Shown one piece after another: positions 1-47,076 of a stretch of DNA of 47,076 nt. Each line of letters starts with the position of its first letter. Within the stretch, counting starts at the first letter, position 1. The notes under the pieces were generated by a model, which was not told where the DNA came from, did no database searches, and saw only the letters and a program-made list of their open reading frames with translations. Position numbers and translations under genes: made by a program. The stretch comes from an uncultured Erysipelotrichaceae bacterium (GTDB taxonomy: Bacteria > Bacillota_I > Bacilli_A > RF39 > UBA660). The stretch spans positions 1 to 47,076 of the forward strand of contig CADCJQ010000023.1 of the NCBI GenBank assembly GCA_902801795.1, in the 5' to 3' direction.

Positions 1-1
1 A

Positions 2-2176
2 GATATTAGAAGTCGTTTATATGAATCAATTGAATTAGCTACAAATAAGGCAGATGGTAAGGTAGTAGTTGATGTATTAGGTGAAGGAGAGATATTATTC
101 TCTACTAAGTATGCTTGTCCAGAATGTAATTATTCCTTACCTGAACTTGAACCTCGTTTATTTAGTTTTAATAGTCCTTATGGTGCATGTAGTGAATGTA
201 AAGGACTAGGAACTAAATTAAAAATTGATCCCGATTTAATAATTCCTAATAATGAAAAGAGTCTTAATGAAAATTGTATTGTTACTTTATCTGATGATAA
301 AGAATCTATTGATTATAAAAAACTAGAGATTGTTTGTAAACATTATAAAATAGATATGAATAAACCTTTTAATAAATTAAGTAAGGAAAAACAAGAAATT
401 ATTTTATATGGTTCACCTGATTTATTAGAATTTAAAATTACTACTAAAAGTGGTAATGTTAATAAAAGTGTTGGAGAATATGAAGGTGTTGTTAATAATC
501 TTGAAAGACGATTTATGGAAACATCAAGTGAATGGATACGTGACTGGCTTTCTAATTATATGATTGAGTTAGAGTGTCCTAAATGTCATGGTGCAAGATT
601 AGATGATAGCGTTCTTAATATCTTTATTGATAAAAAGAATATTTATGATGTTACTTGTATGAGTATTAAAGATTTATTATATTGGTTTAGTAATTTAAAA
701 TTATCTTCTAAAGAAGAAGAAATTGCGGGATTATTAATTAGTGAAATAAAAAATAGACTTAATTTCTTACATAATGTCGGTCTTGATTATTTAACTCTTG
801 CTAGAAGTGCAGGAACATTATCTGGTGGAGAAAGTCAAAGAATACGTTTAGCAACTCAAATAGGTTCTAGATTAACTGGTGTATTATACGTTCTTGATGA
901 ACCAAGTATTGGATTACATCAAAAAGATAATGAAAAATTAATTAAGTCATTGCTTGAAATGCGAGATTTAGGAAATACCTTAATTGTTGTTGAACATGAT
1001 ACGGATACGATGCTGGCTGCCGATTACTTAGTTGATATTGGTCCAGGTGCAGGCGATGATGGTGGTTATGTTGTTGCATGTGGAACACCACAAGAAGTAA
1101 TGGCTAATAAAAATAGTTTAACGGGTAAATATTTAACTGGCGAATTAAAAATAGATGTTCCCAAAACAAGAAGAAAAGGTAATAAAAAGTATTTAGAAGT
1201 AATAGGTGCTCGAGCCAATAACTTAAATAATATAAATGTTAAATTTCCTTTAAATACTTTTACTTGTGTAACAGGAGTATCTGGTAGTGGTAAATCAAGT
1301 TTAGTTAATGAAATATTAATGAAAGCTATTAGTAATAAACTATATAAATCAAAAGAAAAACCTCTTGAACATGATAAAATAAAAGGTATTGAAAATATTG
1401 ATAAATTAGTATTTATTAGTCAAAATCCTATTGGAAGAACACCAAGAAGTAATCCGGCAACTTATACTGGAGTATTTGATGATATAAGAGAATTATTTAC
1501 AAATACCAAAGATGCTAAAATGCTTGGTTATGGTAAAAATAGATTTTCTTTTAATGTAAAAGGTGGACGTTGTGAAGCATGTTGGGGTGATGGTGTTAAA
1601 AGAATTGAAATGCATTTTTTACCAGATGTTTATGTTCCTTGTGAAGTATGTCATGGAACAAGATATAATAGTGAAACCTTATCAATTAAATATAAAGGTA
1701 AGAATATTGCTGATGTTCTTGATATGCGTGTTAGTGAGGCTTTAACCTTCTTTGAAAATGTACCTAAGATTAAACATAAATTACAAACGATGGAAGATGT
1801 TGGATTAGGCTATGTTAAATTAGGTCAAAGTGCACCAACATTATCAGGTGGAGAAGCAGGACGTGTTAAACTTGCTAAAGAATTACAAAAGAAACCTACT
1901 GGAAAAAGTTTATTTATTCTTGATGAACCAACAACGGGATTACATACCGATGATATTAAAAAACTTTTAGTAATATTACAAAGAATAGTTGATAATGGTG
2001 ATACAGTTATTGTTATTGAACATAATTTAGATGTTATTAAAGTCGCTGATTATATTATTGATTTAGGACCTGATGGTGGTTCTGGTGGTGGTAATGTTGT
2101 GGCTTGTGGTACACCAGAAGATGTGGCTAAAGTAAATAATAGTTATACCGGTGAATTCTTGAAAAAGATACTATAA
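2..2176 (+). CDS. uvrA: UvrABC excinuclease subunit A, 5'-truncated by window edge
   Basis: DNA-damage recognition ATPase of nucleotide excision repair; it dimerises and loads UvrB. The reading frame is open from base 2, so the gene starts upstream of the window and about 724 C-terminal residues are present. Visible: a zinc module (CPEC at fragment residues 39-42, then CSEC at 63-66), the first ABC signature LSGGES, a second Walker A (GVSGSGKSS), a second zinc module (CEAC...CEVC) and a second signature LSGGEAGR followed by ILDEPTTGLH. This duplicated ABC layout with zinc fingers is specific to UvrA. An intrinsic terminator follows the stop directly, so it is the last gene of its transcript. 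In many Bacillota uvrB lies just upstream, which cannot be checked here. Confidence 0.97.
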   Translation, partial: DIRSRLYESIELATNKADGKVVVDVLGEGEILFSTKYACPECNYSLPELEPRLFSFNSPYGACSECKGLGTKLKIDPDLIIPNNEKSLNENCIVTLSDDKESIDYKKLEIVCKHYKIDMNKPFNKLSKEKQEIILYGSPDLLEFKITTKSGNVNKSVGEYEGVVNNLERRFMETSSEWIRDWLSNYMIELECPKCHGARLDDSVLNIFIDKKNIYDVTCMSIKDLLYWFSNLKLSSKEEEIAGLLISEIKNRLNFLHNVGLDYLTLARSAGTLSGGESQRIRLATQIGSRLTGVLYVLDEPSIGLHQKDNEKLIKSLLEMRDLGNTLIVVEHDTDTMLAADYLVDIGPGAGDDGGYVVACGTPQEVMANKNSLTGKYLTGELKIDVPKTRRKGNKKYLEVIGARANNLNNINVKFPLNTFTCVTGVSGSGKSSLVNEILMKAISNKLYKSKEKPLEHDKIKGIENIDKLVFISQNPIGRTPRSNPATYTGVFDDIRELFTNTKDAKMLGYGKNRFSFNVKGGRCEACWGDGVKRIEMHFLPDVYVPCEVCHGTRYNSETLSIKYKGKNIADVLDMRVSEALTFFENVPKIKHKLQTMEDVGLGYVKLGQSAPTLSGGEAGRVKLAKELQKKPTGKSLFILDEPTTGLHTDDIKKLLVILQRIVDNGDTVIVIEHNLDVIKVADYIIDLGPDGGSGGGNVVACGTPEDVAKVNNSYTGEFLKKIL

Positions 2177-2203
2177 AATTCTCTATATATGAGAATTTTT
2201 TTC
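2175..2203 (+). terminator. Intrinsic terminator of uvrA
   Basis: An 8-bp stem (AAATTCTC at 2176-2183, GAGAATTT at 2191-2198) with a 7-base loop runs into a T-rich tract. The left arm overlaps the uvrA stop codon. Confidence 0.85.
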
Positions 2204-2248
2204 TTATTTATGATAAAATAATATAGTAAGAGGTTTAAGGAGGTAAAT

Positions 2249-3025
2249 ATGTCAATAGAATATTTTTTAAGTTTACAAGAATATGGAATATTTATTTTTA
2301 TAAGTATTGGTTTAGTATTATTATTTTTATACTTTATGTTTGGTCATTTTCTAAATAAATTAAACTATGTTTTATATGGTAAACATAGTATATTAGCGTG
2401 GATTCCTTTTCTTAATATTTATTTATTAGGTAAACTAACCATTAATCGATTTATAGGATTATTGTTAGCAATCTTGAATATTATTCCTAATATTTTATGG
2501 TATGAAAAGAAATGTCTAAATGGATATTGTATTAATAATACGATGTTTTTATTACCTAATGATGTTACACTTATTATTACATTAATAACTTTAATAACGA
2601 TTATTCTTTTATATATCTATGCACATTTTAAATATAAAAAAGCCTTAGTAAGTTTAGATATGATAAGAACGTATCTTGATAATAAAGAAAAGAACACTAC
2701 TTCTTTGGAAAAAAAGAAACAAGAGAAAAATAATAGTGTTGAAGAAAATCATAAGGAAATTGCCAATAAAAAAACAGTATCATTTGATAATACATTGGAA
2801 GGTTTTGTTCCTGTATCAGAAGATGAAATGATGCAAAAGTTAGATAATAAATTAGATATTTCTTTAAGTAATAATGATTTGAAACAAAGTGATGAAAAAG
2901 AAAAGACTAATATAAATAATGATGAAATAAAGGAAATATCTAAAAAGAAGTTTCTTGACGTTGATAGTAATGAAGATAATAAGGCAAATACCTTTCTTAT
3001 CAATAAAGATAATATAAAAAAATAA
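2249..3025 (+). CDS. Unknown membrane protein with charged cytoplasmic tail
   Basis: 258 residues. A good ribosome site (AAGGAGG) lies 7-8 bases before the ATG. The N-terminal half is hydrophobic, with likely membrane segments near residues 13-33, 46-63, 68-83 and 105-125. The C-terminal half, from about residue 140, is Lys/Glu/Asn-rich and probably disordered. The stretch HSILAWIPFLNIYLLGKL resembles one I associate with small membrane proteins of low-GC bacteria, but I recognise no named family. It stands alone between the uvrA terminator and a bidirectional terminator shared with the convergent TraB-like gene. Function unknown. Confidence 0.8.
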   Translation: MSIEYFLSLQEYGIFIFISIGLVLLFLYFMFGHFLNKLNYVLYGKHSILAWIPFLNIYLLGKLTINRFIGLLLAILNIIPNILWYEKKCLNGYCINNTMFLLPNDVTLIITLITLITIILLYIYAHFKYKKALVSLDMIRTYLDNKEKNTTSLEKKKQEKNNSVEENHKEIANKKTVSFDNTLEGFVPVSEDEMMQKLDNKLDISLSNNDLKQSDEKEKTNINNDEIKEISKKKFLDVDSNEDNKANTFLINKDNIKK

Positions 3026-3052
3026 TTCAGTTATTAATTGACTGAATTATTT
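3020..3052. terminator. Bidirectional terminator between convergent genes
   Basis: A perfect 12-bp stem (AAATAATTCAGT at 3020-3031, ACTGAATTATTT at 3041-3052) has A-rich and T-rich flanks. It contains the stop codon of the plus-strand membrane-protein gene and of the minus-strand TraB-like gene, so the two transcripts end head-on within one hairpin. Confidence 0.85.
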
Positions 3053-4065
3053 ATTTGTTTAACAGTGAATCCTTCTTTAGTTAATAAATTAGCAATACCA
3101 TCATCACCAATTAAATGAAGAGTTCCTACCATATAGAAAACATCTTGATTATTATTAAAGTATTCGATTAATTTTTTAGTCATACTAATATTACGATCTT
3201 TAACTACTTTTTGATTATAATCATTAACTAATTCTATTTGTTCCTTAGTATAATCATTTTTAACATCAATATCATCATCAGCATACTTCAATAAATCATT
3301 AATGTTACCTTTTTTCCAAGCTTCGTATAAGTTCTTTAAAGATTCAACTTCCATATCATAATCATTTATTAATTCGCTTAACATTAGTTCATAAAGCTCA
3401 TCTTTAAAAGAAAGTAATAAATCTGTTTGATAAGCCATACCTTCAACTTCAAGAATCTTTTTGTTATCTTTTTTTGCTTTATTAAGAAAGTAATAATCAA
3501 TACCTTCCGTAGCATCTAGTTTAGCATCTTCCATTAAAGCATTAGATACTAGTGATTCAAAAAAGAATGGTTGATAGTTATCATATAGTGAAGAGTATAT
3601 TTTTTTTTCTTTTAGAAAATTAACTAATTTATTATATGTTTCTTCTGATAAATGATCTTTAATAGTAGTATTATCGGAATATAACATTTTTAGTGTATCA
3701 CTAAGGACAAGAGCCGTATTTTCTTGATATGCAACAATATCAGCTTCACATGCAATGTAATGACTATCGTTATAAGCATTTAATACATATTTTGGAAAAT
3801 TAACATTTTTTAAATTTGCAGCATGAATACTACCAAATAAATATATTTTATTATTGCTTCCTTCTTTAGTTATTTCATAAAGAAGTGGTGTTATTTCTTC
3901 CTTTTTAGTATTTTCTTCTTCATTATTTCTAGGTATATCATTATTACTATTATTACTTGGGTTACTATTATTATTTTTAGTTAAAAAATAATAACTTCCT
4001 AAACCAATACTTAATACAATAATTAAACCAATTAATAAATAAATTATTTTGTCTTTCTTTTTCAT
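3034..4065 (-). CDS. TraB/GumN family protein, membrane-anchored
   Basis: 343 residues. One N-terminal membrane anchor (about residues 8-28) is followed by an Asn/Ser/Glu-rich linker and then a TraB/GumN-type domain. The two family hallmarks are present: GSIH early in the domain (after KIYLF) and GTLH near the C-terminus (FYMVGTLHLIGDDG), each carrying a conserved Gly and His. Some family members are proposed metal-dependent proteases; here only membership is supported. With one N-terminal anchor and no other membrane segment, the domain is probably outside the cytoplasmic membrane. Strong ribosome site (AAAGGAGG). A TATAAT-like -10 lies on the minus strand at 4091-4096. Confidence 0.82.
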   Translation of the reverse strand: MKKKDKIIYLLIGLIIVLSIGLGSYYFLTKNNNSNPSNNSNNDIPRNNEEENTKKEEITPLLYEITKEGSNNKIYLFGSIHAANLKNVNFPKYVLNAYNDSHYIACEADIVAYQENTALVLSDTLKMLYSDNTTIKDHLSEETYNKLVNFLKEKKIYSSLYDNYQPFFFESLVSNALMEDAKLDATEGIDYYFLNKAKKDNKKILEVEGMAYQTDLLLSFKDELYELMLSELINDYDMEVESLKNLYEAWKKGNINDLLKYADDDIDVKNDYTKEQIELVNDYNQKVVKDRNISMTKKLIEYFNNNQDVFYMVGTLHLIGDDGIANLLTKEGFTVKQINNSVN

Positions 4066-4126
4066 TTCTTCCTCCTTTCATTCTATTATCATTATAGCGC
4101 ATTATGAAAAAAAATCCTAGTTATAT

Positions 4127-4155
4127 TTGAAAATATTATTATAATAGTATATACT
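4127..4155 (+). promoter_or_regulatory. Promoter of the lgt operon
   Basis: TTGAAA (4127-4132), a 17-base spacer and TATACT (4150-4155) match a SigA-type promoter. The ATG of lgt follows 19 bases after the -10, with AAGGAG between them. Confidence 0.7.
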
Positions 4156-4174
4156 ATTACCAAGGAGATAGATT

Positions 4175-4960
4175 ATGAATCGTATTGCATTAGATTTAGG
4201 TTTTATTAAAATATATTGGTATTCAATAACAATGTTTTTAGGGGTTTTATCAGGACTTATTGTTGCTTATACTGAAGTTAAAAGAAAAAAAATAGATTTA
4301 AAGAAGTTTGAAAATATGGCTTTTTATGCAATTATTTTTGGGTTTTTAGGTGCAAGAATTTATTATGTTTTGTTTAATTTAAGTTATTATCTTAGTAATC
4401 CTATTGAAATAATTGAAGTATGGAATGGTGGATTAGCGATTCATGGTGGAATAATAGGATCGACTCTTGCAATTTATATTTATTGTAAGAAAAATGATTT
4501 ATCATTTATGGAAATGATTGATATCTGTGTTCCAGCCTTACTTATTGGCCAAGTAATTGGTCGTTGGGGAAATTTCTTTAATAGTGAAGCTCATGGTGGC
4601 ATTGTAACAAGAAGTTTTTTAGAAAGTCTTCATTTACCAGAATTTATTATTAATGGTATGCATATTAATGGTGTTTATTATCATCCAACATTTTTATATG
4701 AATCCTTTTTTAACTTAATATGTTTTGTTATTTTAATGATTTTAAGAAGAAATAAGAAAATTAAATTAGGTTTTATTACGGGAATTTATTTTATTTGGTA
4801 TGGTATTGTTCGTTTTTTTGTAGAAAGTTTACGTACCGATAGTTTAATGTTAGGAAGCCTTCGTATGGCACAAGTTATATCAACCCTTTTAGTTATTGTG
4901 GGGATTACTCTATTAATTACTTCGAAGAAGAGAAAGAAATATAATGAGGTATTATCATGA
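4175..4960 (+). CDS. lgt: Prolipoprotein diacylglyceryl transferase
   Basis: Transfers diacylglycerol from phosphatidylglycerol to the lipobox cysteine of prolipoproteins, the first step of lipoprotein maturation at the cytoplasmic membrane. 261 residues, polytopic. Family motifs: GGLAIHGGIIG (conserved His and Gly-Gly), the Lgt signature GRWGNFFNSEAHGG, and HPTFLYES. The C-terminal arginine-containing segment before the last helix (YGIVRFFVESLRTDS) is also typical. Its stop overlaps the whiA start (ATGA), so the two are probably translationally coupled. The usual Bacilli neighbour hprK is absent here. Confidence 0.96.
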   Translation: MNRIALDLGFIKIYWYSITMFLGVLSGLIVAYTEVKRKKIDLKKFENMAFYAIIFGFLGARIYYVLFNLSYYLSNPIEIIEVWNGGLAIHGGIIGSTLAIYIYCKKNDLSFMEMIDICVPALLIGQVIGRWGNFFNSEAHGGIVTRSFLESLHLPEFIINGMHINGVYYHPTFLYESFFNLICFVILMILRRNKKIKLGFITGIYFIWYGIVRFFVESLRTDSLMLGSLRMAQVISTLLVIVGITLLITSKKRKKYNEVLS

Positions 4961-5895
4961 TTTCATTTACAAGTAATGTTAAAAATGAAGTAGCAGCCTT
5001 GGATGGAACAAGAAATGAAAATATGGCAATGTTATCGGCCATTGTTCGTAATAATGTTAAATTAAATAATGATAGTTTAGTTATTACTACAGAGAATTCG
5101 AAAGTTGCTAAAAGAGTGTATTTATTATTAAGTGATATATATAATGTTTCAGTAACTATTGATGATAAAGAAAATTCTTTTAATAGAAATCGTTTATATT
5201 TAATTAAAGTATTTGATAAAATTGATTTTATTTTAAAAGATTTATCCGTTATTGATGAAAATAATAATTATATACCTATAGTTAATGATTATTTATTAGA
5301 TTCAGAAGATGAAAAAAGAGCTTATCTAAAGGGGATTTTCTTATCTTGTGGTAGTGTAAATGATCCTAAAACTAGTAGATATCATTTAGAATTTTTTATT
5401 GAAAAAGAGGAAGAAGCGAATTTTGTTAATGATTTATTAAATGAATATTATTTAAATAGTAAAATGCTTTTAAAAGATAAGAAATATATGGTTTATATTA
5501 AAGAAGCGGAAAAGATAGGGGATTTTTTAAGACTTATAAATGCTCATCAAGCCGTAATGTATTATGAAGATATTAGAATTTATCGTGATCATAAGAATAT
5601 GACTAATCGTCTTAATAATATGGAACAAGCAAATATTGAAAAGACTATTAATACTTGTAACGAACAAATTGAGGATATTAATTTAATATTTGAGAAAATA
5701 GGCGAGGATGCTTTAGATGATAAAACACTTGAAGTATGTAAGTATCGTCTTAAGTATCCAGAAAGTTCCTTACAAGAATTAAGTGAAATAATGACTTTAG
5801 AAATAGGTAAGGCTATTACTAAGTCGGGTCTTAATCATCGTTTTCGTAAAATAAAAGAATTAGCAAGAAAATTAAAGGAGAGTGAAGAAAAATGA
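4957..5895 (+). CDS. whiA: DNA-binding protein WhiA
   Basis: 312 residues, the usual length. WhiA combines an N-terminal LAGLIDADG-like fold (about residues 1-190, without nuclease residues) with a C-terminal helix-turn-helix. The HTH region is clear at residues 270-305 (SSLQELSEIM...KSGLNHRFRKIKEL). In Bacillus it influences cell division and chromosome segregation, and in Streptomyces it controls sporulation. It starts by an ATGA overlap with lgt and its stop TGA overlaps the start of the acetyltransferase gene, giving a three-gene coupled operon. The TGA stop is one indication that UGA means stop in this organism. Confidence 0.95.
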   Translation: MISFTSNVKNEVAALDGTRNENMAMLSAIVRNNVKLNNDSLVITTENSKVAKRVYLLLSDIYNVSVTIDDKENSFNRNRLYLIKVFDKIDFILKDLSVIDENNNYIPIVNDYLLDSEDEKRAYLKGIFLSCGSVNDPKTSRYHLEFFIEKEEEANFVNDLLNEYYLNSKMLLKDKKYMVYIKEAEKIGDFLRLINAHQAVMYYEDIRIYRDHKNMTNRLNNMEQANIEKTINTCNEQIEDINLIFEKIGEDALDDKTLEVCKYRLKYPESSLQELSEIMTLEIGKAITKSGLNHRFRKIKELARKLKESEEK

Positions 5896-6422
5896 AATAT
5901 TTTAAAAGAATAGAAGGAGAAAGAGTTTATTTATCACCTATTAGTATTGATGATGCAGAAACATATGTAAAATGGTTAAATGATGTTAAGATAAATCAAT
6001 ATTTAACATGCAGTAATTCTTATTTTTCTTTAGTAGGAGAAAGAGAATTTTTAGAGAAAGAATCTTCAAAAGAATTTATGTTTGCCATAGTAAAACAAGA
6101 TAATGATGAATTAATTGGAAATGTAGGTTTAGATGGAGTAGATTATAAGTGTGGAACTGCAACTTTAGGTATTTTTATTGGTGAACAAGAAAACTTATCA
6201 AAAGGTTATGGTAGTGAAGCCATCAAGTTATTAATTGATTTTGCTTTTAATGAACTTCGACTTCACAATATTATGTTAACTGTTTATGATATGAATGAAA
6301 GAGCACAGAAGGCATATCATAAATGTGGTTTTAAAGAATTTGGAAGACGTCATGAAGCACGATTTCATGATGGAAAATACCATGATATTATCTATATGGA
6401 AGTTATAAATGATAAGATATAA
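5892..6422 (+). CDS. GNAT-family N-acetyltransferase (RimJ/RimL/SpeG-like)
   Basis: 176 residues. It has the RimJ/RimL-type layout: an N-terminal Y-L-S-P-I-S-I-D-D strand region, the acetyl-CoA binding segment around LSKGYGSEAIKLLIDFAFNE, and the motif-B region (LHNIMLTVYDMNERAQKAYH, then KCGFKEFGRRHE). The substrate (protein N-terminus, polyamine or antibiotic) cannot be read from sequence. It is the last gene of the lgt-whiA operon, overlapping whiA by four bases, and is followed by a bidirectional terminator. Confidence 0.85.
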   Translation: MKYFKRIEGERVYLSPISIDDAETYVKWLNDVKINQYLTCSNSYFSLVGEREFLEKESSKEFMFAIVKQDNDELIGNVGLDGVDYKCGTATLGIFIGEQENLSKGYGSEAIKLLIDFAFNELRLHNIMLTVYDMNERAQKAYHKCGFKEFGRRHEARFHDGKYHDIIYMEVINDKI

Positions 6423-6424
6423 AC

Positions 6425-6457
6425 AAAAGACATTTACGTAATTGTAGATGTCTTTTT
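6425..6457. terminator. Bidirectional terminator (GNAT gene / clpP)
   Basis: The stem AAAAGACAT...TAC / GTA...ATGTCTTTT (about 6425-6437 with 6444-6456, one T·G wobble) surrounds loop GTAATT and has A and T runs on its two sides. It ends both the plus-strand acetyltransferase gene and the minus-strand clpP. Confidence 0.8.
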
Positions 6458-7040
6458 AATCTTCTTTTTTGGTAATAATTTTGTCAACTAAACCATAGTT
6501 TTTGGCTTCTTCACTTGATAAGAAGTAATCACGTTCTGTATCTTCTTCCACTTTTTCTAGTGGTTGATTGGTGTTTTTTGCTAGAATAGTATTTAATTTT
6601 GTTCTTAATTTTAAAATACGTTCTGCAGCAATTTTAATTTCGGTTGCTTGACCACTTGCGCCACCTAATGGTTGATGTATCATGACTTCAGCATTTGGTA
6701 AAATATATCTTTTTCCTTTTGTTCCACATGAAAGTAAGAAAGCAGCCATAGATGCCGCCATACCAACGCAAATAGTTGAAACATCACTTTTAATTAAATT
6801 CATTGTATCATAGATAGCCATACCACTTGTAATACTACCACCCGGACTGTTAATATATAAACTAATATCATCATGTGAAAGAGAATCTAAATATAATAAT
6901 TCACTTACTATAGTATTAGCAACATCATCATTTATTTCACCACTTAAAAAAATAATTCTATCTTTTAAAAGACGTGAAAAAATATCATAACTTCGTTCAC
7001 CATTATGTTCTTTATCAACAATTATTGGAACTAAATTCAT
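6456..7040 (-). CDS. clpP: ATP-dependent Clp protease proteolytic subunit
   Basis: Serine protease that forms a double heptamer and degrades proteins fed by Clp ATPases. From the chosen start ([10 protein letters not shown]) it is 194 residues, the normal size. The catalytic triad is visible: Ser97 in GMAASMAAF, His122 in [10 protein letters not shown] and Asp171. The frame is open upstream to an ATG at 7085, but AAAGGTG lies 6 bases before the ATG at 7040 and that protein start matches the family, so the longer start is rejected. No CtsR box was found in the short leader. No ClpP-partner ATPase (ClpC, ClpX, ClpE) is encoded in the window; the clpB here is a disaggregase type. Confidence 0.96.
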
Positions 7041-7133
7041 CATATCACCTTTAATAAAATATGTAAAGTAAGAAAATTTATACATACAAAATGAAAAAAA
7101 CGTGATATAATAAAATAAAAGGATAGGGATAAT

Positions 7134-8780
7134 ATGCTAGTTGAAAATATAAAAGTGAATATTGGTGGAATGGAAATTGAAGTAGCCAAAGGAACATCAT
7201 TATTGGAAATATCTAAAATGTTTAATACGAAGGAGCATCGACCAATAATTGCAAAAGTTAATGGTACTGTATGTGAACTTAGTTTAGTTCCTAATAATAA
7301 TGATGATATAGAATTTTTAGATTATACTAATTCTATTGCTAATCGTGTGTATGTTTCAGGATTAATTTTATTATTAAATTATGCATTTAATGAAATGTTT
7401 CATGGTTCTAATGTTATAACAGTAAAACATTCGGCCGATAAATCATTATGTATTGAAACATCAAAAAAAATTACCAAAGAAGATGTTACAAATATTGAAA
7501 AGAAAATGTTATCGATAGTTGATGCTAATTTACCAATTACGAGAGTTGCAGTATTAAAGAAAGAAGCCATTGATTATTTTAAAAAGAATAATGATATGTC
7601 TAAAGTTCATTTATTAGAATATTCGACAAATTCATATATTCATTTGTATAAAATTGGAAATATGTATGATTATATTATTGGTAATATGCCTAGTGAAACA
7701 TCATGTTTAAATAATTTTAAATTACTTCTTTTAGATGATGATGAACTAATACTACAGTTTCCAACGATATATTCTGATAAAATAAAAGATTACGTACATC
7801 ATGAAAAGTTGTTTGAAGTATTTAGAGATGCAAGGGAATGGGGAAAAATAATTCATGTTGAAAATTCAAGTGATTTAAATAAAGTAGTATCACTAGGATA
7901 TATGGATCACTTAATAAGAATAAGTGAAACATTAATGAATAATCGAATTCTTGATCAAGTAAAAGCAATAAGAAAAACAAATAATAAAATAAAAGTTATT
8001 TTAATTGCTGGTCCATCAAGTAGTGGAAAAACAACTTCTTGTGCTAAACTTGCGGTATACTTACATAGTTTTGGATTAACTCCTAAAATGATATCAATGG
8101 ATAATTTCTTTAAGGAACGTGTAGATACTCCAAGAAAAGCGAATGGTGAATATGATTTTGAATGTTTAGAAGCAGTAGATTTGAAATTGTTTAATAAAAC
8201 TATTAAAGATTTAATTGATGGTAAAAAGGTAAAAATGCCAACATTTGATTTCTATAGTGGTGAGAAAAAATTTAAAACAGAAATGACTTTAGCACCAACG
8301 GATATTTTATTAATTGAAGGAATACATGCTCTTAATCCAAAATTGTTGCCTGATGTAGATCGAAAATTTAAATATAAAATATATTTATCACCACTTACGG
8401 CGGTAAATATTGATCGAGATAACCGTATATATTTAACAGATACAAGATTATTAAGAAGAATGATTAGAGATAATAGAACAAGAGGATATAATGTGTCTGA
8501 AACATTAAAATTATGGAAAGATGTTCGTGAAGGTGAAGAAAAAAATGTTTTCCCTTACCAAGATGAAGCAGATTATGTATTTGATACATCATTAATTTAT
8601 GAGTTTTGTGTTTTAAAAACTTATGTTATGCCGCTTTTGTATTCTGTATCAAATGATGATCCTAATTATTCAGAAGCTTTAAGATTAATGAGAGTATTGG
8701 ATATCTTTTTACCGATACCTAGTGAAGCGATACCAGCAGATTCTATTTTAAGAGAATTTATTGGTGGAAGTTGTTTTTAA
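7134..8780 (+). CDS. Nucleoside (uridine) kinase with N-terminal TGS and ThrRS-like domains
   Basis: 548 residues. The N-terminal 65 residues resemble a TGS domain, residues about 66-230 resemble the second additional domain of threonyl-tRNA synthetase, and the C-terminal half is a P-loop kinase of the uridine-kinase/PRK family. The Walker A is [13 protein letters not shown], followed by the SMDNFF and [10 protein letters not shown] substrate-side motifs and [11 protein letters not shown]. This fusion is a known Bacillota/Thermotoga nucleoside-kinase type. The kinase role is firm; the preferred nucleoside and the role of the ThrRS-like part are not. A GATATAAT -10 lies about 28 bases before the ATG, so the leader is very short. 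gapA follows after 21 bases and is probably co-transcribed. Confidence 0.85.
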
Positions 8781-8801
8781 AAATGAAAGGAGAAAAGAAA
8801 A

Positions 8802-9803
8802 ATGAAAGTTGCAATTAATGGATTTGGAAGAATTGGAAGATTAGTATTTAGGTTAATGAATGATGATCCTAAGATGGAGGTTGTTGCCATAAATGATTTA
8901 TGTGATGCAGAACAACTTGCATATTTATTAAAATATGATACTAATCATGGAAATTATGAAATTAATAGTATTACAAATGATGAAGAAAATATCATTGTAA
9001 GAGGAAGGAAAATAAGGGTTTATAGTGAAAAAGAACCAGGTAATTTACCTTGGAAAGAACTAGGGATTGATGTGGTTTTTGAATGTACTGGCTTATTTAC
9101 AAGTGTTGAAAAGGCAATGCCTCATATAAATGCAGGTGCTAAAAAAGTTATTATTTCAGCTCCTGCTAAGGGAGACTTAAAAACAATTGTTTATAATGTT
9201 AATGAAAAAACTCTTGATGGTAGTGAACAAATTATTTCGGCTGCAAGTTGTACAACTAATTGTCTTGCTCCAGTACTTAAAATAATTAATGATAATTTAG
9301 GTATTGAAAAAGGATATATGACGACAGTACATGCCTATACTAATGATCAAGTAACACTTGATGTTGCTCATAAAAAAGGTATTTACTCACGTCGTGGTCG
9401 TGCATGCGCTATGAATATTGTTCCAGCATCAACAGGTGCAGCTTCTGCTATTGGAGAAGTTATTCCTGAACTTAAAGGAAGAATGGAAGGTACGGCAATG
9501 CGTGTACCAGTATCAACGGGTTCAGTTATTGATTTAACTTTAGAGTTAAAGAAAAATACGACTAGTGAAGAAATTAATAATTTATTTAAAAATAATCAAA
9601 ATGAAACAATTACATATACAGAAGATCCGATTGTATCTAGTGATGTTATAAGTTCTATGTATGGTGCTGTAGTTGATGGATTATCTACTAAGGTATTAGA
9701 TGTTGATGGAAAACAACTTGTTAAAATTGTTGCATGGTATGATAATGAAATGGGTTATAGTGCTCAGATGGTAAGAACGGCTAAATACTTAATGATGAGG
9801 TAA
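8802..9803 (+). CDS. gapA: Glyceraldehyde-3-phosphate dehydrogenase
   Basis: Glycolytic enzyme that oxidises glyceraldehyde-3-phosphate to 1,3-bisphosphoglycerate. 333 residues. It has the NAD-binding motif NGFGRIGR and Asp32 (in AINDL), which favours NAD over NADP, so the glycolytic direction is likely. The catalytic Cys150 sits in SAASCTTNCLAP. The C-terminal VKIVAWYDNEMGYS motif is present. Ribosome site AAAGGAG. No CggR-type regulator is nearby; it follows the nucleoside-kinase gene closely and is followed after one base by a small membrane-protein gene. Confidence 0.97.
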   Translation: MKVAINGFGRIGRLVFRLMNDDPKMEVVAINDLCDAEQLAYLLKYDTNHGNYEINSITNDEENIIVRGRKIRVYSEKEPGNLPWKELGIDVVFECTGLFTSVEKAMPHINAGAKKVIISAPAKGDLKTIVYNVNEKTLDGSEQIISAASCTTNCLAPVLKIINDNLGIEKGYMTTVHAYTNDQVTLDVAHKKGIYSRRGRACAMNIVPASTGAASAIGEVIPELKGRMEGTAMRVPVSTGSVIDLTLELKKNTTSEEINNLFKNNQNETITYTEDPIVSSDVISSMYGAVVDGLSTKVLDVDGKQLVKIVAWYDNEMGYSAQMVRTAKYLMMR

Positions 9804-9804
9804 T

Positions 9805-10041
9805 ATGGAGGTATTTGTTAAATTCTTTCGTGATACATTATCAGGATTTTATTACTTTATATATGCCTTAATACTATTATTCTTTATTTTTGCAATAATA
9901 GGTTACTTTGTATCCGAAAAGTATATGGCAAGTACGCCTATGAAAAAGAAGAAAGTATTAACAAGTCAACCACAGGCTACACAGAATGTCCAAACCCAAG
10001 TTAATCAACAACAAGCATCTACAGTACAACAAGTAAAATAA
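9805..10041 (+). CDS. Small single-span membrane protein with Gln-rich tail
   Basis: 78 residues. The ATG lies one base after the gapA stop, and the end of gapA (GAGG) supplies the ribosome site, so it is coupled to gapA. Residues about 16-41 form one membrane helix. A lysine cluster (KKKK near residue 48) and then a low-complexity Gln/Val/Thr tail follow, probably cytoplasmic. No family recognised. A clear terminator follows, so it ends the kinase-gapA transcript. Confidence 0.65.
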   Translation: MEVFVKFFRDTLSGFYYFIYALILLFFIFAIIGYFVSEKYMASTPMKKKKVLTSQPQATQNVQTQVNQQQASTVQQVK

Positions 10042-10045
10042 TAAT

Positions 10046-10078
10046 AAATTTCCATTATAATGGTGGAAATTTTTTTTC
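10046..10078 (+). terminator. Intrinsic terminator after the gapA unit
   Basis: AAATTTCC (10046-10053) pairs with GGAAATTT (10065-10072) and is followed by a run of T. prfB begins 40 bases later with its own TATAAT-like -10. Confidence 0.85.
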
Positions 10079-10117
10079 TTTTAAGATATAATTTTATTAT
10101 TGAGAAAAGGTGATATA

Positions 10118-11213
10118 ATGGATATTAATGAAATTAAAAGAGAATTAACAGGATACAAAGATAGAATTAACGATTTATGGAGGTCACTTTGACGTTGATA
10201 AGAAGAAAGTTCAAATAAAGGAATTAGAAAAAGTTACTTTTGATGTTGATTTTTGGAATGATAAAGAAAAAGCTAATAATATTATTAATGAATTAAATAC
10301 TTTAAAAGATGTTGTTGAAAGAATTGAAAGCGTTTTAGAAAATATTAATAATAATTTAGAAATTATTGAACTATTATTAGTAGAAAATGATGAAGAATTA
10401 TTACATAATATTGAAGATGAAACAAAAAAAATATGTAAAGAGATGGATAATTTAGAAATTTATTTATTATTAGATGGTCCTTATGATAAAAATAATTGTT
10501 TATTAGAAATACATGCTGGAGCAGGTGGAACAGAAGCCTGTGATTGGGCAGATATGCTATTTAGGATGTATTTAAGATATTTAGAAAGAAATAATTTTAA
10601 ATATGAAGTTATGTCCTATTTAGATGGCGATGAAGTAGGACTTAAAAGTGCATCTATAAGTGTTTCTGGTAATTTTGCTTATGGTTATTTAAAAGGAGAA
10701 AAAGGTGTTCATCGATTAGTTAGATTAAGTCCTTTTGATGCTAGTCATAAACGCCATACCTCATTTGCAAGTGTTGATGTAACCCCAGAGTTTAATAATG
10801 ATGTCGATATAAAGATTGATGAAAAAGATTTAAAAATTGATGTTTATCGAAGTAGTGGTGCTGGTGGACAACATATTAATAGAACTGAATCCGCGGTTCG
10901 AATAACGCATTTACCTACTAAAATAGTTGTTACATGTCAAAATCAAAGAAGTCAAATACAAAATAAAGAAACATGCATGAATGTTTTAAAAGGAAAATTA
11001 AAATTATTAGAAATAGAAAAACAACAGAAAGAAATGAATAATATAAAAGGTGAAAATACCAATATTGAATTTGGTAGTCAAATAAGAAGTTATGTTATGC
11101 ATCCATATTCGTTAGTTAAAGATCATCGTACTAACTATGAAACAAGTAATGTTAATAAAGTTATGGATGGAGAAATAGATGAATTTATAGAAGAATATTT
11201 AAAGAATAGATAG
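10118..11213 (+). CDS. prfB: Peptide chain release factor 2, expressed by +1 frameshift
   Basis: Terminates translation at UGA and UAA. The gene is in two frames. A first ORF of 24 codons from ATG 10118 (after AAAAGGTG) ends at TGA 10190-10192; the main frame continues from GAC 10191 to TAG 11211-11213, giving 364 residues. The main frame is open across the junction, and residues after the shift (DVDKKKVQIKELEKV) are typical RF2. The RF2-specific SPF tripeptide is at about residues 204-206 and the catalytic GGQ at 249-251 (SSGAGGQHINRTES). A start at the internal ATG 10443 would remove domain 1 and is rejected. A YitT-family gene follows after 10 bases. Confidence 0.96.
10178..10193 (+). promoter_or_regulatory. 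prfB programmed +1 frameshift site
   Basis: GGAGG (10179-10183), three bases, then CTT TGA C (10187-10193). This is the canonical RF2 autoregulation signal: an internal Shine-Dalgarno three bases before a CUU slip codon, and an in-frame UGA. When RF2 is scarce the ribosome slips by +1 and makes RF2. It works only if UGA is read as stop. Confidence 0.95.
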
Positions 11214-11223
11214 GTGAATTGTT

Positions 11224-12048
11224 ATGAAATTAAAAAAAATATTAATGGTTGTTTTAGGATGTTTAATATGTGCATTATCATTTAATATCTTTTTATCACC
11301 ATATCATATTATGCCTGGTGGTGTTAGTGGTATTGCTATTATCTTAAAAGAAATATTTGATGTTGAAGAGTCAATAATAGTTTTAATATCTTCTACAATA
11401 TTACTTGGTATTAGTTTGATATTCTTAGGAAAGAAAGCAACAATTAATTCAGTTATTGGTTCTATAATATTTCCTATATTGATATATTTAACTAAATTGT
11501 TTTTGCAATACTTTGATTTAAATATATATAATAGATTATTAGCATCCCTTATTGGTGGTGTAACATTTGGTATTGGTATAGGTATTGTTTATAAACAAGG
11601 TTTTACAACAGGTGGAACGGAGATTATTGCCAAAATTATTAATAAATATTTTCATGTTTCTTTAGGTATTTCAACTTTTATTATTGATGGAATTGTTACT
11701 TTTGTGGGATTAATGGTTTTTGATTTTGAAACAGTTATTTATTCTTTGATAACTATTTATTTAATGAGTATTTTAATAGATAAAGTTATGTTAGGATTAT
11801 TTGGTAATAAATCATTTTATATAATAACAACACATCCTAAAGAAATAAAAAAATTTGTTACGGAAGAATTAGGTCATGGTGCAACAATTATCAAAGGAAG
11901 TGGAGCCTATTCTAATGAAGAAAGATATGTTATTTTAGTTGTTATTCCTACAAATGATTATTACAAGTTAAAAGATGGATTAAAAAGAATTGATGATGAG
12001 GCATTCTTTGTTGTTTCTAATTCATATGAAGTTGGTGGTGGTAAATGA
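11224..12048 (+). CDS. YitT/DUF161 family membrane protein, copy 1
   Basis: 274 residues with five or six hydrophobic segments over residues 1-195 (MPGGVSGIAIILK and FTTGGTEIIAKI are the typical Gly-rich loops of the family) and a C-terminal soluble DUF2179-type domain (about 205-270, FYIITTHPKEIKKFV to FFVVSNSYEVGGG). Transport has been suggested for the family but no substrate is established. It is followed by a second YitT gene overlapping by four bases, so the two may form a heteromer. Confidence 0.88.
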   Translation: MKLKKILMVVLGCLICALSFNIFLSPYHIMPGGVSGIAIILKEIFDVEESIIVLISSTILLGISLIFLGKKATINSVIGSIIFPILIYLTKLFLQYFDLNIYNRLLASLIGGVTFGIGIGIVYKQGFTTGGTEIIAKIINKYFHVSLGISTFIIDGIVTFVGLMVFDFETVIYSLITIYLMSILIDKVMLGLFGNKSFYIITTHPKEIKKFVTEELGHGATIIKGSGAYSNEERYVILVVIPTNDYYKLKDGLKRIDDEAFFVVSNSYEVGGGK

Positions 12049-12860
12049 TATTATTAAAGAAACACTTACCAAGATATCTTTTATTAACGCTTGCTAATTT
12101 AATTGCGGCAATTAATTTTAATTTGTTAGCAAAACCAATTAATTTAGTATCTGGAGGAAGTCCAGGTCTTGCTTTAGTTGTTAGTAAGATTGTTGATATT
12201 TCTACAAGTGATGTTGTGACAATTATTTATGTAATTACTTTTATTTTAAGTATGATTTTTTTAGGAAAAGATGTTTTAATAGGTATTATATATGCTAGTA
12301 TAATATATCCATTCTTTGTTTATATGACTGAGAATATTACTAATGTAATTATTTTTAATTATAATGATATTTTTTTAATAACAATTATTGCTGGAGTACT
12401 ATCAGGTATTACAAATGGTATTATTTATAAAAATGGTTTTGCATCTAGTGGAATGGCAGTTGTTGCGCCTATATTGCATAAACATTTTAAAATATCTATT
12501 AGTGTTGCTAATTTCATTGTTAATTTAATAATTATTTCTTTAGGAGGTTTCTTTTTTGGATTTAATATTGTATTACTAGCAGTATGCTATATTTATATTA
12601 GTAGTTTTGTATGTAATAGTATTATTCTTGGTATTTCAAAAAATAAAGTATTAATAATACGTAGTAAAAAATATGAAGATGTTATTAAATTATTAATTGA
12701 TAAATATCATTTACCAACATTTGTTCTTAATGAAAGTAATGAATCTTTAGTTATGGTAGTTTTAAAAAATTATTATTATAATAATTTAAAAAATGATTTA
12801 CTAAATATTGATAATAAAGTCTTTTTTACAACTAATGATTGTTATGAAGTGAAAAATTAA
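12045..12860 (+). CDS. YitT/DUF161 family membrane protein, copy 2
   Basis: 271 residues. Start by ATGA overlap with copy 1. Same layout: hydrophobic segments through about residue 195 with the loops LVSGGSPGLALVVSK and FASSGMAVVAPIL, then a C-terminal DUF2179-like domain (about 203-270) that is more divergent. The GG pair conserved in FTTGGTE of copy 1 is SSG here, so the copies are clearly diverged paralogs rather than a recent duplication. It ends 6 bases before the next promoter. Confidence 0.85.
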   Translation: MILLKKHLPRYLLLTLANLIAAINFNLLAKPINLVSGGSPGLALVVSKIVDISTSDVVTIIYVITFILSMIFLGKDVLIGIIYASIIYPFFVYMTENITNVIIFNYNDIFLITIIAGVLSGITNGIIYKNGFASSGMAVVAPILHKHFKISISVANFIVNLIIISLGGFFFGFNIVLLAVCYIYISSFVCNSIILGISKNKVLIIRSKKYEDVIKLLIDKYHLPTFVLNESNESLVMVVLKNYYYNNLKNDLLNIDNKVFFTTNDCYEVKN

Positions 12861-12866
12861 TAGATT

Positions 12867-12895
12867 TTTACAATTTTTTATTATTTTGATACAAT
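12867..12895 (+). promoter_or_regulatory. SigA-type promoter
   Basis: TTTACA (12867-12872), a 17-base spacer and TACAAT (12890-12895). The downstream ATG at 12921 has AAAGGAG, so this drives the 148-residue protein gene. Confidence 0.7.
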
Positions 12896-12920
12896 AAGTT
12901 TATAAAGGAGTGATTAGATT

Positions 12921-13367
12921 ATGGAAAAAGTAAATTTAGAAGGAATATTGTATAATGAAGATGGTTCTTTTAAACCGTTAACAGGAAAACATGGAAATAT
13001 TAGTGGCGAACTTGCTCATGCAAGAAATGTTTATATGGAAGCAACAAGAGAATACTTTGAACTTTTGCTTGCTGATAAAGAAATTAGAGAGTATTTTGTA
13101 ACACTTACAAATGAACATGGGGAATCATTAATAACAGCAGCTAATGTAATACGTGATAGACTTGAAAATGGTATGTTAGAATCAAAAGAAGAACTTGAAG
13201 AAATGAAAAAAATGTCTCCAGAGGAAAGAGATGAATTTCATATGCGTAAGTTAGAAAAAGCAATGGGTCTTATGGAACTATTATATGCGGCTGCTAAAGA
13301 TAAAGTAAAAATGATAGAATTAGTTAAAAATGTAGAATCAAAAGAATCTTTAGAAAGGACAAGATAA
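12921..13367 (+). CDS. Unknown soluble protein, helical
   Basis: 148 residues after a good ribosome site (AAAGGAGTG). The sequence is rich in Glu, Lys and Met, with no membrane segment and no signal. Residues about 25-145 look mostly helical (for example ELAHARNVYMEATREYFEL and FHMRKLEKAMGLMELLYAAA). I recognise no family. Codon use and base composition match the neighbours. It has its own promoter, and a weakly initiated gene follows 26 bases later. Confidence 0.75.
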   Translation: MEKVNLEGILYNEDGSFKPLTGKHGNISGELAHARNVYMEATREYFELLLADKEIREYFVTLTNEHGESLITAANVIRDRLENGMLESKEELEEMKKMSPEERDEFHMRKLEKAMGLMELLYAAAKDKVKMIELVKNVESKESLERTR

Positions 13368-13393
13368 TTATTGTTAATTAAGAATCTGAGTTT

Positions 13394-14143
13394 ATGAATT
13401 ATCCTAAAATTGTTTTTAAACCAATTAGTTTAGAAGATAATATTGAATTAGTAAAATGGGCTTATTACGAAAATAATGGTTCCATTAGTATTCATGATTA
13501 TTTATTAAATTATTTTCCTAAATTAAAGATGATAAATGCTAGTTATAGTAAAGAAAAAATAAATTTGTTTATTGAAGAAACTGTTAAAGAAGATTATTAT
13601 CTTTACTATGAAAGAATTATTAGCGAAACAGAACGCTATAATAATATATGGAAAAAATATAATGATAGTTATTTAAAGGCTTTATCAAAATATTTAAATA
13701 TTTCTTTTTCAGATAATATAGAAATAATATATGCATATGTTGGGTTAACACCAACTTATCCCAGGGATTTAGATACTAGTTCATTTACCATTGGAACAGG
13801 TTTAAATGAAAACGATATTGTTCGGATTACGGCACATGAGTTATGTCATTTTTTGTGGTTTATTAAGTGGAAAGAGTTATATCCTAATACGACACGTGAA
13901 GAATTTGATTCACCATATCTTCCATGGAAATATAGTGAAATGGTAGTTGATCCAATATTAAATAGTAAAGAAATATATGAAATATTAAAAGTTCATGAAA
14001 AAGCCTATGATAGTTTCTACGAGATAAAAGATATTAATGGAGTAAGTATGATGAATAGTTTAATCGACATATATAATAGTAATGAACCAATAGAAAAGAA
14101 AATAAAATTAGGTTATGAATATATATTAACTGTATTAAAATAA
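13394..14143 (+). CDS. Putative zinc metalloprotease-like protein with HEXXH motif
   Basis: 249 residues, no signal peptide or membrane span. An HEXXH motif is present (ITAHELCHFLWF, near residue 152) with a downstream conserved-looking Glu (YSEMVVDPIL, near residue 186), the spacing expected of gluzincin-type metallopeptidases. Members of such families are often cytosolic peptidases of unknown target. I cannot assign a named family, so catalysis is inference from the motif. The ribosome site is weak (only a GAG-like element), so expression may be low or coupled to the preceding gene. Confidence 0.65.
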   Translation: MNYPKIVFKPISLEDNIELVKWAYYENNGSISIHDYLLNYFPKLKMINASYSKEKINLFIEETVKEDYYLYYERIISETERYNNIWKKYNDSYLKALSKYLNISFSDNIEIIYAYVGLTPTYPRDLDTSSFTIGTGLNENDIVRITAHELCHFLWFIKWKELYPNTTREEFDSPYLPWKYSEMVVDPILNSKEIYEILKVHEKAYDSFYEIKDINGVSMMNSLIDIYNSNEPIEKKIKLGYEYILTVLK

Positions 14144-14171
14144 AAATGTATGGCACAACAATATTTTTCAA

Positions 14172-14436
14172 ATGGAAATTCAAGATATAATGGAAGAGGT
14201 ATCAATGACGATGAATAAAGATGAAGAAATGAAAATAAGATATTATGATTTACAAAAAGAGAGAAAAAGAATCAGAAAAAGAAGAATCAAGAATAGAAGG
14301 ATACCAAGCAGGTGTTTTGCATAAAGAAAAAGAAATGATTATAAATATGTATAATAAAGGATTGTCCATTGATATTATATCTTCATGTGCTAACTTAACC
14401 ATTGATGAGGTTAAAAAAATAATTAATACAAATTAA
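14172..14436 (+). pseudogene. Remnant of an Rpn/PD-(D/E)XK transposase-type nuclease C-terminus, frameshifted
   Basis: Two short overlapping frames make sense only together. One (from ATG 14172 or 14190) reads EEMKIRYYDLQKE. The other (open to 14436) continues REKESEKEESRIEGYQAG and ends NKGLSIDIISSCANLTIDEV. The order of a helical RYYDLQKE segment, an E/K-rich linker, then a GLSIDIISxxxxLTxDEVKK helix pair matches the C-terminus of Rpn-type nuclease proteins. The switch falls in the A-rich run near 14253-14275. The catalytic N-terminal domain is absent. A real 63-residue protein from ATG 14245 is possible but lacks a ribosome site. Confidence 0.5.
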
Positions 14437-14452
14437 TATTGATTGAAAAAAT

Positions 14453-14493
14453 AAAAAAGGTTTGATAGATTATTTACTATTCCTTTTTTTTTT
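14453..14493 (+). terminator. Probable terminator upstream of cdaA
   Basis: AAAAAAGG (14453-14460) pairs with CCTTTTTT (14482-14489), with an inner ATAG/CTAT pairing and a long T run. The cdaA -10 (TATAAT, 14496-14501) follows at once. Confidence 0.55.
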
Positions 14494-14521
14494 GATATAA
14501 TCTAAGAATAAAGGAGTTAAA

Positions 14522-15340
14522 ATGATTGTTGATAATATTATAGATATAATAAGAAGTATTGTTGATGTTTTATTAGTATGGTTTATGTTTTATTTCATAT
14601 TAAAAAATATCAGGAATAATGTAAAAATGAGTTTATTATTTAAGGGTGTTTTAGTTGTTATTTTATTAAAATTATTTAGTTCATTAGTAGGACTTAAAAC
14701 AGTTGGTTTAATATTGGATTATATTATTATGTATGGACCACTTGCCATTATTATTATTTTTCAACCAGAGATACGTGGTGTATTAGAACAACTTGGAAGA
14801 AGTCAATTACTTGGACGTCATAAGATTTTAACTGTTGATGAAAGGGAAAAACTTGTTTATGAAGTAATTAATGCTGTTGATTATCTTCGTAAATCTAAAA
14901 TAGGAGCTTTAATTGTAATTGAAAGAGATGTTAGTTTATTAGAATATATTAATCGAGCTAAACCATTATATGCAGATTTATCAAGTGAACTATTGATATC
15001 TATTTTCTTTCCTAATAATCCTCTTCATGATGGAGCGGCTATTATTCAAGGAAATAGAATTAGTTGCGCAGGAGCGGTATTCCCAACAAGTAACAGCATT
15101 AGTTTAAATAAAAGACTTGGTACCCGTCATCGTGCAGCCTTAGGTATTGCAGAAGAATCTGATGCCATAGGAATTGTTGTTAGTGAAGAAACTGGTCGTG
15201 TTTCTATTGCTGTTAAAGGAGAATTATTCTATAACTTAAGTTTAGATGATGCTAGGATGATGTTAATAGAAGAATTACGACCTAAACAAGAAGTTGAAAT
15301 AGAAACAGAAGAGGAAGATGATTATGAAGAAATTAATTAA
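14522..15340 (+). CDS. cdaA: Diadenylate cyclase CdaA
   Basis: Makes the second messenger cyclic di-AMP from two ATP at the membrane; c-di-AMP controls potassium and osmolyte balance and wall homeostasis. 272 residues: three N-terminal membrane helices (about 10-30, 38-58, 62-80), then a DAC domain. The catalytic DGA is at residues 170-172 (LHDGAAI) and RHR at 202-204 (GTRHRAALG). The C-terminus is acidic. TATAAT lies at 14496-14501 and AAAGGAG before the ATG. It overlaps cdaR, as in Bacillus, but glmM, the usual third gene, does not follow. Confidence 0.96.
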   Translation: MIVDNIIDIIRSIVDVLLVWFMFYFILKNIRNNVKMSLLFKGVLVVILLKLFSSLVGLKTVGLILDYIIMYGPLAIIIIFQPEIRGVLEQLGRSQLLGRHKILTVDEREKLVYEVINAVDYLRKSKIGALIVIERDVSLLEYINRAKPLYADLSSELLISIFFPNNPLHDGAAIIQGNRISCAGAVFPTSNSISLNKRLGTRHRAALGIAEESDAIGIVVSEETGRVSIAVKGELFYNLSLDDARMMLIEELRPKQEVEIETEEEDDYEEIN

Positions 15341-16688
15341 AAAGATATGTCGTTTTATTGGTAAAATAATTCTCTTCTTTGATAAAATATTAATTACACC
15401 AATAATGAAATTAATACTTAAAATTACTGATTTCTTTAAAAATACAGGAAGTGATTTTGAAAAATTTGTTACATCAAAGAAATCTTTACTTGTAATATCA
15501 TTATTAATTGCTTTTTTAGCTTTCTTTAAATTAGATAAAGACTCTAATATTATGATGAATAATTATGCTGAAAGACTTAATAATCAAGCCGTAACTGCAA
15601 TATATAATGAAGAAGCTTATGTTGTTGAAGGTCTTCCTAAAACAGCAGATGTTGTTTTAATTGGTAATAAATCAAATATATTTTTAGCTAAACAATATCC
15701 TACAAAAGGAATTAGTGTTGATTTACGTGAATTATCTACTGGAACACATCGTGTACAACTTAAATATAGTCAATCATTTGGATTTGTTGATTATACAATA
15801 GATCCATCATATGTAACAGTTGTTATTTATGATAAAGTTAGTGCATCACGTGAGGTAGGTTATGAACTTCTTCACAGGGAGAGTTTAGATAGTAAATTAG
15901 ATATTACAGATGTATCACTTAGTAAAACAGAAATTACTATTAAGGGTAATGAAGATACATTAAAAAAAGTTGGTTACGTAAAAGCCTTAATTGATTTAAA
16001 TAATTTAGTAAATCCAAAAGCAGGAAAAGTTAGTTTAAAAAATTGTAGTTTAATTGCCTACGATGATAGTGGTAAAGTTGTTGATGTTGAAATACTTCCA
16101 ACAACTATAGATGCTGAGTTAACTCTTTCATCATCAAGTAAAACTGTACCAATTAAGGTTATGCCAGAAGAAGGAGATAAACTTGCTTTAGGATATGCCA
16201 TATCATCACTTACTCCAAGTTCTAATTCTATTGAAATATTTGGAAGTGAAGAAAATCTTGCTAAAATAGATTTTGTTCCTGTATATGTTGATGTTGATGG
16301 TGTAAGTGAAAATAAAACATATACTGTTAATGTTCAAAAACCAAACGGTGTTCGTGATATTAGTATTAAAACAATAACCGTTAATTTAACAGTTACAAAA
16401 GAAAGTCAAATTGAAATACCTGAAGTTGGTATTATCCATCAGAACTTAGATCAATCACTTCAAGTTATGCCAACAAGTAAGGAAGATGCCGTTACTGCTG
16501 TATTAGTTAAAGGTAGTGAAGAATCCTTAAAGACTCTTGATAGTAGCAAAGTTGTAGCAGTAATCGATTTATCTAAGTATACAAGTCCTGGTGAATATGA
16601 AGTAGATGTTAAAGTAACAGGAGAAGATGCTAAATTAGTTTACGAACCTAAAACAAAGAAAGTTAAGGTTGTTATTAGTAAAAAATAA
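15318..16688 (+). CDS. cdaR: CdaA regulatory protein CdaR (YbbR domains)
   Basis: Extracytoplasmic regulator of CdaA. 456 residues: a basic, hydrophobic N-terminus, a membrane anchor near residues 54-72 (SLLVISLLIAFLAFFKL), then repeated YbbR domains of about 80-90 residues (openings near 98, 180, 265 and 370 with V-x-V-x-x-x-G patterns). Two in-frame ATGs are close (15318 and 15324); the second (MKKLIKK) has better spacing to GAGGAAG and may be the real start. It overlaps cdaA by about 20 bases. A terminator overlaps its stop. Confidence 0.92.
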   Translation: MIMKKLIKKICRFIGKIILFFDKILITPIMKLILKITDFFKNTGSDFEKFVTSKKSLLVISLLIAFLAFFKLDKDSNIMMNNYAERLNNQAVTAIYNEEAYVVEGLPKTADVVLIGNKSNIFLAKQYPTKGISVDLRELSTGTHRVQLKYSQSFGFVDYTIDPSYVTVVIYDKVSASREVGYELLHRESLDSKLDITDVSLSKTEITIKGNEDTLKKVGYVKALIDLNNLVNPKAGKVSLKNCSLIAYDDSGKVVDVEILPTTIDAELTLSSSSKTVPIKVMPEEGDKLALGYAISSLTPSSNSIEIFGSEENLAKIDFVPVYVDVDGVSENKTYTVNVQKPNGVRDISIKTITVNLTVTKESQIEIPEVGIIHQNLDQSLQVMPTSKEDAVTAVLVKGSEESLKTLDSSKVVAVIDLSKYTSPGEYEVDVKVTGEDAKLVYEPKTKKVKVVISKK

Positions 16689-16713
16689 TGGGTTTTATAA
16701 CTCATTGTTTTTT
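16687..16713 (+). terminator. Intrinsic terminator of cdaA-cdaR
   Basis: AATGGGTT (16687-16694), loop TTAT, AACTCATT (16699-16706), then GTTTTTT. The left arm overlaps the cdaR stop. Confidence 0.85.
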
Positions 16714-16726
16714 CATTAATTAATTC

Positions 16727-16755
16727 TTTACAATTATTCTAATTTATAGTATGAT
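16727..16755 (+). promoter_or_regulatory. Promoter upstream of the G9 mini-ORF
   Basis: TTTACA (16727-16732), exactly 17 bases, TATGAT (16750-16755). It is followed by AGGAGGT and a 13-codon ORF. A second possible -10 (TATAAT, 16840-16845) and a TTGATA (about 16850) lie closer to the surface-protein gene. Confidence 0.65.
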
Positions 16756-16781
16756 TAATTTATAAAAAGTAGGAGGTAGTA

Positions 16782-16823
16782 ATGTTAACTAATACTAATA
16801 TTGGGGGGGGGTCATTTTTATAA
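16782..16823 (+). CDS. Mini-ORF (13 codons) containing a G9 tract
   Basis: ATG after an excellent ribosome site (AGGAGGTAGTA), then MLTNTNIGGGSFL and stop. The three glycines are a run of nine G (16803-16811), extraordinary in so AT-rich a region. A change of one G alters only the last codons and the stop, and none of the three frames reads into the surface-protein gene at 16907. Bases just after the tract can pair back (GGG with CCC near 16833-16835). It could be a leader peptide, a regulatory homopolymer, or a chance short ORF. Confidence 0.4.
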   Translation: MLTNTNIGGGSFL

Positions 16824-16906
16824 AAAAATAATCCCTTTCTATAATGATAGTTGATAATATATCTTTATATAAGATAATAAATAATTAAGTAAAGGAGAGA
16901 GTAAAA

Positions 16907-18439
16907 ATGATAAAAAATAAAAAACAAATGTTATTAGTAATAACAATATTTACGTTATTATTAACTATAGGTAGTGTAACATATGCATTCTTTAATTACA
17001 CAAGAACAGGAGCAGCAAATACATTAAAAGTTGGAAGAATTGCATTTAATAGTACACAAACTAATATAGAATTAGAAAATGTATTTCCTACATCAAGTAC
17101 AAACTTAAATAGTAGCAATTCAGATAATGCTACAATTACAATTATTGGAGATATAACATATACAGGAGGTATTGAATATAAAGTAACATTAGAAGATGTT
17201 AATAACACAATTAATGGTAAAGAAGTTCCAATAAGCATAAGAGCAACTGCTAATAACTTAGGAACAGCAGATAGTAATTATTATACAAATAGAGAAAACA
17301 AAACAAAAATATATAAATTAAATTCTGAAGGTGAAGCCTATAATGGCAAATATATAGCAGTAGGATATATTCCAGAAGGATCTACTGGAGTAAATGGGAG
17401 TATTAATATAACAGCTTTTATTGATACAAATAAAGTAGCAATAAGTGATACATATAATGGAAATGAAACAGATTTAATGGGTACAACAAATGATTGGGTA
17501 ATGGGAAGAGAAGTGTTTACGACAACCGAATGGAATAATTTTGCAAGTACACCACTATCATTTAAAGTAAGAGTAGAAGCAAATGAAGGAATCTGGGTAG
17601 AGCAAGAAAAATTCTTGACTATGAAGAATATATTTAGTGATAGTAATTGGAGTGCTATAAGATCGAATATAACAAGTATCGAATTTCATAAAGATGGAGT
17701 AGCACCAGCAAATCCTATAACAAGTTTCGATGTAACAGATGCTACAAGTGATGTTAGTAAAGGAAATATAACATTATACACAGTAGATGATGGATTAGGA
17801 ACAAATACTTATAAAGCTATAATAGTAGCAAATGACACAATTTATACACCTGAAAATTGTCAATATATGTTTGGTATGATGACTAAATTATCATCTTTTA
17901 ATTCCGAAAATTTAAAAGTAGACAATTCCACAAACTTTAAAGGATTATTTGGAAATTGTAGCAATTTAGAGAATATTAATTCATTAACAGTTTGGAATAC
18001 TTATAAAGTAACTGACATGACTATGCTGTTTTATGGGTGTGCAAGCTTAAAAAGTATATCAAGTTTAAAAAATTGGAATGTTGAAAATGTGGAAAGAATG
18101 GCTAATATGTTTAATTCGTGTAGTAAAATTACTAATATAAGTTGGATATCGAATTGGAAAACAAATAACGTAAATAATATGGTTCAAATGTTTTTTAGGT
18201 GCATAGGTTTAAATAATTTAACTGGCATAGAAAGTTGGGATATACAAAGTGTAACAAATTTTAATCTAATGTTTGGCGAATGTTCAAATTTGTCTGATGC
18301 TTCTGGTATAAATGATTGGAATATTAATGAAAATGCTACTTTTTCTCAAATGTTTAAAGATAGTCCTTCTCATCCAGAATTCTCTAAATTTCCTAACGGA
18401 ACATGGGATGAAAATGGAACATATACCCCTAATGCATAG
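16907..18439 (+). CDS. Surface protein with TasA-like signal region and BspA-type repeats
   Basis: 510 residues. The N-terminus (IGSVTYAFFNYTRTGAANT, then KVGRIAF) matches the SipW-dependent TasA/camelysin type signal and first strand. The middle (about 60-230) is Thr/Asn-rich and beta-like. From about residue 270 the DUF285/BspA leucine-rich-type repeats begin: units of about 25 residues with MFxxCSxLxxIxxLxxWN, seen near 323, 347, 375, 402, 427 and 450. Such repeats mediate adhesion or interactions at the cell surface. There is no LPXTG or C-terminal anchor, so it is secreted or held otherwise. Ribosome site AAAGGAGAGAG. No SipW-type peptidase is encoded in the window. Confidence 0.85.
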   Translation: MIKNKKQMLLVITIFTLLLTIGSVTYAFFNYTRTGAANTLKVGRIAFNSTQTNIELENVFPTSSTNLNSSNSDNATITIIGDITYTGGIEYKVTLEDVNNTINGKEVPISIRATANNLGTADSNYYTNRENKTKIYKLNSEGEAYNGKYIAVGYIPEGSTGVNGSINITAFIDTNKVAISDTYNGNETDLMGTTNDWVMGREVFTTTEWNNFASTPLSFKVRVEANEGIWVEQEKFLTMKNIFSDSNWSAIRSNITSIEFHKDGVAPANPITSFDVTDATSDVSKGNITLYTVDDGLGTNTYKAIIVANDTIYTPENCQYMFGMMTKLSSFNSENLKVDNSTNFKGLFGNCSNLENINSLTVWNTYKVTDMTMLFYGCASLKSISSLKNWNVENVERMANMFNSCSKITNISWISNWKTNNVNNMVQMFFRCIGLNNLTGIESWDIQSVTNFNLMFGECSNLSDASGINDWNINENATFSQMFKDSPSHPEFSKFPNGTWDENGTYTPNA

Positions 18440-18450
18440 AATATAATTAA

Positions 18451-18488
18451 AAAAACAAGGATATAGAATTTGTCCTTGCTTTTTTTCT
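18451..18488 (+). terminator. Intrinsic terminator of the surface-protein gene
   Basis: CAAGGA (18456-18461) pairs with TCCTTG (18473-18478), with A-rich left flank and T7 at right. It may also work for the opposite strand. Confidence 0.75.
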
Positions 18489-18515
18489 TGCATAAATAAA
18501 GGTTATATCATTAAA

Positions 18516-19061
18516 TTATTCTTCGTTTTCTTCTAGTATTTTTAATTCTTCTTTTATTTCTTCATCAAGAAAGTCTTTCTCTTTATAACGAAATAATAAT
18601 GCAATAATTTTAGATGGAAAACTATTAACTAATTGATTATAAGGAATTACGTTATCATTATAATATTTTTTAGAACCATTAATTGAAATATCTACTTCTA
18701 ATAATTCTTTATTAATATTAATGATAGTTTCATCTTGTAATAAATTTTCATTATTATCCATAACTTTATTAATAGCATTATTCATTTCATTAATTTTTTT
18801 ATTTAGTTTACTAATTGGTATTTTAGTATTAAGTAATTTAAATTCTTCGAATTCGTCGTTTTTAATTTTTATAGTTGTTTTTAAATATTCAATATATCTT
18901 AATAAAATATTATATTTTTTATCTAAAGCTGTACTTAAAATAGTTTCACCTTTATTTAATTTTATAATGTACCATTGAAATTTATTATATATGGTTATTA
19001 ATATAATTAAAATTATTCCTAAAATACCAATAATTATTCCTATAATCGCTAGTATATTCAT
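18516..19061 (-). CDS. LemA-family protein
   Basis: 181 residues. One N-terminal membrane helix (about 3-25, almost all Ile/Leu/Gly) is followed by a mainly helical domain. The C-terminal signature of LemA proteins is recognisable: YYNDNVIPYNQLVNSFPSKI followed by IALLFRYKEKDFL, matching the family pattern of Y-N-x-x-V-x-x-Y-N-x-x-x-x-x-F-P and F-x-x-K-x-x-F. The role of LemA proteins is unsettled. The N-terminal half is more divergent than usual. It has its own promoter (TAGACA, 17 bases, TACAAT on the minus strand) and ribosome site (GGTGAAG). Confidence 0.78.
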   Translation of the reverse strand: MNILAIIGIIIGILGIILIILITIYNKFQWYIIKLNKGETILSTALDKKYNILLRYIEYLKTTIKIKNDEFEEFKLLNTKIPISKLNKKINEMNNAINKVMDNNENLLQDETIININKELLEVDISINGSKKYYNDNVIPYNQLVNSFPSKIIALLFRYKEKDFLDEEIKEELKILEENEE

Positions 19062-19078
19062 TTATCTTCACCAATATT

Positions 19079-19107
19079 ATTGTACTAAAAAAAATTATAA
19101 ATGTCTA
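19079..19107 (-). promoter_or_regulatory. Promoter of the lemA-like gene
   Basis: On the minus strand TAGACA (19107-19102), a 17-base spacer and TACAAT (19084-19079). It lies between the upstream hairpin terminator and the ATG at 19061, so the gene does not need read-through. Confidence 0.65.
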
Positions 19108-19108
19108 T

Positions 19109-19247
19109 AAAAAAAGTTACTATTTGAGACAAATAGTAACTACTATTAGATACCTTAATGGTTGAAAGTTAAGAAATGAGTAAATATTTATAATTATAAT
19201 AGAGGAGGTATCTAATATAAAGGGAATAATGAATAATTGATTCCCTT
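19109..19247 (-). ncRNA. Candidate structured RNA ending in an intrinsic terminator
   Basis: The 250-base gap between the LemA-like and GerQ-like genes holds three inverted repeats. Reading the minus strand: AAGGGAAT/ATTCCCTT (19247-19240 with 19227-19220), a long-range 10-bp perfect pair TTAGATACCT/AGGTATCTAA (19215-19206 with 19155-19146), and a terminator hairpin AGTTACTATTT/AAATAGTAACT (19141-19131 with 19125-19115) followed by T7. Either it is a small RNA or the long 3' end of the GerQ-like transcript. No ORF with a ribosome site is inside. The promoter is not clear, and the family is not recognised. Confidence 0.4.
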
Positions 19248-19311
19248 CAATTTCTATATAATAGCATAAATAGATGTCATAATATGTCGAAATGAGGAAG
19301 TTAATTGTATT

Positions 19312-19626
19312 TTATCGATTATTATCTCCTAAAAGAACAACATAATTAACATAAATATTCCAAATAATGTATGAATTTTGATTACTTTTAATAACCATAT
19401 AATCTTTTCCAACATCTTCTAAGATTCCAGTAAAGACACTATCACGCCATTCAATAGAATCTGAAAATGAAACATGAGCTTCGACTCTTTTACCTAAATT
19501 ATTTTTTAAATATCCTTCGACATAACCATTATTATAATCATTTGAATAGTTATCTTGATAATTATTCATATTTGGTATTATTCCATGACTTGGGATATAA
19601 CCATTATTATATAAATTATTGTTCAT
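19312..19626 (-). CDS. GerQ-like (spore coat GerQ family) small protein
   Basis: 104 residues. The first 40 are Asn/Tyr/Gly-rich and low in complexity. Residues about 36-100 follow the GerQ pattern: YVEGYLKNNLGKRVEAHVSF, then SIEWRDSVFTGILEDVGKDY and a closing NIYVNYVVL. In Bacillus GerQ is a cross-linked coat protein with about 180 residues, so this copy is short and its DH(I/V)ILSD region is DYMVIKS here. Whether this organism sporulates cannot be seen from the window. Ribosome site AAAGGAATAA at long spacing. Divergent from pduL. Confidence 0.55.
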   Translation of the reverse strand: MNNNLYNNGYIPSHGIIPNMNNYQDNYSNDYNNGYVEGYLKNNLGKRVEAHVSFSDSIEWRDSVFTGILEDVGKDYMVIKSNQNSYIIWNIYVNYVVLLGDNNR

Positions 19627-19664
19627 AAATTTATTATTCCTTTCACATAAATGTATGATTAATC

Positions 19665-19693
19665 TTTAAAAATATGCTTAGTTTGTGTATAAT
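19665..19693 (+). promoter_or_regulatory. Promoter of pduL
   Basis: TTTAAA (19665-19670), 17 bases, TATAAT (19688-19693). The -10 is strong, the -35 weak. With a start site near 19700 the leader is only about 15 bases. Confidence 0.55.
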
Positions 19694-19715
19694 AAAAGAG
19701 AAAGGAATGATGAAA

Positions 19716-20276
19716 ATGAAAATAAGTGTTGGTGTATCAAATAGGCATGTTCATCTAAATAAAGAAGATTATGAATTATTATTTGGAGATATTCCTTTAA
19801 CCAAAAGAAATGATTTAACCCAACCAGGAATGTATGCTTGTAATGAAACAGTAACAATTAAAGGAAGTAAAAGAAGTATTTCGGATGTACGCGTATTAGG
19901 ACCACTTAGAAGTTATACACAAGTTGAGGTTTCCAAAACGGATTCTTATTCTTTAGGAGTAATTCCTCCTGTTAGAAATTCTGGGGATTTAGCGGATGCC
20001 GTTCCTATAACGATAATTGGACCTAAAGGAGAGATTACAAGAAATGCTTGTATTATTGCAACAAGACATATTCACGTTGATAAAAATATACGAATTAAAC
20101 ATCATTTGGAAGGAATTGATAAAGTAAGTGTCAAAATAAGTGGTGAAAAGGGTGGCATCATTGATAATGTTTATCTAAAAGATAGTGATGAAGCATATTT
20201 TGAATTACATCTTGATACTGATGATGCTAATGGATTTTTATTAAAACAAAATGATGAAGTAGAAATTATGTTATAA
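19716..20276 (+). CDS. pduL: Phosphate propanoyl/acetyltransferase PduL
   Basis: Transfers acyl groups between CoA and phosphate, acting as an alternative phosphotransacetylase. From ATG 19716 it has 186 residues: VGVSNRHVHL near the N-terminus and ATRHIHV in the middle, whose histidines bind the metal ions. Several ATGs crowd the start (19674, 19707, 19710, 19716). The one at 19674 lies upstream of the -10 and is rejected; AAAGGA (19701-19706) favours 19716 at 9 bases, with 19710 possible. No microcompartment shell or diol dehydratase gene is present, so a general acetate-pathway role is more likely than propanediol use. Confidence 0.92.
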   Translation: MKISVGVSNRHVHLNKEDYELLFGDIPLTKRNDLTQPGMYACNETVTIKGSKRSISDVRVLGPLRSYTQVEVSKTDSYSLGVIPPVRNSGDLADAVPITIIGPKGEITRNACIIATRHIHVDKNIRIKHHLEGIDKVSVKISGEKGGIIDNVYLKDSDEAYFELHLDTDDANGFLLKQNDEVEIML

Positions 20277-20316
20277 AAAAAGATTATCTTTGAAATAATT
20301 TAAAGATAGTCTTTTT
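20277..20316. terminator. Bidirectional terminator (pduL / XRE genes)
   Basis: A stem of about 14 bp (AAAAGATTATCTTT with AAAGATAGTCTTTT, one T·G) around loop GAAATAATT sits between and partly inside the two convergent 3' ends. A and T runs flank it. Confidence 0.8.
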
Positions 20317-20532
20317 GTTTGTTTTACAAGCTAAATAATCAATACTTGTTTTATATAAATTAGATAATTTGATAAATAACTCTATTTCTGGTAATGATCC
20401 TCCAGTTTCCCACCTTGCAACTTTTCTTTTATCTATATTTAATTTATTAGCAAGTTCTTCTTGGGTCCAACCTTTTTCATGTCTTAATTCATATAGTCTT
20501 TGACTAATTCTTGTATATAAATCACTTTCCAT
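20284..20532 (-). CDS. XRE-family transcriptional regulator, small
   Basis: 82 residues. The helix-turn-helix is clear in residues 8-62: LYELRHEKGWTQEELANKL, then DKRKVARWETGGSLPEIELF. The C-terminus is short and basic, with no ligand domain. It follows the other XRE gene after 5 bases and is probably co-transcribed with it. The ribosome site is AAGGAGTAATTATT. Target unknown; an autoregulatory palindrome lies in the promoter of the pair. Confidence 0.85.
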   Translation of the reverse strand: MESDLYTRISQRLYELRHEKGWTQEELANKLNIDKRKVARWETGGSLPEIELFIKLSNLYKTSIDYLACKTNKKTIFKLFQR

Positions 20533-20537
20533 AATAA

Positions 20538-20771
20538 TTACTCCTTTACTGTAACTTTTATTTTTTCTTCAACGGTAATTTTAAAATTAAATAAATTACA
20601 AATATCAATAAAGTCATTTAAAGACATTTTGATTCTTCCTAATTCATAACTTTGTACAGTATTTCGACATTTACCAATTTTATCACCAAATTCTGTTTGT
20701 GTAAGACCGGTTGCTTGTCTTATGAATTTAATTATATATTTTGGATCATAATCGTTCGCGATAACTTTCAT
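20538..20771 (-). CDS. XRE-family transcriptional regulator, small
   Basis: 77 residues. Helix-turn-helix at about residues 14-65 (IIKFIRQATGLTQTEFGDKI followed by NTVQSYELGRIKMSLNDF). Strong ribosome site (AGGAGGG). It is the first gene of the pair on the minus strand. The promoter has a perfect 12-bp palindrome just after the -10, the usual place for an autorepressor site. The second-gene product differs, so the two could make a heterodimer. No toxin gene or phage gene is next to them. Confidence 0.85.
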   Translation of the reverse strand: MKVIANDYDPKYIIKFIRQATGLTQTEFGDKIGKCRNTVQSYELGRIKMSLNDFIDICNLFNFKITVEEKIKVTVKE

Positions 20772-20833
20772 ATAGAAACCCTCCTAATATAACGTACACG
20801 ATAATTTCCAATTTTTGCCAAAATACGTAGTTA

Positions 20834-20873
20834 CAATGTACATTGATTATAATACTATAGATATATAATGTAA
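20834..20873 (-). promoter_or_regulatory. Promoter with palindromic operator for the XRE pair
   Basis: On the minus strand TTACAT (20873-20868), 16 bases, TATAAT (20851-20846), directly followed by the perfect palindrome CAATGTACATTG (20834-20845). A second palindrome TGTAATTACA overlaps the -35 end (20870-20879). Both are good candidate operators; TF identity is inference. Confidence 0.6.
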
Positions 20874-20905
20874 TTACAACATGCCAATAGTATGAAATTT
20901 GTGAT

Positions 20906-22858
20906 TTATTCTAATTCCAATTCCTTAAAAACTGATTGAATGTTTGTTGGTTCTGTTCCTTCAACATAATAAAAGATTTTTCTTTTTTTAGTATTTTCAT
21001 CGGCTAATTCACCAGTTATCGGATCAACGAAGACTCCCACAACGTCATTCGGTTTTTCATACCAAGTATTATCTTTATCTTTTAAATAAGTTTCCATGGC
21101 ATTAGCCCATATTTTTTTTACATATTTATAATCTCCGGCTTTTAAATCTTGATTATTGTCATAACCAACCCAAACACTTGTTACCACATTTTTATTAAAG
21201 CCAATAACCCAATTATCTGTTTCAGTAGAACCTGATTTTACGGCATATTTATTAGAAAGAAGCGCTCTTATTGAGATATTAGTAGGATAGGTATAATCAA
21301 TTAAATCATAGTCATATGTAAGCGATAACATATTATTTAAAATATAAACATAGTTATAATCTAACATTATTTCGGATGTGTCATGATGTTCATATAAAAT
21401 ATTATCATTCATATCGGTTACTTTTGTTATTAAAAATGGTTCATTTCTTGTTCCACCAGAAGCGAGTGTTGCATAAGCATTAGTTATTTCAATAATATTT
21501 AATTCATTAGTTCCTAAAGGAAGAGAAGCAATTTCATCTAATTTTGTTTTTATTCCCATTTTATAAGCAGTATCTACCATTGTTTTTTCTCCTAAAAACA
21601 AATGTGTTTTAATAGCGTAAACATTATCTGACAAAGCAATAGCTTCGGCCATGGATATAGCTTTGTTAGCATATAAACCACCAAAGTTTTCTGGGGAATA
21701 TGAGTTATCATTGGAAAGAAGGAAAGTTGTTCTTTCTGATAAAAAAGAACTAGAAGCAGTAAAACCATTTTCAAGAGCAGCGTAATATAGAATAGGTTTC
21801 ATGGTAGAACCTACTTGTCGATATGAATTTAATGTTCTATTAAATTGACTTTTATTATAGTCTCTTCCACCTACAAGAGCGATTATAGCACCATCATTTG
21901 GATTAATCATAATACTATTAACTTGTAATTCATCATTATTGGTAATAATTTTATTTATACTTTCTTCAAGAGATGTTTGGGCTTTAATATCAAGATTAGT
22001 ATATATTTTTAATCCACCACTTTCTAAATAAGTTGAGGGAATACCTTTTAAGGTCTTTAATTCTTTAAAAACTGCGTCTTGATAATACATTAAAGTAGTT
22101 AAATTAATCTTATCTTTTTTTCCATAAATGGTTATTTCTTCATTTATAGCAGTATCATATTCTTCTTTAGTAATAATGTTATCATTTAAAAGAGATTTAA
22201 GGGTTCTTTCTTGTCTTTTTTTTGATAATTCATAGTTGTTAATAGGAGAGTAGTTGCTAGGAGATTTAGGGATATTTGCGAGAATACAAGATTCTGCTAG
22301 TGTTAAATCTAGTGGTTCTTTATTAAAATAAAAGTGGGATGCATTACCAATACCATAGATACCATGACCATAATTAATAGTGTTTAAATATCCTTCTAAT
22401 ATTTCATCTTTGGAGTAATGGGTTTCTATTTGAATAGTGTACCAAAGTTCATCTATTTTTCTTTTAAAGGTTTTATCAAAGTCTAAATATAAGTTTTTCG
22501 CATATTGTTGAGTAATGGTTGAAGCTCCTTCAATAATATGACCAGCTTTAAGATTATTAATTAAAGCTTTACCGATTCTTAAGGTATCAAAGCCATGATG
22601 GGAATAAAATTTTTTATCTTCAATATTAATGGTTGCTTTAATTACATAATCACTTATTTTATCAAGATTAACCCATTCTTTACCACCACTACCTTGAAAA
22701 TATAAATCATTATTATTAGCGTATAAATAAAAACTATTTACATTTTTAATATCAAGTTTAGGTTTTAATTTAGCGTAAAAATAAACTCCATTTATTAAGA
22801 AGATTATTGATAAAATACAGATTATACTATATTTAAATAATCTTTTACGAAACTTCAT
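20906..22858 (-). CDS. Class A penicillin-binding protein (PBP1A type)
   Basis: Bifunctional peptidoglycan synthase at the outer face of the membrane. 650 residues: a membrane anchor (about 9-29), a GT51 glycosyltransferase with Glu80 in NIEDKKFYSHHG and the GASTITQQYAKN motif near 111-122, and a transpeptidase with Ser351-x-x-Lys354 (VGSTMKP), SDN at 410-412 and KSG at 541-543. All catalytic motifs are intact. It has no OB-fold insert and no long C-terminal tail. Ribosome site AAAGGTG before ATG 22858. It shows that the organism makes a peptidoglycan wall. No division genes flank it. Confidence 0.95.
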   Translation of the reverse strand: MKFRKRLFKYSIICILSIIFLINGVYFYAKLKPKLDIKNVNSFYLYANNNDLYFQGSGGKEWVNLDKISDYVIKATINIEDKKFYSHHGFDTLRIGKALINNLKAGHIIEGASTITQQYAKNLYLDFDKTFKRKIDELWYTIQIETHYSKDEILEGYLNTINYGHGIYGIGNASHFYFNKEPLDLTLAESCILANIPKSPSNYSPINNYELSKKRQERTLKSLLNDNIITKEEYDTAINEEITIYGKKDKINLTTLMYYQDAVFKELKTLKGIPSTYLESGGLKIYTNLDIKAQTSLEESINKIITNNDELQVNSIMINPNDGAIIALVGGRDYNKSQFNRTLNSYRQVGSTMKPILYYAALENGFTASSSFLSERTTFLLSNDNSYSPENFGGLYANKAISMAEAIALSDNVYAIKTHLFLGEKTMVDTAYKMGIKTKLDEIASLPLGTNELNIIEITNAYATLASGGTRNEPFLITKVTDMNDNILYEHHDTSEIMLDYNYVYILNNMLSLTYDYDLIDYTYPTNISIRALLSNKYAVKSGSTETDNWVIGFNKNVVTSVWVGYDNNQDLKAGDYKYVKKIWANAMETYLKDKDNTWYEKPNDVVGVFVDPITGELADENTKKRKIFYYVEGTEPTNIQSVFKELELE

Positions 22859-22903
22859 AATATCACCTTTATTATTATGGAAATAAATTTTTTAATATAT
22901 GTA

Positions 22904-22931
22904 TTGCAATATTCAAAAACTATGATATAAT
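22904..22931 (+). promoter_or_regulatory. Promoter of the ywiB-like gene, nearly leaderless
   Basis: TTGCAA (22904-22909), 16 bases, TATAAT (22926-22931). The only suitable ATG (22944) starts 12 bases after the -10, so the leader would be about 5-7 bases and holds no Shine-Dalgarno sequence. Confidence 0.6.
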
Positions 22932-22943
22932 CTATGTCGAGTT

Positions 22944-23285
22944 ATGAAAAAATGTCAAATAAAAGTTTTAACTAATTTAGAAAATAAACAAGAAATTAAT
23001 GATTTTTTTGCAATAAAAAGTGATGATGTAATAAAATATATTGATTTCGATAATAATAAAATGGTTATTGATATGAATAATAATATTATGAAAAGAGAAA
23101 ATAGTGATTATTTATATACAATCGATTTTAGTAATAATAGTATTGAAATATTAGTTAAAAGTTTACATAAAAGATTTTTAAAGGAGATTGAAACTTTATT
23201 GATTGAAAAGAAAAAGAAAAGTTATTTAGTAAGATATAGATTGAGTGATGAAAAGATTATAAATGAATATTATGTGAAATTTTAA
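22944..23285 (+). CDS. DUF1934/YwiB-like protein
   Basis: 113 residues, a small beta-rich protein with the repeated strand pattern expected of the calycin-like DUF1934 family (KCQIKVLTNLENKQEI to the C-terminal YRLSDEKIINEYYVKF). In Bacillus ywiB lies next to argS and rpoE; here rpoE follows directly, which supports the call though argS is missing. No ribosome site precedes the ATG, and the -10 is only 12 bases away, so translation may be leaderless. Function of the family is unknown. Confidence 0.6.
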   Translation: MKKCQIKVLTNLENKQEINDFFAIKSDDVIKYIDFDNNKMVIDMNNNIMKRENSDYLYTIDFSNNSIEILVKSLHKRFLKEIETLLIEKKKKSYLVRYRLSDEKIINEYYVKF

Positions 23286-23347
23286 AAAATATTGCTTTTC
23301 ATAATAAAAAATGATATAAATGGTATGATAAAAAAGGTGGAGATAAT

Positions 23348-23779
23348 ATGAAAGAAATTAAGAAAAAGGATATTGTTAATTTATCCTATAAAGATATAGC
23401 GAATTTAATATTATTAAGAGATGGTGTTGGGAAAAATACTTTAGAGTTATTTACAGAGATAGTGAATTTATTAGAATTACCAAGTAATGCTATTGATAAT
23501 AATATTGGAGATTTTTATACTTCAATGACAACAGATAAGAGATTTTTAATGGTAGATGGATTATGGGATTTAAGAACACGTCATACTTCAGATAAAATTT
23601 TAACAAACGTTGAAGATGAAGATGAAGAAGAAGAGTATGAAGAATCTGATGAAAATATGAATGATGATGAAAATTATGAAGATGATATTGATAGTGATAC
23701 AAGTTATGATGATACAGACGATGATGGACTTTCTGATTTAGTTGTTCTTGATGAAGATGACATGGATAGTGAAAATTAG
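23348..23779 (+). CDS. rpoE: RNA polymerase delta subunit
   Basis: Accessory subunit of Bacillota RNA polymerase that increases recycling and reduces nonspecific DNA binding. 143 residues: an N-terminal HARE-HTH domain (about 1-85; KDIANLILLRDGVGKNTLEL and WDLRTRHT) and a strongly acidic C-terminal tail (about 90-143) rich in Asp and Glu. It ends with DDMDSEN. Ribosome site AAAGGTGG. The neighbours ywiB-like and prfA fit the Bacillota arrangement loosely. Confidence 0.92.
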   Translation: MKEIKKKDIVNLSYKDIANLILLRDGVGKNTLELFTEIVNLLELPSNAIDNNIGDFYTSMTTDKRFLMVDGLWDLRTRHTSDKILTNVEDEDEEEEYEESDENMNDDENYEDDIDSDTSYDDTDDDGLSDLVVLDEDDMDSEN

Positions 23780-23826
23780 CCTAAGATAAAAATATAAGGT
23801 TAAATATACATGTTAAGGAGGAAAAA

Positions 23827-24888
23827 ATGATAGAAAGACTAGATTTAATTGAAAAAAGATATGATGAAATAAATAATTTATTAATGCAACCAGATATTAT
23901 TAGTGATATTAACCGTTCTCGTGAATTATCAATTGAGTTATCAAGTATTGAAGAAACTGTTAGTGTTTATCGCAAATATAAAAAGGTATTAAGTGATATT
24001 GAAGAATCTAAAGAAATGCTTCATGATGCTGAACTAGGGGAATTTGCCAAAGAAGAGCTAGTTCGTCTTAATGAAGAAAAAGATAATTTAGAAAATGAAC
24101 TTAAAGTGTTATTGCTTCCTAAAGATGAAAATGATGGTAAAAACGTTATTATGGAAATACGTGGAGCAGCTGGTGGTGATGAAGCAAATATTTTTGCAGG
24201 TGATTTATTTCGAATGTACCAAAAGTATTGTGAAAATCAAGGATGGAAATTAGAGATTATTGATTATACTGAAGGTACATCTGGTGGTTTTGCTCAAATT
24301 GAGTTTATGATTAAAGGAAGTAATGTTTATTCTAAACTTAAATATGAAAATGGATCACATCGAGTTCAAAGGGTTCCTGTAACAGAAGCGAATGGACGTA
24401 TTCAAACATCAACAGCAACGGTATTAGTTATGCCAGAAGTAGAAGATGTTTCTATTGAAATTAATCCTAATGATTTAAGAATAGATGTTTATTGTGCATC
24501 TGGTCATGGTGGTCAAGGAGTTAACACTACTCCAAGTGCTGTTCGTATTACCCATTTACCGACGAATACAGTAGTAACTTGTCAAAATGAAAGAAGCCAA
24601 ATTCAAAATAAAGAACAGGCAATGCGTGTTCTTCGTGCAAGACTTTATGAAGCTAAACAAAGAGAACAAGATGAAACTGTTGGTAGCGAACGAAAAAGTA
24701 AAATTGGAACGGGTGACCGTAGTGAAAAGATAAGAACCTATAATTATCCCCAAAACAGAGTAACGGATCACCGTATTGGTTATACAACCAATAATTTAGA
24801 TAGAGTTATGAATGGGGCTTTAGAAGATGTTATTGAGGCTTTAATAACAGAAGATCAAAAAAGAAAATTAATGGGCGAAGAAGCATAA
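23827..24888 (+). CDS. prfA: Peptide chain release factor 1
   Basis: Ends translation at UAA and UAG. 353 residues, normal length. The RF1-specific P-x-T tripeptide (PVT, 184-186, in [10 protein letters not shown]) and the catalytic GGQ (228-230, [11 protein letters not shown]) are present. It is followed, with a one-base overlap (TAATG), by prmC, which methylates the GGQ glutamine. RF1 and RF2 both occur in this window, so all three stop codons are covered. Ribosome site AAGGAGG. Confidence 0.97.
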
Positions 24889-25721
24889 TGACTGTTGAAG
24901 AATTAATTAGTTTTGGAAAGAGTCATATTCATAAAACTCAAGCAGAGATGTTATTAGCTATTCTTTTAGATGTTAATGCATTAGAATTATTATTGATGTT
25001 AGATAAAAAAGTTGATGATAAAATATGCGAGGAGTATCAAGAAAAAGTATTATTAATAAAAAATAATGAACCAATACAATATGTTATTGGAAATGTCAAT
25101 TTTTATGGAAATATCTTTAAAGTTAATAAAAGTGTCTTAATACCACGTTTTGAGACAGAAGAACTTGTAGAAAATACTCTTAAATATATAAAAAAATACT
25201 TTCCTTTACCAGTTAATATTATTGATTTAGGAACTGGTAGTGGGGCAATTGGGATATCTTTAAAGAAAAAATTAGAAAATGTATCCGTAACTTTACTTGA
25301 TATAAGTGAAAAAGCATTAGATGTGTCTAGAGAAAATGCTAATGAATTACATGCAGATGTATCTTTTATTCAAAGTGATATGTGGGAAAATGTAAGTGAT
25401 AAATATGATGTTATTATTAGTAATCCACCGTATATTCGAAATGATGAAGAAATAGAAGATATTGTTAGAAATAATGAACCACATCTTGCTTTATATGGTG
25501 GTGTTGATGGACTTGATTTGTATCGTAAGATAAGAGATGGTTTATTAGAACATGCGAAAGATAAGTTTTTATTAGCCCTAGAAATAGGTGATTTACAAAA
25601 AAATGATGTAATAAATTTATTTCGTGATATTCCAAATACTATAATAGTTGCGAAACGTGATATGCAAGGAAGAGATAGAATGATATTCGTTTTTCGTAAT
25701 ATAGATGTGATAGAAGAATAA
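24888..25721 (+). CDS. prmC: Release factor glutamine methyltransferase
   Basis: Methylates the glutamine of the GGQ motif in RF1 and RF2 with S-adenosylmethionine. 277 residues: a helical N-terminal domain (1-80), the SAM-binding motif DLGTGSGAIGISL from residue 113, and the catalytic NPPY at 179-182. The start overlaps the prfA stop by one base. An intrinsic terminator overlaps its own stop, ending the transcript. Confidence 0.95.
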   Translation: MTVEELISFGKSHIHKTQAEMLLAILLDVNALELLLMLDKKVDDKICEEYQEKVLLIKNNEPIQYVIGNVNFYGNIFKVNKSVLIPRFETEELVENTLKYIKKYFPLPVNIIDLGTGSGAIGISLKKKLENVSVTLLDISEKALDVSRENANELHADVSFIQSDMWENVSDKYDVIISNPPYIRNDEEIEDIVRNNEPHLALYGGVDGLDLYRKIRDGLLEHAKDKFLLALEIGDLQKNDVINLFRDIPNTIIVAKRDMQGRDRMIFVFRNIDVIEE

Positions 25722-25741
25722 TCGTTTGATTGTTCTTTTTT
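25714..25741 (+). terminator. Intrinsic terminator of prfA-prmC
   Basis: AAGAATAATC (25714-25723), loop GTTT, GATTGTTCTT (25728-25737), then T. It overlaps the prmC stop and the next promoter's -35. Confidence 0.8.
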
Positions 25742-25768
25742 GACATAATAATAATTTTATGGTATAAT
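25740..25768 (+). promoter_or_regulatory. Consensus SigA promoter
   Basis: TTGACA (25740-25745), 17 bases, TATAAT (25763-25768): a perfect match. It places the RNA start near 25775 and therefore rules out the ATG at 25730 as the start of the next gene. Confidence 0.85.
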
Positions 25769-25792
25769 ATGCCATCGGTGAGGTGGTTGATT

Positions 25793-26485
25793 GTGAAAAA
25801 TATTGTAGCGATTGAAATTAATGATAAATATTGTGGAGTGTTAACAGATACTTTAGAGATGAAAATATTGTCAAAAAATAATGATAAAATATCTTTTAGT
25901 GAGCATTTAAGATTAGAAAATGCATTAGAAGAATTACGTAATGACTTAGAAGATAAAAATAATAAAAGGAATGATATAATAAAAAAGATTTTAATAAATA
26001 TATTAGAATTATTATCTTCTTCAGTTTTATTAGGTTTTTCATCAAATATAATGTTGTTTTTATCATCATTTTTAACGTTATTATCTAGTAGTTTAGCGAT
26101 TGGTAATACAATAAAATTTATCAAGAATGAAAAAGAAAGACATTTTATTAGCGAAGAATTAGATAATTATTCAAGCATTTTAAATGAAAATGGTATTTCT
26201 AATGTTTGTTCCAAAAAGTTTTGTGTAGCTGATAAAGAAAAAGAAAAGTATTATTATAATTGTACTATTCAATTAGAAAATTTCTTGAAATCTTTTATAG
26301 AAGAGAAGATAGATAAGATGAATGTTATTTATTTAGATAGAAAAGTTATGAATGAATATAATTGTCCAATTAAAACAAATGTTTCATCTAATAATACTAA
26401 AAAAAGTGATAAAAACGTAGTTGCTAAAGAAAATATTGTTAGTGAAATTAAAGAGATAGAAAATACTAAAGTGTTGGTAAAATAA
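25793..26485 (+). CDS. Unknown membrane protein, GTG start
   Basis: 230 residues from GTG 25793, preceded by GAGGTGG at good spacing and by a consensus promoter. An upstream ATG (25730) lies inside the promoter and is rejected. Residues about 65-109 hold two closely spaced membrane helices rich in Leu and Ser; both ends are hydrophilic, and the N-terminal 60 residues contain a helical, Asp/Glu/Asn-rich stretch. The C-terminus is Lys-rich. A terminator follows. No family recognised. Confidence 0.65.
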   Translation: MKNIVAIEINDKYCGVLTDTLEMKILSKNNDKISFSEHLRLENALEELRNDLEDKNNKRNDIIKKILINILELLSSSVLLGFSSNIMLFLSSFLTLLSSSLAIGNTIKFIKNEKERHFISEELDNYSSILNENGISNVCSKKFCVADKEKEKYYYNCTIQLENFLKSFIEEKIDKMNVIYLDRKVMNEYNCPIKTNVSSNNTKKSDKNVVAKENIVSEIKEIENTKVLVK

Positions 26486-26490
26486 AAGAA

Positions 26491-26523
26491 AAATGTGACT
26501 TGTTATAGTTGCATTTTTTTTGA
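26491..26523 (+). terminator. Intrinsic terminator
   Basis: A 10-bp stem (26491-26500 with 26507-26516, G·T wobbles) followed by T7. Confidence 0.75.
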
Positions 26524-26559
26524 AATAAAGGTATACTTTAAAAGTATGAGGACAAGTTT

Positions 26560-27873
26560 ATGAATGAAAAAAAGAAAAAGATATTAGAAAAAATAATTAT
26601 TATTTGTTTAATTGTTATTTTAATAGAAGTTATTGCTATGGGAATAATGAAATTTGTTAGAGAAAGAAAAATTGATCATATTAAGTCTTTGAATAATCTT
26701 ATTAAGATAGATGATGGTTATGTTGGTGTAGGTATAAGTGATTTTCATCAGAATAGTTTCGTTGATGAAAAAACATATCAGTTTACTGACCCAATTAGTA
26801 AAAAAAGTCAAAATATTATTGCAACACAATCAAGAATTGTTAAGTATGATAAAGATATGAATATTATTTGGGAAAATACTTATAAGAGTAATTATGATTC
26901 AACATTTTATGATGTTTTAGAAACTGATGATGGTTATGTTGCAGTAGGTAGTTTTGCTTCTCAATATAAACAGATTGAAGAGAATACTCGAGAAGCGATG
27001 ATTGTAAAATATAATAAAGATGGTAAAAAGTTATGGGATAAAACATATCGTGTATTAAGTGATACAGAGTTTTATAAAATAATTGAAGATGAAGATAATT
27101 ATGTTGTTATTGGTCAAAGTATCTATGAGAATATGGAATTAGGAAATCATATTACTGGTGGAGGAATAATTGTTAAATATTCTAAAGATGGAGAGGAATT
27201 AGCGCATAATAATTATGGTGGAAATAAGTCAGGTATCTTTAATGATATTATTAAAGTAGATGATGGATACATTGTATGTGGTAAAGATGCAGTTAATTAT
27301 GGAATTATTGTTAAATTTAAAAAAGATTTTAATCGAGAAGAAAATGATAATAATTTAATAAGCAAAAAAGTTGTTTGGCAAAGAACTTATTCTAACACTG
27401 ATAATGAAGGCTTTAAAGCGATGGTTTTAGTTAATGATAAAATATATGCAGTAGGAGCTTTAAATGTAAGTAATGAAAAAGATGATGAAGGTAATATTAA
27501 GTTTCAATATGATGCAGGATTTGTAACATACAATATTAATGGTAAATATATTGGAAAATATGTAAGTGATGAAGAAAAACATCATCAATTTAATTCTGTT
27601 GTTAGTGATGGTCAATATTTATATTTATCGATGTTATTAGATATTGATTCATATTATAAAGATGGATTAAGAAAAAGTGTAATAATAAAATATGATATTA
27701 ATGAAGAAAAGAAGATTTCTGAAACACAATTTGATAAAGATAATAATTATGTTATAAATAAAATAAAAAATATTGATGATAAATATATGATTATTGGGAC
27801 AACTAATGCTAAGTGTGGATTTTTAGGATGTGACTATAATGATATTCATGAATATATAGAGATTAAAGACTAA
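26560..27873 (+). CDS. Membrane-anchored propeller-like repeat protein, unknown
   Basis: 437 residues. One N-terminal membrane helix (about 7-33) puts the rest outside the cell. The body has repeats in which a strand like DDGYVGVG, DDGYVAVG, EDNYVVIG or DDGYIVCG follows a segment such as IVKYDKDMNIIWENTY or IVKYNKDGKKLWDKTY. About five or six units are visible, which fits a beta-propeller of the type found in several secreted Bacillota proteins. No catalytic motif or lipobox. The terminator overlaps its stop codon. Binding partner unknown. Confidence 0.7.
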   Translation: MNEKKKKILEKIIIICLIVILIEVIAMGIMKFVRERKIDHIKSLNNLIKIDDGYVGVGISDFHQNSFVDEKTYQFTDPISKKSQNIIATQSRIVKYDKDMNIIWENTYKSNYDSTFYDVLETDDGYVAVGSFASQYKQIEENTREAMIVKYNKDGKKLWDKTYRVLSDTEFYKIIEDEDNYVVIGQSIYENMELGNHITGGGIIVKYSKDGEELAHNNYGGNKSGIFNDIIKVDDGYIVCGKDAVNYGIIVKFKKDFNREENDNNLISKKVVWQRTYSNTDNEGFKAMVLVNDKIYAVGALNVSNEKDDEGNIKFQYDAGFVTYNINGKYIGKYVSDEEKHHQFNSVVSDGQYLYLSMLLDIDSYYKDGLRKSVIIKYDINEEKKISETQFDKDNNYVINKIKNIDDKYMIIGTTNAKCGFLGCDYNDIHEYIEIKD

Positions 27874-27892
27874 TAAAAGTCTTTTTCTTTTT
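27865..27892 (+). terminator. Intrinsic terminator
   Basis: AAAGACT (27865-27871) and AGTCTTT (27878-27884) with loop AATAAA, then T-rich sequence. It overlaps the preceding stop codon. Confidence 0.8.
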
Positions 27893-27946
27893 AAATAATA
27901 TAGTAATATTTTTAAATTAATGGTACAATTATTAAGAGGTTTATTT

Positions 27947-29005
27947 ATGAAAGAAGAAATAGAATATAGTTTATTAGTAGTGGGAGTTTGTTTGATTATT
28001 GTAGCAATGATTATACCTATTGTAAAGAAAATTGCTATTCATATAAATGCATTAGATATACCAGATGCAAGAAAAGTTCATACGAAACCAATTCCAAGAC
28101 TCGGAGGATTAGGTATCTTTATTGGGTTTTTAATTGGCTATATGATTTTTGGACAAAATACGATTCAAATGAATTCTATTTTAATAGGCAGTTTTATTAT
28201 TGTATTAACAGGGATGATTGATGATATTAAGCCAATAAGTCCTAAAAGTAAGTTATTAGGTCAACTTATGGCAAGTTCAGTTATTGCTTTTTATGGTAAT
28301 ATTTTACTTAATAATTTAACTGTTTTTGGTTTAAATATTGAATTTGGTATTTTTGCATATCCAATAACGATTCTTTTTATTGTGGCATGTACGAATATTA
28401 TTAATTTAATCGATGGATTGGATGGACTATCTAGTGGTATCTCAAGTATCTTTTATTTATCAACGATAATTATCTGTTTCTTTCAAAGTAGGTTTGGTGA
28501 ATTAGAATTTATTTTATCACTTATTATGCTAGGTTCAACTTTAGGCTTTTTAATACATAACTTTCATCCTGCAAAGATTTTTGCCGGTGATTCTGGAGCT
28601 TTATTTATGGGATTTGTTATTGCAGTAACATCACTTTTAGGATTTAAAACAACTGCCATTACATCTATTTTTATTCCCTTAATGATTCTTGCTGTACCAA
28701 TTCTTGATACTTTATTTGCTATTTTAAGGAGATTATTAAAGCATCAACCAATTAGTATGCCAGATAAACAACATTTACATCATCAATTATTAAAAATGAA
28801 TTTTTCTCATCGTAATACAGTTTTAATCATTTATGGAATAAATATTTTGTTTGCGACAGCTTCTATTCTTTATACATTGAATGATACAAAAGATATTTTT
28901 ATTGGACGTATTATTTATGGAATATTAATGATTTTAGTTTTAATATTTGTTATGAAAACAGATATTATTACTAGTAAAAAGTTTTTTAAAAAAGAATCAA
29001 AATAA
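27947..29005 (+). CDS. tagO: Undecaprenyl-phosphate sugar-1-phosphate transferase (TagO/WecA type)
   Basis: Transfers an N-acetylhexosamine phosphate to undecaprenyl phosphate, opening wall-polymer (teichoic acid type) synthesis. 352 residues from ATG 27947 (AGAGG before it); the longer ATG 27920 overlaps the probable -10 TACAAT and is rejected. About ten membrane helices. Motifs: GMIDDIKPIS (DD at residues 92-93), NIINLIDGLDGLSSG (about 150-164), FAGDSGALFMGF, and the HLHHQLL segment after SMPDK. The His-rich segment favours the WecA/TagO branch over MraY. Other teichoic-acid genes are not in this window. Confidence 0.9.
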   Translation: MKEEIEYSLLVVGVCLIIVAMIIPIVKKIAIHINALDIPDARKVHTKPIPRLGGLGIFIGFLIGYMIFGQNTIQMNSILIGSFIIVLTGMIDDIKPISPKSKLLGQLMASSVIAFYGNILLNNLTVFGLNIEFGIFAYPITILFIVACTNIINLIDGLDGLSSGISSIFYLSTIIICFFQSRFGELEFILSLIMLGSTLGFLIHNFHPAKIFAGDSGALFMGFVIAVTSLLGFKTTAITSIFIPLMILAVPILDTLFAILRRLLKHQPISMPDKQHLHHQLLKMNFSHRNTVLIIYGINILFATASILYTLNDTKDIFIGRIIYGILMILVLIFVMKTDIITSKKFFKKESK

Positions 29006-29033
29006 GACATAGCCATATGGTTATGTCTTTTTA
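29004..29033 (+). terminator. Intrinsic terminator of tagO
   Basis: The stem AAGACATA-CC / GG-TATGTCTT (29004-29014 with 29019-29029, one mismatch) is followed by T5. The left arm overlaps the stop. Confidence 0.85.
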
Positions 29034-29156
29034 CGTAAAATAAAATATGAATTTGTCAACTACATAGATTTTTTTTAGAAAAAGTGATATATTATAAGTG
29101 TAAGGGGAAATATAATTAATTAGATTATTAATATTATATATAAAAGGAGGATTATT

Positions 29157-29678
29157 ATGGAAATATTAATACGTGGGAATAAGTTAGAAGTAACTGATTC
29201 AATGAAGAGTTATGTGAAAGAGAAACTAAGTAAGTTAGATAAATACTTAGTTGATCAAACAGCTAAAGCAACAGTTTTAGTAAAAATACATAATTATTTA
29301 CAAAAGGTTGAAGTAACTATCCCTCTTAAAACACTTATTTTAAGAGCAGAAGAGGAACAAGAAGATTTTTATGCAGCCGTTGATTTAGTAATTAACAAAT
29401 TAGAAAGGCAAATTAGAAAGAATAAGTCTAAATTACAAAAACGTGAAAAAGTAAAAAATAAAGAATTTAATTTAGATGATTTAATACCTATTGAAGAAAG
29501 TGATGAAGTTGTTAAACATAAAAAAATTGATGTTAAACCAATGAGTGGAGAAGAAGCTTTGCTTCAAATGCAATTATTAGGTCATGATTTCTTTGTTTAT
29601 AAAGATAGTGATACTAATGCGATGTGCGTTTTATATAAACGTAAAGATGGCGGATATGGTATTATTGAAAGTGAATAA
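29157..29678 (+). CDS. hpf: Ribosome hibernation promoting factor, long form
   Basis: Dimerises 70S ribosomes into 100S in stationary phase. 173 residues: an S30AE/HPF domain (about 1-95, starting MEILIRGNKLEVTDSMKSYV), a charged linker and a C-terminal dimerisation domain (about 115-173, KPMSGEEALLQMQLLGHDFF). The two-domain length is the long HPF of Gram-positives. Ribosome site AAAAGGAGG. The promoter is not clear; a TATATT lies near 29090. No strong terminator follows before the repeat region. Confidence 0.94.
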   Translation: MEILIRGNKLEVTDSMKSYVKEKLSKLDKYLVDQTAKATVLVKIHNYLQKVEVTIPLKTLILRAEEEQEDFYAAVDLVINKLERQIRKNKSKLQKREKVKNKEFNLDDLIPIEESDEVVKHKKIDVKPMSGEEALLQMQLLGHDFFVYKDSDTNAMCVLYKRKDGGYGIIESE

Positions 29679-29744
29679 TTCTTGAATTAATAATTTATTT
29701 ATGTTATTATGAATATGTCAAGGATAACTTGATATAATAAAAAA

Positions 29745-29846
29745 GGATATACCTAATAAAAGGGAATTGTTAGGTACTTCCATTATAGATTTGCTGAAAG
29801 CATACTAACAACCAAAATCCTGTTAGTATGCTTTACTTTTACCAAA
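29745..29846 (+). ncRNA. Candidate small RNA (possible antitoxin) overlapping the 3' side of peptide copy A
   Basis: A TATAAT -10 (29733-29738) with a poor -35 would start an RNA near 29745. The RNA would contain a 7-bp hairpin (TACCTAA 29750-29756 with TTAGGTA 29770-29776) and end at a perfect 14-bp hairpin (29797-29810 with 29821-29834) followed by ACTTTT. It would be antisense to the 3' trailer of the minus-strand peptide mRNA. No equivalent -10 was found for copy B. Existence and direction are inference. Confidence 0.35.
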
Positions 29847-29978
29847 ACTCCCTTAGAGAGAGTTAATTTAACGTAATGTTAAAATAAATACTAGTATTAG
29901 TAGAACAAATATCATGATATATAAAAAGAATTCTCTTAATTTCATGATACACCTCCTTAAAGGAAGTACTAACAAATT
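29796..29978. repeat. Tandem repeat, copy A
   Basis: 183 bases matching copy B (30008-30190, shift of 212) with only two differences seen by eye: T/A in the hairpin loop (29818) and T/C in the ORF (29879). The unit holds a 14-bp hairpin, a second small hairpin, a 25-codon minus-strand ORF and its ribosome site. Outer flanks GGTACTTCC (29773-29781) and GGAAGTAC (29962-29969) are inverted to each other. Confidence 0.95.
29868..29945 (-). CDS. 25-residue hydrophobic peptide, copy A (candidate type I toxin)
   Basis: ATG (29945-29943) follows AAGGAGGTG at ideal spacing. The product begins MKLREFF, continues with about 16 nonpolar residues (Ile, Leu, Val, Phe, Met) and ends ILTLR: a charged start, one membrane helix and a final Arg. 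This profile is that of Ibs-, Fst- and Ldr-like toxin peptides, but it matches none that I know. The stop TAA is 4-5 bases before a 7-bp hairpin (29846-29864) with T4 on the minus strand, which could end the mRNA. Alternatives: a small regulatory membrane protein or a leader peptide. Confidence 0.6.
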   Translation of the reverse strand: MKLREFFLYIMIFVLLILVFILTLR

Positions 29979-30007
29979 AGGTACTTCCTGATATTTCAAA
30001 TATTTGC

Positions 30008-30190
30008 GAAAGCATACTAACAACCAAAAACCTGTTAGTATGCTTTACTTTTACCAAAACTCCCTTAGAGAGAGTTAATTTAACGTAATGCTAAAATAAA
30101 TACTAGTATTAGTAGAACAAATATCATGATATATAAAAAGAATTCTCTTAATTTCATGATACACCTCCTTAAAGGAAGTACTAACAAATT
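30008..30190. repeat. Tandem repeat, copy B
   Basis: The second copy of the 183-bp unit. 14-bp hairpin at 30009-30022 with 30033-30046. It lies on the clpB side; beyond 30190 the similarity ends sharply. The bases before the hairpin (about 29982-30007) differ from copy A, so the duplication is older than a perfect tandem copy or has been remodelled there. Confidence 0.95.
30080..30157 (-). CDS. 25-residue hydrophobic peptide, copy B (candidate type I toxin)
   Basis: Same peptide as copy A except Ala at residue 23 (ILALR). The change is a single base and keeps the frame, the ribosome site AAGGAGGTG and the stop. One of the two differences in 183 bp is therefore a conservative missense, and no frameshift has entered either copy. 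Upstream on the minus strand lies a poor promoter candidate (TTGTCA, 19 bases, TATAAA) that overlaps CIRCE. Copy A has no obvious promoter and may be read from copy B's transcript. Confidence 0.6.
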   Translation of the reverse strand: MKLREFFLYIMIFVLLILVFILALR

Positions 30191-30231
30191 GAAATCGTTC
30201 GACAAATTTCGACATTATTTTTTATAATAAA

Positions 30232-30272
30232 TTAGCACTCTTACTTGACAAGTGCTAAAAATAGAGTATAAT
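30232..30272 (+). promoter_or_regulatory. CIRCE operator and promoter of clpB
   Basis: TTAGCACTC (30232-30240), 9 bases, AAGTGCTAA (30250-30258): the HrcA-binding CIRCE element with one mismatch (A for G at 30250). TTGACA (30245-30250), 16 bases, TATAAT (30267-30272) is a consensus promoter that overlaps it, so HrcA would block the polymerase. Heat or misfolding stress should release it. hrcA itself is outside the window. Confidence 0.93.
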
Positions 30273-30302
30273 GGTATACAGAAAGGGAAAAAGGTGATAT
30301 GT

Positions 30303-32405
30303 ATGTTTAATCAAAATAATCAAGAAGAAGAAAATGTTCTTGAAAAGTATGGACGTGATGTTACTCGTGCATCTCGTGATGGTAAAATTGATCCGGTTAT
30401 TGGTCGTGATGAAGAAATTCGTAGTATTACTCGTATTTTATCGCGTAAAACAAAGAATAATCCCGTATTAATAGGTGAACCAGGTGTTGGTAAAACCGCT
30501 ATCGTTGAGGGACTTGCTAATCGTATAACGAAAGGCGATGTACCTAATAGTTTAAAAAATAAAACTATTTGGGAACTAGATTTGGCAGCCTTAGTTGCAG
30601 GTGCTAAATATCGTGGTGAATTTGAGGAACGTTTAAAAAATGTTTTAAATGAAATAAAGAAAAGTGAAGGCAATATTATCATGTTTATTGATGAAATACA
30701 TATGATAGTAGGTAATTCAGCAGAAGGTGCAATGGATACAGGTAACATTTTAAAACCAATGTTAGCCAGAGGAGAAATTCATGTAATTGGAGCCACTACT
30801 TTAAATGAATATCGTAAATATATTGAAAAGGATGGGGCTTTGGAACGTCGTTTTCAAAAGATTAAAGTTAGTGAACCAACTGTTGAAGATACCATTACAA
30901 TATTACGTGGTCTAAAAGAAAGATTTGAAATTCATCATGGTGTTAGTATTACTGATAAGGCTCTTGTAAGCGCTGCTACTTTATCTAATCGTTATATAAC
31001 GGATAGGTATTTACCAGATAAGGCTATTGATCTTGTAGATGAAGCATGTGCAACAATAAGAGTTCAAATGGATTCTGTACCTATTGAACTTGATACCTTA
31101 ACAAGAGAAATATTATCTCTTGAAATAGAAAGACAAGCTATTAAAAAAGAAAAAGATGAATTAAGTAGAAAACGTTTACAACAAATTGAAGACAAGTTAT
31201 ATAATTTAAAACAAGATGAAGCTAAACTTAAGGAAGCATGGAATAAAGAAAAAGGTATTAATGATGAAATAAAAATTAAGAAAAAAGAACTTGAAAAAGC
31301 AAAGTTTACTTTAGAACAAGCAGAAAATAATTATGATTTAGAAACCGCAGCACGTTATCGCCATGGAGAAATTCCAAGAATTGAAAAAGAATTACAGGAA
31401 CTAAATAGTCGTTCAGAAAAAAGAATATTAAGTGATACGGTTAATGAAGAAGATATTGCTAGTGTTATTTCTAAGTGGACGAATATACCTCTTTCTAAAT
31501 TAATGAGTGGTGAACGTGAAAAATTATTAAAACTATATGATAACATGAAAAAGAATGTTAAAGGACAAGATGAAGCATTAAAACTTGTTAGTGAATCAAT
31601 TATTAAATCACGTGCAGGAATTAAAGATCCTAATCGTCCTATTGGTTCCTTTATGTTTTTAGGACCAACTGGTGTTGGTAAAACGGAAGTTGCTAAAACA
31701 CTTGCTTTAGAATTATTTGATGATAAAACACATATGGTTAGAATTGATATGTCAGAATATATGGAAAAGTTTAGTGTTTCACGTCTTATTGGTTCTCCTC
31801 CTGGATATGTTGGTTATGAAGAAGGTGGCGAATTAACGGAAGCAGTAAGACGTAATCCATATAGTATTGTTTTATTTGATGAAGTAGAGAAAGCTCATCC
31901 AGAAGTACTTAATTTGTTACTACAAATATTAGATGATGGACGAATTACAGATTCTAATGGACGTACGGTAGATTTTAAGAATACCATTATAATTATGACA
32001 AGTAATTTAGGAGATGAATATGCTTTAGAAAACGATAATAATAAAGTAATGAAGGCATTACAAGAACATTTTCGTCCGGAATTTATTAATCGTATTGATG
32101 AAATTATTATTTTCAAACCATTATCAAAAGAAACTATTTATGAAATATTAGATAAAATAATTTCAGAAATAGAAGAAAGACTACAAGATAAAAATTTAAA
32201 AATAAAATTAACTGACAAAGCTAAAGATTATTTAGTTGAAATAGGTTATGATGTTAATTATGGTGCAAGACCTCTAAAACGTGTTGTCTCTCGTACTATT
32301 GAGAATATGCTTGCGGAAAAAATAATTTCAGGATCTATTAAATATGGTGATACAATTACTTTTGATTATAATGGAAGTGATTTAGTTATAAAAGAGAATT
32401 TCTAA
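30303..32405 (+). CDS. clpB: ClpB disaggregase lacking the N-terminal domain
   Basis: Hsp100 chaperone that works with DnaK to dissolve aggregates. From ATG 30303 it has 700 residues; typical ClpB has about 860. It begins right at the linker before AAA-1 ([20 protein letters not shown]), so the Clp-N repeats are absent. Walker A motifs: GEPGVGKT (58-65) and GPTGVGKT (454-461). A full coiled-coil middle domain (about 275-400, ending RYGEIP-like [14 protein letters not shown]) and no IGF/L ClpP-binding loop mark ClpB rather than ClpC. The upstream ATG 30252 lies inside CIRCE and the promoter, so it is rejected. Ribosome site AAAGGTG. Confidence 0.93.
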
Positions 32406-32424
32406 TTGGAATTTTCTTTTTTTA
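32390..32424 (+). terminator. Intrinsic terminator of clpB
   Basis: A stem of about 12 bp (AAAAGAGAATTTC with GGAATTTTCTTTT, three wobbles) with loop TAATT, then T. It overlaps the stop codon. Confidence 0.75.
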
Positions 32425-32469
32425 TACATATAAAAATTAATAATTACCATAATAATCTTGGTGATAATT

Positions 32470-33177
32470 ATGTTTAATGGAACAGTAGATGTTATTATAA
32501 AAGGCTTTGCATCATTAATATTTTTGTTTTTTGTTATTAAATTATTAGGCAAAAAACAAATTAGTCAATTAAATATCTTTGATTATGTTATTGGTATTAG
32601 TCTTGGTAATATTGCAGCAGAAATGACTATTAATTCTGATATTACAATAATTAATGCTTTTATTGCGATGGCTATATATGGTTTTGTATCCTTGTTTGTT
32701 TCGTTTATTACAACCAAAAGTATTCTTGCAAGACGTTTTATTTCAGGTGTTCCTGTTGTTTTAATTGAACATGGTAAAATAAGTCGTGAACAATTAAAAA
32801 AAGTTAAATTAGATGTTAATGATTTAATGCAAGATGCAAGAGAAGATGGAATATTTGATATTACAGAAGTTGATTATGCAATTATGGAAGTTAGTGGCAA
32901 AGTAACTTTTTTATTAAAATCTGATTTTGATACTGCTACAAGAAAAGATTTAAAAATCAAGATTGACGATAAAGGCTTAGTTGCTAATTTAATTATGGAT
33001 GGTAATATTATGGAAAATAATTTAGAAGCGATTGGAAAAGATAGAAAATGGTTATTAAATAAAGTTAAAGAAAGAAAAATGAAAGTAGAAGATATTTTTT
33101 TATTAACATGTAATAATAAAGAAGAAATTATGATTTATGATAAGAATTATCAAGTAGGAAATAGTGTTTTAGAATAA
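32470..33177 (+). CDS. DUF421/YetF-family membrane protein
   Basis: 235 residues from ATG 32470, with GGTG 7 bases before. The TTG at 32458 has no ribosome site. Three N-terminal membrane helices (about 8-25, 38-55 and 60-80; FVIKLLGKKQISQLNIFDYV is typical) are followed by the DUF421 soluble region (VPVVLIEHGKISREQLKKVK, LMQDAREDGIFDITEVDYAI) that is shared with the Bacillus YetF and YdfR-type proteins. Function is not established. It is the only gene between the clpB terminator and the rplI region. Confidence 0.88.
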   Translation: MFNGTVDVIIKGFASLIFLFFVIKLLGKKQISQLNIFDYVIGISLGNIAAEMTINSDITIINAFIAMAIYGFVSLFVSFITTKSILARRFISGVPVVLIEHGKISREQLKKVKLDVNDLMQDAREDGIFDITEVDYAIMEVSGKVTFLLKSDFDTATRKDLKIKIDDKGLVANLIMDGNIMENNLEAIGKDRKWLLNKVKERKMKVEDIFLLTCNNKEEIMIYDKNYQVGNSVLE

Positions 33178-33498
33178 TAATTTTAAAATAAAATGTAAAT
33201 TTATTTATAGTAATGTCAACATTAAATAGAAAGAAGAGAAGATGATGTATTTGAACATTATGTTACCTATTACTTAATGGATACTTTAAATAGCATGAAA
33301 GAAAGAAAAATTAGAGAGAAAAATTCTCTCTTTTATTTTGGATAAATTACTTAAAAAGAGGATTAAAATGTAACATATTGTCAAATAAAATAATTGTTTT
33401 TTAGAAATAAATTAAGAACGGAAAAAAATCTTTGATTTCGTTCTTTATGTTTTTCTATAACCATGTTATAATAGTGTATATAGATTTGGAGGGATATT
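33178..33498. other. 321-base gap with an ORF remnant, two hairpins and the rplI promoter
   Basis: An open frame without ATG at its start (33226-33345, reading EDDVFEHYVTYYLMDTLNSM) looks like a gene fragment. A terminator follows (AGAGAGAA 33313-33320, TTCTCTCT 33324-33331, then T4-A-T4). A second hairpin (AAGAACG near 33413, CGTTCTT near 33438) may be a leader structure. A TATAAT -10 lies at about 33467-33472 with weak -35 TTTATG 17 bases away. Confidence 0.55.
33313..33339 (+). terminator. Intrinsic terminator in the DUF421-rplI gap
   Basis: AGAGAGAA (33313-33320), a 3-base loop, TTCTCTCT (33324-33331) and TTTTATTTT. It implies a transcript ends here, most likely that of the DUF421 gene. 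Confidence 0.8.
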
Positions 33499-33939
33499 AT
33501 GCAAGTTATCTTCTTAAAAGACTTAAGGGGTCAAGGTAAAAAGGGTGATATTAAAGAAGTTTCTGATGGTTATGCCATGAATTATTTAATAAAAAAAGGG
33601 TATGCTGTTAAGAAAACAGAAACAAGTTTAAATAAATTAAATAAAGAGATTGAGAATAATAAAGTATTGGATGAGAAAAATACGAAAGAAGCGAAAGAAT
33701 ATGCCAAAAAGTTGGAGAAAATAACTTTGACTTTTCATGCTAAGGCTGGCAAAATGGATAAAATGTTTGGAAGTATTTCCACAAAACAAATTAAGGAAGA
33801 ACTTGATAAATTAGGATTTTCTATTGATAAAAAACAAATAGAAATGGAGACGATTAATACTTTTGGTTATCATGATGTTATGATTAATTTATATAAAGAT
33901 GTTATTGGTAAGATAAAAGTATTAGTTAATAAGGATTAG
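33499..33939 (+). CDS. rplI: 50S ribosomal protein L9
   Basis: Binds 23S rRNA and extends from the ribosome surface. 146 residues: the N-terminal L9 signature (MQVIFLKDLRGQGKKGDIKE, then VSDGYAMNYLIKKGYAV), a long helix linker (about 45-75) and the C-terminal rRNA-binding domain. Strong ribosome site TGGAGGG. The dnaB start is 2 bases after its stop; rplI-dnaB is a conserved Bacilli pair. Confidence 0.96.
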   Translation: MQVIFLKDLRGQGKKGDIKEVSDGYAMNYLIKKGYAVKKTETSLNKLNKEIENNKVLDEKNTKEAKEYAKKLEKITLTFHAKAGKMDKMFGSISTKQIKEELDKLGFSIDKKQIEMETINTFGYHDVMINLYKDVIGKIKVLVNKD

Positions 33940-33941
33940 TT

Positions 33942-35285
33942 ATGGCAAGAAGTATTCCAAGTAACCAAGAAGCAGAACAGTCTTTGTTATCATCAATGTT
34001 TTTATCAAAGTTTGCGCTTGATAGAGCGACAGATGCTTTATCGCCAGAAGATTTTTATTTTGATAATAATCGCGTTATATTTAATGTATTACAGAATTTA
34101 AATAATAAAAATGTTCCTATTGATATGACAAGCATTATTACAGAACTAAAAAATAGTGATAAACTTAATGAAGCTGGTGGTATTCCTTATATTAGTGAAG
34201 TATTAAATAGTGAAGCTGTGGCAACTAATGCTGATTATTATATTAAAAAGGTTAGTGATGCTGCCTTACTACGTCGTTTAATTAAGGTATCCGAAGAAAT
34301 TGGAACATTAGGATATGAATCAATGGATGATGTTGATGAAGCTCTTGATGAAGCAGAGAAGAAAATTCTTGGTGTAGTTAAAAATAAACAAAGTAGTGAA
34401 TTTCGTGATTTTAAAGATATTTTATATGATGCCCAAAAAAATCTTGAACAATTATCTCAAGCAAAAGGTGAAATAACGGGTATTGCTTCAGGTTTTGTTG
34501 ATATTGATAGGTTAACTGCTGGTTTTCATGAAAATCAATTAATAATAGTGGCAGCACGTCCAGCGATGGGAAAAACCGTTTTTGCTTTAAATGTTGGTGT
34601 TAATGCTGCTTTAGCAGGTAAAAGTGTGGCTATTTTTAATTTGGAAATGGATGCTGTTCAACTTGCCAATCGTATTTTATCTTCTGTTGGTCAAATTGAA
34701 GGTAAAAAATTTATGAATGGTAACTTTAATAATGATGATTGGACAAGACTTAATGAAGCGATAAGTCAGTTACAAGATGCTAAAATCTTTATTAATGATA
34801 TGACAGAATCAACTATAGGCGCAATAAGAAGTAAATGTAGGCGTCTTGCAAGCAGTGAAGCAGGACTTGATTTAGTAATAATTGACTATTTACAGTTAAT
34901 TAGTGGTGGAAAAAACTATGGAACTAATAGACAACAAGAGGTATCGGATATATCTCGTGCACTTAAACTTTTAGCCTTAGAATTACATATACCTATTATT
35001 GCACTTGCCCAACTATCTCGTTCTGTTGAACAAAGAGAAGATAAGCGTCCAGTAATGAGTGACTTACGTGAATCAGGTTCTATTGAACAAGATGCCGATA
35101 TTGTTTCATTCTTATATCGTGATTCATACTATAAAAAAGGGGCATCGGGTGAAGGTAATGCCTCAATAAGTGAATTTATTGTTGGTAAACATCGTAATGG
35201 AAGAACGGATACGGTTAATTTAATATTTAAAGGTGATACATGTTCATTCTTAAATTATGAGAAAACTGAAGGAGTTGAAGAATAA
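33942..35285 (+). CDS. dnaB: Replicative DNA helicase
   Basis: Hexameric fork helicase. 447 residues: an N-terminal primase-interaction domain (about 1-150; SNQEAEQSLLSSMF) and a RecA-like ATPase with Walker A ARPAMGKT (205-212), Walker B LDLVIIDYLQLI and the DLRESGSIEQDADIV segment. No intein. It is coupled to rplI and followed at once by an M23 peptidase gene starting with TTG. In Bacillus the orthologue is called dnaC and precedes purA and walRKHIJ. Confidence 0.96.
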   Translation: MARSIPSNQEAEQSLLSSMFLSKFALDRATDALSPEDFYFDNNRVIFNVLQNLNNKNVPIDMTSIITELKNSDKLNEAGGIPYISEVLNSEAVATNADYYIKKVSDAALLRRLIKVSEEIGTLGYESMDDVDEALDEAEKKILGVVKNKQSSEFRDFKDILYDAQKNLEQLSQAKGEITGIASGFVDIDRLTAGFHENQLIIVAARPAMGKTVFALNVGVNAALAGKSVAIFNLEMDAVQLANRILSSVGQIEGKKFMNGNFNNDDWTRLNEAISQLQDAKIFINDMTESTIGAIRSKCRRLASSEAGLDLVIIDYLQLISGGKNYGTNRQQEVSDISRALKLLALELHIPIIALAQLSRSVEQREDKRPVMSDLRESGSIEQDADIVSFLYRDSYYKKGASGEGNASISEFIVGKHRNGRTDTVNLIFKGDTCSFLNYEKTEGVEE

Positions 35286-36809
35286 TTGAAAGGGAAAAAT
35301 ATAATTTGGTTAACAATTGCATTAATAATAAGTGGTATATTGGTAACCATGATTAAAGAAAAGAATACATCACATATTCCTCTTGAAGGATATCGTGTTT
35401 ATTTAGAAGGAAAAGCTATTGGTTTAATTAAATCAAAAGATGAGTTAAATAATTATATTAATAAGCAACAAGATCAATTAAAAACTAAATATAATGTTGA
35501 TACTATATATATACCTAATGATATAAATATTGAAAAAGAAGTTACTTATGATGATGCTATAGATAGTGTTGAAAGTATTTATACAAGAATAAATGAAATA
35601 TCACCATTTACCATTAGAGGATATCAAGTAACAATAGATAAAACTAATAGTACAGAATATCAAAATGATGATAATATTCATGATGAAGATGAGAATAAAG
35701 TAATTAAAATAAATGTTATGAATAAAGAAATATTCACGAAAGCAGTGGAAAACTTTATTTTATCATTTGTTAATGAAGATCAATACAAGGCTTTTGTTAA
35801 TAAAGAAAAATTAGAATTACAATCAACAACGGGAGAAATATTAGAAAATATCTATATTGAAGATGAAATTGTTATTAAAGAAGCCAATTTACCAGTTAAT
35901 GAAACTATTTATATGGATTCTGATAGTTTAACAAAATATTTAATATTTAATAATAATACAAGTAGTGAAAAATACTATGTTAAATCTGGTGATAATATTG
36001 ATAAAATAGCGAATGATAATAAGATGAGTGTTAATGAACTTTTAATAGCCAATTCATCTCTTACAAGTGCAACTAATCTTTTATATGTTGGACAAGAATT
36101 ATCAATAGGGGCGGTTGATCCGGTGTTTAACTTGATGGTGGAAAAGCATGTTGTTGAAGATCAAATTGTAAAGTATACAAGAAAAAATGAATATGATAAT
36201 ACAATGTATCAAGGACAAACAAAAATAAAACAAAAAGGTTCTAATGGAACAATTAGAGTTACGCAAAAAATTAAATATATTAATGGTGAAGTATTAAAAG
36301 CATATATTGTTTCCAGTGAAGAGATTGTACCAGTGGTTAATGAAATTGTTGTTCATGGTGGTAAACAAGCAAAACGTGGTGATGGAGGTTGGTCATGGCC
36401 TACTAATTTCCCATATTCCATATCAAGTCGTTATGGATGGCGTTGGGGAAGACTTCATAGTGGTGTTGATATCTATGGAACAGGACGTGGTTCACCAATT
36501 TATGCTGCAAGAGATGGTGAAGTAACTAGTATTACATCAAATTCTTCTTCAGGATATTTTGTTATTATTAAGCATGATAATGGTTATTATACAAGATATG
36601 CTCATATGCAAAATGTTAATGGAAATGACCGCTTAGGTGGTGTTGGTTCTGCTACTAAATATATAAGAGTTGGTCAAAGAGTTAAAGCACATGATTTAAT
36701 AGGAGAAATGGGAAGTTCAGGAGGAAGTACAGGAGTACACTTACATTTTGAAATATGGAATGGTGTTCCATTTTCATCACAATCTTTTGACCCATTGTTG
36801 TTCTATTAA
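35286..36809 (+). CDS. Secreted M23 metalloendopeptidase with LysM and G5 domains, TTG start
   Basis: Cuts peptidoglycan cross-bridges or stem peptides outside the cell. 507 residues from TTG 35286, with AAGGAG 12 bases before inside dnaB. An N-terminal membrane anchor (about 5-23), an unknown domain (30-215), a LysM (about 228-275, YYVKSGDNIDKIANDNKM), a G5 domain (about 285-358), and a C-terminal M23 domain (about 372-507) with HSGVD and HLHFE zinc ligands. Its last 140 residues are nearly the same as those of the M23 gene at 37592. Its stop TAA overlaps the next ATG by one base. Confidence 0.93.
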   Translation: MKGKNIIWLTIALIISGILVTMIKEKNTSHIPLEGYRVYLEGKAIGLIKSKDELNNYINKQQDQLKTKYNVDTIYIPNDINIEKEVTYDDAIDSVESIYTRINEISPFTIRGYQVTIDKTNSTEYQNDDNIHDEDENKVIKINVMNKEIFTKAVENFILSFVNEDQYKAFVNKEKLELQSTTGEILENIYIEDEIVIKEANLPVNETIYMDSDSLTKYLIFNNNTSSEKYYVKSGDNIDKIANDNKMSVNELLIANSSLTSATNLLYVGQELSIGAVDPVFNLMVEKHVVEDQIVKYTRKNEYDNTMYQGQTKIKQKGSNGTIRVTQKIKYINGEVLKAYIVSSEEIVPVVNEIVVHGGKQAKRGDGGWSWPTNFPYSISSRYGWRWGRLHSGVDIYGTGRGSPIYAARDGEVTSITSNSSSGYFVIIKHDNGYYTRYAHMQNVNGNDRLGGVGSATKYIRVGQRVKAHDLIGEMGSSGGSTGVHLHFEIWNGVPFSSQSFDPLLFY

Positions 36810-37561
36810 TGAGAGCGATTATTCTAGGTAGTGGCTCAAAAGGAAATTCAACACTTTTAATAGGAAAAGCCAAAAAAATATTAATTGATGTTGGATTTTC
36901 TTATCCTAAAATGATTAAGTTATTAGAAGAATATCAAGTAGAACCAAAGGATATTGATGCCATTTTAATAACTCATACGCATAAAGATCATATAGGAGGG
37001 CTTGCTACTTTTGTTAAAAAGAATATGACTATGGTTTATACTAATAGTATGATGTTTGATGAACTATCAAAAATAGTTAATGAAGATAATATGGTTATTA
37101 ATGATGAAGATTTTGATATTGATGAATTTCATATTGAAGTGATTCATACATCACATGATGCACCAGGTAGTGTTGGCTTTATTGTTAACGATTTTGATAA
37201 AAGTCTTGTTTATGTTACTGATACGGGATATATTAATAGTACATATTTAAAGAGATTAAAAAATAAGAATGTTTATATATTTGAAAGTAATCATGATATA
37301 AATATGTTAATGACAGGTCCTTATCCATATATATTAAAACAAAGAGTTGTTAGTGATAAAGGTCATTTATCCAATGAACAGTCAGGAAATTATTTAAAAG
37401 AATTAATTGGGGATAAAACAAAAAAAATAATTTTAGCACATCTTTCAGAAACGAATAATACGCCAGAAATAGCCTTGAAAACAGTTAATGAGATACTAAA
37501 TGTTAGTTTAGAAATTACGACAGCTTTTCAAGATTCATGTATTGATGTTGGCGAAATATAA
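36809..37561 (+). CDS. walJ: MBL-fold hydrolase WalJ/YycJ
   Basis: Metallo-beta-lactamase-fold protein, in Bacillus the last gene of the walRKHIJ cluster, possibly involved in coordinating replication and division. 250 residues: GSGSKGNSTLL, the metal-binding HTHKDHIGGL (near 52-61), a second metal-binding segment around ESNHDI and the C-terminal AHLSETNN. The walRK two-component genes and walHI are absent, so walJ sits alone between two peptidase genes. One-base overlap with the preceding gene. Confidence 0.93.
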   Translation: MRAIILGSGSKGNSTLLIGKAKKILIDVGFSYPKMIKLLEEYQVEPKDIDAILITHTHKDHIGGLATFVKKNMTMVYTNSMMFDELSKIVNEDNMVINDEDFDIDEFHIEVIHTSHDAPGSVGFIVNDFDKSLVYVTDTGYINSTYLKRLKNKNVYIFESNHDINMLMTGPYPYILKQRVVSDKGHLSNEQSGNYLKELIGDKTKKIILAHLSETNNTPEIALKTVNEILNVSLEITTAFQDSCIDVGEI

Positions 37562-37591
37562 TGGTAAAATAGTTATATTAGGAGTTAAGAT

Positions 37592-38590
37592 ATGAAGGAA
37601 TACTATAAATTATTTAATTTAGTTTTATCCTTTTTCGTTGTTTTTTTGCTTAATTTATTAATGATTGCAAAAATAAAAGATAATAATAAGGTAATAGATG
37701 AAAATCCCATTAGGCAATTTGTCAAAGGAAATAATAATGATATTGGATGTTTATCAGTTTTTGTAGATGAATTAACTGACGCAAGTTATTCTTTTGATGG
37801 GGGAAAAACTTGGCAAAAGAGTAACTATGGTGCAATATATCAAAATGGTGAATATGATATTTTAGTAAAGAATAGTAAAGAAGAAATTATATTAAATAAA
37901 AAGTTAAGTGTAAACTCTATAGTTTCAGATGCTCCTATTATAAAAGTAGATTTTGATAAAAAAATAAAATCATTTAGTAGTGAAGATTTATTAGATGGCA
38001 TAGATGCATTATATAATAATCAAGACATTTCAAGAGAATTAGAAATTGATGTATTAGATCATAATAAAGATAGTGTTTTAGTGTCATATTCAACTGAGAA
38101 TAATGGTAAAAGATGTTCAATATTACGTAAAATATATATAAGCGAAGACACCTATGATGATAGTGAATGGCTTTGGCCAACAGATGTACCATATTCGATA
38201 TCAAGTCGTTATGGATGGCGTTGGGGTAGAAAACATAACGGTGTGGATATTGCGGGATTAAAGCGTGGTTCACCAATTTATGCTGCAAGAGATGGTGAAA
38301 TAATTGATATAACTTCTAATTCTTCATCGGGATATTATGTTATTATTAAACATGATAATGGTTATTATACTAGATATGCACATATGCAAAATACTGATGG
38401 AAATGATAGATTAGGGAAAACAAGTTCCGCTACTAAATATATAGCAGTTGGTCAAAGAGTAAAAGCTCATGATATTATTGGGGAAATAGGTTCTTCTGGC
38501 GATAGTACGGGAGCTCATTTACATTTTGAAATATGGAATGGTATGCCATGGCAAGCTCAATCATTTGATCCATTAACATTTTATAAATAA
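37592..38590 (+). CDS. Secreted M23 metalloendopeptidase, second copy
   Basis: 332 residues. N-terminal membrane anchor (about 8-28), then an unknown domain (about 45-180) with strand-like FVDELTDASYSFDGGKTWQK, and a C-terminal M23 domain (about 190-332) whose SISSRYGWRWGRKHNGVDI and HLHFEIWNG are nearly identical to those of the 35286 gene. LysM and G5 domains are missing, so it shares only the catalytic part. Ribosome site TTAGGAG. rlmH follows after 10 bases. The peptidase role is firm; the bond cleaved is not known. Confidence 0.92.
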   Translation: MKEYYKLFNLVLSFFVVFLLNLLMIAKIKDNNKVIDENPIRQFVKGNNNDIGCLSVFVDELTDASYSFDGGKTWQKSNYGAIYQNGEYDILVKNSKEEIILNKKLSVNSIVSDAPIIKVDFDKKIKSFSSEDLLDGIDALYNNQDISRELEIDVLDHNKDSVLVSYSTENNGKRCSILRKIYISEDTYDDSEWLWPTDVPYSISSRYGWRWGRKHNGVDIAGLKRGSPIYAARDGEIIDITSNSSSGYYVIIKHDNGYYTRYAHMQNTDGNDRLGKTSSATKYIAVGQRVKAHDIIGEIGSSGDSTGAHLHFEIWNGMPWQAQSFDPLTFYK

Positions 38591-38600
38591 AGAGGAAGTT

Positions 38601-39053
38601 ATGATAAAAATAATATGTATTGGTAAAATTAAAGAAAATTATTATAAAGATGCTATTCAAGAGTATAAAAAAAGAATAAGCAAATATACTAAAGTAGAGA
38701 TTATTGAATTACCAGATGTTTCTTATGATATCAAAAAAACTTTAAAAGAAGAATACAATAATGTTATGAAAGTTTTTAATAAAAATGATTATAATATTTT
38801 AATGGATATAAGTGGTAATGAATTAGATAGCTTATCTTTTGCTTCTAAAATAAATAATACTTTTAATATAAATAATAATATTACTTTTATAATAGGTGGG
38901 AGTTATGGCGTATTAGATGATTTACGAAATGTATGTGATTATCGGATATCTTTTTCTAAAATGACTTTTCCACATCAATTATTTAGAGTAATACTATTAG
39001 AGCAAATATATCGTGCTTTTAAAATAAATAATCATGAAGAATATCATAAATAG
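38601..39053 (+). CDS. rlmH: 23S rRNA pseudouridine-1915 N3-methyltransferase
   Basis: SPOUT methyltransferase acting at helix 69 of assembled ribosomes. 150 residues: an N-terminal MIKIICIGKIKENYYKDAI, the SAM-binding knot with ITFIIGGSYGVLDDLRN and the C-terminal SKMTFPHQLFRVILLEQIYR followed by AFKINNHEEYHK. All are typical of the family. Ribosome site AGAGGAAG. In Bacillus rlmH lies after walJ and htrC, so the neighbourhood is conserved. Confidence 0.96.
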   Translation: MIKIICIGKIKENYYKDAIQEYKKRISKYTKVEIIELPDVSYDIKKTLKEEYNNVMKVFNKNDYNILMDISGNELDSLSFASKINNTFNINNNITFIIGGSYGVLDDLRNVCDYRISFSKMTFPHQLFRVILLEQIYRAFKINNHEEYHK

Positions 39054-39061
39054 GAGGTATT

Positions 39062-40351
39062 ATGTCTTTTATTAATTCTTTTTTTTGGATTATTGCTACT
39101 ATTTTATTAATTGTTTGTGGATTATATTATTCTTTTAAATTAGGTTTTCCCCAATTTAATGTGAAAAAGATGTTTAAAAGTTTAAAAAAGGATAGCATAG
39201 AAGATGGTATATCTCCTTTTAAAACTTTGACTCTAGCTTTAGCAGCTCGTATTGGAGTTGGTTCTCTTGCAGGGATTGCTTTAGGATTATATCAAGGGGG
39301 AATAGGAGTTGTTTTTTGGATATGGCTTTCCTGTTTAATAACACTTCCTAATTCTTTTGTTGAAAGTACTCTAGCGGTTATCTATCATGAGAGAGATGGA
39401 AAATATTTTAAAGGTGGTCCACCATATTATATTGAAAAAGGTTTAAAACTAAAGAAGTTAGCGATAATTTATGCTATTACAATATCTTTATGCTATCTTG
39501 GAGGATTTTTAGCGATTCAATCAAATACCATTGCAGCCTGTCTTGATAAGTATTTAAATATTCCAACTCTTATAACAGGAGTATTTGTATCTATAATTTC
39601 ATATTTTATTATCTCGAATGGTTTAAAAAGAATAGCGAATTTCACATCCATATTAGTTCCTATAATGGGAATTATTTATATGGTAGTAGCCTTAGTGATT
39701 ATTATTATGAATATTAATGTTATTCCTGTAATATTAGAGAAAATTATTATGGAAGCCTTTAATTTTAAAGCTTTAGGCTGGGGTATAATAAGTAGTATGA
39801 TAATAGGTGTCGAACGTGGAATCTTTTCATCAGAAGCCGGTATTGGAACAGGGGCAGTTGCTAGTGGAACAAGTGATACTACTTATCCTTCTAAACAAGG
39901 ATATCTACAAATGTTAGGAGTATACTTTACAAGTTTTATTATTTGCTCAAGTACCGCTTTTATTATTTTAACGAGTAATATTAATATTAATAGTTTTCAT
40001 GATCCTAATGGTATTGAAATAACTTTAGAAGCCTTAAATCAACATTTAGGTAGTTTTGGAACAATTATTTTAATTATTTCCATTATTTCTTTTGCTTTTT
40101 CTACTATTATATCAGGATATTATTATGGAGAGAGTAACATTAAATATTTATATAAAAAGATGAGTAAAAAGAGTGTTTTTCTATTAGATATATTTGTCGT
40201 TATAGTTCTTTTATATGGAGCGATTGCCAAACCATCAAGTCTTTGGAATATTGTTGATATAGGAGTTGCGATACTTGCGATAATTAATAGTGTAGCGCTT
40301 TTAGGTTTAAGAAAAAATGTAGTTAATGAAATAAATAAAGAAGGTAGTTAA
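39062..40351 (+). CDS. Sodium:alanine/glycine symporter family protein (AGCS)
   Basis: Takes up small neutral amino acids with sodium. 429 residues, about ten membrane helices. Family motifs: ALAARIGVGSLAGIALGLYQ, WLSCLITLPNSFVESTLAVI, GGPPYYIEKGL, and GVERGIFSSEAGIGTGAVAS. Ribosome site TAGGAGG. The stop is 2 bases before the ung start. The exact substrate (alanine, glycine or other) cannot be told. Confidence 0.92.
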   Translation: MSFINSFFWIIATILLIVCGLYYSFKLGFPQFNVKKMFKSLKKDSIEDGISPFKTLTLALAARIGVGSLAGIALGLYQGGIGVVFWIWLSCLITLPNSFVESTLAVIYHERDGKYFKGGPPYYIEKGLKLKKLAIIYAITISLCYLGGFLAIQSNTIAACLDKYLNIPTLITGVFVSIISYFIISNGLKRIANFTSILVPIMGIIYMVVALVIIIMNINVIPVILEKIIMEAFNFKALGWGIISSMIIGVERGIFSSEAGIGTGAVASGTSDTTYPSKQGYLQMLGVYFTSFIICSSTAFIILTSNININSFHDPNGIEITLEALNQHLGSFGTIILIISIISFAFSTIISGYYYGESNIKYLYKKMSKKSVFLLDIFVVIVLLYGAIAKPSSLWNIVDIGVAILAIINSVALLGLRKNVVNEINKEGS

Positions 40352-40352
40352 T

Positions 40353-41015
40353 ATGATAGGTAATGATTGGGATATTATTTTACGAGATGAATTAAAAAAA
40401 GATTATTTTATAAAACTTATTAATAATGTAAGGAAAGAATACCATGATAAAACTATTTTTCCCAGAAAAGATCAAGTATTTAATGCTTTTCGTTATACAC
40501 CATATGAAAAAGTTAAAGTAGTTATTTTAGGACAAGATCCTTATCATGGAGTAGGAGAAGCGGAAGGTTTATCATTTTCTGTTCCTTTAGGGATAAAAAA
40601 ACCACCAAGTTTAGTTAATATTTTTAAAGAATTAGAAGATGATTTAGGAATAAAACCACCTAATCATGGTAGTTTACATTCATGGGCTAAAGAGGGCGTT
40701 TTACTTTTAAATGCTGTATTAACAGTTGTTAAAGATCATGCCGCATCCCATCAAGGAATGGGATGGGAAACATTTACCGATAATGTTATCAAACTTGTTA
40801 ATCAAAAAAAAGAACCAGTTGTCTTTATTCTTTGGGGACGTTATGCTAGAAGTAAAAAAAGTTTAATTACTAATCCAATTCATTATGTTGTTGAATCTTC
40901 TCATCCAAGTCCTTTATCAGCTTATAATGGCTTTTTTGGAAGTCGACCTTTTTCTAAAACAAATAATTATTTAATAAGTAAAGGAATAAAACCAGTTAAT
41001 TGGGAAATAAAATAG
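40353..41015 (+). CDS. ung: Uracil-DNA glycosylase
   Basis: Removes uracil from DNA, the first step of base excision repair. 220 residues. Catalytic Asp62 in the water-activating loop GQDPYHG (61-67), EGLSFSVP after it, LLLNAVLTV, and the DNA-intercalation motif SSHPSPLSAYNGFFGS with the catalytic His. It belongs to family 1. Ribosome site AAGAAGG. Follows the symporter gene closely. Confidence 0.97.
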   Translation: MIGNDWDIILRDELKKDYFIKLINNVRKEYHDKTIFPRKDQVFNAFRYTPYEKVKVVILGQDPYHGVGEAEGLSFSVPLGIKKPPSLVNIFKELEDDLGIKPPNHGSLHSWAKEGVLLLNAVLTVVKDHAASHQGMGWETFTDNVIKLVNQKKEPVVFILWGRYARSKKSLITNPIHYVVESSHPSPLSAYNGFFGSRPFSKTNNYLISKGIKPVNWEIK

Positions 41016-41040
41016 TACAATAAAAGTATTATTTTTTTAT
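41011..41040 (+). terminator. Weak terminator after ung
   Basis: AATAGTAC pairs with GTATTATT (one bulge) and is followed by T7. The consensus promoter of the next gene is 12 bases further on. Confidence 0.5.
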
Positions 41041-41051
41041 AAATTATGAAA

Positions 41052-41080
41052 TTGACAAAAACTGATATTTTTGGTATAAT
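41052..41080 (+). promoter_or_regulatory. Consensus SigA promoter
   Basis: TTGACA (41052-41057), 17 bases, TATAAT (41075-41080): a full match to consensus, driving the PLC-like gene. Confidence 0.85.
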
Positions 41081-41103
41081 ATGGGCTGTTTTTTGGAGGT
41101 ATG

Positions 41104-41985
41104 ATGCCAAGTTACAAAACACATTCTATTCATGGAGAATTATTATTACCAGAAATGGATAAAATAATAGAAATAAAAAAAGAGGACTTAAAAGCTTATT
41201 GTATGGGACCTGATGCTTTGATTGAAACTGATTATCAAACCTTTGATTATCAGCATGCTAATAAAGTAAAAGAGTTTTTTATGTCAATGTTAAATTATAT
41301 TAAAGATAATAAATTACAAGATAATAGTGAAGTAATGGCCTTTCTTTATGGTAATATTGATCATTTAGTTCTTGATAGTGTAACACATCCTCTTATTTAT
41401 TACATGACAGAAGATATTGAAAGAAAGCATAAGATTAAACCACATGGATTAATAGAACATTGGATAGATGATTATATAGTACAGAAATATCATCGAAATA
41501 ATGCATGCTATTATCATAAATGGTTTGTAAATAATGATGAATTACTGAAAATGATTAATGTAATTTACAAAAGAGTTTACGGATGTAATTTAGAGAGTTT
41601 AAAATATAGTTTTGGAATGTTTTCTAATATTATGTATGATACTCTTGCTAGAAGAAATGTTATTGGTATAATACCTTTAATTATTAAATTTATTAATATT
41701 GGTGATTTTATTTATAAAAAAGATTTATCAAGAATAATACCATATTTAAACTTAGAACATGATATTTGGTTAAATCCTGAAACAAAAGAAGTATATAGTG
41801 ATTCATTTGATGATTTATGGGAGAAGGCTAATGAAGTATCTCTTGAAACGATAAGAGATGTTAATGAATATTTGTATGGTGATAAACAATTACAAAATAA
41901 AATAATACTTAATAATATATCATATAATACTGGTTTTCCTTGTGAAATAGGACAAAGTCATCAATATGTAAAAAAGTATAAATAA
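41104..41985 (+). CDS. Zinc-dependent phospholipase C-like family protein
   Basis: 293 residues. Two adjacent ATGs (41101, 41104); the second has better distance from GGAGGT and starts MPSYKTHSIHGELLLPEMD. The order of histidines and aspartates (H7, H10 near the N-terminus, GPDAL, LYGNIDHLVLDSVTHPLIYY, IEHWIDD) matches the all-helical PLC/P1-nuclease-like fold used by the zinc-dependent PLC family. No signal peptide is seen, so it may be cytoplasmic. Substrate unknown. Confidence 0.7.
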   Translation: MPSYKTHSIHGELLLPEMDKIIEIKKEDLKAYCMGPDALIETDYQTFDYQHANKVKEFFMSMLNYIKDNKLQDNSEVMAFLYGNIDHLVLDSVTHPLIYYMTEDIERKHKIKPHGLIEHWIDDYIVQKYHRNNACYYHKWFVNNDELLKMINVIYKRVYGCNLESLKYSFGMFSNIMYDTLARRNVIGIIPLIIKFINIGDFIYKKDLSRIIPYLNLEHDIWLNPETKEVYSDSFDDLWEKANEVSLETIRDVNEYLYGDKQLQNKIILNNISYNTGFPCEIGQSHQYVKKYK

Positions 41986-42001
41986 ATATAGGGGGAATAA
42001 A

Positions 42002-42661
42002 ATGAGAATTAATTGGGAAAATATCAGAGGATTTTTTAAAAAAAATGGAAAGAAATGGGTTGCAACTTCTATTACTACATTAATGTTAACACAACCTATT
42101 ATGGCTAAAACGGATAGTAGTCAAAGTGTAAATACTGATATGGTAAAAAATATTACTTTATTTACTAAAGATAATAATGTTTTATCAAATGAATTAAATG
42201 ATTTAGAAGATATTATTAACAAGGATAAAGTTGAAGTAGATAATACTAATAAGGTATATTTAAATGATATAAATGATTCTAGTGTCTTTAAATTTTATGA
42301 TATCTGGAAAAAAGATAGTTCAGATCACTATGTAAGGAAAATATATACTATTAATGTTGATTTGTCTTATTTTAAAAATCATTCATATGAAGATTTGCTT
42401 TTGGATATTAAACATGCTAAAATGGATGGCGTAACTGCTGTCCAAAGTATCGAAACAGAAATTTCTGTTACTGAACCAGACGATTATGAGTATTTATCTT
42501 TAGAAATTGATGGTGTTGGTGTTATTTTTAAAACTAAAAGTACTAATTATGCTTCTAAAGAAAATGTAAATACATATCTTTTAGCATCATCTATAATTGT
42601 TTTGTTTATTGGTTCAACTTTAGGTGTATTGAAATATAATAAAAAAAATAACAATAAGTAA
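42002..42661 (+). CDS. Unknown membrane-anchored exported protein
   Basis: 219 residues. An N-terminal signal-like segment (about 18-36, WVATSITTLMLTQPIMAKT) and a second membrane helix near the C-terminus (about 190-212, LLASSIIVLFIGSTLGVLKY) followed by a short basic tail. The middle (40-185) is Asp/Asn-rich and presumably outside. No LPXTG motif and no recognised domain. Ribosome site AGGGGG. It lies 16 bases after the PLC-like gene and may share its transcript. A terminator follows. Confidence 0.65.
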   Translation: MRINWENIRGFFKKNGKKWVATSITTLMLTQPIMAKTDSSQSVNTDMVKNITLFTKDNNVLSNELNDLEDIINKDKVEVDNTNKVYLNDINDSSVFKFYDIWKKDSSDHYVRKIYTINVDLSYFKNHSYEDLLLDIKHAKMDGVTAVQSIETEISVTEPDDYEYLSLEIDGVGVIFKTKSTNYASKENVNTYLLASSIIVLFIGSTLGVLKYNKKNNNK

Positions 42662-42704
42662 TATTAAATATAATTAATGAAATAAAAATAAGTAAATAAT
42701 AAGT

Positions 42705-42732
42705 AAAGGACTAGTAAATAGTTCTTTTTTTT
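42705..42732 (+). terminator. Intrinsic terminator
   Basis: AAAGGACTA (42705-42713), loop GTAAA, TAGTTCTTT (42719-42727), then T. secA begins 36 bases later with its own GATAAAAT -10. Confidence 0.8.
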
Positions 42733-42767
42733 GATAAAATAGTAGTATTAAAAGGAGTGAATAATTT

Positions 42768-45260
42768 ATGGGTATATTAAAAAGATTATTTGATCATGAA
42801 TATAAAGAAATGTCTCGTTTTAAGAAAATTGCCGATAATATCATGGCTTTAGAAGAAGAATATAGTAAGAAATCTGATGACGAGTTAAAAAATAAAACAA
42901 TTGAATTTAAAGAAAGATTAAGTAAAGGTGAAACACTTGATGACTTATTAGTTGAAGCATATGCAACAGCAAGAGAAGTAGCGTATCGAAAACTTAATGA
43001 AAAGGCTTTTTATGTGCAACTTTTAGGTGCTATTGCTATTCATTATGGTAATATTGCAGAACTTCGTACTGGTGAAGGTAAAACCTTAGTAACAATTTTC
43101 CCAGCTTACTTAAATTCATTAGAAGGAAAAGGTGTTCACGTAATTACAGTTAATGAATATTTAACGGTACGTAATGCTGAATGGATGGGACCAGTTTATG
43201 AAGGCCTTGGAGTTTCTGTTGGTATTAATAAAAGAGAATTATCTCCTCAAGAAAAAAGAGAACAATATAATTGTGATATCTTATATACAACAAATAATGA
43301 ATTAGGATTTGATTATTTAAGAGATAATATGGTTGTAAAAAAAGAAAACCGTGTACAACGTGGACTTAATTATGCTATTATCGATGAAGCAGATTCTATT
43401 TTAATTGATGAAGCCAGAACACCACTTATTATATCTGGGGGACAATTAAAGAGTGCTAATTTATATCTTGATGCTGACAGGTTTGTTAAAGGATTAAAGA
43501 ATGAAGTTGAATATAATTATGATGAAAAAACAAGAAATGTTACTTTAACTGATGATGGTGTATCAAAGGCCGAAAGTTATTTTCATTTAAAGAATCTATA
43601 TAGTTTAGAGAACAATGGTTTAGTTCATTATATTAATCAGGCTTTAAAAGCTAATTATGGCATGAAAAAAGATGTTGATTACGTTGTACAAGATGGGGAA
43701 GTATTAATTGTTGATCCGTTTACAGGTCGTATTATGAAAGGACGTCAATGGAGTGATGGACTACATCAAGCGGTTGAAGCTAAAGAAGGCGTTAAAATTA
43801 ATGAAGAAACAAAAACTGTAGCCACTATTACATTCCAAAATTTATTTAGAATGTATCAAAAATTATCTGGTATGACTGGTACTGCAAAGACAGAAGAAGA
43901 AGAGTTTAGAAATATTTATAATATGTATGTTATCGTTATACCTACTAATCGTCCTATTGCCCGTATTGATTATGCGGATTTAGTATATCCTAGTTTAAAA
44001 GGTAAATATAATGCCATTGTTAATGCTATTTGTGAAATCCATAAAACTGGTCAACCAATTCTAGTTGGTACTGTTGCGATTGAAAATAGTGAATTAATAA
44101 GTGAAATGTTAACGAAAAAAGGTATTAAACACGAAGTATTAAATGCTAAAAATCATGCAAGAGAAGCAGAAATTATTTCACATGCTGGAGAAAAAAATGC
44201 TGTTACAATTGCAACTAATATGGCAGGACGTGGAACAGATATTAAATTAACGGATGAAACAAAAGCCTTAGGTGGACTTTATGTTATTGGTACAGAAAGA
44301 CATGAATCACGTCGTATTGATAATCAGTTAAGAGGACGTTCAGGACGTCAAGGAGATCCAGGAGCAAGTCAATTTTATGTTTCTATGGAAGATGATTTGA
44401 TGGTACGTTTTGGAACTGATCGAATTAAAGGAATGTTACAGGCAGTAGGATTTTCAGATACACAAGCAATTCGTAGTAAAACATTTACAAAATCTATTGG
44501 TAGTGCCCAAGCTAAAGTTGAAGGAAATAACTTTGATATAAGAAAACAATTACTAGAATATGATGATGTTATGAATCAGCAAAGAGAAGATATATATCGT
44601 AGAAGAAATGAAATATTAGATAATGATTCTATTCACGATACTGTTTTAAATACTTTCTATAATCATATTTCCGATATCGTAAATGATCATATACCACCAG
44701 AAGATTATCTTACGGATAATGACTTATCTGATATTGTTAATTATGCAAATCAAAATTTATTAAGAAAACATATTAGTTTTGAAGATATTAAAGAGAAAAA
44801 ACCAGAAGAAGTAATTGACTTTATAAATGAAAAAGTAAAGGAAGAGTATGAAGAAAAATTAGAATCTCTTCCTCAAGAAATTCGTGATGAATTTGAAAAA
44901 GCTATTAGTTTAAATGTTATTGATAAGTATTGGACAGAAAATATTAATGCTCTTGCACATCTTCGTGAAGCCGTTATGATGCGTGGTTATGGTGGACAAG
45001 ATCCACTTCGTGCATACTCTGTTGATGGAGCAAATATGTACGATAATATGTTAATAAATATTGATAAAGATATTACCTTATTCTTATTACGTGCTGAAGT
45101 AAAACAAAATATTGAAAGAAAAGAAGTAGTTAAAAATAAATTAACAAATGATAAAGATGAAACGACAACAAAAACACAAGCCAAGAGTAAAAAAATAGGT
45201 AGAAATGATCCATGTCCATGTGGCTCAGGGAAAAAGTATAAACAATGCTGTGGTAGATAG
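42768..45260 (+). CDS. secA: Preprotein translocase ATPase SecA
   Basis: Motor of Sec-dependent export. 830 residues. Walker A TGEGKT (101-106, ELRTGEGKTLVTIF), Walker B YAIIDEADSILIDEARTP, the second helicase domain with VTIATNMAGRGTDIKL and RGRSGRQGDPG, and a C-terminal SEC-C zinc tail (residues 811-830, CPCGSGKKYKQCC) for SecB or phospholipid contacts. All domains are intact. Ribosome site AAAAGGAG. A mobile element starts after its 3' end. A second, accessory SecA is not seen here. Confidence 0.98.
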   Translation: MGILKRLFDHEYKEMSRFKKIADNIMALEEEYSKKSDDELKNKTIEFKERLSKGETLDDLLVEAYATAREVAYRKLNEKAFYVQLLGAIAIHYGNIAELRTGEGKTLVTIFPAYLNSLEGKGVHVITVNEYLTVRNAEWMGPVYEGLGVSVGINKRELSPQEKREQYNCDILYTTNNELGFDYLRDNMVVKKENRVQRGLNYAIIDEADSILIDEARTPLIISGGQLKSANLYLDADRFVKGLKNEVEYNYDEKTRNVTLTDDGVSKAESYFHLKNLYSLENNGLVHYINQALKANYGMKKDVDYVVQDGEVLIVDPFTGRIMKGRQWSDGLHQAVEAKEGVKINEETKTVATITFQNLFRMYQKLSGMTGTAKTEEEEFRNIYNMYVIVIPTNRPIARIDYADLVYPSLKGKYNAIVNAICEIHKTGQPILVGTVAIENSELISEMLTKKGIKHEVLNAKNHAREAEIISHAGEKNAVTIATNMAGRGTDIKLTDETKALGGLYVIGTERHESRRIDNQLRGRSGRQGDPGASQFYVSMEDDLMVRFGTDRIKGMLQAVGFSDTQAIRSKTFTKSIGSAQAKVEGNNFDIRKQLLEYDDVMNQQREDIYRRRNEILDNDSIHDTVLNTFYNHISDIVNDHIPPEDYLTDNDLSDIVNYANQNLLRKHISFEDIKEKKPEEVIDFINEKVKEEYEEKLESLPQEIRDEFEKAISLNVIDKYWTENINALAHLREAVMMRGYGGQDPLRAYSVDGANMYDNMLINIDKDITLFLLRAEVKQNIERKEVVKNKLTNDKDETTTKTQAKSKKIGRNDPCPCGSGKKYKQCCGR

Positions 45261-45286
45261 TAATAATATCAACGGTTTGCGAAGAC

Positions 45287-45360
45287 TTTGTCCACGAAAA
45301 AAATGGCTAAAAAATGCCATTTGTCCACAATTTGTCCACATTTTTTAAGTTTTGTGGACA
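45287..45360. repeat. Short repeats around a probable integration site
   Basis: TTTGTCCAC occurs three times (45287-45295, 45320-45328, 45331-45339) with GTGGACA inverted at 45354-45360. Between the first two is a 7-bp hairpin (AAATGGC 45301-45307, GCCATTT 45316-45322). The cluster lies between secA and an integrase gene; it could be arm-type or core sites of the recombinase (att end). The other end of the element is outside the window, so the exact att core is not known. Confidence 0.5.
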
Positions 45361-45417
45361 GAAGACTAAAAATGTTGTGGTATTTTGTACACATCTTTGT
45401 GGTCAATTAATGAAGAT

Positions 45418-45445
45418 AAAATGTCATCGAATGATGGCATTTTTT
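45418..45445 (+). terminator. Intrinsic terminator before the integrase gene
   Basis: AAAATGTCATC (45418-45428) and GATGGCATTTT (45433-45443) with a GAAT loop, followed by T. It would stop read-through from secA. Confidence 0.8.
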
Positions 45446-45479
45446 GTTTACCAATTTTTAGAAAAGGAGAGTATGAAAA

Positions 45480-46787
45480 ATGGTAAGCGTAAGAAAAAGA
45501 GGAAAGGTGTACGAATACCGATTTGAAACATCATCGATTAACGGAACAAGAAAATGGATAACTAGATCAGGTTTTCCAACAAGACAAGCAGCTTTAGAAC
45601 AAGGAGCATTAGATTATAATGAATTCTATCGGATAGGTAGAGTAAGAAAGAATAAGGAAATGTCTTATTCAGACTTTTTAGATTATTGGATAGATACATA
45701 TTGCAATTTCAATTTAAAATATTCAACAATAGTTACTTATCTCAATATTATTAAAATCTATTTGAAGCCAAGATTAGGGATGTATTCATTATCTCAAATT
45801 AATGCTCAATTATTACAAGAGTTTATTAATAAAATTTATGTAGAAAGAAATCTATCTAAATGGTATTTAAAAGGTATTATGAAAGTCGTTAAAGGTTCTT
45901 TGAAATATGCGTGTTATGATGTTAATTTTATTAATGAGAATCCAGCTGAAAGAGTACATATTCCAAGGTATGAAGTAGTATCTGGAGATCCCGTTCACAT
46001 TTTTACTCAAGAAGAGATAGAGAAGATATTGGATAGGTTTAAAGATGTTCATTGTATTTACTATGCATTTCTAACAGCATATTATACTGGTTTAAGAACA
46101 TCCGAAGTGTTTGGATTAACCTGGGATAACATTGATTTTGAGAAAAAGACATTAACAGTTAATAAGAACATTATTAAGAAGAATCGTTTTGGTAAACCTA
46201 AAAGATATGAAATTACAAAAGGACATTCTGTTGAAGTATGGTTTTATGGTTCATGCAAAACACCCCAAAGTAGAAGAACAATAACAATTGGAGATACTTT
46301 AGTTAAAGCATTGAAAGAGTTTAAAAAAGAACAAGAAGAAAATAAAGCATTTTATGGAAATTCATATTTAAAACATTATGAAATGCCGGTATTAAATGAA
46401 TATACCAATAGACAAGAAATTAAGATAGTAGATGCCACTGCTGAACTTAAATTAGATTTAAAAGAAGCTCCTTTAATATTTGTAAGATCAAATGGTGATT
46501 ATCGAGGAACTGAAACAACTAGACATGCCTTTAAAGTAATTAATTATGAACTAGGAATACCTTGTAGATTTCATGATTTTAGAGATACACATGCCACAAG
46601 GTTAATAGAACAAGGTGCTGATATTAAAGCTGTTTCTAAAAGACTAGGTCATTCTACAATTATGACTACTTATAATATCTATGTTAGAGTTACAAATAAA
46701 ATGGAATATGATACAGTAGATAAGTTTGAAGACTATACAAATACATTAGATATACCTAATCCTGTTGATATTCCAGAGCAAGACTAA
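45480..46787 (+). CDS. int: Tyrosine site-specific integrase
   Basis: Inserts and excises a mobile element. 435 residues: an N-terminal arm-binding domain (about 1-55, RKRGKVYEYRFETSSINGTR), a SAM-like core-binding domain (about 62-165) and a catalytic domain. Catalytic residues: R206 (TGLRTSEVFGL), K260 region, H365 and R368 (HDFRDTHAT), H391 (LGHSTIMTT) and nucleophile Y398. Similar to Tn916/phage-type integrases. GGAGAG precedes; a second ATG at 45473 in another frame gives a 17-codon basic ORF, which would overlap it. It marks the left end of a mobile element lying to the right. Confidence 0.92.
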   Translation: MVSVRKRGKVYEYRFETSSINGTRKWITRSGFPTRQAALEQGALDYNEFYRIGRVRKNKEMSYSDFLDYWIDTYCNFNLKYSTIVTYLNIIKIYLKPRLGMYSLSQINAQLLQEFINKIYVERNLSKWYLKGIMKVVKGSLKYACYDVNFINENPAERVHIPRYEVVSGDPVHIFTQEEIEKILDRFKDVHCIYYAFLTAYYTGLRTSEVFGLTWDNIDFEKKTLTVNKNIIKKNRFGKPKRYEITKGHSVEVWFYGSCKTPQSRRTITIGDTLVKALKEFKKEQEENKAFYGNSYLKHYEMPVLNEYTNRQEIKIVDATAELKLDLKEAPLIFVRSNGDYRGTETTRHAFKVINYELGIPCRFHDFRDTHATRLIEQGADIKAVSKRLGHSTIMTTYNIYVRVTNKMEYDTVDKFEDYTNTLDIPNPVDIPEQD

Positions 46788-46806
46788 CTATTCCACGAAG
46801 TGGGAA

Positions 46807-46837
46807 TTGACAAACAAATAAAATGTGTTATTATAAA
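46807..46837 (+). promoter_or_regulatory. Promoter of the leader peptide unit
   Basis: TTGACA (46807-46812), then TTATAA/TATAAA 18-19 bases on (46831-46837). It lies 20 bases after the integrase stop and faces the leader peptide. Confidence 0.65.
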
Positions 46838-46877
46838 TAACTAAGAAAGAGGTACTTTCTAGAATGGGGGTACATCT

Positions 46878-46949
46878 ATGAGAATACAATTATTTATTGA
46901 AGAACTTAAAAATATTGAATTAAAGGTGTCATTAGTATTAAATGATTAA
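46878..46949 (+). CDS. Leader peptide ORF (23 codons) overlapping a terminator
   Basis: ATG after GGGGGTACATCT, with product beginning MRIQLFIEELKN and ending SLVLND. A small hairpin (AGAAAG with CTTTCT, about 46843-46859) lies upstream. The last nine codons form the 5' arm and loop of a large terminator, and the stop codon ends at the loop edge. This is the arrangement of ribosome-controlled attenuators. The peptide itself matches nothing I know. Confidence 0.6.
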   Translation: MRIQLFIEELKNIELKVSLVLND

Positions 46950-46969
46950 TACTTTTGGCGCCTTTTTTT
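46922..46969 (+). terminator. Attenuator-type terminator overlapping the leader ORF
   Basis: The arm 46922-46939 pairs with 46948-46965 over 18 positions with two T-T mismatches and two T·G wobbles; the loop is AAATGATT and T7 follows. A ribosome that reaches the leader stop at 46947-46949 would cover the whole left arm, so translation of the leader should favour read-through to the gene at 46994. Confidence 0.8.
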
Positions 46970-46993
46970 ATAATTTTGAAAGAGGGTGGTTTT

Positions 46994-47076
46994 ATGATAG
47001 CATATGATGAAAAAGGTAATATTAATTATCCATCATTAGAAAGAAAGGGTACTTTGCCAGAGAGTGTTATTAATCA
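46994..47076 (+). CDS. Start of an unknown gene, cut by window edge
   Basis: ATG after AGAGGGTGG at good spacing, open to the last base. The 27 complete codons read MIAYDEKGNINYPS and on through KGTLPES. No family can be named from this. It follows an attenuator and an integrase, so it is presumably cargo or maintenance of the mobile element. Confidence 0.55.
   Translation, partial: MIAYDEKGNINYPSLERKGTLPESVIN

What the first reader, a model, noticed from the sequence alone, without database searches (positions are those of the whole stretch)
29745..30190. Tandem duplicated 25-residue hydrophobic peptide: candidate new type I toxin-antitoxin
Two 183-bp units, 181 identical by eye, each have a minus-strand ORF with a perfect AAGGAGGTG site and a peptide of charged start, one membrane helix and terminal Arg. 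One of the two differences is a conservative missense change (Thr/Ala at residue 23); no frameshift has entered either copy. A TATAAT -10 and a perfect 14-bp hairpin on the opposite strand could give an antisense RNA over the 3' trailer. Tandem copies, tiny hydrophobic product and overlapping opposite-strand RNA are known features of Ldr/Ibs/Fst/TxpA-type modules. I know none with this sequence.
Basis: partly seen in the sequence, partly recalled or inferred. Interest (0 to 1): 0.85.

Follow-up and report, generated by a model that had tools for sequence, protein, structure and literature searches.

The report
New multi-copy toxin–antisense RNA family
The duplicated 25-residue membrane peptide is one rearranged copy of a previously undescribed, many-copies-per-genome family of peptide genes paired with an opposite-strand RNA, found through one uncultured family of gut Bacilli and built like a self-poisoning (type I toxin–antitoxin) switch.

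Summary
In detail: two 183-bp units differ at 2 bases, each with a perfect Shine-Dalgarno and a 25-aa peptide (Thr/Ala at 23). The own genome holds 12 strong copies. A covariance model of the plus-strand RNA hits 214 of 288 genomes drawn from the order (all of one family) but only 2 genomes outside that family in a class sample of 296. Of 119 model hits, 93 have an opposite-strand hydrophobic Shine-Dalgarno mini-ORF (random 2%). Peptides fall into at least 7 subfamilies under purifying selection (dN/dS 0.20-0.44); none matches Pfam, NCBIfam or PHROGs. The plus RNA has a consensus promoter, two hairpins with compensatory changes and a terminator. Its hairpin 2 is, on the other strand, the toxin mRNA's own terminator. 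The mRNA's 5' leader is complementary to that 3' end and covaries with it module by module, which predicts a hok/AapA-like 5'-3' fold-back; the Shine-Dalgarno is also masked locally. Best explanation: a new type I toxin-antitoxin superfamily with TxpA/BsrG-like 3' overlap plus fold-back. The window copy is a tandem rearrangement that lost the normal toxin promoter. RNA expression and toxicity are untested.

The parts
29682..29710 (+). Promoter of the antisense (antitoxin) RNA: -35 TTGAAT 29682-29687, 17-nt spacer, extended -10 TGtTATTAT 29702-29710
   Evidence: Consensus over 100 family members: TTG at -36 to -34, TATGtTATtATGaATaTG just before TCAAG; pattern scan
29717..29843 (+). Antisense RNA, about 125 nt, three hairpins, MFE -37.6 kcal/mol
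   Evidence: Folding; covariance model R1 match 29680-29790, E 5.7e-11
29718..29732 (+). Antisense RNA 5' hairpin 1 (TCAAG-loop-CTTGA; mostly GNRA loops in relatives)
   Evidence: Compensatory changes TCAAG/CTTGA, GCAAG/CTTGC, TGAAG/CTTCA in relatives
29745..29781 (+). Antisense RNA hairpin 2 (GGATATACCTAA...TTAGGTACTTCC)
   Evidence: 6 of 8 pairs with changes on both sides in 46 sequences; 7 of 8 in 121 sequences
29733..29781 (-). Intrinsic terminator of the toxin mRNA: reverse complement of hairpin 2 followed by TTTTTTATTATA
   Evidence: Sequence; folding; on average 11.5 T in the last 16 nt across 70 modules
29797..29843 (+). Antisense RNA terminator: 14-bp perfect hairpin plus TTTACTTTT
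29796..29978 (.). Tandem unit, copy 1
29868..29945 (-). Candidate toxin peptide, copy 1, 25 aa
   Evidence: paralogues and dN/dS
29950..29966 (-). Shine-Dalgarno AAGGAGGTG and the CTTCC anti-Shine-Dalgarno that masks it (CTTCC-TTTAA-GGAGG), copy 1
   Evidence: masking across the family
30008..30190 (.). Tandem unit, copy 2 (no antisense promoter or hairpin 2 of its own)
30080..30157 (-). Candidate toxin peptide, copy 2, 25 aa (Ala23)
30162..30178 (-). Shine-Dalgarno and anti-Shine-Dalgarno hairpin, copy 2
30174..30185 (-). Remaining leader arm (GTTAGTACTTCC) that matches the mRNA 3' end; the other arm and the usual toxin promoter are deleted
   Evidence: Comparison with C33 and C14 paralogues; fold-back gain only -1.9 kcal/mol
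30224..30251 (-). Possible substitute toxin promoter TTGTCA-16-TATTAT, overlapping a CIRCE-like operator
   Evidence: Pattern scan only, no more than chance in number

Best explanation
The locus is a rearranged copy of a chromosomal, multi-copy type I toxin-antitoxin family. In an intact module a strong promoter makes a structured antisense RNA of about 125 nt. A convergent promoter makes a short mRNA for a 23-31-residue single-helix membrane peptide. The mRNA runs across the whole antisense terminator and ends at the reverse complement of antisense hairpin 2, so the two RNAs share roughly 95-110 complementary nt at their 3' ends. The antisense RNA is predicted to pair there and cause decay of the mRNA, as RatA and SR4 do. 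Two further locks are built into the mRNA. The Shine-Dalgarno is masked by a local hairpin. The 5' leader pairs with the mRNA's own 3' terminal hairpin (a long-distance panhandle, as in hok and AapA), so a full-length message free of antisense RNA would also be poorly translated until its 3' end is trimmed. Shown here: gene arrangement, peptide selection, RNA structures by covariation, and cognate 5'-3' complementarity. Inferred: transcription, decay, translation control and toxicity.
For: Own genome: 12 strong plus 3 weak copies, with three or more peptide subfamilies. Taxonomic spread: 214/288 genomes in the order, against 27/296 across the class, only 2 of those outside the family. Opposite-strand mini-ORF in 93/119 hits versus 1/119 same strand and 63/3000 random. 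dN/dS 0.20-0.44 in five groups. Antisense RNA structure: 97% of cells paired, 11 of 13 pairs with double changes, 0/500 shuffles. Consensus promoters for both RNAs. Shine-Dalgarno unpaired probability 0.22 versus 0.35 after shuffling the upstream part, lower in 59 of 74. 5' leader with own 3' end: cofold gain -14.3 kcal/mol for own module, -10.0 same subfamily, -4.7 other subfamilies, 22/50000 label permutations. Longest exact match 9.5 versus 8.0 versus 5.9 nt, 0/10000 within-subfamily permutations. Differences favour changes that keep G-U pairs, 79 to 25.
Against: No transcript, toxicity or repression data. Relatives are not independent, so permutation counts are not exact probabilities. The window copy itself lacks the family's usual toxin promoter and one leader arm, so it may be silent. 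The fold-back is weak in the window and not rank 1 in two of seven subfamilies. RNAalifold found no single consensus structure for the aligned leaders.
Confidence: 0.7

Rival explanations
1. A non-toxic small membrane protein family (regulator or subunit of a membrane complex) that happens to be controlled by an antisense RNA.
For: Purifying selection and a Shine-Dalgarno show a translated peptide; toxicity is not shown.
Against: Many divergent paralogues per genome, tandem arrays, decayed copies that keep the RNA but lose the ORF, and no fixed neighbour gene are unusual for a complex subunit and usual for type I toxins.
Confidence: 0.17
2. A mobile repeat (MITE-like element) whose two end hairpins are inverted repeats for a transposase, the peptide being a passenger.
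For: Multi-copy, scattered sites, absent at the same site in sister species, often just 3' of tRNA genes.
Against: dN/dS well below 1. End hairpins differ between subfamilies but match within a module, and their differences keep G-U pairs in RNA 79:25. Both hairpins sit inside promoters rather than at the element ends. No target-site or transposase evidence was sought.
Confidence: 0.08
3. Fst/par-type regulation: antisense and toxin RNA pair through repeats at their 5' ends and a shared bidirectional terminator.
For: Convergent RNAs with similar 5' hairpins; plain duplex energy is somewhat better for cognates, 339/50000.
Against: Net cofold gain of antisense 5' part with the leader is not cognate-specific (33889/50000), and exact complementarity is 6.0 versus 5.5 nt. 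Each RNA has its own terminator. No PxxxG or Trp signature.
Confidence: 0.05

Closest known systems
txpA/RatA, bsrG/SR4, bsrE/SR5, yonT/SR6 (Bacillus subtilis type I)
   Same: Convergent genes, antisense RNA complementary to the toxin mRNA 3' end (about 95-110 nt here, 100-140 bp there, PMC6562991), single-helix hydrophobic peptide, masked Shine-Dalgarno.
   Different: No peptide homology found; peptides shorter (23-31 aa); an mRNA 5'-3' fold-back is predicted; chromosomal multi-copy with no phage or plasmid DNA match.
aapA/IsoA (Helicobacter) and hok/Sok
   Same: 5'-3' long-distance interaction of the toxin mRNA plus local Shine-Dalgarno hairpins (PMC6733600); multi-copy in chromosomes.
   Different: Here the 3' partner is the mRNA terminator, which is also antisense hairpin 2, and the leader element lies upstream of the Shine-Dalgarno; peptides unrelated; different phylum.
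Fst/par (Enterococcus pAD1) and Fst/Ldr superfamily
   Same: Convergent promoters, charged N-terminus followed by a transmembrane helix, Shine-Dalgarno hairpin.
   Different: No PxxxG or conserved Trp, no shared bidirectional terminator, no cognate antisense-leader complementarity (features from PMC7472228).

Membership tests
Type I toxin-antitoxin (class) | Small hydrophobic peptide gene under selection | tested here: met
Type I toxin-antitoxin (class) | Antisense RNA gene overlapping the toxin mRNA | tested here: met
   Promoter, conserved structure and terminator on the opposite strand, fixed spacing; by sequence only, transcript not seen
Type I toxin-antitoxin (class) | Peptide toxic on expression; antisense RNA represses it | not testable with these tools
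   needs bench work
Fst/Ldr superfamily | PxxxG(C) motif in the helix and Trp before a charged tail | tested here: not met
   Peptides of all subfamilies lack the signature; no Pfam hit
Fst/par | Shared bidirectional terminator and antisense-leader direct repeats | tested here: not met
   Separate terminators; no cognate antisense-leader specificity
TxpA/BsrG group | Antisense RNA complementary to the mRNA 3' end over about 100 nt | tested here: met
   Predicted overlap up to 111 nt in the window
TxpA/BsrG group | Homologous toxin | tested here: not met
   No Pfam, NCBIfam or PHROG match
hok / aapA | mRNA 5'-3' long-distance interaction | tested here: met
   (by covariation; structure not probed)
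hok / aapA | Homologous toxin | tested here: not met

The most novel reading that the evidence does not exclude
A lineage-specific type I toxin-antitoxin superfamily in which one hairpin does three jobs: structural element of the antitoxin RNA, terminator of the toxin mRNA on the other strand, and fold-back partner that locks the toxin leader. Its drift would create mutually insulated cognate pairs, allowing a dozen or more independent modules per 1-1.8 Mb genome.
Probability: 0.5. Interest if true: 0.8.

Novelty: new variant of a known kind. Interest (0 to 1): 0.66.

Why it matters
Type I systems are hard to find by homology and are reported from few phyla (PMC12390103). Here a whole uncultured gut Bacilli family carries them in high copy, with at least seven peptide subfamilies and hundreds of natural variants. 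That gives a large comparative data set for how toxin mRNAs are kept silent and how parallel antisense pairs avoid cross-talk, and it offers unrelated membrane peptides to test.

Tried and rejected
Rfam scan of the region: nothing at E<=1. Pfam, NCBIfam and PHROGs: no credible match. The 29733 TATAAT as promoter was rejected in favour of the upstream consensus. The TCAAG..CTTGA palindrome was first taken for a protein operator; compensatory changes and mostly GNRA loops make it an RNA hairpin. Fst-like antisense-leader pairing was tested and not supported. A phage or plasmid origin was tested by DNA similarity and pattern search, with no match. The single match in a Flavobacterium (L124) lacks hairpin and ORF and is taken as chance. 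Consensus folding of aligned leaders gave nothing because of gaps.

Full report
Observation. The two units are real: 183 nt each, 29796-29978 and 30008-30190, differing only at 29818 and 29879. The minus-strand peptides are MKLREFFLYIMIFVLLILVFILTLR and the same with Ala23, each behind AAGGAGGTG. The flanking genes are hpf and clpC homologues by inspection of the ORFs (no family search was run on them).

Relatives in the same genome. A DNA search found six further matches. The covariance model later found 12 strong and 3 weak copies of the plus-strand RNA in the 1.5-Mb assembly. Intact copies carry peptides of several subfamilies, for example MRKTEKYLCTIIILLIIVILIFLIKIVPTV, MNKKDFLILSLVMIIFLLLFLLFIVLI and MMSKRLFIINILKYTSLILFFLSILIIVIKK. 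Others keep the RNA but have lost the ORF.

Relatives elsewhere. The first 57 bp of the query matched 119 of 193 genomes of the taxonomic family. A named-collection scan gave 85 stretches, nearly all from gut MAGs labelled Bacilli, Tenericutes or Erysipelotrichaceae (rabbit, goat, deer among the titles), and none in viral contigs. Phage and plasmid records gave no DNA match. Model R1 matched 214 of 288 genomes drawn from the order, all of the same family. Of 296 drawn from the class it matched 27, only 2 of them outside the family.

The peptide is a gene. Of 119 distinct R1 hits, 93 have an opposite-strand hydrophobic ORF with a Shine-Dalgarno in the next 260 nt, against 1 on the same strand and 63 of 3000 random segments. 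The upstream control is 20 of 106, which I attribute to tandem neighbouring modules. Starts cluster 100-140 nt past the RNA model. In five alignable groups of 12-25 sequences dN/dS is 0.20, 0.22, 0.44, 0.42 and 0.22. For the 13-member group the bootstrap upper limit (0.94) nearly reaches 1, so that group alone is weak. No Pfam, NCBIfam or PHROG family matches.

The antisense RNA. Over 100 members the promoter consensus is TTGnnA, then 17 nt, then TATGtTATtATGaATaTG. It starts just before a hairpin TCAAG-loop-CTTGA whose loops are mostly GNRA and whose stem shows compensatory forms GCAAG/CTTGC and TGAAG/CTTCA. Hairpin 2 has compensatory changes in 6 of 8 pairs in 46 sequences. On 121 distinct model-fitted rows, 11 of 13 pairs of the whole structure have double changes, and no shuffle of 500 reaches the observed values (that alignment leans towards the model). 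The window RNA 29717-29843 folds into the three expected hairpins.

The mRNA. Its promoter is TATAAT with a weaker TTG-T -35, just upstream of a leader hairpin. The conserved AAAAAAGG before antisense hairpin 2 is, on the other strand, hairpin plus TTTTTT, that is, the mRNA terminator. The mRNA therefore covers nearly the whole antisense RNA, as in txpA/RatA and bsrG/SR4, where 100-140 bp overlap is reported (PMC6562991). The Shine-Dalgarno is masked by upstream sequence beyond shuffled controls (0.22 versus 0.35 unpaired, 59 of 74 modules).

Fold-back. Leader and antisense 5' hairpin resemble each other within a module and differ between subfamilies. Same-sense identity means that the leader is complementary to the 3' end of its own mRNA. 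Computed directly, the leader gains -14.3 kcal/mol with its own 3' end, -10.0 with others of its subfamily and -4.7 with other subfamilies; 22 of 50000 permutations of seven subfamilies do as well. Within subfamilies the longest exact match is longer for own pairs in 10000 of 10000 permutations, also after removing similar modules. Mismatches favour those that keep G-U pairs, 79 to 25, against 1134 to 674 for non-cognate pairs of the same subfamily. The competing idea, antisense-leader pairing at the 5' ends as in Fst/par, shows no net cognate specificity and only slight excess complementarity. A 5'-3' long-distance interaction that silences full-length toxin mRNA is known for aapA and hok (PMC6733600).

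The window copy. Comparison with the C33 and C14 paralogues shows that the tandem junction removed one antisense promoter with most of hairpin 2 and one toxin promoter, and that the right end lost about 50 bp holding the other toxin promoter and one leader arm. A bicistronic mRNA would still cross both peptide genes and end at 29733. Its promoter is unknown; a TTGTCA-16-TATTAT site overlaps the CIRCE-like element of clpC. Predicted fold-back is weak here (-8.7 for copy 1, -1.9 for copy 2). I therefore call the window locus a rearranged, perhaps silent, member, while the family as a whole looks active.

Site. In two sister species (G002, G004) other genes follow hpf, with no module there. So position is not conserved. 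Of 116 modules with enough upstream sequence, 27 lie within 150 nt 3' of a tRNA or tmRNA gene, always on its strand.

Verdict. I file the family as a new variant of type I toxin-antitoxin: TxpA/BsrG-like overlap, hok/AapA-like fold-back, unrelated peptides. It is not a member of Fst/Ldr (signature absent), nor of the other families by homology. Shown: arrangement, selection, RNA covariation. Not shown: transcripts, toxicity, repression. Family membership of genomes is by the tool's kinship labels; I could not name the taxonomic family.

Noticed in passing
L142, L149, L151, L157, L162, L163, L170, L175, L180 and others: 27 of 116 modules begin 14-97 nt downstream of a tRNA or tmRNA 3' end, always in the same orientation and never opposite; many sit about 44 nt away. 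Orthologous sites are not independent.
   Followed up: partly
L149, L157, L161, L163, L169 (upstream of the R1 match): The antisense promoter appears embedded in an intrinsic terminator (ACGACTTGTCAAAAAGTCGTTTTTATG): the -35 TTG lies in the hairpin and the T run leads into the extended -10.
   Followed up: partly
30232-30258: CIRCE-like operator TTAGCACTC-N9-AAGTGCTAA in front of clpC, overlapped by a possible leftward promoter that would read into the toxin genes.
   Followed up: partly
L186, L189, L190, L195, L205: Solo antisense RNA genes whose toxin ORF is gone or unrecognisable, in the own genome and in G163.
   Followed up: partly
L064, L067, L106, L126, L128, L132, L177: Tandem arrays of two or three modules 350-900 bp apart, often of different peptide subfamilies.
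   Followed up: no
G521:C32:11711-11818 (L211): A strong R1 match (E 1.2e-14) in a genome of another family of the class, near the end of a 12-kb contig; transfer or mis-binning not resolved.
   Followed up: no
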